From Prorocentrum cordatum (lineage: Eukaryota > Sar > Dinophyceae > Prorocentrales > Prorocentraceae): a stretch of DNA of 64,000 bases. Shown here piece by piece: positions 1 through 64,000 of the stretch (the first letter of the stretch is position 1; every line of letters starts with the position of its first letter). The notes beneath the pieces were generated by a model that saw nothing but the letters and a program-made list of their open reading frames with translations, had not been told where the DNA came from and did not search any database. The position numbers were made by a program, and so were the translations under genes. Location of the stretch: assembly GCA_963575745.1 (NCBI GenBank), contig CAUYUJ010018560.1, forward strand, positions 461,313 through 525,312, in the 5' to 3' direction.

Positions 1-83
1 GGGGGAGGAGACCCCCGGGTTCCGGAGGAAAAGGTTGGCAATTTTCCACAGTAAAGCGGCGGTGGATCACGCTCTCTCTAATA

Positions 84-250
84 TATGTATATACAACATT
101 ATATGTATTCATATGTATGCATGTATGTACGTACGTACGTATGTATGTATGTATGTATGCATGTACGTATATGTATGTATGTAGACAGGTAGGTAGGTAG
201 GTAGGTAGGTAGGCATGCATGCATGTATGTATGTATGTATGTATGTATGC
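84..250. repeat. TATG/GGTA tetranucleotide microsatellite
   Basis: Degenerate TATG/CATG units interrupted by a GGTA run near 187-212. Short open frames across it are Tyr/His/Thr/Met repeats and not genes. Confidence 0.95.
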
Positions 251-260
251 TTATTGGTTG

Positions 261-1393
261 CAAGGTCTTGGAAACCACCGCTGGGTGCTTCCGCCTGCGC
301 GACCACCCGCCCACATTGTAAAGCTCTTGATGGTCGCCTACTCACTCGTATCCCAAACTACGGGGTTTAGATGCAAAGGTCAACTTCAAAATGCAGAGCC
401 CAAACGCCCAGAGTGGATGCTAGAGGTTCCAGCATGGAGGTCGGAGCTTGCGTGCCAGAGTTCACTGGAGCCGCAGGTGCCATCCTCCGCAGCCTCCTGG
501 AGCTTCTCGGCGCTCTGGAGGAGAAGCCGCATCAGAAACACAGGAGCAAGGAGCAAGGAGGACAGAGGACTCCAGTGGGATGCACAGCGACATACTAATA
601 CTATGTGTCCTCCTTGGAGGCGCGCGTCCGACCCGAACATGTTGAATATCCATCTTGTACTTAGTATACCGTTTCCCGAGCGGTGTGGCCAGAAAGTGCC
701 CGCCAATACGCATATACTAGAAGATTTCTCGGTGCGCGCGTCGCCCCTGGGGGGGGCGACGCTCACATAGCATTGGTATGTTGGGGTGACGCCGATCCAG
801 AATGGAGGCCGAGACATGCGCATCGTATTCTGGAACCTTTCGGACTCCCCCAGAAGCTCCCTCGGTGCCTGCGCCCACTCGGCCGCGGAGCGGGCTGCCG
901 AACTCTGGCTCGATTCCGACAGGGTGGTGCAAGGTGGGGCCGCTCGGGAGCCGGGTGGGCTCCGACGCCGAACGGGCTCAGACGGGAACCCTGGGGCGCC
1001 TCGGCTGCCTACCCTCACGTCCGCCGCTCTGACCTTCCAGTCTGCCGCCCCGAAAGTCTCCACCGCCTCCCTGGGGGCAACTCTTTCGCCCCAGCTCCGA
1101 CGACGGCCCGAAGACGGCCCCCGGAGAGCCGAAAGCGAGGAAAACCGCCCGGATTGACATCGCCATATCGCCAGAGATCTGGGACACCAGCCGGGGGTCG
1201 GACGGGCATGGGCCACTCCGCTGCCAGTGCCACGCCCGACCCCGCCCCTGCCCAGTGCAGTCCTCGGCGCCGGCGCCGCCACCCTCATGGCCATCCTGCG
1301 GCGGCGCGGCGGTTGCCATGCCCCCGCCGAGCAGACGCCCCTGCGGGGCCCGGCGCTGCTTGGGGTGCGGTCGCAGCGGCCTTCGGTCACCAC
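261..1393. other. GC-rich unassigned DNA, no firm gene
   Basis: The stretch is mostly non-repetitive. The most protein-like reading is on the minus strand at 386-620 (a leucine-rich segment, then a Glu/Ser-rich segment, ending in a stop near 386). It has no recognisable domain and no start codon that can be justified. I see no RNA gene. Confidence 0.5.
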
Positions 1394-1402
1394 AACGACG
1401 AC

Positions 1403-1433
<31 letters not shown>
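1394..1433. repeat. GAC/GAA trinucleotide tract
   Basis: About 40 bp of GAC units with two GAA units. Confidence 0.9.
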
Positions 1434-1767
1434 CAGGAGATGAGAGCGTCGGCGGCGCGGGCGACAACGTCAGGCCCAGCGGTGGGCGATGAAGGATACC
1501 CATCGGTCGGGAGAAGTAGCCAAAAATATGAAGTAGGAAGACGTTGGAAGCAAATTGGGTTTCCGCTGGCCCCATGAAGAGGAGGAAACAAGGACAACTG
1601 ATCGACGCTCGAAAAAAGAAGGCGAACAAAGCAGATTGGAGCCTGGGATTACAAAACGACCTACTGTCAACGACCGTTGGGCCGTGGCATATGATGCGTC
1701 TGGCCATAGGCCCCTTGGCCCCTCCTCGAAATCAGACGCGCTAGTCTTTTATTCCGCCCGACCCCCT

Positions 1768-2048
1768 CAATTTGTTAGGACTTTCCTGCCGTCTGGGCTC
1801 CACGCCACGCCGCCGACCTTGCCCCCGTGCGGCAGCGCGGCGCTTCTCGCCATGGGCACCCGTGAGGATCTCCCTGCCGACCGGGCTCCACGCCACCGAC
1901 CCGACCGAATTCCGGTGCGGCAGCGCGGCCTCCCGCATCCTCTCGGCTGCGTCGAACACGCCGCATCTCGTCGACGCGGCCCGTGAGGACCTCGCTGCCG
2001 CCCGAGCCCCACGCCACCAGAACGACCCCGCGCCGGTGTGACAGCGCG
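1768..2048 (-). pseudogene. decayed WD40-repeat fragment (three blades)
   Basis: Read on the minus strand, this stretch holds three successive blades of a WD40 beta-propeller, a protein-protein interaction scaffold. Blade 1 (about 2046-1960) reads AALSHRRGVVLVAW then a degenerate core and EVLTG. Blade 2 (about 1930-1845) reads AALPHRNSVGSVAWSPVGRE then ILTG, and is preceded by VFDAAERMRE, the family's usual (V/L)(F/W)DAA strand. Blade 3 (about 1843-1770) reads AALPHGGKVGGVAWSPDGRK then VLTN and a stop. Blades 1-2 are about 120 nt apart (40 residues, normal for WD40). Blades 2-3 are only about 85 nt apart because the linker strand is missing. The blades lie in different frames, so at least two frameshifts separate them. 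There is no start codon and no complete propeller. I read it as a fragment or pseudogene of a multi-blade WD40 gene. The same units are visible on the DNA as a diverged tandem repeat. Confidence 0.75.
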
Positions 2049-2670
2049 GCCTCCTCCGTGCTCGTGGCGGGGGCTGAGGGGGGAGTGGAGCAAAAAAAAA
2101 CAACGCGCGTGTGATTCTTCTGCGGGGGGGTTGTTAGATTCGCGCTTCGCGCCTCGCGGCCTCGTGCCCCGCGCTGCGCGGCGCGCGCGATTCCTCCTCG
2201 CGCCCTGGCGCTGCCGCCGCGGAGGCAGGCGCCGGGGGCACTCGCTGGCGACCGATAGCTCGCCCCTCGGCGTCGGGTGGGTGCGGCAGGTGGCGAGCCT
2301 GCTGTGCCACTGGGAAGGGGGGGCGCGTGCCATGCCGGGCCTGCCTGCGCGCAGCCTCGGCCACTCGCCTCCCACCCCCCCCCTCGCGCAAGCTGCACAC
2401 GTGCAGTCTGGTGGTCGACCCAGATCACCTCTGGAGCCTGGCGCTGTGCTGGCCGCGCGTCGCTCTGCGAGGGCGCGAAGACGGCTCTGAGCCCTCATGA
2501 CCGTCATCGTCATCCTCATCTTCCCTATGCTCATCCGCATGTCCTCTTTGCATTGCTCTTCTCTCCTCCTCACCCTCCTCCTCACTCCTCCTCCGTAAGA
2601 GATGGCTAGTGAGGTGAAGTGATGATGATGCGGCGGAGGAGTGAGTGAGGATGATGCAGATTACGAGGCG
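2049..2670. other. GC-rich unassigned DNA
   Basis: Very GC-rich with short GCGC-type runs. Long open frames exist on both strands but none resembles a known domain. A pyrimidine-rich CCTCCTC stretch lies near 2560-2600. Confidence 0.5.
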
Positions 2671-2851
2671 GCGGGATGATGATGATGATGATGATGAGGA
2701 TGATGAGGATGAGGGGGAGGAGGAGGAGGAGGAGGAGGAGGAGGAAGAGGAAGAGGAAGAGGAAGATGAAGATGAAGATGAAGATGAAGATGAAGATGAA
2801 GATGAAGATGAAGATGGAGATGGAGATGGAGATGAAGATGAAGATGATGAA

Positions 2852-2885
<34 letters not shown>

Positions 2886-2900
2886 GTGGTGATGATGACG
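2671..2900. repeat. GAT/GAG/GAAGAT trinucleotide block
   Basis: Blocks of GAT, then GAG, then GAAGAT hexamers, then GAT again. It reads as poly-Asp/Glu on one strand and poly-Ser/Ile on the other, so ORFs here are compositional. Confidence 0.95.
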
Positions 2901-3690
2901 ATGACTGCTTCACACAATCGGGACTCTTAGGGAGGGAGGCTTCAGGTATGGTCAGTCGAGCCCTCTCCCCGCTTCGAGAGCTGTTGTGTTGCCGCCGACT
3001 CACTACGCACTCGGTGCCGCGGCCGAAAAGGAGCGGGGCCACGCACGGGTGCGATCTGCAGGGCGCGCCGCCACATACCCTGACCGCCGAAGAGACCTCA
3101 AACAGCCGGAGGACCAGCGGGGGGGGCGAGAGAGGGCGAAGACGGCGGGGCAGCCCACGCGGGGCACGGGATAACAGCCAGCTGTTTAGGGAGCCAGACC
3201 TTTCAATCTACTGCACTCAACCCTCACTCACCTGGGTCCTCGCGCCTCTCATTCTGAACGCGTGGGATGATGATAAGGGGGTGGATGGTGATGCGGAGAA
3301 TCATGATGCTAATGATGATGAGGAGAAGTGTAGTGTAGCGCTGATTCCCTTACGGGTAGGCATAATCCTTTACGTGCCGGTTGGGGCATTTCGACTCTCC
3401 CACCCATTTAAGCTGGTGCTGGTGAAGATTGGGAAGCCTCATATTACTTGCAGTGGTACAACGTCCCTTCCGATTGCACCTGAAATGGTTGTTAGTATGC
3501 GTCCGCCGCATGTCTTGGCAACCACCTGCCAAATCAGACTTGGGAAATCCTGGTGACTATGTGAGTGGGTGTAGCTACTCCAGCCTTCTGTAATATGCGG
3601 GTGAGGGTGATGACAGTGTACAAGATGTTGTGCGCAACCTGCCAAACATGTTCCGGCGATTCCTGGATGCATAATTCCACGATGTGGGAT
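2901..3690. other. unassigned, moderately GC
   Basis: A plus-strand frame stays open to 3556 and its last about 110 codons are less repetitive than the surroundings. It matches no family I know and continues out of the microsatellite. No gene is called. Confidence 0.4.
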
Positions 3691-4130
3691 GTACATATGT
3701 ATATGTATGTGTATATATATACAAATATGTATGTGGATGTGTATGTGTAGGTGTATCTGCATATGTATAGGTATGTATAGCTGTACGTGCATATGTATAT
3801 GTAAATGTGCATACGTATCGTTGTGTGCATATGTATATGTATATGTCGATGAATCTGTGCATGTACATATATGCATGTGTAAATGTCTATGATGTGTACA
3901 TGCATATTTGTATGTGTACATGTGTATGTGCACATGTGTGTATACGTGTATGTAAGTATGTGGATATGTAAATGTATAGGTACGTGCAGGTATACATGTA
4001 CATGTATATGTATATGTATTTGTGTATGTAAATATGTATGTATATGTGTGTACACCTACACATCTATACATACATACCTGCCTTATATATGCATACATAC
4101 ATGCATACATATATGTATACTTATCCCAGT
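3691..4130. repeat. degenerate TATG/TGTA microsatellite
   Basis: About 440 bp of TATGTA-type units with scattered substitutions. Confidence 0.95.
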
Positions 4131-4189
4131 GCGACCCTACCTAGGAGTTGGAGCCCCTAGGAAAGCAGCATTAGTAGTAACAGAAAAGC

Positions 4190-4912
4190 TAAGCTAAAGC
4201 AGATGAAGCTAAGCTAAAGCTAAGCTAAAGCTAAGTTAAAGCTAAGCTAAAGCTAAGCTAAGACTAAGCTAAAGCTAAGATAAAGCTAAGCTAAAGCTAA
4301 GCTAAAACTAAGCTAAAACTAAGCTAACGCTAAGCTAGAGCTAAGCTAAAGCTAAGCCAAAGCTAAGCTGAAGCTAAGCTAAAGCTAAGCTGAAACTAAG
4401 CTGAAGCTAAGCTAAAGCTAAGCTGAAGCTAAGCTAGAGCTAAGCTAAAGCTAAGCTGAAGCTAAGCTGACGCTAAGCTAGAGCTAAGCTAAAGCTAAGC
4501 TGAAGCTAAGCTGAAGCTAAGCTAAAGCTAAGCTAAAGCTAAGCTAAAGCAAAGCTAAAGCTAAGCTAAAGCTAAGTTAGAGCCAAGCTAAAGCTAAGCT
4601 AGAGCTAAGCTGAAGCTAAGCTAGAGCTAAGCTAGAGCTAAGCTAAAGCTAAGCTAAAGCTAAGCTGAAGCTAAGCTAGAGCTAAGCTGAAGCTATGCTA
4701 GAGCTAAGCTGAAGCTAAGCTGAAGCCAAGCTGAAGCTAAGCTAGAGCTAAGCTAGAGCTAAGCTGAAGCTAAGCTGAAGCTAAGCTGAAGCTAAGCTAA
4801 AGCTAAGTTAAAGCTAAGCTGAAGCTAAGTTAAAGCTAAGCTAAAGCTAAGCTAAAGCTAAGCTAAAACTAAGCTAGAGCTAAGCTAAAGCTAAGCTGAA
4901 GCTAAGCTAAGC
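4190..4912. repeat. AAGCTAAGCT satellite, about 12-bp unit
   Basis: About 720 bp of near-uniform tandem units GCTAAAGCTAA with variants GCTGAAGCTAA and GCTAGAGCTAA. The unit contains the palindrome AGCT. No open frame of note. Confidence 0.97.
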
Positions 4913-5334
4913 TGGGTGAACCCAGGGGGCGCGACTGGGGGAACCGCGGGGCGGGGACTGGGGGAACCGCCCGGGGCGTGTAGCACTGCCCGGCCCCTTT
5001 AAGCTAGAGAGTAAGAACCCTTCTAGACAGAGCCTAGGTAGGGAATCACACATGTGTGTATACACACATATATATATATATGTATACCAGCACGCTCCAT
5101 ACATGTCTCTGTCCAGCACAGTCACAGCAGGATTGCGAAGCAGGATCGCACAATCTACTTAACGAAATCCATGTCGACACTGCCGCGTTGGTGGGCCGAC
5201 GTGGCGCCTCGATGTGTTGGCCGCTGGCCGCCCAGCTGCGATGAAGGATTGGCGGGTGGGAAAAAAAATCATGGGAGGGATGGGTGAGCCAGTCATGGGA
5301 GCGAGGGAATGAGAGAGAGAAAAAGAGAGAGAGA
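4913..5334. other. unassigned spacer
   Basis: Short direct repeats of a GGGGGAACCGC motif near 4937-4970 and a small TA tract near 5070-5085. No gene seen. Confidence 0.5.
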
Positions 5335-5665
5335 GCGGGACATCTCCATATATCGGAGGTGAGGGGGTGAGATCGAAGTGGAACGGAGAGCCCCCCTACC
5401 GGGAAATCGATTTCGGTTTCGTGTTCGTGCGTTCCGTGCGGGCGAGGCGAAGCTGCGTGGGCGGGCGAGAGAAAGTCTCCTGTGGCTGAGGCGCGGCCGG
5501 ACCAAATGACTCCCTTCCGGGCGGCCGGGGGCCCGCGGTGTCCCGCCGGTGTCCCGCTGGTGTCTCGTGTGGCTGAGGCGCGGCCGGACCAAATGACTCC
5601 CTTCCGGGCGGCAGGGGGCCCGCGGTGTCCCGCCGGTGTCCCGTCGGTGTCCCGTCGGTGTCCCG
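5335..5665 (+). repeat. composite dispersed repeat, partial copy A
   Basis: Matches the opening part of the composite repeat seen complete at 20373-21292: TATCGGAGGTGAGGGGGTGAG, a CGGAGA-CCCC block, GGGAAATCGATTTCGGTTTC, then GGGCGAGGCGAAGCTGCG, and two copies of GCGCGGCCGGACCAAATGA. The downstream GAGATCGATAGT part is missing here. Confidence 0.85.
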
Positions 5666-6120
5666 ATAATGATGTTGTTGATGATGATCATGATGGTTAT
5701 GTTGATGGTGATGATGATGACGATGATGGTGTCCTGGTGATGATGATTATGTTGATGTTGATGATGATGATGATGATGAGATGACAATGATGATGATGAT
5801 GATGTTTCTGCCCGTTGTTGTTGATGATGATGTTGGTAATGATGGTGCTGCTGATGATGATTATGGTCTCCCGATGATGATGATGATTATGACGGGGGTG
5901 ATGATGATGGTGATGGTGATAGTGTGCCGATGATGATATTGATGATGATGTTGGTGATGATGATGCTGCTGATGATGTTGATGATGATAATGCGCTGATG
6001 ATGATGATGATGGTTTCCCGATGTTGTTGTTGATGATGTTGACGATGAACATGATGGTGACCAATGATGGTGTCCCGATGATGATGATGTTGATGGTGAT
6101 GATGACGATGGCGGTGTCCC

Positions 6121-6176
<56 letters not shown>

Positions 6177-6315
6177 CTATGATGAGATGATGATGGCGTT
6201 GATGATGATGGCCTGATGATGATGGCGTTGATGATGATGGCGACGATGATGATGTGAAGATGACAGTGTCCCGATGACGATGGAGATGGTGGTGTTGTTG
6301 TTGATGATGATGACG
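5666..6315. repeat. GAT/GTTGAT trinucleotide block with TGTCCCGATGAT units
   Basis: About 650 bp of ATG/GAT units broken at intervals by GTGTCCCGATGATGAT, suggesting a higher-order unit of variable length. Confidence 0.93.
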
Positions 6316-6900
6316 TTGAATGTTAGATCGATTGTGATTTCGGTAGTGAGATCGATAGTGAAACCGAATCTGGGATCGATTGTGAGATCGATAATCAGAT
6401 CAATTGTGAGACCGAGCGAATGAGATAGATCAAGTGAGATCGATTGTGAGATCGATCGAGTGAAATCGATCGAGCGAGACCGATAGTGAGATGGATAGTG
6501 AGACCGATCGAGTGAGACGCTGCATCCTCCCCCCTCCGATAATCCTTATCACCCGAAGGGTGGTCGTATAGGTATATATATATATACACATACATCGGAG
6601 GTTGGGGGGTGAGATCGCAGTGAAACGGAGACCCCCCACTGGGAAATCGGTTTCGGTTTCGTGTTCGTGTCGTGCGTGCGGGCGAGGCGAAGCTGCGCGT
6701 GATCCTCCTGTAGCTAAGCCGAAGTAGGAGCGAAAGTCCGTTCCCTTCCGCCAGTGGCTGAGAGGTGTCCCAATTGGGCCGGGCGGTGTCCCGGGTGTCC
6801 CGGGTGTCAGTAGGAGCGAAAGTCCGTTTCCCGTCCGCCGGTGGCCGGGAGGTGTCCCAGTTGGGCCGGGCGGTGTCCCGTGTGTCCCGGGCGTCCCGGC
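6316..6900 (+). repeat. composite dispersed repeat, copy B in permuted order
   Basis: Begins with GTGAGATCGAT units (6330-6520), then a CCTCCCCCCTCC / TTATCACCCGAA / GGTCGTATAGGTATATA junction, then directly the ATCGGAGGTTGGGGGGTGAG head. The tail of one unit therefore abuts the head of the next, showing the element can sit head-to-tail. Confidence 0.85.
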
Positions 6901-6959
6901 GCTAACGCATGGCGATCGCTAATTTCATAATTAATTTTTTCGGCGCCTGCGGCGGGCTT

Positions 6960-7165
6960 TCTTATCCAATCCAGCTTATCTTATCCAATCCATCTTGTCC
7001 AATCCTGTCCATCTTATCTTATCCAACCCATATTGTCCCATCAAATCTTATCCCACCCAATCCAGTCCACCCAACCCAATCCATCAATTCTTTTGTTTCT
7101 GCGCCTGCGGCAGGCCAATCGAATCCGTCTTATCTTATCCAATCCAATCCAATCTGGGAAATACG
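6960..7165 (+). repeat. CTTATCCAATCC tandem repeat
   Basis: Degenerate 10-12-bp pyrimidine-biased units (CTTATCC, CATCTTGTCC, CCAATCC). Preceded by the GGCGCCTGCGGCGGGC motif at about 6940 that also recurs in the inverted-repeat arms at 10.9-11.2 and 14.4-14.8 kb. Confidence 0.85.
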
Positions 7166-9160
7166 ATTTACCGAAGTATATTGGGGGCCCGCAGGGGGCT
7201 TCCCCGGGGGCCCCTTGGGGGCCTATTGGGGCTTCCGGGGGGCCTCTTGGGAGTCTCACGGGGCTTCTTGGGAGCCTCTTGATGGCCTCTGGGGGCGTCG
7301 TAGGAGCCTCTCAGGCCGGAGACCTTGAAATGTCGCGCTCTTCGGGCCCTCTTGTGTCGCTCTTGGGGCTCTCTTGGGGCGCTCTCGAGGCCATCTTGAC
7401 TTATCTGGGGAGCCTCCTGGGCCGTCTCTGGGCTTTCATGGGAGCCTCTTCGGCCGTCTTGGAGCGATCTGAAGGGTCTCTGACGCGGTCCGGGACCGTG
7501 GGGAGGCGGAACATAGGAGAGCGCAAGAATGGCACAAAAACCAATGGAAAATGTATGATTTTCGGCTTCCGGGGCCCTTTGGAGGGGCCTCTGGAGGCGC
7601 TCTTGGGGCGTTTTGGCGGCGTCGTCGGCCGTCCTGAGGCCATCTTCGGTGTGTCCGGGGACTCTGGGGGCTGTCTTTGGGCGTCCTGGGAATCTGGAAA
7701 TCTTGTTCCTGGAGAGGCTTCCGACATCATTTCGAACGAGGCCCTCTTGGGCCTCCTGGAGGCCGTCTTGGGGGCCTCTGGGCAAGCTTTGGGGCCTCCT
7801 GGGCCGTCTTGGGAGGTCCCGCCAGCCCCACAGGACGACCCGTTTGGGCCGTCTTGGACCCTCTTGGGTCTCTCTTGGGCTGTCCTGGGGCTCCTCGGGG
7901 GCGTCTGGGGCACTGCGAAGACGAAGCAAGGGAGTATGCTGAAAATGCACGTTTTCCTCAGGGAACGGGCTGATTGTTGCCTCTTGAAGGCCCTCTCGGG
8001 GCCATCTTCAGCCATCTTCAAGCCATCTCAGGCCCTCTTGGGCCTCGCTGAGGCTGTCTTGTGGGCCTCTTGGGAGTCCTGGGAACCCGGAAATCATGTT
8101 CCCGGAGAGGCTTCCGGGAACGTGATTTCGAACGAGGCTCTCTTGGGCCTCCCTGAGGCCGTCTTGGGGGCCTCCTGGGCCAGCTTCGGGGCCTCTTGGG
8201 CCGTCTTGGGGTGTCCCGTCAGCCCCACGGGACGATCTTTTTGGGCCGTCTTGGGCCCTCTTGGGTCTCTCTTGGGCTGTCTTGGGGCTCCTCTGGAGCG
8301 TTTGGGGCACTGTGAAGACGAAGCCAGGGAGTTTGCTGAAAATGCGCGTTTTACTAGGGGAACGGGCTGATTTTTGCCTCTTGAAGGTCCTCTTGGGGCC
8401 CTCTTCGGCCATCTTCAAGCCATCTCGGGCCTCGCTGAGGCTGTCTTGTGGGCCTCTTGGGCGTCCTGGGAACCCGGAAATCTTGTTCCTGGAGAGGCTT
8501 CCGGGAACATGATTTCGAACGAGGCTCTCTTAGGCCTCCCTGAGGCCGTCTTGGGGGCCTCCTGGGCCGGCTTCGGGGCATCTTGGGCCGTCTTGGGGGG
8601 TTCTGTGAGCCCTACAGGACGACCCTTTCGGGCAGTCTTGGGCCTTCTTGGGTCTCTCTTGGGCTGTCCTGGGGCTCCTCGGGGGCGTCTGGGGCACTGC
8701 GAAGACGAAGCAAGGGAGTATGCTGAAAATGCACGTTTTCCTCAGGGAACGGGCTGATTGTTGCCTCTTGAAGGCCCTCTCGGAGCCATCTTCAGCCATC
8801 TTCAAGCCATCTCAGGCCCTCTTGGGCCTCGCTGAGGCTGTCTTGTGGGCCTCTTGGGCGTCCTGGGAACCCGGAAATCATGTTCCCGGAGAGGCTTCCG
8901 GGAACATGATTTCGAACGTCTTGGGCCCTCTTGGGCCTCTCTTGGGCTGTGTTGGGCTCCTCGGGGGCGTCTGGGGCACTGTGAAGACGAAGCAAGCGAG
9001 TATGCTAAACATGTACGTTTTACGAGGGGAATAAGCAGATTTGTACCTCTTGAAGGCCCTCTTGGGGCCCTCGTCGGCCTTCTTCAAGCCATCTCGGGCC
9101 CTCTTGGGGCGCTCTCGTGAATCTTCGGGGCGTCTTGAGGCTTTCTTGACCATCTGTATG
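7166..9160. repeat. CTTGGGGGCCTC-type tandem repeat with AT-rich core
   Basis: Quasi-periodic 10-12-mers (TCTTGGGGGCCTC and variants) build a longer unit that includes a distinct AT-richer core, GAAAATGCACGTTTTCCTC, then GGAACGGGCTGATT. The cores start near 7939, 8337, 8723 and 9006 (spacing about 398, 386 and 283 bp); an older one is near 7549. Long frames here are artefacts of the repeat. Relatives occur at 23.7-24.4, 26.3, 27.7 and 33.5-34.1 kb. Confidence 0.92.
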
Positions 9161-9296
9161 GCCCGCGTGGCCTGTCGCGGGCAATTTGGAAGCGGGCCAA
9201 GGCAGTCCTGGGGGGTCTGTGACCCCCCAAAAGTCCCAGGGGGCGCCCATGGAGGATGGCGGCACCCGCCGGGCCCCACCCCCCGGCCTACTCCGA

Positions 9297-10372
<1,076 letters not shown>

Positions 10373-10504
10373 TACACGTGTGTGTTTATCAGAGTGAGGG
10401 GGCCGAACGGTCATTCACTGTCCCTGGGCGCGTGGCTGAAATGGGATTTCGCGGTGCGGATTCTCGTTGTTGTTGTTTGTTGTTGTTTGTTGTGTTTGTT
10501 GTTG

Positions 10505-10858
10505 TTTGTTGTCGTCGTCCCACCCGCAACCCGCCCCGCGACCCACCCGCGACCCACCCCGCGACCCACCCCGCGACCCACCCCGCGACCCACCCGCGAT
10601 CCACCCGCGACCCACCCCGCGACCCGCCCCGCGACCCACCCCGCGACCCACCCGCGACCCACCCGCGACACACCCGCGACCCACCCCGCGACCCACCCCA
10701 CGACCCACCCCGCGACCCACCCGCGACCCACCCGCGACCCACCCGCGACCCACCCCGTGACCCGCCCGCGGCCCACCCCGCGACCCACCCGCGACCCACC
10801 CGCGACCCACCCGCGACCCACCCGCGACCCACCCGCGACCCACCCGCGACCCACCTTC
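10505..10858 (+). repeat. CCCACCCGCGA minisatellite (11-12 bp)
   Basis: About 30 units of GACCCACCCGC/GACCCACCCCGC inside the left arm. The right arm carries the complementary GTGGGTCGCGG array at 14775-15045. Confidence 0.95.
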
Positions 10859-11539
10859 GACCCAAACCACGTTCAAGGTACAAACCACCATTTTCGGCGC
10901 CTGCGGCGGGCTTTTTTTTGCATTATTTCCAGTGGAGAGCCCGCCACCCCGCGACCAACTCGCGACCAACCCGCGACCCAAACCACGTTCAGGGTACAAA
11001 CCACATTTTTCGGCGCCTGCGGCGGGCATTTTTTGCATTCGTTTCAGGTGGAGAGCCCGCGGCCCACCCGCGACCACGTTCAGGGTACAAACCATAATTT
11101 TCGGCGCCTGCGGCGGGCATCTTTTGCTTTCGCTCCCGGAGCAGAACCCGCGGCCCACCCGCGACCCATTCCACGTTCAGTGTACAAACCATTTTTTTCG
11201 GCGCCTGCGGCGGGCTGCGATTGCATTCCTTCCAGGTGGAGGTGGAGAGCCCGCGACCCACCCGCGACCAAAACCACGTTCACTGATCAAACCAATGCCG
11301 CACAAGCGCGGCGGCGGATTTTCGCATGCCGTCTGAGCCCGCGACGACCTTTTCAAGCCCCGCGCATTCACTCCAGCCCGTCCAGCAACTTTGCCCTGGC
11401 GAGTTGCCTTGATCAGAGAAGTCGGGGAGCATAAAGTGAAAAAAGGATTGCGTTGCCGTTACCTGGGGAAAGGAGGGGGAGGCGAGGAGTAAACAGGGGA
11501 CGATGGGGACGCGAAAGAAGAGAGGATGTAAGGATAATG

Positions 11540-11880
11540 TGGAGAAAGAGGAGGAGGAACAGCAGCAGCAGGAGGACGAGGAGGGGGAGGAGGGGGAGGA
11601 GGGGGAGGAGGAGGACGAGGAGGGGGAGGAGGGGGAGGAGGATGATGCTGGACGACAATGGGAGGACGATGATGAAGGCCAATGAGTGGGTGGACGACAA
11701 TGGGAGGACGATGATGGAAGGACGAGGGGGGGAGAGGGAGGACGAGGAAGAAGAGGAGGACGAGGTGGAGGAGGATGACGGTGACGATGACGATGACGAC
11801 GAGGACGAGGACGAGGAGGAGGAGGAGGAGGAGGAGGAGGACGAGGAGGAGGATGAGGTGGAAAAGGAGGAGGAGGAGAG
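11540..11880. repeat. GAG/GAC trinucleotide block
   Basis: GAGGAGG-rich block inside the left arm, mirrored as CCTCCTC at 13790-14100 in the right arm. Confidence 0.93.
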
Positions 11881-11982
11881 CGCCATCGACAGGGAAGGTG
11901 GGGGCCACGAGGTCCGCCGGCTCGACGACGTCCGCGTCGCCCGCGCCCGCCCCCTCACTCTTATCCGCAATTGCGGGGTGCT

Positions 11983-11984
<2 letters not shown>

Positions 11985-12031
<47 letters not shown>

Positions 12032-12047
12032 AATACAAAAACAAAGA

Positions 12048-12083
<36 letters not shown>

Positions 12084-12105
12084 GGGGAGAGAGAGAGAGA
12101 GAACA
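11985..12105. repeat. CA, TA and GA microsatellites at the arm/loop boundary
   Basis: A short CA run, about 34 bp of TA, then about 70 bp of GA, exactly where homology to the right arm stops. Confidence 0.93.
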
Positions 12106-12467
12106 TTAGCCTGACGAAAGACCCAACCATATGCAGCTGCGGAATACCGCGAGGGAAATGACACGAAGGAGGGGGGAAGCAAACTACAAGTGGCGCGAGG
12201 CATGGCCCCTGGAGTCGTAGGCACTGCGCCACATCATGGACGAGGCGCAAGACAACGCGGGCAGGAGGTGGTTGGAGAAGGAGGGGAACTCACTGGGTCA
12301 CTGGGGCGAGCCAACACCTCAGTAATTATCATCATCGCAAAGTGAGACGTGTTAGTGGGCACGCAGGAAGATGTGACGGAGAAACTGCGTAAATGTCAGG
12401 GGCGAGTCAGCAGCGGCAGAAACGAGACCGGGGGGCGCGCGGTCAAGAAGCGAACGGAAGCAAGAGG
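12106..12467. other. loop sequence, unassigned
   Basis: Non-repetitive apart from ACCCAACCATATGCA (12122), which recurs at about 13643. No gene seen. Confidence 0.5.
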
Positions 12468-13316
12468 AGCTCCCTATGGGGCCACGAAGCGCCGCCCTGG
12501 GTGGGGGAACCGCATGCGCCACCCCCCACTGGGACCTTCGGTGGAGCTCCCCATGGGGCCACGAAGCGCTGTCCTGGGTGGGGCAACCGCATGCGCCCAC
12601 CCCCAGTGAGACCTTCGGTGGAGTTCCCTGTGGGGCCACGAAGCGCTGCCCTGGGTGAGGGAACCGCATGCGCCCACCCCCACTGGGGCCTTCGGTGGAG
12701 TTCCCTATGGGGCCACGAAACGCTGCCCTGGGTGGGGGAACCGCATGCGCCCACCCCCACTGGGGCCTTCGGTAGAGTTCCCTCTGGGGCCACGAAACGC
12801 TGCCCTGGGTGGGGGAACCGCATGCGCCCACCCCCACTGGGGCCTTCGGTGGAGCTCCCTATGGGGCCACGAAACGCTGCCCTGGGTGAGGGAACCGCAT
12901 GTGCCCACCCCCACTGGGGCCTTCGGTGGAGCTCCCTGTGGGGCCACGAAGCGCTGCCCTGGGTGGGGGAACCGCATGCGCCCACCCCCATTTGGGCCTT
13001 CGGTGGGGCTCCCTATGGGGACACGAAACGCTGCCCAGGGTGGGGGAACCGCATGCGCCCACCCCGACTGGATCCCACTGGGGCCTTCGGCGGAGCTCCC
13101 TGTGGGGCCACGAAACGCTGCCCTGGGTGTGGGAACCGCATGCGCCCACCCCCAATCATTGGGACCTTCGGTGGAGCTCTCTATTAGGGCCACGAAACGC
13201 TGCCCTGGGTGGGGGAACCGCATGCGCCCACCCCCACTTGAGGGAACCCCATGCGCCCACCCCCACTGGGGCCTTCGGTGGAGCTCCTTATGGGGCCACG
13301 AAGCGCGTGAGAGGTG
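12468..13316 (+). repeat. 78-bp minisatellite array, 11 copies
   Basis: Unit: GGTGGAGCTCCCTATGGGGC, CACGAAACGCTGCCCTGGGT, GGGGGAACCGCATGCGCCCA and CCCCCACTGGGGCCTTC. Copies start near 12478, 12555, 12632, 12710, 12788, 12866, 12944, 13020, 13105, 13190 and 13295. The 78-bp period equals 26 codons, so frames stay open in both directions and give 26-residue repeat 'proteins' that are not genes. It lies in the loop of the inner inverted duplication. Confidence 0.96.
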
Positions 13317-13678
13317 TGCCGAAAGCAGAGGCAAGGAGGGGGAGGAGGGAGGAGGGGGAGGAGGGGGAGGAGGGCGGGAAGGAAGGAAGGAGAGGAACGC
13401 GGGGCGCTCTCTTCAAAACGAGGACCCAACACCACAGGATGGTTGGGGGAAGCAAAAGAAAAGAGATAGAGAGAGAGGAACAACAAGAGAGGAGGATACA
13501 CCTCCACTTCGTGGGCACTGGAGGGAACAAGCGGATCCCTTCCGAGCTCCAGCCGCCACGAAATCAGGTGGGCCCCTCTGGACAACACTCGCAGCAACCC
13601 ACGAGGGCGCGGGGACCGCGAGGAATTATCCTGGCGAAGGACCCAACCATATGCAACTGTGGGTACCGCAATTGTGAA
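13317..13678. other. loop sequence after the array
   Basis: A GGGAGGAGG run, then GAGGACCCAACACCACAGGA (about 13421), which also follows the second array at about 16538. The two arrays therefore share a flank. Confidence 0.7.
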
Positions 13679-15054
13679 TACGTAGCACCCCGCAATTGCG
13701 GATAAGAGTGAGGGGGCGGGCGCGGGCGACGCGGGCGTCGTCGAGCCGGCGGACCTCGTGGCCCCCACCTTCCCTGTCGATGGCGCTCTCCTCCACCTCC
13801 TCCTCCTCCTCCTTCTCCTCCTCTTCCTCCTCCTTCTCCTCCTCCTCTTCCTCGTCCTCATCGTCATCGTCATCCTCCTCCTCCACCTCGTCCTCCTCCT
13901 CCTCTTCTTCCTCGTCCTCCCTCTCCCCCCCTCGTCTTTTCATCATGGTCCTCCCATTGTCGTCCTCCCCCTCATCGGCCTCCATCATCGTCCTCCCATT
14001 GTCGTCCATCATCATCATCCTCCCCATCCTCCCCCTCCTCGTCCTCCTCCTCCCCCTCCTCCCCCTCCTCCCCCTCGTCCTCCTGCTCCTCCTCCTTTTC
14101 TTTCTCCACGTTCTCCTTACATCCTCTCTTCTTCCACGTTCTCCTCGTCCCCTGTTTACTCATCCTGCCTCCCCCTCCTTTCCCAAGATAACTGCAACGC
14201 AATCCTTTTTTCCACTTTATGCTCCCCGCCTTCTCTGATCAAGGCAACTCGCCAGGGCAAAGTTGCTGGACGGGCTGGCGTGGATGTGCGGGGCGTGAAG
14301 AGGTCCTTGCGGGCTCAGACGGCATGCAAGAATCCGCCGCCGCGCTTGTGCGGCATTGGTTTGTTCAGTGAACGTGGTTTAGGTCGCGGGTGGGTCGCGG
14401 GCTCTCCACCTCCACCTGGAAGGAATGCAAAAGCAGCCCGCCGCAAGCGCCAAAAAAAATGGTTCGTACACGGAACGAGGTTTGGGTCGCGGGTGGGCCG
14501 CGGGTTCTCCACAGGGAACGAATGCAAAGGATGCCCGCCGCAGGCGCCGAAAATGTGGTTTGTACCCTGAACGTGGTCGCGGGTGGGCCGCGGGCTCTCC
14601 ACCTGAAACGAATGCAAAATATGCCCGCCGCAGGCGCCGAAAAATGTGGTTTGTACCCTGAACGTGGTTTGGGTCGCGGGTTGGTCGCGAGTTGGTCACG
14701 GGATGTGTCGCGGGCTCTCCACTTGGAAGGAATGCAAAAAAGCCCGCCGCAGGCGCCGAAAATTGTGGTTTGTACCTTGAACGTGGTTTGGGTCGAAGGT
14801 GGGTCGCGGGTGGGTCGCGGGGTAGGTCGCGGGTGGGTCGCGGGTGGGTCGCGGGTGGGTCGCGGGTGGGTCGCGGGTGGGTCGCGGGGTGGGCCGCGGG
14901 GGGGTCGCGGGGTGGGTCGCGGGTTGGGTCGCGGGGTGGGTCGCGGGGTGGGTCGCGGGGTGGGTCGCGGGTGGTCGCGGGTGGGTCGCGGGGTGGGTCG
15001 CGGGGTGGGTCGCGGGTGGGTCGCGGGGCGGGTTGCGGGTGGGACGACGACAAC

Positions 15055-15122
<68 letters not shown>

Positions 15123-15193
15123 GCAGCAGCAGCAGCAGCAACAACAACAACAACACCAACACCAACACCAACACCAACAACAACAACAACAGC

Positions 15194-15237
<44 letters not shown>

Positions 15238-15425
15238 CTACAACAACATCAACAATAATAACAACAACACCAACACCAACAACAACAACAACAAACCAAC
15301 AAACAAACAAACAAACAAACAAACAAACAAACAAACAAACAACAACAACAAGAATCCGCACCGCGGAATTCCACATCAGCCACGCACCCAGGGACAGTGA
15401 ATGACCGTTCGGCCCCCTCACTCTG
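13679..15425 (-). repeat. inner inverted duplication, right arm
   Basis: Reverse complement of 10385-11990. It opens with ACCCCGCAATTGCGGATAAG, passes through a CCTCCTC block, TTCTCTGATCAAGGCAACTC, spaced copies of CCCGCCGCAGGCGCCGAAAA and a GTGGGTCGCGG array, and ends at ACCGTTCGGCCCCCTCACTC. The main length difference is the greatly expanded CAA tract at 15046-15352. Confidence 0.93.
15046..15352. repeat. CAA/CAACAC/CAAACAAA expansion
   Basis: About 300 bp of CAA with short CAG, CACCAA and CAAA runs. The matching GTT tract in the left arm (about 10469-10515) is only about 45 bp. Confidence 0.97.
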
Positions 15426-15429
15426 ATCT

Positions 15430-16455
15430 TCTTCCGTGAAGCTCCCTATGGGGCCACGAAGCGCTGCACGGGGTGGGGGGGCACGCATGTGGGCGGTCCC
15501 ACTGGGGGCTTCGGTGAAGACGCACGCGGGCGGTCCCACTGGGGGCTTCGGTGGAGCTCCCTATGAAGCCGCGAAGCGTTGCAGTGGGTGGGTGAAGATA
15601 CCAAATTGGGTGTGTGTGGGACGCATGCAGGCGGTCGCACTGGGAGCTTCGGTGGACCTCCCCTATGGGGCCACGAAGCGCTGTACTGGGTGGGTGAAAA
15701 TGCCAAATTGGGCGTGCGGGACGCATGCGGGCAGTCGCACTCGGGGTTTCGGTGGACCTCCCCATATGGGGCCACGAAGCGTTGTAGTGGGTGGGTGAAG
15801 ATGCCAAATTGGGCTTCCGGGGCGCATGCGGACGGTCCCTGGGGGCTTTGGTGGAGCTCTCTATGGGGCCACGAAGCGCTGCACTGGGTGGGTGAAACAG
15901 CCAAATTGGGTTTCCGGTGCGCATGCGGACGGTCCCACTGGGAGTTTCGGTGGAACTCGCTATGGGGCCACGAAGCGCTGTTCTGGGTGGGTGGAAAAAC
16001 CAAGTTGGGTTTCCGGTGCGCACGCGGACGGTCCCAATGGGAGCTTCGGTGGGGCTCCCTATGAAGCCGCGTTAGCGCTGCACTGGGTGGGCGAAGATGC
16101 CAAATTGGGTTTCCGGGACGCATGCGGACGGTCCCACTCAGGGCTTCGGTGGAGCTCCCTTTGGGGCCACGAAGCGCTGTAGTGGTTTGGTGAAAATGCC
16201 AAATTCATGAATCCCAAACGGTCGCACTGGGAGCATCGGTGGAGCTCCCTATGGGGCCACGAAGCGCTGTAGTGGGTGGGTGAAAATGCCAAATCCATAC
16301 GTCCCGGAGGGTTCAACTGGGGCTTCGGTGGGGCTCCCTATGGGGCCACGGAGCGCTGTACTGGGTGGGTGAAAATGCAGAATTCATGCGTCCCAGACGG
16401 TCCCACTGGGGGCTTCGGTGGGGCCCCTGGGGCCACGAAGCGCTGTACTGGGTGA
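15430..16455 (+). repeat. second minisatellite array, about 92-103 bp unit, 11 copies
   Basis: Shares the GGTGGAGCTCCCTATGGGGC / CACGAAGCGCTG / CTGGGTGGG core with the 12.5-13.3 kb array but has a different spacer (GAAAATGCCAAATTGGG and CGCATGCGGACGGTCCCACT). Copies lie near 15450, 15564, 15667, 15770, 15862, 15966, 16063, 16163, 16256, 16340 and 16432. Confidence 0.95.
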
Positions 16456-16559
16456 GTTAAACGCAGGAAGGAGGGAGGAGGGGGGGAGCGGGAGGGAGAA
16501 GGAGGGAGGAGAAACGCGGGGACCGTGTCTTCAAAAGGAGGACCCAACACCACAGGATG

Positions 16560-18130
16560 GTTGGGAAAAAGATCCAGGCAGGACCTGACATATTCTCACA
16601 TCGTCAGGGTCGCTCTGTTCAGGCAGCGGGGTTGAATCTGCGAATATGGACGCGTTTTGCTCCTCGTCAGTAGACTCATGCCGACGGCTGCTGCCGCGGA
16701 TGCCTGGAGGAGGAGGAGTTTAGAAGAGGATAAGGGGGAGGACGCAGGCAAATTCGTCCAGCCCGCCTTCTGGCACCAGCAGGAGCACACCGCCAATTTG
16801 GAGGGTCAGACCTGCCCGCCTTACTGTTCTGGTCTTGGTTTCCACATTCAAGGCAACTACTGGGTCGGCCGCGCCTTCTACTACTGTATCTGGCACCCGT
16901 GATTCTCGCCGCTGCGGCTGTTGCCATCCTCCGCTGCGACCTTCCACGACTTGCAACTGGCTGGCCATGTTGCTCGCCAAGGGCCCCACATGCCGTAGCC
17001 GTCGGTGCTGGCGTCGCCCATCGGCCCTTTCTGGCGGCCCCAACCGAACGGTGGGATCCAGTTGCGCCGTTGCATTTCGGGCGCGCTGCCCTTGCCTCAA
17101 TAGGGCGCTGTCCACCCCTGTGAGCCCCGCCCGCAGCCGGTGTGGGGCCGTCGCCTGGCGCACTCCCTGCTGTTGGGGCCATGCTTCAGCTTCTGTATCG
17201 TCACGGCAAGGGCGCCGCTCGCAGGCGCGCCCGCTTCTTCTTCATCACTGACGGCCCGCTGCATCGGGCGTGCCGCGCCCTTACCTCACCAGTGCGGTGC
17301 CCCCGCTGCGCGAGCCGCGCCCACAGCTGTAGCGTTGCTGACGCCTGTCGCACTCTCCGCTGTTGGGGCCGCTGCAGCAGCTGCAATTTCACAGCGGGGG
17401 CGCCGCTCGCAGGCGCACTTTTACGCTCACTTACACCACCACGCAACGCCAAACGCTGGCCCCCGGCCCCCTTGGGGGGTGGCACTCCCCTCATGCGGTT
17501 TGGGTGCGGCGCCTCCTCCCGCTCGCTCCCGCAGCCCGCCTGCCAGCTGTGCCCCCGCAGCCTGCTTGCTGTGCCCCTGGCACAGCCGCTGGCTCCTATG
17601 ACCCTGTCGCCCTTGCCGCGTTGAGTGCGCATCTCCCAGCACGGAGGTGCCGTTCGTGCGTGTTTCACCTGTACAGTCGTTTGCCGGTGCGCCCAAACCG
17701 TCCACTACTACTCACCACCCTCACCCGCCTGTCTGCAAGACACGCTGGCTCAGTGCTGCACGCCAGACACGGTCCTTGACCAGGGCGTTCGGCCTACCTC
17801 TCGCCAGCCCGATTGCCCGCGCGGCCACGCGTCGTTGGGGCCTGGCTGCGGCGGCGGGGGACGCCTCGTCGTTCGCATAACGCGTAACGGTCAAGCCCTT
17901 GTCCCCCGGCCGCCCACCGGGGCTTCGCCGACCTGGGCCCTGTTCCCACGCGGGGCACAGAGAGACTTGGCGTATCGTCGGCTCGGCACCCCGCCTCTCG
18001 CTACAGACGGTTCGCGCTGGGAGATGGCTGTTTCAACATCCCCCGTTCCGCAAGGTGCGCACCGCCGCCAAGAGTGCGATGGCGGCCTCGGCTGCCGCAG
18101 TCGCGGGCCGTCGACAGGACTCCCGTTTAC
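16560..18130. other. GC-rich unassigned DNA with a diverged about 190-bp tandem duplication
   Basis: Two diverged copies of a segment containing CTGTTGGGGCC and GGGCGCCGCTCGCAGGCGC lie near 17170-17235 and 17355-17415. Minus-strand frames across 16676-17182 contain a Cys-x2-Cys-Gly pair but no clear zinc-finger pattern. No gene is called. Confidence 0.5.
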
Positions 18131-18230
18131 TTGTCCACTCTCTCTCTCTCTCTCTTCCCCCCCTCGCTCTCTCTCTCTCTCTCTCTCTCGCTCTAAATTT
18201 CTCTCTCTCTCTCTCTCTCTTCCGATTGCC
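18131..18230. repeat. CT microsatellite
   Basis: TCTCTC runs with interruptions, about 100 bp. Confidence 0.95.
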
Positions 18231-18371
18231 AGCAACAGCTTAAAATCTCAGGTCCGAAACCGAAGTGTGACCTAATTATCAGACCCACCATGGTAATCAC
18301 AACTGCCTCTACCTCCACCTCCGTTTCCTCCTCCTCCTGATCCTCCCCGTTGTCGTCATCAGAAATATCAT

Positions 18372-18401
18372 GCTCGTCCTCATGAGCATGGTCATGACCA
18401 G

Positions 18402-18455
<54 letters not shown>

Positions 18456-18761
18456 CATCCTCATCCTCATCCTCATCCTCATCCTCATCCTCATCATCAT
18501 CACAATCACCACTTACATCACCATCAGCATCATCATCAGCAACATCATCAGCAACCTCATCATCATCATCATCACCATCATCATGACCATCGACGCCATC
18601 ATCATCATCATCATCATCTCATCATCATCATCATCATAAACATCATCGCCGTGACTGTTCATTTTTATCATCAGCATCATCATCAACAAAATTACCTTCA
18701 TCACCATCATCTTCAACATCATCATCACCAGCATCATCATCATCATCATCATCATCATCAG

Positions 18762-18813
<52 letters not shown>

Positions 18814-19130
18814 GTCGGCATCATCATCATCATCAGCATCCCATTCCCACTCCTCCGCATCCACCTCCTGTTCCTGCTCCCGCTCCTGCTCCCCCTCCTC
18901 CTCCTCCTCCTCCTCTACCTTGTCCTCCTCCTCATCCTCATGCCTATCTCTCTCCCTCTCTCGCGCTCTCATTCCTCCTCATCATCAGCTTCATTCCCTC
19001 CTGCTTTTTACTATCAGCACCACCCTCATTATCAGCATCATCATCATCCTCATGCCCATACTCCTGCTCCAGCTTGTCCTCGTTCCACCTCTTCCGCCTC
19101 CTCCTCCTCCTCGTCCTCATCATCATCATC

Positions 19131-19164
<34 letters not shown>

Positions 19165-19167
19165 TCC

Positions 19168-19223
<56 letters not shown>

Positions 19224-19421
19224 GTCATCATCATCATCATCGTCGTCGTCGTCATCATCATCATCATCATCACCATGCTCACTCCGTTCTCTTCCGCCTC
19301 CTCCCCTTCATTATCATCCTCGTCATCCGCCTCCTCTTCCTTACCTGCATCGTTAACAGCATCCTTAACAGCATCCGTACTTCATCCCCATGTCCCCCTG
19401 TCCACCTCATGCCCCTCCTCC

Positions 19422-19452
<31 letters not shown>

Positions 19453-19815
19453 CCTCAGCATCGTCACTCATCTTCCTCCTCCTCATCATCATCGTCATCA
19501 TCAGCATAATCATCGTGAAGAGTACCATCAGCAGCAACATCATCATCACCAGCATCAGCATCAGCATCCCCCTCCTCCTTCACATCCTCCTCCTCACCAT
19601 CAACATCATCCTCCTCACGCCATCCTCCTCCACCTTATAGTCCTCCCCGTCCACTCCTTCTTCGCTCCTCATCAATCCCTCCTCGCTCCCCCTCACTCAT
19701 CATCGCTCCTCCTCGCTCATTCTCCTCCTTGTCCTCCTTCTCCTCCTCCTCCTCCTCCTCCTCCTCTTCCTCCTCCTCCCTCCCCCTCCGTTTCCTCTTC
19801 CTTCTCCTCCTCCGA
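18372..19815. repeat. CAT/CCT trinucleotide complex
   Basis: Three long CATCAT blocks (about 18395-18650, 18720-18835, 19110-19275) joined by CCTCAT and CCTCCT stretches, then CCTCCT to about 19815. Frames read as poly-His, poly-Ile, poly-Ser or poly-Met. Confidence 0.95.
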
Positions 19816-19904
19816 TGACCCCCTCGAGCATCATTCGTAGCACTTTTCGATATCATGGGATGGATTCGCCTTGGTGTTGGCTAGGTGCTCCCACCTCCGC
19901 CTCC

Positions 19905-20185
19905 AGGAACGCCATGCATAACAGGCAGACCAGTCACACCAGGCGCAACCAGTCTGGCACACCAGGCACACCAAGCACACCAGGCACCAGTCACACCATG
20001 CGCTACCGTTCAGGCCCGCCAGGCGCCATCAGGCTGGCGTACCAGGCACACCATTCGCACCATACGTTGCAAATTTGGCACACCAGGTACACCGGGTACA
20101 CTACGCAACCATGCGCTACTAGTGTGGCACACCAGGCGTTACCAGTCTGGCACACCAGGCACACCAGGGCCAATGCGGTGCAAGA
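19905..20185 (+). repeat. CACACCAGG minisatellite
   Basis: Degenerate 9-18-bp units (GGCACACCAGGCACACC, CCAGTCTGGC) over about 280 bp. Confidence 0.9.
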
Positions 20186-20372
20186 TTGGCATCATGGCTC
20201 CTGAGAGCGGGCAATTGGACGGTCGCACTTCTCAGTATTGTGTGGGATCTCATGTGAGAGGCGCTTGTGGGGGGGTGGAGGCGGATGAGATAGGCGCAGA
20301 TCGTGATGAAGGCTGGGCTGTCGACGACTCTGTCGAGGGCGACTATCAGCCCGCGCAGATGTCAGTGGATTG

Positions 20373-21292
20373 AGACATACATCGGACGTTGGGGGGTGAG
20401 TCCGACGTGAAATGGAGACCCCCCCTACCGGGAAATCGATTTCGGTTTCGGGTTCGTGTCGTGCGTGCCGTGCGTGCGGGCGAGGCGAAGCTGCGCGGGC
20501 GGGCGAGAGGAAATCCTCCTATGGCTGGTCCGCGGCTGGACCAAATGTTTCTCCTCCGCCGCCGGTGTCCCGCTGGTTTCCCGAAATCCTCCTGTGGCTG
20601 GGCCGCGGCCGGACCAAATGTTTCTCCTCCGGCGGCCGGTGGCCCGCGGTGTGCCGCTGGTGTCCCGCTGATGTCCCGTTGTGTCCCTTGGTGTCTCGCG
20701 GTGTCCGCCGTTGCTAGGGCGAAGTCAAGACAAATGATTCTCCTCCGTCCGACGGTGGCTCGCGGTGTCCCGTTGTGTCCCGTGGTGTCCCGTGGTGTCC
20801 GCCGTTGCTAGGGCGAAGTTAAGACAAATGATTATCCTCCTTCCGCCCGTCCGGCGGTGGCTCGCGGTGTCCCGCGGTGTCCCGTGGTGTCCCGTGGTGT
20901 CCCGTGGTGTCCCGCTGAGTGAGATCGATAGTGAGATCGACAAGTGTCCCGTGGTGTCCCCTGGTGTCCCGTTGAGTGAGATCGATAGTGGGATCGACAA
21001 GTGTCCCGTGGTGTCCCGTGGTGTCCCGCGGTGTCCCGTGGTGTCCCGTGGTGTCCCGTGGTGTCCCGCTGAGTGAGATCGATAGTGAGATCGACAAGTG
21101 TCCCGTGGTGTCTCCTGGTGTCCCGTTGAGTGAGATCGATAGTGAGATCGACAAGTGTCCCGTGGTGTCCCGTGGTGTCCCGTGGAGTGAGATCGATAGT
21201 GAGATCGATTGAGTCAGATGTTGATTCCCCCCTCTCCCCCCTCCACAACCTCCTTATCACCCGAATGGTGGTCGTATAGGTATTATATATAA
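20373..21292 (+). repeat. composite dispersed repeat, copy D (outer inverted arm, right)
   Basis: The most complete copy: ACATCGGACGTTGGGGGGTG head, GGGAAATCGATTTCGGTTTC, GGGCGAGGCGAAGCTGCGCG, two copies of CTAGGGCGAAGTCAAGACAA, TGTCCCGTGG arrays alternating with GAGTGAGATCGATAGTGAGA, then CCCCCCTCTCCCCCCTCCAC, TTATCACCCGAATGGTGGTC and a TATATA tail. It is inverted relative to copy C. Confidence 0.9.
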
Positions 21293-21529
21293 GATGTATG
21301 TCACCGCGCCGCTTGTTCTCGACGCATAGACGACGCCGACACCACGGCAAACCCACTGGGAAAAACTTGCGTCCAGCGCCTCAAGCAGACAAAGGCGGCG
21401 CCGCAGCGAATGCCACGGCAAGCCCTGCATTTGAGGCGGGATCTGCCCTGGTGGCCGCGGTGCCCTCTCCGAGATGGAAGGCCTCGCGTCGGAACAAACG
21501 TCGCGGTGACACATGTATTTGAGAGGGAT

Positions 21530-22120
21530 GAGATATATATATATATATGTATGTATGTATATATATACACAAACGAATGAGAAACGACAAACTCAAGAAA
21601 GAGACACCACAACATGGAACGAACGAGATAACGATACGAAAGAGAGATATAGAGAGAGAAACAGAGAGAGAAAGAGAAACAAAAAGAGAGCGAACGAGAG
21701 AACGATGAAGAGAGAGAGAGAGAAACAAAAAACAAAAAAGACAGGAGACACAGAGAGAGAGAGAGACAGCGAAAGAGAGCGAACGAGGGAACGATAGAGG
21801 GAGATAAAGATATATATATATATATATATAAACAGAAAGGGATAAACACAAAAAAACTATATAATTATAGAGAGAGACATATCGAAAAAGAGAGAGAGAG
21901 AGAGAGAGCGAACGCGGGAACGGTATATATAGAGAGAGAGAGAGAGAGACCGAGATAGAGAGAGAGAGAAAGAGACATAAGAGAGAGAGAGAGAGACAAT
22001 CCATACATATAGAGAGAGAGAGAGAGAGAACGAACGAGGGAACGGTAGAGGGAGAGAGAGAGAGAGAGAACAAACAAAATAAGACAGAGATAAAGGGAAG
22101 CAGCAACAGAGAGAGAAAGC

Positions 22121-22151
<31 letters not shown>

Positions 22152-22250
22152 AAAAGAGAGAGGGAGAGAGAGAACGAGAGAGAGAGAGCGAGAGATCAAG
22201 AGAGCGAACGAGAGAACGGTGGAGGGATAGAGGAAGAGAGAGAGAGAGAA
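21530..22250. repeat. GA-rich microsatellite complex with TA islands
   Basis: About 700 bp of GAGAGA/GAAC runs with TA tracts near 21535-21565 and 21810-21830. GAACGAGAGAACGA-like words recur at irregular spacing. The Leu/Ser-rich minus-strand frames are compositional. Confidence 0.95.
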
Positions 22251-22610
22251 TGGGCAAGGGAACGACAGACAGGCAGGGAATCATTCTTCTGCGCGCACCG
22301 AGCATCCCAACAGTGGACGCTTCATTCCTGCCCCGACCTCGCGCAAGCAGCCGTCTCCCTGACGAATTGGCATCATCATGGCAACCAGCTCTCTCCCATT
22401 CAGGAGGGTTGCTCTCTCTCTCTCTCCTCTCTCTCTGTGCTTCCCCAGCACACCGTGCGGGACACAAGGTAACCCTGTGCCCTCGATGCCCCCTGCCCGC
22501 CTGAGCCGCCCTCGCGCCTGCTCCCCCCACCTTGGCCTTGTGCGCCTCCGCCCTGCTCCTCCCCAGGCGCACGCCAGGGACCCGCGGATCTGGCGCGTGG
22601 TCGCCGGATC
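22251..22610. other. unassigned
   Basis: GC-rich DNA with a short CT tract near 22408-22440. No gene seen. Confidence 0.5.
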
Positions 22611-22776
22611 CATGTTTACCAGCCTCGAACGTATCCCTATCCCTAAGATCGACACGCCAAGAGGCGAGGACGATCTCAGGGATCCGCCCTCGAAAAATAA
22701 GGGAATCCCTGAGATTGGCATCGTGATAAGGAGGTGCCCAGCATAGGGATAGGGATATGTTCCAGGCTGGTGACAT
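22611..22776 (+). mobile_element. MITE-like inverted-repeat element, copy 1 (about 166 bp)
   Basis: The ends are inverted: ACCAGCCTCGAACGTATCCC then TATCCCTA on the left, and TAGGGATAGGG then ATATGTTCCAGGCTGGT on the right (about 27 bp, about 3 mismatches). A second, internal inverted pair (ATCTCAGGGAT near 22673 and ATCCCTGAGAT near 22704) flanks a CGAAAAATAA centre. There is no coding capacity. A second copy in opposite orientation is at 58700-58855. Confidence 0.8.
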
Positions 22777-23500
22777 GTGGGTCGGGGAAGGCCCCCCGGG
22801 AAAACTGCGCCAGTAAAACAAGGCTAGGATCGGGATAAATCGCTCCAAAGCGTTCCGGAGCGCTCTCAGAGCGTTCCGGAACGCTCTGGAGCAGCCGCGG
22901 CGCCCAATACATCCTCCAAACCCGCCGATTCTCAGAGATTTCGACTTATCCCGATCCGATTTTGTCCCGATCTTCGCGTCGTTTTAGCCAGTGCGGCCCG
23001 TTTTGGTGGCGGAGCGCGCCGATGCTGCGTGGACACGGTACCCGCCCTCGCGCCGAGCTCCCCCGCCACCGCTCCCGGCCGCAGCGGCCGGCCGAGACCG
23101 GGCGCCTGGGCTTACGGCTGCTCTCGGGCACTGGCGCTCACGCCGTGTCGTGGGGAAGCGTCGCGGCAGGACGGGTGCTCGGGTGCTCTCGACGGCGCCG
23201 AGGGGCTGTGCAGATGCGACACAGACCCGGGGCGACGAGACCTGTACTACACCTGTTTACCCAGCGAGTGGAAACACGGCGACGCCACCACCGCCAGCGC
23301 GAGGCGCCAGAGAGGTCCTCCTGATGGTACGGCCGCCTCCCCGCTCGAGGCACCTCCTTATCCCCAGCTCGGCAGCTCGGGGAAGCATCGTGGACCTCCT
23401 CGCTGGAGGTTGCACCCCGGGTGGTCGTGGTGCCGCCTTTCCCTCCTCTGGGCGAAGAGGCTCAGCGGCAGAGCGAGGCGGTCGAAGAGGGGAGGCGGCA
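22777..23500. other. unassigned, with GAGCGTTCCGGAACGCTC palindromes
   Basis: At 22845-22895 the words GCGTTCCGGAGCGCTC and GAGCGTTCCGGAACGCTC form overlapping palindromes. A similar GTTCCGGAACGCTCTG is at about 60110. Frames across 22990-23500 are long but show no domain. Confidence 0.5.
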
Positions 23501-23504
23501 CGCT

Positions 23505-23625
23505 GGGCACACACATACACACACACACTCACACACAAACACACACACACACAAACACACACACATATACACACACGCACACACATATATACACACGCAC
23601 ACACACACTCACACGTATACACACT

Positions 23626-23681
<56 letters not shown>

Positions 23682-23690
23682 CCTCTTCCT
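23505..23690. repeat. CA microsatellite followed by a TA tract
   Basis: CACACA with A and T interruptions, then about 40 bp of TATATA. Confidence 0.97.
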
Positions 23691-23739
23691 ATAATTTTAT
23701 AAGCCCGGGCGGGGGGAAAACCCGTCCCACCCCCAAAAC

Positions 23740-24420
23740 CGGACTCCCGGGATCTGGGGCTTTGGGGCCCTTCGGACGGGCCTCGAAGCGGCCCCCCGGG
23801 CCTCGCAGGGCGTTTTGCCAAGCCTTCGCAGCACTCCTAGGGCGATCAGGGGGGTCATCGGAGACGTCCTGGAGAACCCGAGGACAGCACAAGAGCGCTC
23901 CAAGAAGCCGTCATACCCCGAAAGATCGCTCCAAAACGTACCAAGAGGCCTCCAAGAGCACCCCCAAGAAGGCCCCAAGAGGGACAAATAATTGATTTAA
24001 TATAGATTTTTGGTGAATTTGGGGTTCTCATCTTTTCGGCTTCCCAACGCTCCAAGACAGCGGTCTTCTGGGCGTCCGAAGTCGCCTGGAAGGCTCCAAA
24101 ACCGCCCCACCGCCATCCGAAAGGGCTTCAAGGCAGTCTAAGAGAGCCCCAAACGGCGCACCAGGGGTCCAAAATGGCCCTGAGAGAGCCCCATGGCGGC
24201 CCAAGTTGGCCCCAAGACACCCTCCGAAGCATTCCAAATCGTGACCGGGGCGTTCAGGGAGACCGCGGTTAAATGCATGTTGCCCTTAGGAAGCCCCAGA
24301 GGCCCCCAGAACACGCTCAGGAGGCCTCCAGAAGGCTTAGGAAAGCTTGAGAACTGTGGTGAGGCCCCCAAAGGCTCTCCAAGGAGGACCCTCCGCAAAA
24401 AGAGCTGAGGAGGATGGGGA
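23740..24420 (+). repeat. GAGGCCCCAAG-type repeat with AT core
   Basis: Complementary in sense to the 7-9 kb family. Quasi-periodic GGCCCCAAGAG words flank an AT-rich core (about 23965-24045) that ends in TTTTCGGCTTCCCAACGCTC and matches the core at 33670-33750. Confidence 0.85.
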
Positions 24421-24734
24421 GAATGCCCAAGGTATGGCGAGAATGAGGAAAAATAAGCATGGAGCCAGGATAACGAACAACATTATCATAATGGCGATGC
24501 CAGAAAAGGCAGCAAGGAGTTATCGTTAAAGTGTCCGCTTGACCTTCCTGCCTTTTCCACCTGCGTAGCAATCTTCAAGGACCAAGGTGCATGGCGCGAA
24601 GCGCCACTGCAGTCTTGTATCTATATATATATATATATGTATATACACACACAGGCCGCCCAGAATCCCGCACTCTCGCCTGGCCAGGCCCAGCGCGGAC
24701 CTGGGCAGGGGCGGTGGACGTGCGCAGGGAGATC

Positions 24735-24850
24735 TCGCCGCCCGGTGACAGCCCCCGGCAGCGAAATCCGAGCCCTACCCTCGCCGATCAACGATGCAAG
24801 CAGCTCGATCGGCAGCGTGGGTACGGCTCGGAATTCGTCGAGCACGCGGC
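24735..24850 (+). repeat. dispersed repeat, about 79% identical to the complement of 39690-39790
   Basis: A gap-free match over about 96 bp, including GCGAAATCCGA, GCCGATC and GTCGAGCACG. In the frame that is open in both copies, most differences change the amino acid. This looks like neutral repeat divergence and not coding conservation. Confidence 0.7.
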
Positions 24851-25364
24851 GAACCCCGAACCCTACCCCCGCCTCCCATCGACTCAGGAGAATCGATAGT
24901 TGGTGGGGGTAATTAGGGTTTGGATGTTCCGCCACCTACACCTCCCCTTTTGAAAAGCGAGAAAAAAACCTGCCTGGACCACGCTCTCCCAGCAGCACTT
25001 CCTCAGTCGGCGCCCCTCGCCGCAGCTTCCCCCTCCGCCCCGCCGCCGAAGAGCACCCCCTCGCGGATGCCGTCGAACGTGCCCGCCAAACCAAGATCTC
25101 CAGCGTTTTGAACAAGTCATAATGGAAATGTGTTGCATCCTTCGGCCTCTGGGGGCCCTCGTCGAACCCCAGGACCGTCGACAGAACGACGCAGAGGAAA
25201 AAAGGCCGTCCTTGGGGAAAGGGCCAGGACTGCCACGGACCCCATACTGCAACAATGATGACACCCGGTGCCTACTGGGAGGCAGCGCCTCCCCGAGAAG
25301 CATTCTTCTTCTAGGGAAAGTGACTATGAATGATACCGGAGAAAAATCCCAATCTCATTGTTTT
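24851..25364. other. unassigned
   Basis: A motif GTTCGACGGCATCCGCGAGG (minus strand, near 25060-25085) resembles two diverged copies on the minus strand near 26070-26155. No gene is called. Confidence 0.4.
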
Positions 25365-25633
25365 AGGGCTATGGGGCTATAGGGCTATAGGGCTATCGGG
25401 CTATCGGGCTAAAGGGCTATCGGGCTATCGAGCTATAGGGCTATAGGACTGTGACCTATAGGGCCATAGGGCTAGAGGGCTATGGGGCTGTAGAGCTATA
25501 TGGGCTATGGGGCTATAGGGCTATAGGGATATAAGGCTATTAGGGCTATAGGGATATAAGGCTATAGGGCTACAGGGCTATAGGGCTATACGGCTATAGG
25601 GCTATAGGGCTATAAGGCTACTGGGCTATTGGG
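25365..25633 (+). repeat. GGGCTATA tandem repeat (8-9 bp)
   Basis: About 30 units of GGGCTATAG with variants. Not the dinoflagellate/plant-type TTTAGGG telomere repeat. Confidence 0.96.
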
Positions 25634-25765
25634 CACCCCCAGGCACCTGGGCACCCCCGGGCACCCGGGCACCCGGGCACCCGAGCCCGGCCACCGAAAT
25701 CGGCCACGCACCTCACCGGCCACCCGGGCACCGCCGGGCACCCGGGCCCGGCCACCGAAATCGGC
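25634..25765. repeat. GGGCACCCGGGCACC GC-rich repeat
   Basis: Overlapping GGGCACCCGGGCACCC units, then a duplicated GGCCACCGAAATCGGC segment (about 25689 and 25751). Confidence 0.92.
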
Positions 25766-26142
25766 GACCAACCTCACCTAACCCTTTAATCCGCTAGGAC
25801 CCCTACAGAGGCAAGCTCTGATTGGGGAATATAAACTTTCGGAGGTCCGCGCGGATTCAGTTCTCGGATCCACGCTGAGACCCCCTCCCTAGCGCGCGGA
25901 GCGGGTCAGCGGGGGGTGCCAGAGGCGCCACTAAGGGGCTCCAGTGCAAGAAAACCGCGCGGAGCTCCGAAAGTGCATGTTCATGGCGATGTTTCGCCTT
26001 CGACCATCGTCCAGCACCCCCCTGCCGCAACCTCCAGCCTTCCCGCATGGCGGGCTCAGTGGCCGACGAGCACCCCGTCGTATATGCTGTCGATTCTACG
26101 GCACGCGCAAGACACCCGGCCGAAGAGCACACACTGTCGTAG

Positions 26143-26724
26143 GTGCTGTCGAACGTGCCCACCGCCAGCAACGACGCCCAGCCGTCGCTTCCGTGGCCTT
26201 GGCGGCTGCTGCCCGTCCGGATTGTGCGCTCCCGCCGACGACCTCTGATGCTGTGGTTTTTTCAGTGTGCGGGCCCCCAGGTTCTCGACCCTCCCGAGGG
26301 ACCCCCAAGAGACCCTAAGAGCCCTCCCAGAGGCACCCAAGACACCCCAAGAGGACTCGACGAGACGGCCAATATCACTGAGCTTACCCAGATTCTGGCC
26401 ACATTCAGGCAGCATGGGGGGGACCTACTGTACTACGGCCCCTCACTTGATCCCCTCCCCGAGGAACTCGTCTTTCGCCTGCAAAGGTGGAGGGCGCTGC
26501 ATGTTCAACATTTGCTCCCCAAGAGAAGTACACTATCAATAATCGCTCGTGGCCTGACCAACGCCAAGGATGGCGAAACCGATCCAGCAACCGTTGTTAG
26601 ATCGCTCCGAGCGCAGAATGTAGGAGGACGTTGGCTTGAGTGGGGACCTGATGGGACCTGGCGGAGGTTCCCAGCCCATCTAGGAGCGCGTGGTGTCTTC
26701 AACAAGTGTGTATATATGATGTGA
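26143..26724 (+). CDS. possible coding fragment, unknown function
   Basis: The open frame crosses a GAGGCCCCAAG-type repeat at 26262-26370. After it come about 110 codons (26365-26700) with balanced, non-repetitive amino-acid use, Leu/Arg-rich helices and aromatic residues, including TDPATVVRSLRAQNVG and RWLEWGPDGTWRRFP. No ATG immediately precedes the convincing part and I do not recognise a domain. The minus strand is less protein-like here. It may be an exon or the remnant of a retroposed gene. Confidence 0.2.
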   Translation: MLSNVPTASNDAQPSLPWPWRLLPVRIVRSRRRPLMLWFFQCAGPQVLDPPEGPPRDPKSPPRGTQDTPRGLDETANITELTQILATFRQHGGDLLYYGPSLDPLPEELVFRLQRWRALHVQHLLPKRSTLSIIARGLTNAKDGETDPATVVRSLRAQNVGGRWLEWGPDGTWRRFPAHLGARGVFNKCVYMM

Positions 26725-27888
26725 GTGCGCAAAAGAAGGGAGTGTTGTTCGGCGTAACGGTTGTCATCGCTGGCGCAAGAAGTCACGTGACCAGGGCCCA
26801 TCCCATCCCGGCCCCCCCCCGGCGACGCCCGACGGGCTGCAGGTGGACGTTGGTTCGTGTGTAGAGCTAACGGATTTCCCCAGCCCATCTCACCAACTTG
26901 CTTGCACGATCGAGGGGCGCGCGCCTTTTTGCCCTGCCTGGGGAGCCGCTCGCTCCTGCGGCCCCACTTTCGCGGGCCGAGGCCGTCTGGAGCGGAGAAG
27001 GCGGCCCCCTCACGAGCAGGGCCCCCCGGCAGCCGGGTCGCCCCCTCTGGCGCCCGACACACCCGAGACACGGCGCGGCACAGGCAGGGAACGCCATTGC
27101 GCGAGAGCTCTGCAGCATGCCAGCCATGGCAGCCGGGCCAAAACATCTCAGCAAGACGCGCGCTCGGACAAGGGACAGGGCTACAAGATGCTCCGCGGGG
27201 CCGCTCTTAGGGGCACCAGGCGGAAGGACGTGTTGCTGGACTGCTGCCCTGCCGATGCGTACCGCCTTGCATTTTTCCACCTGCTTCTCCTCGGGCCTCA
27301 CCTGCTGGCTGCTTGGGGAGCGGTGGAGAGGAGCGTGGAGGAGGGAGGGAAGGAGGACAGATGTGGGAGGCCCCATAGTGGTCACCAGGCTCTCCATCCC
27401 GAGGATCCTCCCTACAGAAGGCGGCAGAAAAACAGTAAGACGACGGAGAAGAGAGGAGAGAGGGAAGTCCGGCGGAGGAGGGGAGACAGTAAGACGACGG
27501 AGAAGAGAGGAGAGAGGGAAGTCGGGCGGAGGAGGGGTGCACCTGTGAGGAACAGGTGCGCAGACCTCGGGCTGGCTGGTCCCCGTGCTGTGTCCGCCTC
27601 GTGCCCCCATCGCGCAGCCCTCGCGAAACTGTTCGGCCTCGCCTGCCTGCGGGCTCTTCGGGAACATCTCGGGGCCCTCAGGGCCCTCTGGGGTTCTCTT
27701 GAGGGCATGCTGGGCCCTCCCTGGGCTGTCTGGAGCACCCGAGAAGGCCTCGTGACAGCCTCCAGGCCTCCTGACCCGCCGTACAGCGGGGGCGCCTCGC
27801 AGCGCGTTGCAAAAAGGGCGGCCGGCCAGAGACGCCGCCTGCGACCAGCCGCCCGGAGACAAGGAACAGCCCCTTACAGGGCGGTTGT
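26725..27888. other. GC-rich unassigned DNA; 48-bp tandem duplication at about 27436-27536
   Basis: The unit AAGACGACGGAGAAGAGAGG ... GGCGGAGGAGGGG is present twice. A CTCTTCGGGAACATCTCGGGGCCC stretch near 27653-27760 belongs to the CTTGGGGGCCTC family. Open frames on both strands span the region without a recognisable domain. Confidence 0.55.
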
Positions 27889-28037
27889 TTAATACATAGG
27901 ATTTGAAACACATATAAGATTTCTAATGCATGATTAATTTATGAATACATTGATGCATGAACTCATCGTTGTTTTTAATTCTAAATCCCTGCATTTTAGA
28001 TACATGATCCGCACGCGGAGCATGCATTAAAACCGGC
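27889..28037 (+). repeat. AT-rich dispersed repeat, copy 1
   Basis: About 150 bp, much more AT-rich than its surroundings. It shares with 57310-57463 the words CATAGGATT, TAATACATGA/TAATGCATGA, GCATGAACTCATCGTTGTTT, CTAAATCC, TGCATTT and ATACATGATCCGCACGCGGA GCATG. Homology stops sharply in GC-rich DNA on both sides. Confidence 0.88.
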
Positions 28038-28103
28038 GCTGTAGGGCCCCTTCCATCCAGAACACCTCCACGCTCATGGCCAGCCGCACTTTGGGCTTCT
28101 CTC

Positions 28104-28286
28104 TCAGGGCTGGGCATCCTGCCCATCCTTTCCGACGTCCTCGATGACCGCCGCTACATTTGTGGTCTCGTTGTGGTCTGAGGTGCTAGCTGGCATTTGC
28201 TCGTGTCCGAACTGGTCGTTTGAGGTGGTAGGCGCATCCAACACGCTGGCAGTTTCACTGAAACCAAAATTGACCTGGGTTGACAA
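28104..28286 (-). CDS. possible exon, hydrophilic tail, unknown function
   Basis: A minus-strand frame of about 60 codons, rich in Ser/Thr/Asp/Asn and ending in a stop at 28104, in an island of lower GC. The upstream candidate exon (28332-28799) is in another frame, so an intron with an AG acceptor near 28275 would be needed to join them. There is no domain match. Confidence 0.2.
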   Translation of the reverse strand: MSTQVNFGFSETASVLDAPTTSNDQFGHEQMPASTSDHNETTNVAAVIEDVGKDGQDAQP

Positions 28287-28331
28287 ACCAATTGCTCGAA
28301 TGTGTGAGACAATCGCCCTGACTCAGATTCA

Positions 28332-28799
28332 TCAGCACGCGTACGTGTTTCGCCGCTGGGACGCTAATTGCTGAGATGCTTGGCGCTGCGGTTGGGGCCC
28401 TTGGGGAGCAAACTGTGTCATGCCGTTCGGGAAACCGTGCAAGTTTGTTGAAAGGGCTGGAGACGGGCGGTTCTGAGCCCCCAGAATTTCGTAAGCCACA
28501 CAAGCGGAAACCAGGATAAGGGCGTTTTTTTTCGCGCCCTTGAAATCACTTGTGATATCAGACAGCTCGTTTTCGAGCTCGTGGAATACATGCCACATGC
28601 CCTTGAAAGTGATTTGGTGCGATGTCGCAGGATGGGCGAATACACAACGCGTTCCGTCGTTCAGAAGCATCCAGACGGCGGGATTCAACCATGTGCAAGC
28701 TCCGCCACCAAGGCGAAAGCACCATTCCCAGAGGGTTGACGTGAGAGCGACGAAAATAATTATCTGCTGCGAGATGGTACGGGATACTTTCGCGGCGGC
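28332..28799 (-). CDS. possible exon of an unknown protein
   Basis: On the minus strand a frame is open from 28799 to a TGA at 28332 (about 155 codons). Its composition is globular, with aromatic-rich stretches such as LWEWCFRLGGGACTWLNPAV and GMWHVFHELENELSD, then a Gln/Pro-rich end. The first in-frame ATG is at 28670, late in the frame, so the N-terminus is probably on another exon. An in-frame stop lies just upstream at 28800-28802. The GC content is lower than in the flanks. I do not recognise the family. Confidence 0.33.
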   Translation of the reverse strand, partial: AAAKVSRTISQQIIIFVALTSTLWEWCFRLGGGACTWLNPAVWMLLNDGTRCVFAHPATSHQITFKGMWHVFHELENELSDITSDFKGAKKNALILVSACVAYEILGAQNRPSPALSTNLHGFPNGMTQFAPQGPQPQRQASQQLASQRRNTYAC

Positions 28800-28802
28800 T
28801 TA

Positions 28803-30068
28803 CGCGGGCCGCCCGTGCGGCATGCTGCATCCGAAGGCGCTGACGCACGACCTTACGCGTGCAAATTGCGCGCCAATGTCGGCGAAAACGGCATCGTTTT
28901 TTTGGCGCGTCGATCATGTAACTGGTGATGTGGTGGCGAAAGGAAGGAAGAGGCATGGCTTCGCCTTGCAAACTGAACGTACGGCGCGTACGTGAAAGGA
29001 TGCGGCGCGCGTGTCTGAACACGTGAACCCAAAGAACACTGCGGTGATTATATCGTGCAACCCCCAATCAGGTTCCGCTAAAAAGTGTGCGGGGACGGGG
29101 TGGGCAGTGCGACGGGATTTTTGTTTTTTGTTGTTTGACAACAAATGCCCCCCCACTGGGCCAACACAGCTAGAATCCGCAAGTGGAAAAACAACGCGAC
29201 CTCGATGCCTCAACGTGGCCACGGTCGTGCCTAGACAAGGCCGCACCAGCTTGCACGGCAACTGCCGCTGTACCAACCCTTTTCGGACAAAGTGCAGTTT
29301 TGGGGGGAGGGGCGGCGCGGGGGCAAACCTTTCAGAAGGCGGCGGGGCTTCTCAGAAGTCCCCGGGCCTTCTGAGAAGCCTCCGTGTCTGGGGGAACGCT
29401 TAGAAGTGGCGGAATCCCAATCCTGGATAGCGGATCGCCAGAAAGGCCTTCCAACGTTTCCCGAAAGAGCTCGCTGAAGCTCCTGGAAGGAGCTTCCGAA
29501 GGAGCTTCTGGAGGAAAGCTTGACAGCACACGTGGTGGAAAACAGATCGAAAGGGCCTTCCGGAACACGCTGCAATTTCGCAGGAGCCCCGGCGAGGTGT
29601 CCTCGGTGAGAAAGCGTAAAATAAAAAAAACTCTGCAGACAGGAGGCGATCTGGGGCCATCTGAACAGGCCGGGGCCCCTCTGCCTGCCCCCCTATTGGC
29701 GCGCCGCCGGCGTTTGGCGGTCATGCTCGCTAAGAGAAGCACCTGGATTATCCGCGACGAAGACGACGACGAGCGACGAACGACGACGACGACGACGAAC
29801 GACAACGACGATGACGACGCTGTCTGACGCTCTCTGACGCGGCGCGGGGCCGTGTCACGGCACGGTCCCCAAGCTGAGCAGCGCGCGAGCGAGGCCGCGC
29901 GCGCTGCTGAGCGCGCGCGAGCGAGGCCCCCCGCACACCGCGATTGAGCGCGGGGTGGAGGCACCGCCCAAGGGCGGGGGGTTTCAGGCGGACCCCGAAT
30001 CCCATCCACGGGCCCAGAACTTCAACCAGCCCACCTGGTTTCTGACGGTGCCGGCTCGCGGCCCAGCC
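28803..30068. other. unassigned, with palindrome-rich GAAGCTTCC segment
   Basis: 29290-29580 contains repeated CTTCTGAGAAGCC, GGAAGGAGCTTCCGAAGGAG and AAGCTCCTGG words that form short palindromes. A GAC tract lies at about 29757-29818. GC is very high at 29830-29960. No gene is called. Confidence 0.5.
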
Positions 30069-31088
30069 TCAGCCGAAGTCCCGCTTCACCAACCTTCCCT
30101 CGTTCCTTTCCAGCGGTCCCCGCTGACCTTGAGGGCCGCCGCCTGCTGGCCTCCCAGGCGGCCTGTTGGACCATTCCACGTTTTCCGCCGATGCCGCCCG
30201 CCGAGACGCCGTCCGCCCATGCCGCCCCACGAGCCGCCGTCGGCCCAGGCTATCCTCCTCGGCCCCCTCGGGCTCCTTGAGGTCCTCGCCGCCGCCCCCG
30301 TCCATCAGGCGGAAGAATTCCTGCTGCATGCGCTCCGCGACCGCCTCCGAGTCGACGGAGCTCCCCTGCTCGCCCTCCATCTCGCTCCCGTCGCCCTCTG
30401 CCGCGTCACTGCCACTGCCCTCGAGGCCGCCGACGCCGCCGCCGCCGCCGCCCGCGGCCGCCCCGACCGCCGAAGCCACCGGCCGAGCCGCCGACGCTTC
30501 GGCAGCCGCCGCCGCGATGGCCGCCTCTAGGATGTCCTGGTCGTCCTGCTCCTTCCCCAAGCCTCCCTTGCCGTTCTTCTTGCCCTTTTGCTCCTTGGCG
30601 CTCGTGGTGGCCCCCGCCATCTCCAGTACCCCGTCTCCTCCGTCGTCGTCGCCTTTGTGCTCGTCCGCACCCGCCAGCTCGTCGAACATGTTGGCGCCCT
30701 ATGACGGCGCGCGGGGCCCTGGGCTCTGGCGTGCCGCCGCAGGGCGCCTCGCCTTCTGCCAGCCCTGCTGCTCGCCCTTCGCCTGCAGATCCTCCAGGTC
30801 GCACTCCTGGGTCGCATCCTCTGCAGTGTCATCGGTCACCTCCTCCCCCTCCTGGTTCTCCTCCTTGGCCACGCTCTCGTTCGCGACGCTGTGGTCCGCC
30901 CTCCCGATCTGCTCCTTCGCGGCCTCCCCCGTCAAGTCCCACTGCCCAGCCGCCTGCACCACCGCCCACTGGAGGAGGACCGCCCCCAGGATGGGGATGC
31001 CCACCGGCGGGGTCCACCATGCCGCCCCGCACCCGCACCAGCAGCCCCCCCCTTGGAGGCTCGTGCGCAGATGTGTAGCAACCCGCAA
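30069..31088 (-). pseudogene. acidic low-complexity protein frame with one in-frame stop
   Basis: Two minus-strand frames, 31088-30699 and 30689-30069, are in the same register and are separated by a single TAG (near 30701). The upstream half has a hydrophobic stretch (GIPILGAVLLQWAVVQAAGQ) then a strongly acidic Glu/Asp-rich helix-forming segment. The downstream half starts with ATG at 30689 and holds Lys/Gly-rich, Ala-rich and Gly-rich runs, then QQEFFRLMDGG. The nonrandom composition and high GC third position suggest real or recently real coding sequence. The stop may be a mutation, an intron or a sequencing error. No domain is recognised, and the low-complexity content limits confidence. 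Confidence 0.35.
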
Positions 31089-31185
31089 TTCACCACGGCC
31101 GCTCAGTCCGCCATCGCAGGCCGGCCCTGGCGCGCGCGGCCCGCCGCTGGCGCTAGTCCCAGCACGAGCTGAGCTCGCGCCGGAA

Positions 31186-31186
31186 C

Positions 31187-31240
<54 letters not shown>

Positions 31241-31243
31241 AAA

Positions 31244-31275
<32 letters not shown>
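31186..31275. repeat. GAC/CGA trinucleotide tract
   Basis: About 90 bp of ACG/GAC units with one AAAA interruption. Confidence 0.97.
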
Positions 31276-31491
31276 CACGAGGAGGAGCAGGAGGAGGACC
31301 CGGCGTTCCGTGGAGTCTCCGCAGCAGCAAGCCACTGGGGAGCCTCGAGGACAGAAAGGGGTGCTGAGCACTCGGGGCGCCACCTCTTGAGGGGATCCCC
31401 GTCAGAATATGGCGGCCAGCTCGAAGATTTCTAAGAGCTGTAGCCCGAAGCCGGCTAGTCTCCCAGGTGACGGGCCCATTGCAGTTGGCCA

Positions 31492-32499
31492 TCAGCACTG
31501 GGGATCGGCGACTGGATGCTGATCCACCGCAGTTGAAACAATAAGCGAAGGGCCCTCGGCGACCATGTCGTGGCCCCGAGTGGGCTCAAAGCTAGGCTCG
31601 GCAAGCCTGAGCGGGGGCCCCCGTGTACTGCCACCAGTACCAGGCCCACTGGGAGCACCGCCTCGCCTGCCAGACACAGTGGGCCCCCGGGGGGCCTGCG
31701 CGGGGTCCTCGGCCCTGGACGGACCAGCACAGGCGGTCGAAGGACCTGTGCCGCTCCCCCCAAGATCCCTCCCAGAAGCGCCGTCGGCATCCCCGACAGC
31801 GCTGACGCGAGCCCACGGCCTCGCACCGACAGCACGGCCGCCACCAGGAACGCAGGCCGAGAACGCACTACGGGCCGTCGCGGCCCCCCGCGTCGGGGCG
31901 CGGGCCCTCCCGTCGCGCTCCGTGGAGGGCGCGGGAGTCCAGGGTCTCCCGTGGGTCTCACCCCGGGCCCAGGATGGCCAACCCAGGGCCGGCCTCCCTC
32001 GGGGCCGAGGAAGCGATCCGCCGCCTGGACGGCGAGCACAAGAGCCTCCTCGCGGCCCGTGGACAGCGGCGCCGACGCGGATGCAAGGGAGGCAGAGACG
32101 AGGCTGGGCGGCGGGCGCGCGCACGCGCCATGAATTGCTGCAAGGCCGAGGGCGCTCCAGCCTCGTCCTCGCAGCGTCGGTGGCAGCGCGCGCGAGGCAA
32201 TCCACACGCTGCCAGCCTGTCGGACGGCGCCGGAGGCGGTAGCGGCCACGCACCACCTGCGCGGGGGCGACGGCAGCGCCGGGGCGGCACGTGCGCTGGA
32301 CCAGCCCACGCGCCTCATCGGACAGCGCGCCTAAGGCGGCCTGCTGCCAGGCCTGCACCGAGGCCTCCTCGCAGGCGTCCGCGAGCTTGAAATTGAACAG
32401 GTCCACCAGGGTGTCGGGCAGCTTGTGCTCTAGCGCCCTGACATTGGCGAACCAGTCCGCCCATGCACTCACCAGCGCGCCCAATTCCTTGGGGTGCAT
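31492..32499 (-). CDS. possible coding frame, unknown function
   Basis: The ATG at 32499 (minus) opens a 335-codon frame. The first about 75 codons are convincingly protein-like: MHPKELGALVSAWADWF, then an Asn/Phe/Leu helix and an Ala/Glu/Gln helix ending SDEARGLVQRT. After about 32240 the frame turns into Arg/Pro/Gly-rich sequence typical of shadow frames in GC-rich DNA. The real exon, if any, is probably about 32499-32240. The GAG tract at 32505-32800 lies just upstream. I do not recognise the family. Confidence 0.25.
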   Translation of the reverse strand: MHPKELGALVSAWADWFANVRALEHKLPDTLVDLFNFKLADACEEASVQAWQQAALGALSDEARGLVQRTCRPGAAVAPAQVVRGRYRLRRRPTGWQRVDCLARAATDAARTRLERPRPCSNSWRVRAPAAQPRLCLPCIRVGAAVHGPRGGSCARRPGGGSLPRPRGRPALGWPSWARGETHGRPWTPAPSTERDGRARAPTRGAATARSAFSACVPGGGRAVGARPWARVSAVGDADGASGRDLGGSGTGPSTACAGPSRAEDPAQAPRGPTVSGRRGGAPSGPGTGGSTRGPPLRLAEPSFEPTRGHDMVAEGPSLIVSTAVDQHPVADPQC

Positions 32500-32504
32500 C
32501 CTCA

Positions 32505-32800
32505 GCAGCAGGAGCAGGAGGAGGACGAGGAGGAGGAGGAGGAGGAGGAGGAGGAGGAGGAGGAGGAGGAGGAAGAACGCAACACGCGTAAGCGTAAGAT
32601 CTGGCCAACTAAAGAGGAGGAGGACGAGGAGGAGGAGGAGGAGAAGGAGGAGGAGGAGGAGGATCAGGATGAGGAGGAGGAGAAGGAGGAGGAGGAGGAT
32701 GAGCAGGAGAAGGAGGGGGGGAGGTGGATGAGGAGGAGGAGCAGGAGAAGGAGGAGGAGGAGGAGGAGGAGGAGGAGGAGGAGGAGGAGGAGGAGAAGGG
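32505..32800. repeat. GAG trinucleotide block
   Basis: Nearly 300 bp of GAGGAG with GAT/AAG interruptions and a short non-repetitive insert at 32577-32610. Confidence 0.97.
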
Positions 32801-33539
32801 TCGAGTTTATTCCCCGCCGAAAGAAACACGACGGGGGAGCAACACTAAAGACCCTTCCCGGTTATCAGAGACGTTGTCAAGTGTACGCCGTTTGCCAAGA
32901 TCCATAACCCACCCTGAGTGCCGAATACGGGTCGGTCCAATAACCAACCCACCTCGTCCATGATATCCTCTCCCCTTCTGGGGGGATCTGGCGGGATGGC
33001 GCAAGCTTCTAAAACCGAAAAGCCGTCAACATGGCAAGAGGGAGGAGGCGGAGGAGGAGACTCGCGCCCAATGGCGCCAGCGTTCAGGCGGTATGGTAAG
33101 CCGACGGGCGGACAACGCCCGCACACTGGCGGGGCGACTGCGGCTGCCGAGCGCCATGTGATGAGAGGCGCGCGCAGGGCGACGCCTGCGCCCAGAACCC
33201 TCGTCGTCAGACGCTGCCACGCCACCCAACTAGCGGCTCGCCGACAATGCGTCCACTCCACTCAACCGTGCGCGTCCAAGCTTAGCCAGGTGACCTAAGC
33301 TCCCCAGGGCTCAAACATCCGCTGCTTTGATCCGCCACCGTGCCAGCAGCACGTAGCCAAGTGGCCCGAGGCTCGCTCATGCAGCCCTGAGAAGTTCAGA
33401 GTTGTAGGGTTCTATAAAAAGCTTTCTGGGCCTGGGCCACTGGTTTCACAAGGATTCCTATGGATTTGTGGGAATTTTCAAGGATTCGCTGAGATTCCCA
33501 GGGCGTGTCGCGCGCGTCCTCAGGTAGCGCAACAAACGT
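32801..33539. other. unassigned
   Basis: Non-repetitive, mixed GC. No convincing frame on either strand. Confidence 0.5.
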
Positions 33540-34090
33540 AGGCTCAAAAAGCGCCCTAGAGGGCCGAAGATGCCTCCGAGAAGGCCCAAGGGAGCCCCAA
33601 TACGCCCAAGATGGCCTCAACACGGCCCAAGAGGCCTCGAAGACGTCCCAAGAGTGAGGGCCCCAAGAGGCAAAAATCATGGATTACCTCCGCTTCTTCA
33701 AACTGTTTGGCCTTCTCGATTTTTCGGCTTTCCGACGCTCCCAGACGGCTGACGAGGCCCCCCAAATCGCCCCAAGACGGCCCCAGAGGTCCCCAAGAGG
33801 GCCCCAAAACGGCCCAAGGAGGCTCGAGACGGCCCAAGAGGGCCCAAAGACGGCCCCAAGAGGGGACCCGGATGGGAAACCCGAACGGGGACTTCGAGCC
33901 CTCGGCCCCGAGGGGCCCCCAGGAGGCCCCAAGAGGCCCCCAAGAGGCCGAGTCCCCAAGAGCCTCCCATGAGGCCCCAAAAGGCTCCCAAGAGGCACCC
34001 AAGAGGCTGCCAAGAGGCTTCAAAATTGCTCCCAGGAGCCCCCCGAGAGCGCCCCGAAGAGACCCGAAGAAACATCCCTACGAACTCTGA
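33540..34090 (+). repeat. GAGGCCCCAAG-type repeat with AT core
   Basis: GGCCCCAAGAG words in tandem around a core at about 33668-33755 (CCAAGAGGCAAAAATCATGG ... TTTTTCGGCTTTCCGACGCT). Same orientation as 23740-24420 and opposite to 7166-9160. Confidence 0.88.
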
Positions 34091-34670
34091 CCCACAACCC
34101 AGGCACAGTGGCAGTATGAACCGAAGGCCATCTGATATTTTCAATGCTGGGTCCCTAGAAAGCCCGACCCGTTCCCCAGGGCCGGTTTTTCGTCCTGGGT
34201 GCTTTTGCTGACGGCCTGGGGGCCTGGCAAGGGCCCCCAGAGGTCGAAAACGCTGAAACCTGCCTGGAATGTTTCAAGACGTTGGACGTCTGGGGAGGGT
34301 ACGATGCTGCTGCGCTCGCGCGTGCCGACGCAATATGCGCATGGCCCGGCTCCGACCAGAAGAGCTGCCTGCAGTCCCTGCCCTCTGCCTGCACGCTCCC
34401 CTGCACTTCTGGGCGCACGGGAGGGGTGCCTTTGCCAAATGGCGACGGAGGGCGTGCGGGCATGCTGCCCTCTCCAGGGCGACTGGAGCAGCGCCTGACC
34501 TGCCCAGGGCCCCTCGCGGCAGACTGTAGCCTATGCCGCGGCGGCAGTGGGCTGCGCCTGCTCGGCAAATGTGCACCGTCCCCGCGGGCATCCCGCGCTG
34601 CCACACGGCGCGGCCCCCAAGAGGGGGGGAGAAGATGACGACGCGCTGGAACTCAAACTCTCTCTTTAGA
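34091..34670. other. unassigned GC-rich DNA
   Basis: Frames on both strands, no domain, no tandem structure. Confidence 0.45.
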
Positions 34671-34741
34671 TAGGGCGACGAAATCTATACGTATCCACAG
34701 CTCCCTGGCGAGGGGGCGGTGGACATGTATAGATTTCGTCA
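34671..34741. repeat. short inverted repeat (hairpin)
   Basis: GACGAAATCTATAC near 34677 and its complement GTATAGATTTCGTC near 34727, with about 36 bp between. Confidence 0.8.
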
Positions 34742-34767
34742 CCTGATCTAGAAGCCTCCTAGTCTTA

Positions 34768-34973
34768 GATGGGGTCGGAAGAGATGGGGTCGGAGGATGG
34801 CGCCGCATCGGCGATGAATCGCCGATGCATTGGCGATGCGATAAAGCAACGACGTCGGCGATGCATCGGCACCGTCGGCATGAAGAAAATCCGGCTCCAC
34901 ATCGAGCCGCATCGCCGATGCATCGGCATTGCAGCGCGACCCTCCGAAACCATTTTGTTCGGACCCCATCTGG
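34768..34973. repeat. imperfect palindrome of about 205 bp rich in GCCGATGCATCGGC
   Basis: Outer arms AGATGGGGTCGGA (34768-34790) and TTCGGACCCCATCT (34960-34973) are inverted. Inside, CGATGCATCGGC-type palindromes recur at about 34820, 34860 and 34915. Confidence 0.65.
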
Positions 34974-36069
34974 GAGACCAAGACTCTCTCTCTATTTCTC
35001 TTTCTCCATCTCCCCCTCTCTGCTAGGAAGCAACTCCTGAGAGGTCTTCGCAAAAAAAGATCAACGGCAATTAAACAAGACTGAGGTACCATAAGCCAAA
35101 CAAGGCTGGTGGTAGCCTGGGTTTATGCCAGATTGCCCCGGACTCGCACGATTACGCGGACTGCCTGTGCCGGATTGTGCTGGTTTTCGACCACGGATAT
35201 GCCAGCACCAATGCTCAACTTAATGTATTCGGAGCTGCATCCAGATCTCTTTCTCTCTCTCCCTCTCTCCCGCCGGAACAATTCGCATACCACACCTTAA
35301 CACCCCCGGAGGGCGGGCGAGGGTCCTGGTCGTGGGGTCTGGTATACAAAGCTCCCTCCGTGGGGCGCGGCTTGTACACTGAGAGTGGCCTCGGGCGGGG
35401 GAACCTGACTGGGGCAGGGAAGGTGTGGTATAAAAAAACTGGACGATCTGATACAGTCGGACTCGATTGGACAGGACACGCGAGAGGACACAAGACCCTT
35501 CCGAGGGCTACACTGCCACCAGAATGTGGGCAGCATGGGTCGCGAGACACAGGACACAAGGGTACCCTCGATTTGGCAGAGTCGACCTACTAATCTGGGC
35601 CAGCTGTAATCCAATTGCCTCTCTTGTTGAGCTCGGCGAACATGTCCGCCACAACACCCCAAGTTGGGGGCGCGCCAAGGGGGGAAGGCAGAAGGGCTGG
35701 GCCTTCTCGGAAGGCTCAGGGCGCCTCCGGCCTTCCGAGATCTGGCATCGCTGGGCAGTGTGCATTTTTGGTCTCGGCGAAGACCATCGAGGAACACCCT
35801 GGATCATCGAGCCAAGGGAGCACGCACGAAACCGACAAAAAAAGGGGGAGCGCACGAGCATCTTGAGAACGTCCCTTCTCATCTCGTTGTTTCCCGCCCC
35901 CCTGAGCGCAGCGTTTTGGAGGAAGGGGGGCGGCAGGGAGCGACCGCCTCGTGGGCCCGCCCAGTGGAGCCCGGAAGTCACCAGCGGGCAGGCCGGGAAG
36001 GGCCACGCACGTCGACGCGTGTGGGGGGCGAGCACGCGCAGAGGACCCTGGCCTCGAGGGTGGATGACG
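34974..36069. other. unassigned, contains a dispersed repeat at about 35755-35880 (minus)
   Basis: The complement of 35755-35880 (TTCGTGCG ... GATCCAGGGTGTTCC ... GATGGTCTTCGCCGAG ... CAGCGATGCCAG) resembles 56590-56710 (ATGCTCCTGGATGGTCCTCG and GAGCGATGCCAAG). Both copies are non-coding as far as I can see. Confidence 0.5.
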
Positions 36070-36400
36070 ATGGCGGTGGCGTGATGATGATGACGACGAT
36101 GACGATCACGACGATTCTGATGATGATGACGTGACGATGGTGACGACGATGACGATCACGACGATGATGATAATGATGATGATGGTGATGATGATGACGA
36201 TGATGATGATGACAATGATCATCGTGATCATCAGCATCATCATCAGCATCATCATCATCATCATCATCAGCATCATCCATATGATCATCATCACCACCAT
36301 CATCATCACCACCACCACCATAACCATCGTCATCATCCTCCTCATCCTCCTCCTCCTCCTCATCATCATCATCGTCATCATCCTCCTCATCACCATCATC
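36070..36400. repeat. GAT to ATC strand-switch microsatellite (long imperfect hairpin)
   Basis: The plus strand carries GATGAT/GACGAT units up to about 36220, then ATCATC/CACCAC units to about 36400. The switch is at ATGATCATCGTGATCAT, so the two halves can fold on each other. Confidence 0.85.
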
Positions 36401-37927
36401 ATCTGCACAAGCGCCAGGAGGCCTCCACAGCCACTGAACACGTGCACCAGACGCCCCGGGGGCGCGACGAGGAACAGGACAAGGGAGGTGAGGGAGGACA
36501 TGTGGGAGAGCATCAGGAAGTAAACACCCTTGTCGCTCAAAACTTGCCACTGCAACTGAAGAAGCCGTAGGACCATAGCCGTGCGATTCTGATGCAGGTT
36601 CCAGAGAAGGCGCGTGATGAATAGGTGCCACAAGGGGATATTCCATTACATTGTGTGGTTGTCTTCCCCCAAGCAGCCACGTCTGGGCCGTGAGTTACGT
36701 TATTTCGGTGCATGTAGTGCTCTTGGAGCGCTTTTTTGTGGTGCTCCTGGTGTTGCGTTGGGGCTGGCGCAAGTGGTGCCAGGGGCCAATGTTGCCTGAG
36801 GTTTCCGGCGCGATGCAATTGGCAAGTGTATTGGATTCGTTTTGTGCCTTCGATGCCCTTGGTGCGTCCGATACATTTGGGTAAGTTTGGCCGAAGCGCT
36901 GCCAACAGAATGCAGGCACCAGTCGCGGCCTTCAATGGCAAACAGATCGAGCGGCCAGAAAAAACATGCTGTCAGGCAGCGGCGCCTGAAACCATTTCCG
37001 AAGAAGCCAATGGCGAATATATAGTCCATGCTCGGGCTCAAGCAAAGTAGAAATTCCTCGCTCCGACGCTGGTCAGTCCGGGCTGTGAGACAATGAGCCT
37101 GCGGCCTTCCACGGCCCCAGAGCGCACGAGGCATACCAACACATAGCCCACAATAAACAAATTGCAGCACGCGCAGATGCCCCAAGGTATGCGCGTGTGC
37201 GCACGCATTCCTCACGCCGGACAGCTTGTCCGAGGACTGGGGTGGGCGAATCTGGATGCGGAATATGTAGCCCGTGTGTATGGTCTCCCGCTTGGCCTCC
37301 CGCATGGCCTCCCGCATGGCCTTCCGTAGGGTCTCCCGTATGGCCTCCCGTATGGTCTATAACATGGTCTCCCTTATAATCTGCTCTATGGTCTCCCGTG
37401 TGGTCCCGCAAAATCAGAAGTCTGCGGTTTAGGGCCTTCTGCCACCAAATTTGTAGATAGTAGGCTGCCTCCGAGGCCCAAGGGCAAAAGCTAGATCCCC
37501 ATCCGTGGGCAAGGCGGCTTCGCTGGCCGAAGCAGAGCCCAGGCCATGAAACGCGTGATCACCGCAACACTTCGCCCCTCCACTACACATACACACACAC
37601 GGATTGAACAAGCCTTGCGCACCCTTTCAACTTCTCGAGGGAATCAGGCGTTGCACAACAGCGGGAGTGGGCTCGCAACTGCACGGCAGACTTGCGCATG
37701 CCGTAGGCCGAGCGCCCTGCCGAGCCGCGCGGCCCCAGAAGAGCGAGGAGACGAGGACGAACAGACCGCAAGCGGTGCGCTGCTGTGGCGCCTATGGGAA
37801 TGGAAGCGCAGAGACGCCGCGGAAGAAATCACTTGACTCTGTCTTTCCCTGGCAAGGGAAAAAGACTGGCAGATGGTCAAATGTTAACCAGCGTGGATCC
37901 CGAACAGTAGGTTATTGCGCTGTGGAT
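36401..37927. other. lower-GC unassigned DNA
   Basis: 36400-36900 has short non-repetitive frames on both strands (minus 36640-36400, hydrophobic; plus 36614-36799, Gly/Ala/Leu-rich) and I cannot choose between them. 37280-37400 has a GGCCTCCCGTATGGTCTCCC repeat. There is no domain match. Confidence 0.4.
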
Positions 37928-38032
37928 GTAGATGTGTGAGCTGTGTGGTGCAAGTTCTGTGGTGCACTCTACTTGGTGCACGCCATGCAGTGTAAGTCAT
38001 GTGGTCCAAGACATGTGATGCAAGCTACGTTG
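37928..38032 (-). repeat. about 15-bp GTGGTGCAAGTT minisatellite
   Basis: Units such as GTGTGGTGCAAGTTCTGTGG and GGTGCACTCTACTTGGTGCA. The complement matches the TGCACCACGTAG array at 45905-46130. Confidence 0.75.
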
Positions 38033-38274
38033 GGCGGGCGGTCACGGGGCGGCCAGCACAAAAAAAACCGTTGGGTTGCCCACCCGATTCCTCAGTGGAA
38101 CCCCCAAGTGCAAGCACTGTCTGGGGAATGTAAATGGATCGTGGGGCAACGGAGCGTGGAGCCCAACTATACTGAGAGCAGCGGCGCTCTGCTCGCAAGG
38201 CCGAGGCTCCCGCTGGGCATTGAAATCATCAAGGTGCAGAGGCGCGATAGCGGTGCCCCTGCCTGCACCCGGCC

Positions 38275-38892
38275 CTAAGCCAAGCGTTTTCCCGCAGAGG
38301 GGCCAGTGGCCTCATGCTCGGGCCGGCCACGCCCGTCTGAGACCGAGAGGGCCGCCTGCACTGCCTCGGAGGCCCCCGGTCGCCGGGCCAGCACACCGTC
38401 TGGGCGGACCGCGTCCGCGGCGAAGACCCAGACCAGAAGGGCAGCAAGGAACGCCACGCCCACGAGCAGGACCAAGCAGCCGGAGCACCCGGCATAGTGG
38501 ACGCACCCCTTGCGATCGTTGCCGACACAGGCCGTGACGCGAGCACAAGCGGCGGGGCCGGCGAGCGACGCGAGATAGAACCCCTCGGGCCATGACGGCT
38601 CGGCGACTGCGCCTCCAAGGCCGAGCTTGGGCGGCTTCAGCGCGGCAAGCCCGTCGCTGGGGTACCAGTCGGCCTCTATCAGGAGGGAAGGGTGCCACGA
38701 GGAATGCGGAGCCTGGATCCCAGGGCCTTCCTGGGGGCCAGCCTGCCACCCCGAACCATGTCCTGACGGCCCCAGGGCCTGGGTGAAGGGCCTCGGGAGG
38801 CAAACTGTGCCCCTTCCCCCAGGGCGACGAGGTCTGTGCATGTCCGCTGCTCCCTGGCCAGGCCCATCCTGAACCCCAGGGGCTGCGTGCAC
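38275..38892 (-). CDS. possible exon with one transmembrane segment
   Basis: A minus-strand frame of about 205 codons ending in TAG at 38275. It contains a Trp/Pro-rich segment (SSWHPSLLIEADWYPSDG), a Cys-rich stretch (ACVGNDRKGCVHYAGCSGC) and a single hydrophobic helix (LVLLVGVAFLAALLVWVFAA), then a polar tail. Composition and helix suggest a membrane protein exon. It is in a different frame from the overlapping 38312-40027 frame, so a gene using both would need splicing. Unknown family. Confidence 0.3.
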   Translation of the reverse strand: MHAAPGVQDGPGQGAADMHRPRRPGGRGTVCLPRPFTQALGPSGHGSGWQAGPQEGPGIQAPHSSWHPSLLIEADWYPSDGLAALKPPKLGLGGAVAEPSWPEGFYLASLAGPAACARVTACVGNDRKGCVHYAGCSGCLVLLVGVAFLAALLVWVFAADAVRPDGVLARRPGASEAVQAALSVSDGRGRPEHEATGPSAGKRLA

Positions 38893-39056
38893 GCCCTCCT
38901 AAGGCCACGCCAGGGAGAACGTGGCGCAGACACTGCTGCTGGGCTCGGCGTGGGCCTGGCCGGGGCGCAGTGGACATGCACGGATCCTGCCGCCCGACTT
39001 CCCCTCGGGACCCGCAGGAGGGGCGAGGCGCGGCCCCGGGGAGGGGGCGCCCGCCT

Positions 39057-39087
<31 letters not shown>

Positions 39088-39123
39088 CGCCGCCGCCGCC
39101 GCCGCCGCCGTCGTCGCCGCCGC

Positions 39124-39202
<79 letters not shown>

Positions 39203-40027
39203 ATTCCATGGCGAGGCCTGCAGCAGCCAGCCCAGGCGACAGACCGCCAGGGCGAAGGCTCCCGCCGCCAGCACCTGCCAGGCCAGCGGCTGCGCCTGCA
39301 CGGGCGAGGCCCCGGGCGCCCCCTCGGGCGGGCCGCGCGCACGGGGAGGCCCGCGGCCCGTGGCGTTGGCCCCTCCGCCCTCCTGCTGGGTGGCGACGGC
39401 CGACCACCCCCCCGCCGACCATCGGCTCTGCGACGGAGCCAGGGCGAGGGCAGACTCGCGCGAGGATCGAGCCGAGATCTGAGATCCGGCGGCTCCGGCG
39501 GGCGCCTCGGGCGCCACGGCCTCCTCGGAGCGTCCTCCTCCTCCTCCTCCTCCTCCTCCTCCTCCTCCTCCTCCTGGAGCGCTCGGAGGGCGTTCGGGAG
39601 CGCGCTGGAACGGAGTTCTCCTCGCCCTGGCCCCGCCCAGACCCTCCTGCATCGATGGGAGGCGGGCGGCAGGGTCGACCCCCCCCCACGTGCTCGACAA
39701 ACTCCGAGCCCTGCCCACGCCGCCCATCGAGGTGCCTCGGTCGTGGATCGGCCAGGGCAGGCTTCGGATTTCGCCGCCGACCTGCTCCGCTGCCATCATC
39801 TCGTGCATCAGCTCAGTGTCGCCTCCGCCGCCGCCTGGCGATGCTCGGTTCTCGCCGCCGACATGCTCCGCTGCCATCATCTCGGGCATCAGCTCGGTGT
39901 CGCCTCCGTCGCCGCCTGGCGATCGAGCCCCGAGCGATCCCAGCGGCAACAGCAACGCCAGCAACGGCATCAGCACTGGCGCGCCGCGGCCTGGGCGGCG
40001 CCAGGACATGGCCGGAGTCATAGGCAT
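38312..40027 (-). CDS. possible signal-peptide-bearing protein frame, low complexity
   Basis: The ATG at 40027 (minus) opens a 571-codon frame. The N-terminus fits a signal peptide: a basic start, then PVLMPLLALLLPLGSLGA. Next come two 27-residue tandem repeats (GGDTELMxEMMAAExVGGE), a poly-Gly run from a CCT tract, a second hydrophobic helix (WQVLAAGAFALAVCRLGWLL) and poly-Asp/poly-Gly from the 39055-39205 microsatellite. Two facts argue against function: much of it is microsatellite-encoded, and the 39690-39790 section is a dispersed repeat whose other copy (24735-24850) has diverged without amino-acid conservation. Confidence 0.22.
39055..39205. repeat. CCG/GTC trinucleotide block
   Basis: GCCGCC then GTCGTC units, about 150 bp. 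Confidence 0.97.
39764..39926. repeat. 81-bp tandem duplication
   Basis: Two copies of a unit containing TGCTCCGCTGCCATCATCTC and AGCTCGGTGTCGCCTCCG, offset by 81 bp (27 codons). Confidence 0.9.
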
Positions 40028-40199
40028 GTTTGGCAGGCACCCGCGGAGTTGGCACGCCCTGCGGGGGGGCGCGCTTGAACACATATGGCTGCAGGGGCCA
40101 ATCATTGGCGACCACCTTGAGATTGCGCCCTTGGATGGCGTCCTGGGGGCAGGTTTGCTCGGGGGTCCAGCCATGCCCCACTCGTGAGAAGCTCACCAT

Positions 40200-40515
40200 T
40201 GGACGGCTCGGAGGGAGGAGGAGGGAAGAGGGCGCTGGGAAGGAAGAGGGGAGAGGGCGAGGATGACCTCGCCAGATTTGATCACACCCTTTTATTCTTA
40301 CCTAACCCATCCGCTCAGAGAGACCAGTGAAAAACAGTTAATTCCTGCATACTTCCCGAGTGTCACCGAGAAACGGCGACGTGACTCGCCCCACACGAAC
40401 CCACCCCAACAAAAAAAGGCGAGCAAAACGCAAGTCTTCAATGAACATCTTCAAGCAAAACAGCGACGACGACACGCCAAAACACTTACCACGACGCATG
40501 CGAACCCTGTCACAA
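40200..40515. other. unassigned
   Basis: A GGAGGAGGG run at 40210-40260, then A-rich mixed sequence. No gene seen. Confidence 0.45.
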
Positions 40516-40760
40516 GGGCCTTCAGTGAAATTCCCTGAATCTTCCTATGAAGCCACGCGCCGTGTGAGGGGTGTGCCAAAACTGGACTTGGGACGCATGT
40601 GAGCCCTGCTATTGAGGCTTTCGGTGAATCTGCCTATGAGGCCACGAACCGTGTGATGTGTGCGTGCGTGCGTGTGCCCAACTTTGCCAGGGGGCATATG
40701 TGAACCCTGACACTGGGGCCTTCGGTGGCGCCCGCCATGAGGCCACGCGCCCCAAGGAGG
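40516..40760 (+). repeat. degenerate third cluster of the 12.5/15.4 kb minisatellite family
   Basis: Three diverged units keep the family's core order: GGCCTTCAGTGAAATTCC / CTATGAAGCCACGCG, GGCTTTCGGTGAATCTG / CTATGAGGCCACGAA, and GGCCTTCGGTGGCG / CATGAGGCCACGCG. Confidence 0.8.
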
Positions 40761-41329
40761 CCCGCGAGCAAGCCGCGTCCGCATCATGCGCCCCAAAGGA
40801 CGCCGAGGAACCCCGGAAAAAAAAAACGGCGACGAAAGATCCTGCGAAGTTTTAGTGCACTCCCCGAGAAGACGGGAAACGGCGACGCCCAACCTCGGGG
40901 GGTTACCCACTGGAGTCTCCGTTGAGGGGAGTGATCAGATTTGCAGCAGCCTGCCCTTGTGCTCGGCATGTGCTACTCAGCCAAGCTCGTGCAATCGCGT
41001 CGTCGGCCCTGGTTTCTGCTACTGCGTGAACTGGTCCAAACTTTAAATGTTTCTGGTGCAGCGCACCTTCTGGCGAGGAGCAAGAAGAACGCTGTGGGGA
41101 CGAGCGGCAGCCAAGCGACGGGCCGTCACACGAGCGTGAGCGAACGCAGCGATTTGGCGGAAGGTCAGGCACGCCAAGTAAAAGTATCCCGGCAAAGCAA
41201 CCTAACAGCGCTGTGTAGGAGCATATCTGGAAGCATTCCCCTTAAGATTCGGATGAGAATCCAGTTGTAGAATTCTGCTGTTCTCGCAGTCGTAGTCGCA
41301 TTCGCGATGACAGTCGCAGTGGCAACGGC
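40761..41329. other. unassigned
   Basis: Mixed GC, short frames only. Toward 41290 it grades into a CAGTCGCAGT tract leading into the hexamer array. Confidence 0.45.
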
Positions 41330-42036
41330 AGTCGCAGTCACAGCCTCAGCCTCAGCCTGCCTCAGCCTCAGCCTCAGCCTGCCTCAGCCTCAGCCTGCCT
41401 CAGCCTCAGCCTCAGCCTGCTTCAGCCTCAGCCTCAGTCTGCCTTCAGCCTCGGCCTCAGCCTCAGCCTGCCTCAGCCTCAGCCTCAGCCTCAGCCTCAG
41501 CCTCAGCCTCAGCCTGCCTCAGCCTCAGCCTGCCTCAGCCTCAGCCTCAGCCTGCTTCAGCCTCAGCCTCAGTCTGCCTTCAGCCTCGGCCTCAGCCTCA
41601 GCCTGCCTCAGCCTCAGCCTGCATCAGCCTCAGCCTCAGCCTCAGCCTGCCTCAGCATCAGCCTGCCTCAGCCTCAGCCTGCCTCAGCCTCAGCCTCAGC
41701 CTGCTTCAGCCTCAGCCTCAGTCTGCCTTCAGCCTCGGCCTCAGCCTCAGCCTGCCTCAGCCTCAGCCTGCCTCAGCCTCAGCCTCAGCCTCAGTCAGCC
41801 TGCCTTCAGCCTCAGCCTCAGCCTCAGCTTCAGCCTCAGCCTCAGCCTGCCTCAGCCTCAGCCTGCATCAGCCTCAGCCTCAGCCTCAGCCTGCCTCAGC
41901 ATCAGCCTGCCTCAGCCTCAGCCTCTCTGCCTCAGCCTCAGCCTGCTTCAGCCTCAGCCTCAGTCTGCCTTCAGCCTCGGCCTCAGCCTCAGCCTGCCTC
42001 AGCCTCAGCCTGCTTCAGCCTCAGCCTCAGCCTGTC
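41330..42036 (+). repeat. CAGCCT hexamer array with higher-order units
   Basis: CAGCCTCAGCCTGC units. Longer blocks containing CAGTCTGCCTTCAGCCTCGG recur near 41435, 41570, 41720 and 41965, giving an irregular higher-order period of about 130-245 bp. It gives an open frame of Ser/Ala/Leu/Gln/Pro repeats with no independent support as a gene. Confidence 0.96.
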
Positions 42037-42040
42037 TCAG

Positions 42041-42480
42041 CATTCAAAATGTGGCCCGGGAATGGAATTCTGGGAACTCGAAGAACACGAAGTGGCCTAC
42101 AGTTGGCTCCGGGCATTCAAAATCATGCCCAGGAATGGAGTTCTGGGAACTCGAAGACCACGAAGTGGCCTACAGTTGGCTCCGGGCATCCAAAATGTGG
42201 CCCGGGAATGGAGTTCTGGGAATCGAAGAGCACGAAGTGGCCTACAGTTGGCTCCGGGCATCCAAAATGTGGCCCGGGAATGGAGTTCTGGGAAGTCGAA
42301 GAGCACGAAGTGGCCTACAGTTGGCTCCGGGCATTCAAAATCATGCCCAGGAATGGAGTTCTGGGAAATCGAAGAGCACGAAGTGGCCTACAGCTGGCTC
42401 CGGTTATTCAAAATGTGGCCCGGGAATGGAGTTCTGGGAGGTCGAAGAGCACGAAGTGTGTGACTGTTGGCTTAAAGCGA
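42041..42480 (+). repeat. 73-bp tandem array, 6 copies
   Basis: Copies start at about 42041, 42114, 42187, 42259, 42332 and 42405. Two variants differ after CATTCAAAAT: GTGGCCCGGGAATGG (copies 1, 3, 4, 6) and CATGCCCAGGAATGG (copies 2, 5). All continue AGTTCTGGGAA ... GAAGTGGCCTACAGTTGGCT. Confidence 0.96.
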
Positions 42481-43106
42481 GATTGGCTCTGTTCCCGGCC
42501 CTCCTCCCCGGCACCCGCCCAGACCCCCCTGTGGAGTCCAGATGCTCTCTTTTGACCCTACTAGAAACCTATCAGCAAAAGCTGTTAGGTACTATGAAAT
42601 CAAACTCACCTTAACCATCCCGCCAACGCGTGTCCCCCGAGGCCGCAATGGGCCTGCAGCGCTGAAGACACGCGCCGGCGCTTCCGCCGCGCCGCGACGG
42701 CACGAACCTCCCGCACCTGACCTTTTTCATCCAGCGGTGCCCCTTCCGCGGCAGCGGCGGAGCACAACCGCGCGGGTCGCGCGCCACCAAAACGAGGCCC
42801 GGGTGCCTCCTCCTCCTCCTCCTCCTCCTCCGCCCTCCTCCTCCTCCTCCTCCTCATCCTGCTCCTCCTCCGCCGCCCTGTCCCTGCCTCTAACCCGCCC
42901 TCATCTCTGGGCCACCACGCGTGGCCCTATGTACCCCTGCAGCTCGCATTTCTGGAGAGCAGGCCGGGAGTCAGAAGCCGAAGGGTGTCTGCAGCCACGT
43001 GAACCCTAGCGGGGATGTCCGATACCCGCGCGTCGATGGGATCCGCAAGGGTTGGGCTCGCTAGTGGTCGCAGACTCTCTCTCTCTCTCTCTCTTACGCC
43101 CCTTGG
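42481..43106. other. unassigned, with CCT tract at about 42808-42875 and CT tract at about 43074-43094
   Basis: No convincing frame. Confidence 0.5.
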
Positions 43107-43283
43107 GATCCTTCAGCTCAGCGATCTGGCCCCTGAGCGTCTCCATGGCGACTGGGGAGGCGAGGATCACTGAACCGATGGATTTCGGTATGCCAGGACG
43201 TCGAAACCCATCAGTTCAGCAATCCTCGCCTTCCCAGTCGCCATGGAGACGCTCAAGGGCCAGATCGCTGAGCTGAAGGATCT
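43107..43283. repeat. foldback repeat, 82-bp arms, 12-bp loop
   Basis: Left arm 43107-43188 (GATCCTTCAGCTCAGCGATC ... GTCTCCATGGCGACTGGG) and right arm 43201-43283 (CCCAGTCGCCATGGAGACGC ... CAGATCGCTGAGCTGAAGGA) are about 90% inverted-identical. The loop is TATGCCAGGACG. The sense reading of each arm, ATGGAGACGCTCAAGGGCCA and onward, encodes a short METLKGQIAELKDL helix, so the element may derive from a duplicated coiled-coil coding segment. Confidence 0.9.
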
Positions 43284-43997
43284 CGGGGTGCGAGCTCTCT
43301 CTGTGCGCACCGCTTGACCCGCCGCACGCCGTCCGACCGACGCGGGCCGAGCCGAAGATCGCAGCAAGGCAGCGGGCGCATCCCTCGCCCGCCCCACTCA
43401 CCTCCGCGCGGCCCCGCCGCGGCGAGCGGCGAGAGGCTCCGACGGCGCCAGCATGAGGCTGCACAGGTCGAGCGGACTCTCTCGGAAGCTGGGCGAGGGC
43501 CGGCAAACCCGCGGCTGCCAAAACACTCTTCCCGGAAGAAGGAAAACATATCCCCGGAACACAACTTGGCGCACTTGTGTAGTAAGCGGGCTGCTTCCCA
43601 AAAGAAGCCATAACTTCCCGCAGCTCCGTGTTAGCAGCCACGGGTTTGCCAGCCTTCGCCTGGCAGGGCCCGTCCCTCGGCGTGCATGGTGGAGCCGCGC
43701 TTCTCACCGCCTCCTCGATGATGGCTGCGGTGGTCCTCGTCCGCGCTCTCCAGGCCCTGGCCGCGCGCCCTGCTGCCCCCTCCGCGGCGTGCATGGCCAA
43801 GCGCCCGTCGCCGCCGTGGGTGGAGCAAGAAAGGCGACCACCCCTGACCGGCTCCAGCGCGACATCCACGCACGGCAATCAGCTCGCACGCGGCGCCAGG
43901 GTTAGCCGATCACGGTGGCGACCATGGTCAGCGCGCGGCGGATCGTCACCCACCTGGACGTCTCTGCGTCCGCTTCCTGCTGCTGATCCTGCTTCAG
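43284..43997. other. unassigned GC-rich DNA
   Basis: Frames on both strands without domain. No tandem structure. Confidence 0.4.
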
Positions 43998-44990
43998 CTA
44001 TGGCTCCTTTTCCTTTCTCGCGAGGCCCTGTTCGCGCCGCTCGGGATTTGTTTGTGCGGCCCACCGCCGTGCCTGGACCGACAGCGCCTCGCCGTTGCTC
44101 TTCTCATTCGCGTAGGCGTGCTGGGGACTGCCCTGGTTCTTCACGATGCTCGGCAGGTTGCCGAAGGCCCCCTGCGTGCACTCGCCCGTGGAGCCCAACT
44201 GGTCGTCCAAGATGTCCACCTTAGCCTCGTCGACGCTCCGCTGCCTGCCCTGGCCCTCCGTGGAGCTCAGCGGGTGGCCGTTGGTCTCCTGGGCGTCGTC
44301 GTCGCGCTGCTGCTGCCGCTCGACGTCGCGCGACTGGACCTCCCCGACGATGTGCAGGGCGGGGAAGACGGGGACCTCCGCGAGCGAGGCGATCTCGTGC
44401 TGCTCGTCCATGGCCTTCTCAGGCTGCGCGTACTTCATCCGCTGCTTGCCCACCATGTTCGCGAGGGCTTTTGCCTCGTGCTCCACCTGTTTGATCCGCT
44501 CCTTGGACTCGTTGTGTTTCTGCTCCTCGTGGTTCAGCTGCTGCACCAGCTGCTCCTTCTCCTTGCGCGTGTCCGCTATGCGCTGCTTGCGTTCTTCGCT
44601 GACTGCGTGCAGTTCCAGCACCCGTTCGCCCAGCAGCTCCCTCAATGTGGACTTCTGTTCGAACTGACCCTCGGCCCTTCTGGGCTCCAGCTCGACGGTC
44701 TCCACCTGCGTGCCGAGCTCCACGCGGTGCTCGGGGACAGCCTCCTCAATCTTGCCGTCGCTGCCGAGCACTTCCTCGAAGTCATTTTCCTGCCGGCCCG
44801 CCCTGGGCACGGCACCATCCGCCAGCCAGCGCCGAAGCCTGGCGACGAAAGCCTCCGCCTCGCCCTGATGGCGAAGGACAGCCGCAGCCCCGTCGAGCGC
44901 CCCGCAGCGCCTCTCGAGGGCCGACGGGATCCGCCGCCCTCGGGCGCGAACCTCCCCGAGCCCAACGGCCAAGGTTGGCGCCCCGAGCAT
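43998..44990 (-). CDS. coiled-coil protein frame, possibly retroelement ORF1-like
   Basis: A minus-strand frame from ATG at 44990 to TAG at 43998, about 330 codons. The frame is open further upstream to about 45221 without another ATG. The middle is a clear coiled coil: Glu/Lys/Gln-rich heptad-like sequence including EKEQLVQQLNHEEQKHNESK and then ERIKQVEHEAKALANMVGK (about 44570-44440). It is preceded by an acidic segment and followed by a polar Gln/Asp/Arg-rich segment. The opposite-strand frame is the hydrophobic mirror image expected of a real helix-coding strand. Dinoflagellate LINE ORF1 proteins are often coiled coils, and a LINE lies 1.5 kb away, but no zinc motif is seen here. The link is an inference. 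Confidence 0.45.
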   Translation of the reverse strand: MLGAPTLAVGLGEVRARGRRIPSALERRCGALDGAAAVLRHQGEAEAFVARLRRWLADGAVPRAGRQENDFEEVLGSDGKIEEAVPEHRVELGTQVETVELEPRRAEGQFEQKSTLRELLGERVLELHAVSEERKQRIADTRKEKEQLVQQLNHEEQKHNESKERIKQVEHEAKALANMVGKQRMKYAQPEKAMDEQHEIASLAEVPVFPALHIVGEVQSRDVERQQQRDDDAQETNGHPLSSTEGQGRQRSVDEAKVDILDDQLGSTGECTQGAFGNLPSIVKNQGSPQHAYANEKSNGEALSVQARRWAAQTNPERREQGLARKEKEP

Positions 44991-45221
44991 GGCCACCAGC
45001 TCCGCTGCCGCGCCAGGTATCGCCTGCGCGCGGTCGCCGAGCGCCGCGCCGCTGGCGCCTCCGCTGCCGCCGTGCTCCTTGCCTGCACGCGCGGCAGGAG
45101 CTCGGCAGCCCCGCCGACGGATGCACCCGTGGCGAGCGGTCTCGGCTGATGGTCTGAGCACTGAAGAACAGAGGCTGCTGTCCAGCGGCGTTGCCCGGGC
45201 CGGCCTGCCCGAGGCGAACAC

Positions 45222-45904
45222 GCGCCACGAGCTGAACGCTGCGCACCGTGCAGAGATCGGTTACAAGCTGGTTCGCGAAGCTGTGCTCTGTCTTCTCCGA
45301 CATCAGCCATGGTTCTCTGTTTTATTGGCTGCTGAGTCCAGATATCCTGTCATTTGTTGGTGCCTTGCCTATTGCTCTCTCGTCGCTCGCCCGCTCGTGC
45401 AATCGCACTTCCATAGGGCGGTGACTTGTAGGCAGAGCGGGGCAGGTTTGCACAATCCGATTTCAATCGTTGGCTCTGCTTACGCACATGTGGAAGTTGG
45501 AGTGGAAGGGCACACCACAAACTCAACACTACTTTATCGCCCTGACTGTTGCGACCTGCGTCGTCCCCATGATGCTTACGCCTGGCTGTTCCAACGTATT
45601 GTCGGCTTCTCCCCTGACCTGGCGCTCTGAACCTCCACTCTCCTGTTTGGGTCTAACCCCAACGCGCCGCCGAGTGCAATTCGGAACGCACATGTCCATC
45701 TCAGGACTTGGCAAACTGCCACAGGTGCTTTCCAGACTTCTGGGAAGGATGCTGAGGTGACAGAGCAAGGCAGGAGCGGACAGGATGAAGCCTGCCCCCC
45801 TGGCTGTGGTTGCACTAATGGATTCCTGCTCGGCTTCTCAACGACTTTCGTGTGGGCCCTCTGGGTTTCCGCCGGTGCTCGCTCGTCGCCGCCTCGCACG
45901 CAGG
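45222..45904. other. lower-GC unassigned DNA
   Basis: A plus-strand frame (to 45630) and minus-strand frames both look moderately protein-like, and I cannot choose. No domain is recognised. Confidence 0.4.
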
Positions 45905-46130
45905 CTGCAGCACAACCCTGCACCACACAGCTGGCACCACACAGATTGCACCACGTGGGGTCCACCACCTCGTTCGCACCACGAAGCTTGCACCACGTAG
46001 ATTGCACCACCCAGCCTGCACCACATAGCTTCCACCATTTAGCTAGCACCACAAAGCTTCCATCACATCGAGTACACTACGTGTATTCCACCACGTAGTT
46101 TGCACCTCATAGCTGCTTCCACATGGTATG
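45905..46130 (+). repeat. TGCACCACGTAG minisatellite, about 15 bp
   Basis: About 15 degenerate units such as GCACCACACAGATT, GCACCACGTAGATT and CCACCACGTAGTTT. Inverted relatives lie at 37928-38032. Confidence 0.92.
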
Positions 46131-46456
46131 CACCACATACCACAGTGCTTCCGCCGTGGGACGCGGAGGAGGAAGCTGGCGGAGCTGCAGCAGCAGGCGG
46201 CACGGGGAAGATAAGACATAGTTTGCGTGCTCCTTTTGTCCGCGCCACCGCCTCTGTCCGCGGTCCGCCCCCCACCCCCACCCTTTCCCAACCCCTTCCT
46301 CGTCCCCCTCGGGCCCCACACCGAGACATCCTCAAGCTTCCAGACCGACCCCTGGAGAGCGCCCCCACCCGCTCCACCCCTTCGCAAACAACCAATGGAA
46401 ACAACAGGAGACCTCTGGAAACCTCAACGTCGTCGTCACCCTGGCACCCCCCCCCC
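46131..46456. other. unassigned region upstream of the retrotransposon
   Basis: Pyrimidine-rich toward 46456. No gene seen. Confidence 0.45.
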
Positions 46457-46521
46457 ATACTCCTCCCTCCTCCGTCTTTCTCCTCCTCCTCCTCCTCCTC
46501 CTTCTCCATCCCCCCCCCCAG
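46457..46521 (+). promoter_or_regulatory. polypyrimidine tract and AG directly before the spliced leader
   Basis: A CT-rich run (TCCTCCTCCTCCTCC, CCCCCCCCCC) ends in CAG at 46519-46521, and the spliced-leader copy begins at the next base. This is what a trans-splice acceptor looks like. Whether it is used at this locus is inference. It could equally be flanking (CCT)n into which the element inserted. Confidence 0.55.
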
Positions 46522-46543
46522 ACCGTAGCCATTTTGGCTCAAG
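46522..46543 (+). other. DinoSL: genomic copy of the full dinoflagellate spliced leader (22 nt)
   Basis: The 22 bases match the dinoflagellate spliced leader consensus (D-CCGTAGCC-ATTTTGGCTCAAG) at every position, with A at the variable first base. It is not an SL RNA gene: no GT donor follows. Instead a second leader fragment follows, so this is a reverse-transcribed mRNA 5' end. Confidence 0.96.
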
Positions 46544-46558
46544 CCATTTTGGCTCAAG
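46544..46558 (+). other. truncated spliced-leader relic (15 nt)
   Basis: CCATTTTGGCTCAAG follows the full leader without a gap. It is exactly what remains when a new leader is spliced onto the AG inside CCGTAG of an older genomic leader. It therefore records an earlier round of trans-splicing and reintegration. Confidence 0.96.
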
Positions 46559-46707
46559 GGGCTGGCTCGAGGCGAGCTGGCTGCAGCGGCCCCTTTCTTC
46601 CTCACAATGATCCGTCCACGACAGTGCGTGGCCCGCGCGCCCAGCCAGATGGGCCTTCTTGCACTACTCCTTTTCGGGACAGGACTACTGCTACTGAAGG
46701 AAGCGGC

Positions 46708-47871
46708 ATGGCGCGCGGCAAATACTTGGTCTGCCCGTGGCACGGCTGCAACGGCTGGGCCTGGGCCGACCGCGGGGCTTCCCACTGCACTCGCTGTGGC
46801 TCGAAGCTCGCCGCGAAGAAGATGGTTTCCAACGATGACATTCCCCCAGGAGGAGGTGGTGGAGTACGACCAGGCCGCCCACGGTCAGTCAACTTCGAAG
46901 GAGAACGAGATGCAGGGCATAAAGCAGGTGGACGGCGAGGGGGACGTTGGCGAGGTCGCTCGCGTGATCCCCAAGGTGCTGCCGCAGAAGAACCACCTGC
47001 CCGCGAAGAGACCACCACCGAGAAGTTCACGGACGGCAGCAAGCAGCAGGACTCCAGCGGGTCCGCCATCGAGCTCGCGCAGGCGCAGATGGTCTTCTGG
47101 AAGCAGTGGGAGGGCGACGCCAGCCAGGAGTATAAGGATGCGGTCGAAGGTTTCAAACGTGCTAAGCTGGTGGCACTACAAGACAAAACACCTGATCAAC
47201 AAGTCCAGAGCGTCACCGACCAGTTGGCGCAGGCGAAACGCAAGCATGGTCAGTGCAGGAACACGGTCAACCAGCTCACCCAGCAGCTGGTCACGATCGC
47301 CGACAAGCACAAGAACGCGCTCGAGGAGTACGGCCAGGCGACGGGCGAGGTGCAGAGGCTCCAGGTGCAGCTGCAGGTGGCCCAGCAGGCGGCTGCGCAG
47401 AAGGCAGTGCAGGAAGTGCCCATATCTGAGGCGATGCGCACGCTCATCGCGACCAGAATCGACAAGCCAATGGACCACATCCCCGAAGAGCTGGACAAGC
47501 ACTTGCTGGCGGTGGCGCAGGTGCTGGAGACAATCGAGACGAAGCAGAAGAGCGAGGACGCTGCGGCTAAGGCCGCGGCATCCACCAAGGCGAGCGAAGA
47601 CGCAGATGCCCACCCCCTCCCCAAGGTTGGCGAGAAGGCTGAGGATGATGATGACCTGGCGCACGTTGCCCAACCAGTCCCAGGAGACGACGACGATGAA
47701 GCGATGGAGGCTGCGCGCAAACGAGCTGCCGACGCACTCCAGATCAGCCAGGAGGGCATTGCCAAGGCGGACTTGGACAGCGAAGAGGCCAGCAAGAAGC
47801 TCAAGCTCTCGGCGACGGCTGCAGCACCCTCAGCTGGCAAAGGGAGTGGCGCTCGCTCGTCTCGCGGGTAG
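46708..47871 (+). CDS. retrotransposon ORF1 protein, zinc finger plus coiled coil
   Basis: The ATG at 46708 gives 387 residues. The start is chosen because it is the first ATG in this frame after the leader. The frame is open upstream only through leader and UTR. Residues 9-30 form a C-x4-C-x12-C-x2-C zinc motif with a Trp-rich middle (C9, C14, C27, C30; GWAWADRG), a form common in dinoflagellate LINE ORF1 proteins. Residues about 130-270 are Gln/Ala/Lys-rich coiled coil (QLAQAKRKHGQC, LQVQLQVAQQAAAQK). The C-terminus is acidic then Lys/Ser-rich. The likely role is binding the element's RNA in a ribonucleoprotein particle. A second frame is open across the same DNA (46607-48016) but is a compositional shadow until it enters the endonuclease. 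Confidence 0.8.
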   Translation: MARGKYLVCPWHGCNGWAWADRGASHCTRCGSKLAAKKMVSNDDIPPGGGGGVRPGRPRSVNFEGERDAGHKAGGRRGGRWRGRSRDPQGAAAEEPPAREETTTEKFTDGSKQQDSSGSAIELAQAQMVFWKQWEGDASQEYKDAVEGFKRAKLVALQDKTPDQQVQSVTDQLAQAKRKHGQCRNTVNQLTQQLVTIADKHKNALEEYGQATGEVQRLQVQLQVAQQAAAQKAVQEVPISEAMRTLIATRIDKPMDHIPEELDKHLLAVAQVLETIETKQKSEDAAAKAAASTKASEDADAHPLPKVGEKAEDDDDLAHVAQPVPGDDDDEAMEAARKRAADALQISQEGIAKADLDSEEASKKLKLSATAAAPSAGKGSGARSSRG

Positions 47872-48540
47872 CCTGAGGATCACCACGAACAATGGCAGTT
47901 GTTGGCAGCAGGTGAAGACGTACATTCGTTCAGCTGCCTCTGGGGGCGAGAGTGTGATATGTGCGCAGGAGACCAAGCTATGCACAGAGCAGTCCATCGT
48001 TTATGCTAGTCAATGATGTGAACGGCATGGATGGGAAGCCATATTTGAGACAGGCTCATTCAGCTCTACGGGGACCCCGACTTCTGGAGTTTGCGTTTTG
48101 TTCAGGAGTGGACGGGACCTTCTGGGATTCAGGATATGAAAGTGCCCAGGGAAGCTCAGGACATGGTTCCTCAGGGACGCCTGGTCGGTGCAAGGGTAGA
48201 GCTGCCTGGGCTTGGTGTCATAGGAATTCTTTCCGTGTACATGCAGGCCAGCACAGGCCTGAACGAGACCAGTATGAACCTCTTGGCGGCCACCGCCATA
48301 CTTCAGCATGAATACCAGATTCCAATCTTGTAGCTGGGGGCTACAACGTGAGTCCTAGCAAGCTGCAGAAGAATGACCTCATACAGCGCGCAGACATGCA
48401 GATCATATATCCCCCCTCCCCGACATGCAGAGCCAAGACTTCACAATCATGTTTGGATTACTTTGTTCACAGTAGGTGTCTCCAGCATGTGCTCAACTCA
48501 CCTCAGGTTCATGTGTCCTATCCCCTGTCACCACATCGTC
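47865..48540 (+). pseudogene. LINE apurinic-type endonuclease domain, frameshifted
   Basis: This enzyme would nick the target DNA to prime reverse transcription. It is split over three frames. Frame 2 (about 47868-48016) has NNGSCWQQVKTYI and CAQETKL, the Asn- and Glu-containing motifs that start the exonuclease-endonuclease-phosphatase fold. Frame 1 (about 48061-48332) has GRLVGARVELPGLGVIGILS then VYMQ, the central strands. Frame 3 (about 48327-48540) has VAGGYNVSPSKL and SPHRPVSV, corresponding to the family's GDFN and SDH motifs. Besides the frame changes, two catalytic positions look altered: GGYN for GDFN, and SPH for SDH. I expect no active product from this copy. The SPH form may be normal in this lineage. 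Confidence 0.8.
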
Positions 48541-48937
48541 CTGTCAGTGTTCAGCCCGAGACTGGCGAGGATTTCACAGTCCTTGTCTTGTGCAAGCCGC
48601 AGCGGCTGCCTACCAAGCCTGTCTTTGGCCCCAGATTGCCAGAGCGCGACTGGATTGCCACAGAAGCTGCCCTAGACGCTGCCGAAGCCATCCTCAACAG
48701 GAGCTTTGATAGACCGATCCAGGGGGGGAAACAACGGGTGCTCGACGAAGTTTATCACTACCTGGCCAGGGATTTGGAAGTTACGATCGCGGGTTTGACG
48801 GACACCGTTTTGAAACGCAGTTCTAGACCTCGAGCGCGCCTCTTAGGGTCACATGGGTCCAAGCGAAACAGTTTCCGAAGACACATCGGGCGGCGTGAAA
48901 TTCCCAGGCAGGCCCGCCCCGATGGCTTCGGAATGTC

Positions 48938-51490
48938 GTGCAGCAGTTCTACTTCACCCTCGCGAAGCTAGATGCTAGCGCCCTGACCGATCTTTTTGCG
49001 TGCCTAGAGGACCCCCCGAACGAGTTTTGCGAGATAGAGACGCTCCGCGAGTGCTTAGAGACTACCCACCAGACCCTCAATTTCCTTGTCCTGGACGTGG
49101 AAGCCAAGGTCCTGGAGATTTCCCATGTGAGGCAAGTGTTGGACGATGTGTTGGAGGCCATCAATAAGAGCCTCGATGTCGAGATAGACCTGGAAAAACG
49201 TTCCGCCAATAAAGCCTGGCGCGAGTGGGTGCATATTGGGACGCAAGGAAACGGAGGGTGGGCTCACCGATGGACTAAGATGCTTGGCGCGTGGAACCCC
49301 AACGAGGTCCCCTGGAAAGGCACTTGGACTGGTAGACCCTCGCGCGACTTGGAACGCGAGGCCGATCGACTTGGAGAGCTTTGGGACACGACCTACCACA
49401 GGCCCCGCTATCATGTCCCCGCTGGCCCTCATGAGCCCTCTCTACCACCCATCAAGCCCCAGCACCTCATAGACGCCGCTAAACGCTTTTCACATACGAC
49501 AGCTTCGACATGGGATGGGTTCCACCCGAAGCATTTTCAGAGTCTGAATTTGGAGCAGGCTGCGCTGGTCTGCCGATATTTGCACCTGGTCGAGAAGATA
49601 GGTGCGATGCCCACCCAGCTGCAGGCAGTTGTCTCGGTTTTGATCCCCAAGACCAAAGCGAAGCCAGAGGCCAAGACTATGGCCCAGTTCCGAGGAATAG
49701 GGATGATGCCTGGGCTTTACCGAATATGGTACAAGGCCCGACAAATGGAAGCGAGACAATGGGAGGCTAAGCACCGCCGACCTTTCTTGGCCCACCAGGC
49801 GGGCAAGAACATCACCGAAATAGTCTTTCGCCAGAGCCTCAAGGCTGAGAATGGAGTGGCCTGCCAAGACCCACTCCATTCAGGCGCGGTGCTGTGGGAC
49901 CTCAGCAACTACTACGAGCACATCAGCCACCAGAAGCTGATAGAGAGGGCCCCCGCTACCGGCTTTAGCAGCGTCTTGCTGAAGGTCAGTTTAAACCAGT
50001 ACAGTAGCACGAGACTGGCGGCCACCAGAGACTTGGTCCAGCTGGTGGACCACCCCACACGCGGCATCGCAGCTGGATGTGGTTGGGCCACGTTTTTGGT
50101 ACAAGTTTACAGTTTGAGTCCCCTGGGCGCCTGGACCGAAGCAAACTCCAAGGGCACGGGCCTCCAGATGTTCATTGACGATTTATTCCTGGGGCAGCAA
50201 CGCCGAGATCCCCAGGCCCTAGTACGACAATTGCAACACTCTGCGGCTAGGCTAGCCGTGCTGGTTACGGAAGAGCTCGAGTGCAAGTTGGCGCTACACA
50301 AAGCTCAGGTTATTGCTTCTACCGCCAGACTGCGAAGACAAATTAGGAAGGCCCTCGGGAAGTATGCGGGGCCCCAGGATGCCCGCAGTGCCACCTATCT
50401 TGGGATCGACAGTGCTGCGGGGGCCTCGAGGCTCCAAGTACGACGACGTGTAGCTAAAGCGACCCTGTACAAGCGCTCTGCTAAACATAAACGACGGCGA
50501 CGCCGAATACGAGCGGTCAAGATAGCTGGAGGCGACACCAGAAAGCTTTGGGAGACGGGGCTCCAGCAAGCCCTTACGTATGGCACTGAGGCTGTCGGCA
50601 TGGATCCCCAGGAGCTCCAGAATCTCCAGACGGAATATTTGAAAGTAGCGGGGCCCCGATGCGCGACGAGAAGTAGACCCTTAAGCCTGGCGGTACTAGG
50701 AGACCCTACGTGGCGAGCAGGGCTAGGCCCTGCCCTGACTTGGTCGACCATGATCTGGCGAGCTGCGACGAGACCCAGCCACCCTCGAGAACTACTTGAG
50801 CTGAAAAGCCTAGCCGAGCCAAAGTTTCTGAACCAGCCTAGGAAGTGGGCGGCCGAGCGAGGCCCCTTTGGGGCCGCCTGTCTGTCCCCCCGACGGATAG
50901 GCTGGAGTTTTGTTTCTGTTTTGGAGGTGCAGGATGCGAATGGGTATCGGTGCCCACTCACAACATGCACTCCCAGAATGATTGCCCAGAAAATGCAAGA
51001 GGCCTGGGAGCAGGCCATCCACAGGAAAGCCGCCAAGAAACTCGGTTACCCCCAGGAGACCCTTGACGTCAGCATCGCCCGAAAAATGTTGGCTGGGAAG
51101 ACGCTGCCAAAGAAAGCCAGATCCACCCTTCTTAGTTTTCTCACCCAGAGTACCTGGACCAACGCGCGCTTGCAGCGAGCTGGGTACGACTCTGACGACA
51201 AGTGCCAGCGCGGGCACCCGTGCGATGACTTGCGCCACCGCCTTTTACATTGCTCGCTCAGCGCCCAATTACGTGATTCGTTCACAGCAGACGAACTTGA
51301 CACGATTTCGAAGGTGACGGATCAGGCTGTAGCGTATGGTTTCCAGTTCCAACCTGAATTCGAAACAAGGGCTCCTGACGGGTTTGGCTATGAATATGCC
51401 AGGTTTTGGTGTCGAGACTCGCGAGGCCCTTGCTGGGGAGATTTTTACCGATGGATCCTGTCTCCAACCTGGAGGGTACAAAAATTGTAA
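48938..51490 (+). CDS. LINE reverse transcriptase, catalytic core intact
   Basis: An 850-codon frame. The first codon at 48938 is GTG and no ATG precedes it in frame. The natural protein must begin upstream and reach this frame through a shift near 48925-48935, where frame 3 sequence (RQARPDGFG) continues in sense as NVVQQFYFTLAK. RT landmarks by residue: LIPK 235-238, FRGIGMM 251-257, motif A WDLSNYYEHI with Asp321, motif B-like GIAAGC 376-381, motif C FIDD 412-415 with Asp414/Asp415. These three Asp residues bind the catalytic metals. FIDD replaces the usual YADD/FADD. A basic thumb-like region follows (KRSAKHKRRRRRIRAVKI), then a long C-terminal region with a DKCxxxxPCDDLxHRLLHC Cys/His motif. 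The last about 30 codons (after about 51400) are out of frame relative to RNase H. Confidence 0.93.
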   Translation: MQQFYFTLAKLDASALTDLFACLEDPPNEFCEIETLRECLETTHQTLNFLVLDVEAKVLEISHVRQVLDDVLEAINKSLDVEIDLEKRSANKAWREWVHIGTQGNGGWAHRWTKMLGAWNPNEVPWKGTWTGRPSRDLEREADRLGELWDTTYHRPRYHVPAGPHEPSLPPIKPQHLIDAAKRFSHTTASTWDGFHPKHFQSLNLEQAALVCRYLHLVEKIGAMPTQLQAVVSVLIPKTKAKPEAKTMAQFRGIGMMPGLYRIWYKARQMEARQWEAKHRRPFLAHQAGKNITEIVFRQSLKAENGVACQDPLHSGAVLWDLSNYYEHISHQKLIERAPATGFSSVLLKVSLNQYSSTRLAATRDLVQLVDHPTRGIAAGCGWATFLVQVYSLSPLGAWTEANSKGTGLQMFIDDLFLGQQRRDPQALVRQLQHSAARLAVLVTEELECKLALHKAQVIASTARLRRQIRKALGKYAGPQDARSATYLGIDSAAGASRLQVRRRVAKATLYKRSAKHKRRRRRIRAVKIAGGDTRKLWETGLQQALTYGTEAVGMDPQELQNLQTEYLKVAGPRCATRSRPLSLAVLGDPTWRAGLGPALTWSTMIWRAATRPSHPRELLELKSLAEPKFLNQPRKWAAERGPFGAACLSPRRIGWSFVSVLEVQDANGYRCPLTTCTPRMIAQKMQEAWEQAIHRKAAKKLGYPQETLDVSIARKMLAGKTLPKKARSTLLSFLTQSTWTNARLQRAGYDSDDKCQRGHPCDDLRHRLLHCSLSAQLRDSFTADELDTISKVTDQAVAYGFQFQPEFETRAPDGFGYEYARFWCRDSRGPCWGDFYRWILSPTWRVQKL

Positions 51491-52667
51491 CGTAGCTGGG
51501 TGGTCAGTGGTGGCCATCGATGGCCACGGTGACGTGTTTGCATACCTCATCGGGCGTGTGGGTAAATACCCCCCCTCCTCCCCTGCTGCTGAGCACTGTG
51601 CTGTGCTTGCTGCTGGTCTCAATGCTCACCCACACGCCCAAATGTTTGTAGATTACCCAGGAGCCATAGACGTGCACCGAAAGGAAAGTTTCTCGCGGTC
51701 CGATTTTTACGGGGCCTCCAAGGTCCTCGGTGGCGATTGCGCTACCCCCTTGGGCCCAAGGCTAAACAATATTAAAGCGCACGTCAATATTAAGGAGCTC
51801 CCAGAGTATAGTCCTGAGTGGCGACGAGCCAAAGGCAACGATGCAGCTGACAGATATGCGAAGATCGCCGCTGCTAGAGTCTCCCAACCGAGTCAGCTTG
51901 AGACCGAGTTGCAGGAAGGCCAGAGCGAGCTACTGGTCAAGTTTCTGACTTACGTTTCAGAAGCCTTGCAGTTATGGCCACCTGTAGCCCCCAAGGTTGG
52001 TGCCAAAGCTTTTGACAAACCGATGCAGAGTTTGAACCCGCCCACTGGGGCCGCGTCGGCTGGCCTCTCGTGGGGCCTGGTACCTCCCCCTCCTCCGCCG
52101 AGGTCCCCTCTCGCCTCCGATATTCAGCGTCGAAAGCATCAGTGGCACCCCTGGGGGAAGAGTTTCATATGTGCCGCCTGCCGCCACAGTTGCGCTCCTA
52201 GTGCGGTTAAGGCCAGGCGTGACCAAGAGGACTGCCCTGGCTACTGCGAGTTTCACAGTAGCCTTGCGAGCAATCCGCGAGGCCACAATCTCTATTTCTT
52301 TGGCTACGAAGACGAATGCAGTCCCTTGAGCCTGATGTTGTGCTGGACCTGTGGAGCCTTCACCGAGAGCACCAGCGGCCTAGCAGACGAATGTCCTGGA
52401 GAGCCCCCTAATCACGGTAGACGTCTGCAAAAGCAGAGAGCCGCGGAGGGTAGACATCCCAAGGGGGCCGCGAATTCACCAATTGTTTTGCGTTCACCGA
52501 TCCCTCTGGCCCAGCTGGTGAAAGAACTGGCTGGGACGAACCCCACCGACCTCGAGATTGGTAATCCGAGTGGGGGAAGTGCCGCCTGGGACGTTTCACG
52601 AGACGAGAGCCATCCGCCTGTCTCCGAGGTCGCCCTCGCTTGCCAGGAAAGCCCCCCAGAGGGGTAG
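51336..52667 (+). CDS. LINE RNase H domain plus C-terminal Cys-rich domain
   Basis: The 443-codon frame is one base ahead of the RT frame. The two overlap at 51336-51490, and sense switches from RT to RNase H around 51380-51440, so a +1 shift (mutation or ribosomal) is needed for a fusion. The ATG at 51336 is the first in the frame but lies within RT-coding DNA and is unlikely to be a real start. RNase H carboxylates are all present: Asp39 (IFTDGSC), Glu86 (AAEHCAV), Asp106 (FVDYPG), Asp169 (GNDAADRYAK). The enzyme removes template RNA during DNA synthesis. Residues about 268-350 hold Cys pairs (FICAACRHSC, CPGYCEFH, LCWTCGAF, DECPG) suggesting a zinc-binding tail. The frame stops at 52667. 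Confidence 0.88.
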   Translation: MVSSSNLNSKQGLLTGLAMNMPGFGVETREALAGEIFTDGSCLQPGGYKNCNVAGWSVVAIDGHGDVFAYLIGRVGKYPPSSPAAEHCAVLAAGLNAHPHAQMFVDYPGAIDVHRKESFSRSDFYGASKVLGGDCATPLGPRLNNIKAHVNIKELPEYSPEWRRAKGNDAADRYAKIAAARVSQPSQLETELQEGQSELLVKFLTYVSEALQLWPPVAPKVGAKAFDKPMQSLNPPTGAASAGLSWGLVPPPPPPRSPLASDIQRRKHQWHPWGKSFICAACRHSCAPSAVKARRDQEDCPGYCEFHSSLASNPRGHNLYFFGYEDECSPLSLMLCWTCGAFTESTSGLADECPGEPPNHGRRLQKQRAAEGRHPKGAANSPIVLRSPIPLAQLVKELAGTNPTDLEIGNPSGGSAAWDVSRDESHPPVSEVALACQESPPEG

Positions 52668-53710
52668 CGGATTGCGGCCCTGGACGGCCACCCCCCTCTT
52701 CAGTCTGAGCGCTGGCCCCCCTCCCCCCAGGCGAGGGCGGGAGTTGGGGCCCGCACGGAAGAGAGCGGAGCCAAGAAACGATGCATGCCAAAAGATCGGG
52801 GACATGATTGACGTATCTCCTTTCCTTCTTGGTTGAAGATTCCGCCTCCTCTTTTGTAAGTCCCCCGTCCCCTATCTCCCTCCGCCTCTTTCTTTTCCCC
52901 ACCTCCAATCTGTCCTCATCATCATCCTTCCCTCCTCGAACTCCTTTTCTCTCCTCCTCCTCCTGCTCCTCCTGCTCCTCCTCCTCCTCCTCCTCCTCCT
53001 CCTCCTCCTCCTCCTCCTCCTCCTCCTCCTCCTCCCTCCTCTTGCTCCTGATCATCCTGCCACCTCATCCTCTCCTTCCCCTCTCCTGCTCCTCTTTCTC
53101 CTCCTCATTGTTGACACTTCTCTTCTCCCTCATTATGATCCTGCACCCGCTTCTCCTCCTCCTCCTCCTCCTCCTCCTCCTCCTCCTCCTCCCCTTCCTC
53201 CTGCACCTCCTCCTCGTCCCTTCCTCATACTCCTCCTCCTCCCCCTCCTGAACCTTCTCAGTTCCCTTCCTCTTTCATCGTCTCCTTCTCCTCGTCCTCT
53301 TGCTCCGAAGAGACTCCGAGAGGCATCCAAGAAGCCTATGGCCTTTCTGTTCATGCTCCGCCTCCTCCTCCTCCTCCTCCTCTTCCTGCTCGTGCTCCTC
53401 TCTCCGCCTTCCCTCGTCCGCCGCGCGTGCCTTGCATTTCGGAGGGAAGCGGCGACACCAGGAGGCCGTGCACCGTTTCGAAGCGCACGTCGTGCCTTGA
53501 GAGGGGCGCCCCGAGGCTTGCCGGACGGGTCATCATTATTCTCCTCGTCTCGCTCCTGGCGCTTCGCTTCATTCATTCTGCTCGTCTCAGTTTTCCCATC
53601 GTCATTCCTCCTTCTTCTCCTCGTTACTTCCATCTTCTTTCTCCTGTATAAGTGTCTTCCTCATGTGTGTCCTCCTCCTCGTCAACCTCCTCCTTCTCGC
53701 CCTCCCCCCT
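52668..53710. other. 3' flank of the retrotransposon: CCT microsatellite and unassigned DNA
   Basis: CCT/CTC tracts at about 52940-53035, 53145-53200 and 53360-53400. Frames here are poly-Ser/Leu or their mirror. I could not locate the retrotransposon's 3' end or a poly-A tail. Confidence 0.6.
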
Positions 53711-53765
53711 CATATGTATGTAGATACATACATAGATACACTCATGCATGCATGCATGCATACAT
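53711..53765. repeat. TATG/CATG microsatellite
   Basis: TACATACATAGATACA then GCATGCATGCATGCATACAT. It marks the point where homology of the minus-strand element (53789-54762) ends. Confidence 0.92.
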
Positions 53766-54231
53766 ACTGCTAACCGCATTGTATGCCAGTCGTTGCTGGC
53801 ACTGTGGCGGTCCAGATTGCTTGACATACGTTTCTTCCTTAGCTTGATCTTCTTCAGCTTGTCGGAACTGCTCGGTTTGATCTGCAATGGCTCTGGCGTT
53901 GGCATCGGCCTGCTGCTCGAGTGCGCTCTTGGCCTCTTGGAGGCGTGCCATATGCTGCGCAATGTGATCAACCTTCTCTGCCGCACGTTGCACTTGCGTG
54001 TGACAGCGAGCCACGCGTTGGGCTGGAGGTAGCTCGGCTGGATGTCCGGCTCGAGCCGCTGCCAAGCATGGGCGGGTGTGCTGCAGCTCGGTCTCGACGC
54101 CTGGCGTGACGGCGACATCCATCCGCTGCAGCTCGGTGACGCAGTGCTCGAACTGGTGGCTTTTCCCGTCGAGGCCTGCTGTGCTCGGCAGCAGGCCCGT
54201 CGCCCTGCCCTTGCCCTTGCCCTTGCCATTG

Positions 54232-54275
54232 AGGAGGAGGAGGAGGAGGAGGAGGAGGAGGAGGAGGAGGAGGAG
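54232..54275. repeat. GAG tract inside the ORF1-like fragment
   Basis: About 44 bp of GAG, coinciding with the change of coding frame on the minus strand. Confidence 0.95.
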
Positions 54276-54746
54276 GGGCCCGGCGCCTCGACCTCTTCTT
54301 CCCGCAGTTGCGCCAGGTTGGGCAGCACCGCTGGCAGCCTGCACCTGCTTGACTCATTGACGGTGGGCTCGGGCTGCCTCGCCGTGAGGCCGTGAGCTGC
54401 GCATGTGTCGCCGCCCTCGTCGCGGTGACCTGGTCCTGTTCGCTGCAGCCGCCCCGCTTCAGCTGGCCTGGGCCAGACCTTGTCGTAACGCATGCCGCAG
54501 ATGTGGCACCACTCCCTACTGCTACCGAGCGGTATCCAAAAGCGAAGACCACATGCAACACGAGCAACCCACGGCTTGCGTGTCACGGTCTCTGAGAGGA
54601 CAGTGTGCGCCAGCGACAAGCCTGGAACGGACCAGTCAACGGAGCGCTCCTCCAGGAGCTCCGTGGAAAGGGGTACCAGGCTGGAACCAGCCTCAACTGC
54701 CGCGGAAAAGTGGTGTCCAATTTCTGCCTGCAGGGGACATTGAGGT

Positions 54747-54762
54747 CTTGAGCCAAACTGGC
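54747..54762 (-). other. degenerate spliced-leader relic
   Basis: On the minus strand GCCAGTTTGGCTCAAG matches the last 16 bases of the dinoflagellate spliced leader with one mismatch. A pyrimidine-rich run (TCCTTCCCCTCCCCCTTCCT) lies just upstream. It sits at the correct end of an ORF1-like reading frame. By my own count, a 15/16 match is expected about 0.0015 times by chance in 64 kb on both strands, ignoring composition. Confidence 0.6.
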
Positions 54763-55125
54763 CAAGCACGGTCGAGAGGAAGGGGGAGGGGAAGGATTTC
54801 TTCACATCAGCGCGCAGCTGCCTGGACACAACCATGACCAGTGGGCGAGCCTGGCCGGGGGCCTAGGTGCACCTGCCGTGAGGAAGGAGCGCACCTGAGC
54901 AGGCCAGCGAGGCGAAACCTGAGCACAACCAGGACGAGATCGAGGATGGGGCACGAGGCGAGGGAGACGACGAGCACGGGGGGAGGAAGACGGAGGAGGA
55001 GGAGGAGGAGGAGGAGGGAGAAGGGGGGGGGGACAAGCCAGGGGCGCTCGCGTCATATCTGACGTCCTACCCCTCCCTCCCATCCCTTACTATTACGTAG
55101 ATCTCCTCTCCATTCGCACAGTCAG
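54763..55125. other. unassigned, GAG tract at about 54985-55020
   Basis: GC-rich with no gene. A purine-rich run of AAGGGGGAGGGGAAGG lies just after the leader relic. Confidence 0.5.
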
Positions 55126-55460
55126 ATGTCGAGCATGGCAGTGGTCCCGAGAAGGTGCATCGTAGAGCATGGCATAGCAGGGCGTAGAAGAGCACGGCAG
55201 AGCGTAGTATATCATAGCATGGCGTGGCGTTGCGTAGTGAAGAATTGCATCACAAAGCGTTGCAACGCAAATAATGGCATCGCATGGCGGCACATAACAG
55301 AACATGGCATAACATGACGTTGAATATCAAACCGTAGCATGGCATAGCATGGCGTGGCGCTGCGTAGTCAAGCACTGCCTGTCCTGGCATTGCAGCTGAA
55401 GGCATGGCATCGCACAGCAGAACACCACATAGCATTGCATTACATGCCGTGGCATGGCAC
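55126..55460. repeat. GCATGGCATAGCATGGCGTA degenerate repeat
   Basis: 5-10-bp words (CATGGC, GTAGAGC, CATAGCA) in loose tandem over about 330 bp. Confidence 0.9.
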
Positions 55461-55469
55461 TGGACAGAT

Positions 55470-55705
55470 TGACGCCAACGCTGCAGCGGGAGCACGAGTC
55501 GGAACGAGCTGAAGCGCGGAAATGAGGCCAGCGCTGCAGCGGGAGCACGATTCGGAACGAGCTGAAGCGCGGAAATGAGGCCAGCACTGTAGCGGGAGCA
55601 CGATTCGGAACGAGCGAAGCCCACAAATGAGGCCAGCGCTGCAGCGGGAGAACGAGCGAAGCCCGCACATGAGGCCAGCGCTGCAGCGGGAGCAGCATGA
55701 GCAAA
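55470..55705 (+). repeat. about 57-bp minisatellite, 5 copies
   Basis: Units CAGCGCTGCAGCGGGAGCAC / GATTCGGAACGAGCTGAAGC / GCGGAAATGAGGC. Later copies are shortened by deletions in the middle. Confidence 0.93.
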
Positions 55706-55794
55706 ACCAACCACAAAAAAAGGAAAACCGGGCGAGAACCCGACTCCCGGGAATCCTGTGCGTAATAAACAATACGTCGAGGGGGCCGGACATC

Positions 55795-55803
55795 TTCCAG
55801 ACG

Positions 55804-55838
<35 letters not shown>

Positions 55839-55985
55839 GGGGGAAGGAGGAGGAGGAGGAGGAGGAAAGGAGGAGGGAAGGAGGAGGAAGGAGGAGGAGG
55901 AGGAGGAGGAGGAGGAGGAGGAGGAGGAGGAGAGGAGGAGGAGGAGGAGGAGGAGGAGGAGGAGGAGGAGGAGGAGGGGGAGCGA
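55795..55985. repeat. GAG trinucleotide block
   Basis: About 190 bp of GAGGAG/AAGGAG. Confidence 0.97.
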
Positions 55986-57309
55986 GGCGAGTAGTACTCA
56001 CATTGCGTACGTGTGCAGGAGGGGCGGCGGCGGCGGCGGCGGAGGCGACCGGAGCCTGCAGCCGTCTGGCCCAGCGGCGCCGCCACCAGGCCGCGCCAGG
56101 GCGGCCGCGGCCGCAGCACGAGCCCGGCGGCCGCGAGCCGCGCGAGCTCCTCCACGTCCCCCCCTCCGAGGAGCGAGGGCCCAACGGCAGCCAAGACTGA
56201 CAGCGAGGAGGCGCGGGGAGGGTGCAAGGGGCCTCGGACGCGCATGTCGAGGCCCTTCCAGCGGGGCTGGTCCTCGAGAGGATTTAGGAATGGACCGGAG
56301 AGGCAAGGACGTCAGGGTACCCTTGGGAAGGTTACCCATCCCTAGCATCGGTTTCGACTGTACGTTGCTTTCTGGGGGGGGGGGGGACAGAGAACGGAGC
56401 GCAACTTCGAAGCGCCGATGGTTCTGCCGCGATTCTGTTGCCGTTTCCCGTGGGCGCCGGCCGGGGCGAACAGACCCTGCCCCCCCACCCCCTAGACGGA
56501 CAAACGCGGGCCGCAGGAGCTGACCGTGACAAATCGTGCCCCTCCTCCTCCTCCTCCTCGACCTCTCTCGCCATCGCTCGGAAGTTCGTTCCCCATGTAT
56601 GTTTCGACTTCGTGCGCTTATTTTTCGCAAGATAATGCAGGATGCTCCTGGATGGTCCTCGCCGAGGAGAAGCGCACACGTCCGAGCGATGCCAAGTCGC
56701 GCCCGGATCGAGGACCGAACTTCAAGGCCGCGCGGAACTCCGAGAGTGTATGCCTGTGCCTTTCTTTCTTCTTCGGCGAGCGCCCTCGTTAATACCTCTG
56801 GTGGCCGAGGATCGAGTATAAGAGTCCAGGAGATTGGTTCGGGGACCGAGAGAGGCTCCCGAGGCCTCCCGGCGTTGTGAGACCCCCCCCACGAGAGGAC
56901 CGAGAGGGGCTCCCAAGGCCTCCCCGCGTTGTGAGACCCCCCCCCCGAGAGGAACTCCCTGCGCCTGCACTGGACAAGCAGCGCGTTCCACGACGCACAC
57001 AGGAACGGCTCGCAGATGGCCCGGATCTGCCTCGGGAGATCTACGATCCAGCACATCGAGGCAGACATGTGCGTCTTTTCCTCTCGGGCGTCTGCGAGCA
57101 GGCACTCTGCGAAGAGTGGAGCGCCCTCGCCGATGCAACACCCCTCGTAGGCCTCCGGGAGCGCTCTCCGTCCCCATGGCCGGGTCCGCCTCGAGCGAGT
57201 CTGGCCGCGGCGCGCCCTCTGGATAGGTCCCAGGGACCGGCGTTGACCGCCGCACCCTAGTCCGCTCCTGTCGTGAAACATGCATCCCCCCGCGAAACTT
57301 CCAGGGCAG
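55986..57309. other. GC-rich unassigned DNA with small repeats
   Basis: 56288-56340 matches the 61422-61558 units (GGTACCCTTGGGAAGGTTAC). 56590-56710 matches the complement of 35755-35880. 56841-56950 is a 54-55-bp tandem duplication (GACCGAGAGGGGCTCCCAAG ... GCGTTGTGAGACCCCCCC). All three readings of 56960-57260 look weakly protein-like, so no gene is called. Confidence 0.5.
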
Positions 57310-57463
57310 TTTTTTAGACATAGGATTATTACACAAAAAACATATGTTTTTAATACATGACTGATTCATGAATAATTATATGCATGAGCTCATCGTTGTT
57401 TATAATACTAAATCCTTGCATTTGTAATACATGATCCGCACGCGGAGCATGTACTAAAAACGG
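57310..57463 (+). repeat. AT-rich dispersed repeat, copy 2
   Basis: Same orientation as 27889-28037, roughly 80% identical by eye, including ATGAGCTCATCGTTGTTTAT and ACATGATCCGCACGCGGAGC. Confidence 0.88.
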
Positions 57464-58699
57464 CACTGCAAAACAAGTCGTTCCTGCGCCGCGTCGGCCG
57501 GCAAAATGTAGATGTTGATGCCGAAGCGAAAGGCTACGAAATGTTAGTCAGCGTCCGCGGGCCGTGCCGCGCGTGCAACCCAACATTGAAGCTAGGGTCG
57601 ATGGGGGGGGGTCGATGGGGGGGCAGAGCTTGCTTTCAGCTTCGCGGAGTGTTGCAGAAGCGTTAAATTTGGGCATGCTTCCGCCTCCGAGGGCACTCGC
57701 TGGGCCACAAGACCGTCAGACAACTGCTCGGGTCGCAAAGCTGGTCCCCGGGGAGGGGTCGAGGCCTCTGGGGTGCCAGTCGAGCCGGAGGTCTGTGTCG
57801 TCGACGGCGACGACGACGACGACATCGCCGACGGTGACGACCATGACGTCGCCGACGACGAAGACGACGGTGGGGACGGCGACGCGAATGCCAAGGACAC
57901 GACGAGGGCGGCGGAAGCGATGACGACGACATCAACGAAGACGACGATGGCATCGACAGCAGCGGCGGCGGCGGCGGCGGCCACAAGCCGCGCCAGCTCC
58001 TAACCCCCTCCCCCCAAATCGATGGACCAGAAAACAAGCGACAACACCCCACCTGCGGCCCCACAGGCCTTAGCATATACCGCGAATGCCGGCTCGGGCT
58101 TTTGCGCGCTATACGCTACGGCCACCGATGGGTCGTAGCGCAACCGTGGAGGGCCCTATGTGGGGTGGTGTCGTGTGGCTTTTTTAGTCGAATCGACGAT
58201 CGAGGTTCGAGGACCAGATGTGTTCATGATTTGTCAACTCTTCCGAGCGTCGAGGATGAAGGAAATACCAGCAAGCTGGACAAAACACATGGCTGGAAGC
58301 CTCGCGATGGAGACGCACACGTGCAGAGAGCGGCAAGCCCAGGGGGGAAGTCAGAGGGGGCGCGGGCCTCCTCGGGAGGCCCGGAAGGGCCACGGCCTCC
58401 CGAGAAGTTCGCGGAGCCTCCTCCGAAGACAGAGAGACACGGCCCCCGAGAGAGGGCCGGGAGGGCTGCTGCGAAGCCCTGCCCCCCCCTCTCCCCCCCC
58501 CTCCCCCCCCCCTCTCCCCCCCCCCACTCTCCCCTCCCCCCTCTATCCCCCCCCTGCCCCCCCCCCCCCCCCTCGCCCCTCCCCCCCCAGGGTGCGCCGC
58601 AGAGCCTGCGGGCGGGCAGGCCCGGGGAGACCAGGGGCTGGACCACCTCGTCTCGCGCGGCGCGCCCCGCAGCGCGAGCCCACACCTCCACGCCCAGGG
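57464..58699. other. unassigned; GAC-rich stretch about 57800-57960 and poly-C runs about 58480-58590
   Basis: The GAC/GCG stretch gives poly-Asp or poly-Ser frames. The C-runs (CCCCCCCC broken by T) are prone to sequencing error. No gene is called. Confidence 0.5.
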
Positions 58700-58855
58700 T
58701 CACCAGCCTGGAACATGTCCCTATCCCTACGCTGGGCACCTCCTCATCATGATGCCAGTCTTAGGGATTCCCTTCTTTTTTGAGGGCGAATGCCTAAGAT
58801 TGTCATCGCCTTTTGGCGTGTCAATCTTAGGGATAGGGATACGTTCGAGGCTGGT
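58700..58855 (-). mobile_element. MITE-like inverted-repeat element, copy 2
   Basis: Reverse orientation relative to 22611-22776. It begins TCACCAGCCTGGAACATGTC, has TTAGGGATTCCCTTCTTTTT in the centre and ends TAGGGATAGGGATACGTTCG then AGGCTGGTA. The same terminal and internal inverted repeats are kept. Confidence 0.8.
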
Positions 58856-61421
58856 ATCAGGGGCCCGCCCGCTGGAGGATGGGCAGCCCCCTGGCCTGGA
58901 CGGCGAGGCGCGCAGGGCGCGGCCCTCACGGCGCCCGCGCGGGTGAGCCGGCCAGGGACGGCCGATGCTGTGCAGCTGCTGCGGCGACCGTGGCAGACCC
59001 CGACAGTGCCGTTCTCTCCGAGAGGGGTGGGGGGGGGGGGGGGCGCTTTCGCTGCTTCGTCGTGCGCGGGGCTTCCGCGGGGAGGTTCTTCCCGGACGGG
59101 GGGGGGCACAGGCACACACCGCCAACAGCCCGCTTCTGCCACACGAGGCTTCTTACTGCGTGAGCCCTGGACTCGGAAGCTCCTTTTGTTTGACATCACG
59201 CGCAGCATCCGAACAAAGAACGCCGCACCCTAAGGCGCCAGGGAAAATTGTTGCCGATTCTCGGCGAGCAGCAGCCACCGGCAGCGCACTGGATAACGTT
59301 CACACGCTCTTTTACAATTCCACATCGAATTCCTAGCGAAGGCAAGCGTGAACCGTGCGCACACACGGATCTCCAACAGCAGCCCGCGGCTGCGGGAGAG
59401 GCATACGGCATGCCCGTCGGAGGGCCCCCAAACCTCTCCGCCGACTAAGCCCAGATTTGGGGGAAGCGCCGTCCATGATCCCAGACCTCCAGGGCCTTGA
59501 ACCAAACCAGGACAGATTTGAAATGACCAAGACTGACGGCGGAAACGTCGGTGTCGGTCTTGGTCATCGTCCATCTTGGTCCTCGTCAATCTGTCGAATA
59601 CCCTCGCGACTCAACGGCGACCGGCACGGACTATGACCAAGACCGACATCGACAAGATCCATCGACATCTTGGTGATGGTCATCGTGCTTCTTCTCTGGA
59701 CTACAGCCGAACATGCGAGTAAGACAATTACTATTCGAAAAACCTTGGCCAGCTTTCCGGAAGCGTCTTCAAACGAACCTGGGCCAACTGTTTTGGTCGC
59801 GCTGGAGGGGCGAACATGCTCAAGAAACGCGGCCAGCCTTCCGAGAAGCCGGTCAAGAAATGCTGGCCCAGATGCTCGACCATAATGCTGTTCGACACTC
59901 GCGGCCTCCAAGGGCAGCTCCTGGGCTCCAGAGGACCCGCGAGCAACGACCCCTGGAATAGCACGGCCCCAGGGAAGGGACCGAGAGGCACCCCGTGCCG
60001 AGAAGAAGGCGAAGCCAGGACGAGGACAAATTCGGGCGAGGATGAGTCGAGAACCTCTGAGATCTGGCGGCTCTGGAAGATGTCTCGGGCGCCGCAGCCT
60101 TCTCAGAGTGTTCCGGAACGCTCTGTAACTATTTTTCATCCTCATCCTGGCCCCGTCCGAGAGAAGCACAGGACGTCGGAGGTCGGGGATGGAAGCAAGC
60201 CGTGCCTCGAAGAGTGGAGGTCGAGGCCTCCATTCCCAGACAGACGAGGATCCATTTGGCCATGAGCTGCCGGAGGTCCACGCAGACTTCTTGGGTCGGC
60301 GCCGAAACCCCCTCTCTGCGCAGCCACGGCGGCGCCTCCGACGCCGCCCCAGTCGCGCGCTCCGCGCGCCCAGGCAGAGGGCAGGGCCAGGCGCTTCCCT
60401 CGAGGCACTCTCATCAGACAGTCCTCGGGAAAAATAACGAACACTCATGCCACATTCATCTGTGAACGCCTCCCCCTCCCCCCCATGTTCAGAGTTGGCG
60501 GTGGGTCTGACGAGCTGCATCTCGACCGCAGTCTCCCCCGCGCGTGCCAACCTTGAGCTTGGGGGGCAGGGGGGGGGCTCACGAACTGCTTCCCTCTACC
60601 GGGAGGCAGAAGAAGCATCGAGCCCCTTTCGTACCCAAGCTGCTCCCCGTCTCGGCATCTTGACTGCAGGCCCCATGCTCGGGGCACAGGGTTTTTGGAT
60701 CCGCGGGTCGCGGGCGCACCTCTTCCGGTCGAAGCTCGGCGGGCCGCGGCCGAAGCCTGAATTCACAAAGAGGGGGGGGAGGTAAAGAAGGAGAGGCCCC
60801 ACGGCAGGATCGGGGGGAGGAGGCAAAAGCCTCGGGATCGGGCGGTGCCGAAGACGACGTGCTCGCAAAGGGACGCCTTGGACGGGAGCCCGCATGCTCG
60901 GGGGGCAGGGCAGGACTCCAAGCCGCACGCCGCCGTGGGGGGCCCATATCGGCGTGCTGCGGCCGACGGGGCTCTCCGAGGCCTGCGGAGCCGGGCGGGC
61001 CACGGGGGAGCAGCGCTCGGAGCAGGGCGAGCCGAGACAGCGGATGCAGTCCACAGGCACGGTAAGGATGCGCGGTTCGGGGATGGACAGACCCCCCTTT
61101 GCCCTCGGGCCCAAACCTGGCGGGCGCAAGCCTGGAAAATAACGGCCGCGGCGCCCTCTCGAGAACCGAAAACGGACAATTCACCAATCGACGTGTCACT
61201 ATTGGGGGTTCTGTCCATCCCCGAGCGGTAATTTTGGGCGAGCAACGACATATGTACATGTACGCCCTCCGCGGTCTTGCCTGCACGAACGTCCGCGTTG
61301 ACACGCACTCCAGGGGAAGCTGACCGCGTAGGTGTACACATGTTGCTGGCCTCTGGGCCTCGGGCGCCCATCTCGAAGCTTCTTCCGAGCGGGGCGCGGG
61401 CAGCGAAGGCGGCGAAGGCTG
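58856..61421. other. GC-rich unassigned DNA
   Basis: 59522-59650 has ATGACCAAGACTGACGGCGG and its inverted form TCGGTCTTGGTCATC in close succession. A 22-bp inverted pair (TCGGGGATGGACAGA at about 61077 and TCTGTCCATCCCCGA at about 61211) brackets about 115 bp. 60687-60750 resembles 62165-62225 (TCCGCGGGTCG, CCTCTTCCGGT). No gene is called. Confidence 0.45.
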
Positions 61422-61558
61422 GACCGAGGAGGCGAGGGATGCAATGGGTACCCTCGGGAAGGCTGCCCATCCTTACTGCTGCCAGCGAAAGCGGCGAAGG
61501 ATGGACCGAGGAGGCGAGGATGCAGGGGTACCCTTGGGAAGCTTGCCCGTCCTTACTG
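61422..61558 (+). repeat. two tandem copies of an about 69-bp unit
   Basis: GGACCGAGGAGGCGAGGGAT ... GGGTACCCTCGGGAAGGCTG, then GGACCGAGGAGGCGAGGATG ... GGGTACCCTTGGGAAGCTTG. A third copy is at 56288-56340. Confidence 0.85.
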
Positions 61559-63234
61559 TGCGGGCTGGCTGTAGCTCAAATCGCTCCCCGGACCCCTCCC
61601 CGGGAGCAAGCGCGTCAGCTGTCCGAGCTGCGCCCCGCGCCTTGGCGGCGAGGGCCCCTCCGGCAGGCCAGCTGCCGCTGTCTCTGCTCGCTCCTCTTGA
61701 GCACGCTGGCGGGCTGCGTCAGCGTGTCGGTGATGCTCTTTCTCCCTCCCGGTGTATGCCGTCGTTGGGGACGCCAAGAGGTACCGATGCCGCCACTCCC
61801 CAGACCTCTCCCGGGGCGCGTTCTGACCAGGACCTCGAGGCGAATCCGGCGGCGGCGACGGGGGCCTCCCAGGAGGCCCCGGCAGAGGGCGAACACGAGG
61901 GAAGGGTAGCGGTATGGGTACCTTTCCTCCTCTGAGCTGTTGGGCCCTCGGACTCCCAGAGCTGCTGGGGCAGCCCCCGCAGCGCCGAGCGCGCCCCGCG
62001 GACGCGCGCGCCCTCACTGGGCGGGCGCCGCAGGACGCGGCGGGCGGGGCGCCCTTGCCGGCAGGCGCGGCGCAGCTGCAGGCGCAGGGCGAAGCGGCAG
62101 CGCTTCGCGTTCGGGCGGGTTGGTCATGGGGGGGCGACCTCCGCTGGGGGGGGGGGGGGGGGGGAACTTTTTGGTCCGCGGGTCGAGAGCGGGCCTCTTC
62201 CGGTTAAGAGCTAGGCGGGGCGCGCAAAGCACTAATTGGGGAGACAGGGCGCGGGCGGGCGGGGCCTCAGGCGGCCGGAGGGCGCGGGGAGCGGGGGGGG
62301 GGAACACAAGGGCCCTGAAGGGGGCCTTCCTGGGAAGTCCGCCCCCCGCGCCCCCGCCCAGGATCCGCCGAGAACAAGTCCCCGTGACCCCTCCCGAGGC
62401 CCAGCCTGGCAAGTTCTTCACGCAGCGTCCAGCGGTGTCCACGAGGACGCCGTGGGAGGCCCCAGAAGGGCGCGACGGGCGCAACGAAAAAAATACACAG
62501 CGTCAACATACAAGAGGTCGAACCTCCTTCTTTGAAGAGCGCCCCCCTCTCTGGGCGCCCCTCACGAACTGCTAACATCTCCGTATCTACGTCCTCGCGG
62601 TCTGCACTCCAGGACGCCATCCCGTGGATACACAGTCGCATGCATGCGTTCCGCGCGGAGCATCGGCGAGCAACACCGCTTTGTATCCATTGGGGTCGCG
62701 GCCCAGCGGCCAGGCCCGCGAGGCCATGGACATGGACCTGGCATGACTGAAGCGGGTCCTAAAGGAGACGAGTCTTGGGCCCCTGGGCCTTCCCCCAGGA
62801 CCAGCTCTTTGTCCTGAGCCCCGCCTGGGCTGTCCCGGGGCCCGTTTTTGCAGGGCCCCCCGGGGCCTCAGGGAACGGCGAACAAAGGCTCAGGACCCGC
62901 GTCCTCCGTGGCGAGTGGACATGCCTCGCCCCACGAGCAAACCGCCCTCTGCGCCGCCGCCGGCTCACGCGGCAGCGGCGAGCGCGCACCCGTCCAGGCG
63001 CAGCACGGTGCTCCGGACGGAGCCGCGGCCCCGGATCCTTGAGATCTGCACGCCCAGGGCGATGACAATCTTTTGGGGATCTCCCCCCAGAAACGGAGGA
63101 CGTGGGGAGCGTCCTGCTCGGACTCCGCACTCGCTTACGGACTCCTGCGCATCTCGTGGTGCAAGCACAGCCAGGTTGCAGCATTTGGAGCCAAAGAGGA
63201 AGAGGGGGAGGATGGCCAGGAGCAGAAGCCGGAG
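61559..63234. other. GC-rich unassigned DNA with G/C homopolymers
   Basis: A G run at about 62146-62163. Frames on both strands but none with a recognisable domain. A plus frame 63073-63345 is moderately protein-like before it enters the AAG/CAG tract. Confidence 0.45.
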
Positions 63235-63370
63235 GCACAGGAAGAAGAAGAAGAAGAAGAAGAAGATGATACATGGGCGGCAGCAGCAGCAGCAGCAGGG
63301 GGGGAAAGGTGCCAGCAGCGGAAGCAGCATGAGCAGCAGCAGTAGGGAGAAACAGCAGCAGCAAGAGGGG
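63235..63370. repeat. AAG and CAG trinucleotide tracts
   Basis: GAAGAAGAAGAAGAAG at about 63241-63265, CAGCAGCAGCAGCAG at about 63280-63298 and again near 63330-63362. Confidence 0.93.
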
Positions 63371-63406
63371 GAGCACAGATGAACAACACATTCTTCTTTA
63401 CAGTTT

Positions 63407-63830
63407 GCAACAACTTCACGGATGGAGCACAAGTCGTTTTCAACTTATCGCTCTCGCCTTAGCGCCGCGCGCATTCCTTCTAAAAGAGGGCAGCAGCTTC
63501 TAGGATGGGGGGCGGCTCCATTTCAAACTTTGTATCTCGCTTCAGCGCCGCGCGCATTCGACTTAAAATGTTGCAACCTTTTCGCGGATGGAAGGGGTAC
63601 AAGTTCCAAACTGTGGCTCTCGCCTCAAAGCCGCGCACATGAGTCTTAAACGCTTGCGACATCTTCATGGATGGAAGGGGGGCCGTTTTCAAAATTGCAC
63701 TCTCTCTCTATTTCTGCGGAACCGGGCACATTATTTTAACAGTTTGCACCAGCTTCACGGATGGAAGGCGGCTCCTTTCCAAGTGGGGTTCTCGCCTTTG
63801 GGCCGCACGCATTCGGTTGTTTTAAATGCA
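63407..63830 (+). repeat. about 83-90-bp tandem array, 5 copies
   Basis: Each unit runs TTGCAACnnCTTCACGGATG, GAAGGCGGCTCC / TTTCAAA, TCTCGCCTTAGCGCCGCGC, then GCATTCnnCTTAAAATG, with substitutions and small indels. Confidence 0.92.
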
Positions 63831-64000
63831 GCGTTAAGCCACACGGAGGACTACATTTCTTCAACAAACATAGAACAATTGCCTGATACATCGCTAAGTT
63901 CTAGGACCCGAAACTTCAACGCACGTGGCGCTGCATGGACCCATTGTATTTCATTTTCGGGATGGAACTGTCGCTTGAGACTTCCTCGAAGCGCATGACC
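63831..64000. other. window end, unassigned
   Basis: Lower GC, no gene seen. Confidence 0.4.

Follow-up and report, generated by a model that had tools for sequence, protein, structure and literature searches.

This locus raises the question of how a LINE comes to begin with two copies of the spliced leader, the short sequence that a dinoflagellate cell joins onto its mRNAs, and of what the number of leaders says about the history of such an element. The window, that is, the whole stretch of DNA that was analysed, is 64,000 nucleotides long (461313-525312 of contig C17711), and the searches covered the same 4.13-Gb assembly.

A broken LINE behind a tandem leader

The full dinoflagellate leader (DinoSL), ACCGTAGCCATTTTGGCTCAAG, is matched exactly over 22 nt at 46522-46543, and a 15-nt relic of it, CCATTTTGGCTCAAG, abuts it at 46544-46558 with a gap of 0 nt. 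Both had been described in an earlier note on this DNA and were confirmed here; a comparable leader match was obtained in 0/100 shuffles of the window. The features of the locus are as follows.

46444..46521, forward strand: target tract, rich in pyrimidines, before the element; its last letters are CCCCCCCCCCAG; the 60 nt before the leader are 92% pyrimidine
46507..46521, forward strand: probable upstream copy of the target-site duplication, found by eye
46522..52715, forward strand: whole LINE copy, ending GCGCTGG without poly(A); this 3′ end is common to the relatives
46522..46543, forward strand: full 22-nt DinoSL, read as the 5′ end of the inserted cDNA (sequence match)
46544..46558, forward strand: 15-nt leader relic, truncated after CCGTAG and joined to GGGCTGG; the relatives have 44 nt extra here, ending AG
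46708..47871, forward strand: ORF1-like frame, starting at the ATG at 46708 (ORF list)
47872..48898, forward strand: endonuclease region, frame-broken and weak
48899..51490, forward strand: reverse transcriptase (RT) frame (ORF list, RVT_1 match)
51333..52667, forward strand: 3′ frame in which motifs resembling RNase H are visible by eye (ORF list; no Pfam support)
52716..52730, forward strand: probable downstream copy of the target-site duplication, found by eye

The earlier note had placed ORF1, endonuclease, RT and RNase H behind the leaders in that order, and this held in part. The ORF1-like and RT frames were borne out; Pfam found no known domain in the former, and the latter matched RVT_1 at E 7.4e-5, below the Pfam curated cut-off that its relatives P0002 and P0004 pass. 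The endonuclease is weak (PF03372, E 0.097 by Pfam; tblastn to P0004, E 6e-11) and broken in frame, and RNase H was recognised by eye only, Pfam giving no match for it in the element. A PDB sequence search with the window RT returned no match, and one with the 3′ frame returned a single weak match that looked unrelated. The window LINE is a degenerate, broken copy.

Leaders at the 5′ ends of the relatives

A query made of the 300 bases just past the leaders found at least 40 places (40 of 64 candidates were scored). Thirty loci were cut from these, one of which (L045) was dropped as it was cut off upstream, and in all 29 remaining readable copies of this first set the element starts with the leader (29/29), across subfamilies that are only about 75-80% alike. 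Ten further places were examined as short pieces, with a pattern allowing up to 5 errors, and the leader was found in 8/10; that of L074 is degenerate, as judged by eye, and L079 had no leader in the short piece examined. L075 and L076 agree in the sequence surrounding the leader and probably represent a single locus that was duplicated. Among the copies examined, none was seen with element sequence beyond the leader.

According to the earlier note, related copies with common sequence upstream would mean that the leader pair was ordinary element or flank sequence. When the upstream flanks were compared by blastn (plus strand, low-complexity filter, E<=1e-5), the flank of the window copy matched 0 of the other 28, and the matches that were found join other copies to one another.

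Insertion ends and target-site duplications

Of 13 3′ ends fetched, 10 were readable; two had no match, reading N at the end shown, and one end was missed. In 10/10 readable cases the element ends in GCGCTGG and passes into TCC-rich sequence, so that this family lacks the poly(A) tail which is common, not universal, in LINEs. The 3′ end shows no further leader sequence. Leader and element together are flanked directly by target-site duplications of 13-17 bp, which are clear where the tract is interrupted, and clearest in five copies.

L047, the copy with two leaders: duplication TCCCTCTCCTCGTCG
L043: duplication TCCTCCCCCTCCTGCT
L035: duplication TCCTCCGCCTCCGCCTC
L037: duplication TCCCCCTCCTCCTCCTC
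L033: duplication CCTCCTCGTCCTC

The script that found duplications tolerated a shift of up to 5 nt on the upstream side and of a few nt at the 3′ end. In a control with the 3′ start fixed, matches of at least 11 nt were obtained for 8/11 own flank pairs vs 16/110 mismatched pairs, the long matches among the latter probably coming from uninterrupted TCC runs; under this fixed start the L033 duplication drops to 5 nt. A convincing duplication was not found in L036. That of the window copy itself is imperfect: 46507-46521 and 52716-52730 agree by eye at 12/15 positions, the last 8 (CCCCCCAG) exactly, and the script gives only 6 nt. As the duplications lie directly outside leader and element, the leader is the end of the inserted cDNA, and the presence of both leaders of L047 inside its duplications indicates that the tandem pair entered as a single cDNA.

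Preference for TCC tracts

In the 29 copies the 60 nt upstream of the leader have a median of 97% pyrimidine (lowest 73%), against a background, taken from the far flanks of the loci fetched up to then, in which 17/781 60-mers reach at least 80%; the tract has the TCC orientation in all 29. A 3′ query found at least 40 places (40 of 66 candidates were scored), and 25 of the 40 listed have a 5′ end, found by the 5′ query, on their own contig within about 5-13 kb. The expected 5′ place was examined for 8 of the remaining 15, and 7 were without element sequence there and one was mostly gap. Four were examined further: three show the truncation point, pyrimidine-rich in each case (0.95, 0.88 and 0.85 over 60 nt), with tracts and not leaders at the junction (3/3), and in the fourth candidate the element continues past the piece examined. 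Because 5′-truncated copies are also in tracts, the tract is a target preference independent of the leader. Insertion into one simple repeat irrespective of the 5′ end, as in microsatellite-selective LINEs, is thus seen in 29 copies and in 3/3 truncated ones, and the duplications of variable length and the 5′-truncated copies are those of a LINE.

At L038 we noticed, by eye, another insertion whose inverted leader stands about 70 nt upstream, on the far side of the TCC tract and facing away, an arrangement of two insertions in opposite orientations in one tract.

Junctions at alternative AGs

In close relatives the leader is followed by 44 nt ending CTGCCGAG and then by GGGCTGG. Both the window copy and L036 show the leader fused straight to GGGCTGG, after the first AG past the leader (position 44). 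L047 has two leaders joined after CTATAG (AG24) and L083 two leaders joined after GTGAAG (AG16); L082 may be a further case of this kind. Leaders joined to internal positions right after an AG are the marks that trans-splicing at alternative AGs would be expected to leave, and such splicing has been described for dinoflagellate actin (PMC2488372).

A tree of the 29 copies was built from 1.7 kb of downstream 5′ sequence. It places the window with L033/L037 and L036 with L035, both weakly supported (81/37 and 85/0); a tree that keeps the window and L036 in a single clade is rejected (p-AU 0.017; 0.0023 when L047 is added). The AG44 junction of the window has therefore probably arisen twice. The earlier note had proposed that trans-splicing of the LINE RNA was followed by copying to its 5′ end and by insertion; the leader that ends the cDNA, the duplications beyond it and the junctions at AGs all support this. 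It had further proposed at least two such rounds in series, and for the window lineage we infer at least two successive leader additions, one at the internal AG before GGGCTGG and then a second at the CCGTAG of the first leader.

Probable replacement of most leaders

Whatever their depth in the tree, 27/29 copies have a single leader, so a new leader would usually have to replace the old one, most simply, it would seem, by splicing at the AG with which CTCAAG, the last part of the old leader, ends. Over 28 copies (L042, with a branch of 0.52, is excluded from these divergence figures) the leader differs from DinoSL by 0.029 per site, compared with a mean tip branch of 0.034 and a midpoint-root depth of 0.176; for the 7 deepest copies the values are 0.048, 0.066 and 0.477. 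The leaders are thus roughly as young as the tip branches, and, being mostly single, they suggest that most rounds leave the number unchanged. The substitutions in the leader, counted in 27 copies (L051 and L057 were dropped for deletions), fall on tips in 13/13 cases (13 changes, 13 steps, on separate tips), where about 18 would be expected on inner branches. Downstream, 69/69 overlapping windows of 21 sites have at least 3 sites at which copies share a minor letter (median 12), compared with 1 in the leader. Selection on inner branches could mimic this pattern. Taking the tip-only changes and the AG junctions together, we prefer renewal as the probable explanation.

The first base of the leader, which directly precedes CCGTAG, does not fit so simply. 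It is C in 26/29 copies of this family, T in 2 and A in the window, compared with T in 53/64 other sites (7/10 in purine tracts). One SL RNA source predicts one base, so the split between C and T counts against renewal from a single SL RNA; either the RT of this LINE family makes errors at the cap-proximal base, or the leader is in part inherited.

Leaders elsewhere in the genome

The assembly contains 14,218 exact matches to the 21-nt leader (control, 0), and a tandem 30-nt pair with up to 3 mismatches gave 5,177 matches, longer arrays being counted repeatedly, with 0 for a backwards-pattern control. In a sample of 45 consecutive exact-leader sites, 22 lie in pyrimidine tracts, 9 in purine tracts and 14 in neither, a few of the last within simple repeats of another kind; a relic (12 of 15 matches) stands behind the leader in 6/45 and is absent from 39/45, and 25/45 fall into multi-member sequence clusters (single linkage). 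A set of 28 distinct tandem loci divides into 11 in pyrimidine tracts, 3 in purine tracts and 14 elsewhere. The other orientation of the tract, (GGA)n, also hosts leader-bearing insertions (9/45: L093, L098, L101, L102, L104, L106, L120, L122 and L005).

Seven tandem loci were followed downstream by Pfam and tblastn (the frames of L089 were outside the Pfam run). L086 (contig C390, two leader cores) and L088 (contig C291, three leader cores) have long open frames with Pfam endonuclease and RT (RVT_1 9.6e-20 and 6.7e-34, respectively), L090 has an RT match by tblastn (E 8e-15), and nothing was found at the remaining four. The window RT gave no tblastn match to L086 or L088 at E 1e-3, and these are therefore taken to be other LINE families; the 5′ stretch of the L086 element (L030) joins the cluster of the window by single linkage.

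Two further observations concern leader-like sequence near pyrimidine tracts. A frequent type of repeat in TCC tracts (L091, L096, L113, L115, L119, L127, L008, L010 and L015) has the leader, mostly an immediate ATG, and then GGATACC(G/T)CTAGTCCG-like sequence. In the window itself, positions 54747-54761 on the reverse strand read CCAGTTTGGCTCAAG, which departs from the relic core by 1 mismatch and comes after a stretch rich in pyrimidines that contains ACCGT; this is possibly the decayed leader of a second inserted cDNA.

A proposed cycle and its alternatives

We consider it likely that this is a LINE which prefers (TCC)n tracts and whose RNA receives the host spliced leader before reverse transcription. 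In the proposed cycle a copy inside a tract would be transcribed, the host would trans-splice a new leader onto an AG near its 5′ end, the RT of the LINE would reverse-transcribe this RNA, leader included, and the resulting cDNA would go into another tract, making the 13-17 bp duplication. The new leader would usually replace the old one, the AG of the final CTCAAG being the presumed acceptor and this outcome the presumed common one; sometimes it would be added in front, at CCGTAG, to give a tandem as in the window, and sometimes a downstream AG would be chosen, with loss of 5′ sequence. The TCC tract and the AG inside the leader would together provide the next acceptor, and the element would need no promoter of its own. 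A wider version, in which promoterless LINEs of several families live on host read-through, with (TCC)n and the leader AG rebuilding the acceptor at each site and host capping renewing the 5′ end in each generation, is offered tentatively, as something possible rather than probable.

The leader count had been suggested in the earlier note to work as a generation counter, every round adding one leader at CCGTAG so that the number of relics equals that of generations. Tandems with CCGTAG junctions in the window, L047 and L083, the 5,177 matches genome-wide and decayed second relics, seen by eye in some other families, are what such accumulation would produce, but it is hard to reconcile with a single leader in 27/29 copies at all tree depths and with 39/45 consecutive exact-leader sites that have no relic; the counter fails, and we regard serial accumulation as very improbable. 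Somewhat more weight, if still little, is due to inheritance of the leader as DNA, in which transcription would start at the genomic leader, selection would keep it, and trans-splicing of the LINE would be occasional. A promoter motif within the leader was proposed (PMC6050394), the predominance of C at base 1 in this family against T elsewhere favours inheritance, and the tip-only substitutions are also compatible with selection on inner branches; yet the AG junctions of the window, L036, L047 and L083 require trans-splicing in at least those lineages, and the contrast between the 69/69 downstream windows and the leader in shared minor letters is against it.

Copies that abut leader sequence, in a genome where leaders are abundant, could also arise if the LINE inserted into pre-existing leaders. 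This was ruled out as the duplicated target is the TCC tract outside the leader; moreover, no leader is repeated at the 3′ end, and the three truncated copies have tracts, not leaders, at their junctions, which leaves leader targeting with hardly any probability. Chance or ordinary flank sequence is just as negligible an explanation, given the shuffles, the backwards-pattern control (0 vs 5,177) and an upstream flank in the window unlike those of the other 28 copies. Addition of a host leader to the RNA of a tract-preferring LINE thus remains the reading that we favour.

Relation to known systems

Slamovits and Keeling (2008) reportedly described leader-tagged retrogenes in dinoflagellates as recycled cDNAs. 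In those retrogenes, as in this LINE, the inserted cDNA starts with a leader, and both show a relic truncated after CCGTAG and tandem relics; in contrast to the retrogenes, the carrier here is a LINE that encodes RT, the leaders are mostly replaced and not stacked, and TCC tracts are preferred. The trypanosomatid LINEs (SLACS/CZAR/CRE, L1Tc) likewise live in hosts with spliced-leader trans-splicing, but SLACS, CZAR and CRE insert into SL RNA genes, whereas here the leader is carried as the cDNA end and the duplicated target is the TCC tract. L1Tc is described as having unspliced transcripts from its own Pr77 promoter (PMC8190864). Target-selective LINEs exist, some with microsatellite targets (PMC4640811); like the present family, these insert again and again into a single type of simple repeat and make duplications, here with no poly(A), and what sets the present family apart is the host leader that forms its 5′ end. 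For dinoflagellate genes, leader-tagged cDNAs and tandem relics have been described (PMC3229502, PMC6050394, PMC12014239), and PMC6050394 calls the element responsible unknown and LTR elements likelier. A literature search for LINEs that themselves bear the leader gave no such report among the matches listed. As read from the sequence, this is a (TCC)n-selective LINE with the host spliced leader as its 5′ end. It would offer an answer to how a LINE keeps a complete 5′ end without a promoter of its own, and it makes LINEs candidate carriers of leader-tagged cDNA in dinoflagellates. Many of the leader relics in the genome may be signs of mobile elements (31/45 sites are in tracts and 25/45 are clustered), and retrogene counts and rounds of retroposition read from leader number may need revising.

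For viral sequences with relic leaders nearby, LINE-mediated integration has been suggested (PMC10235124). A scan of viral contigs for tandem leaders gave 0. An AT-rich contig classed as viral (L143, IMGVR_UViG_3300045993_001077) has two exact DinoSLs on the reverse strand, at 2746-2766 and 2893-2913, one of them lying immediately before a 254-aa frame, with a glycosyltransferase gene alongside; a virus may have captured host cDNA here, or the contig may be mis-binned.
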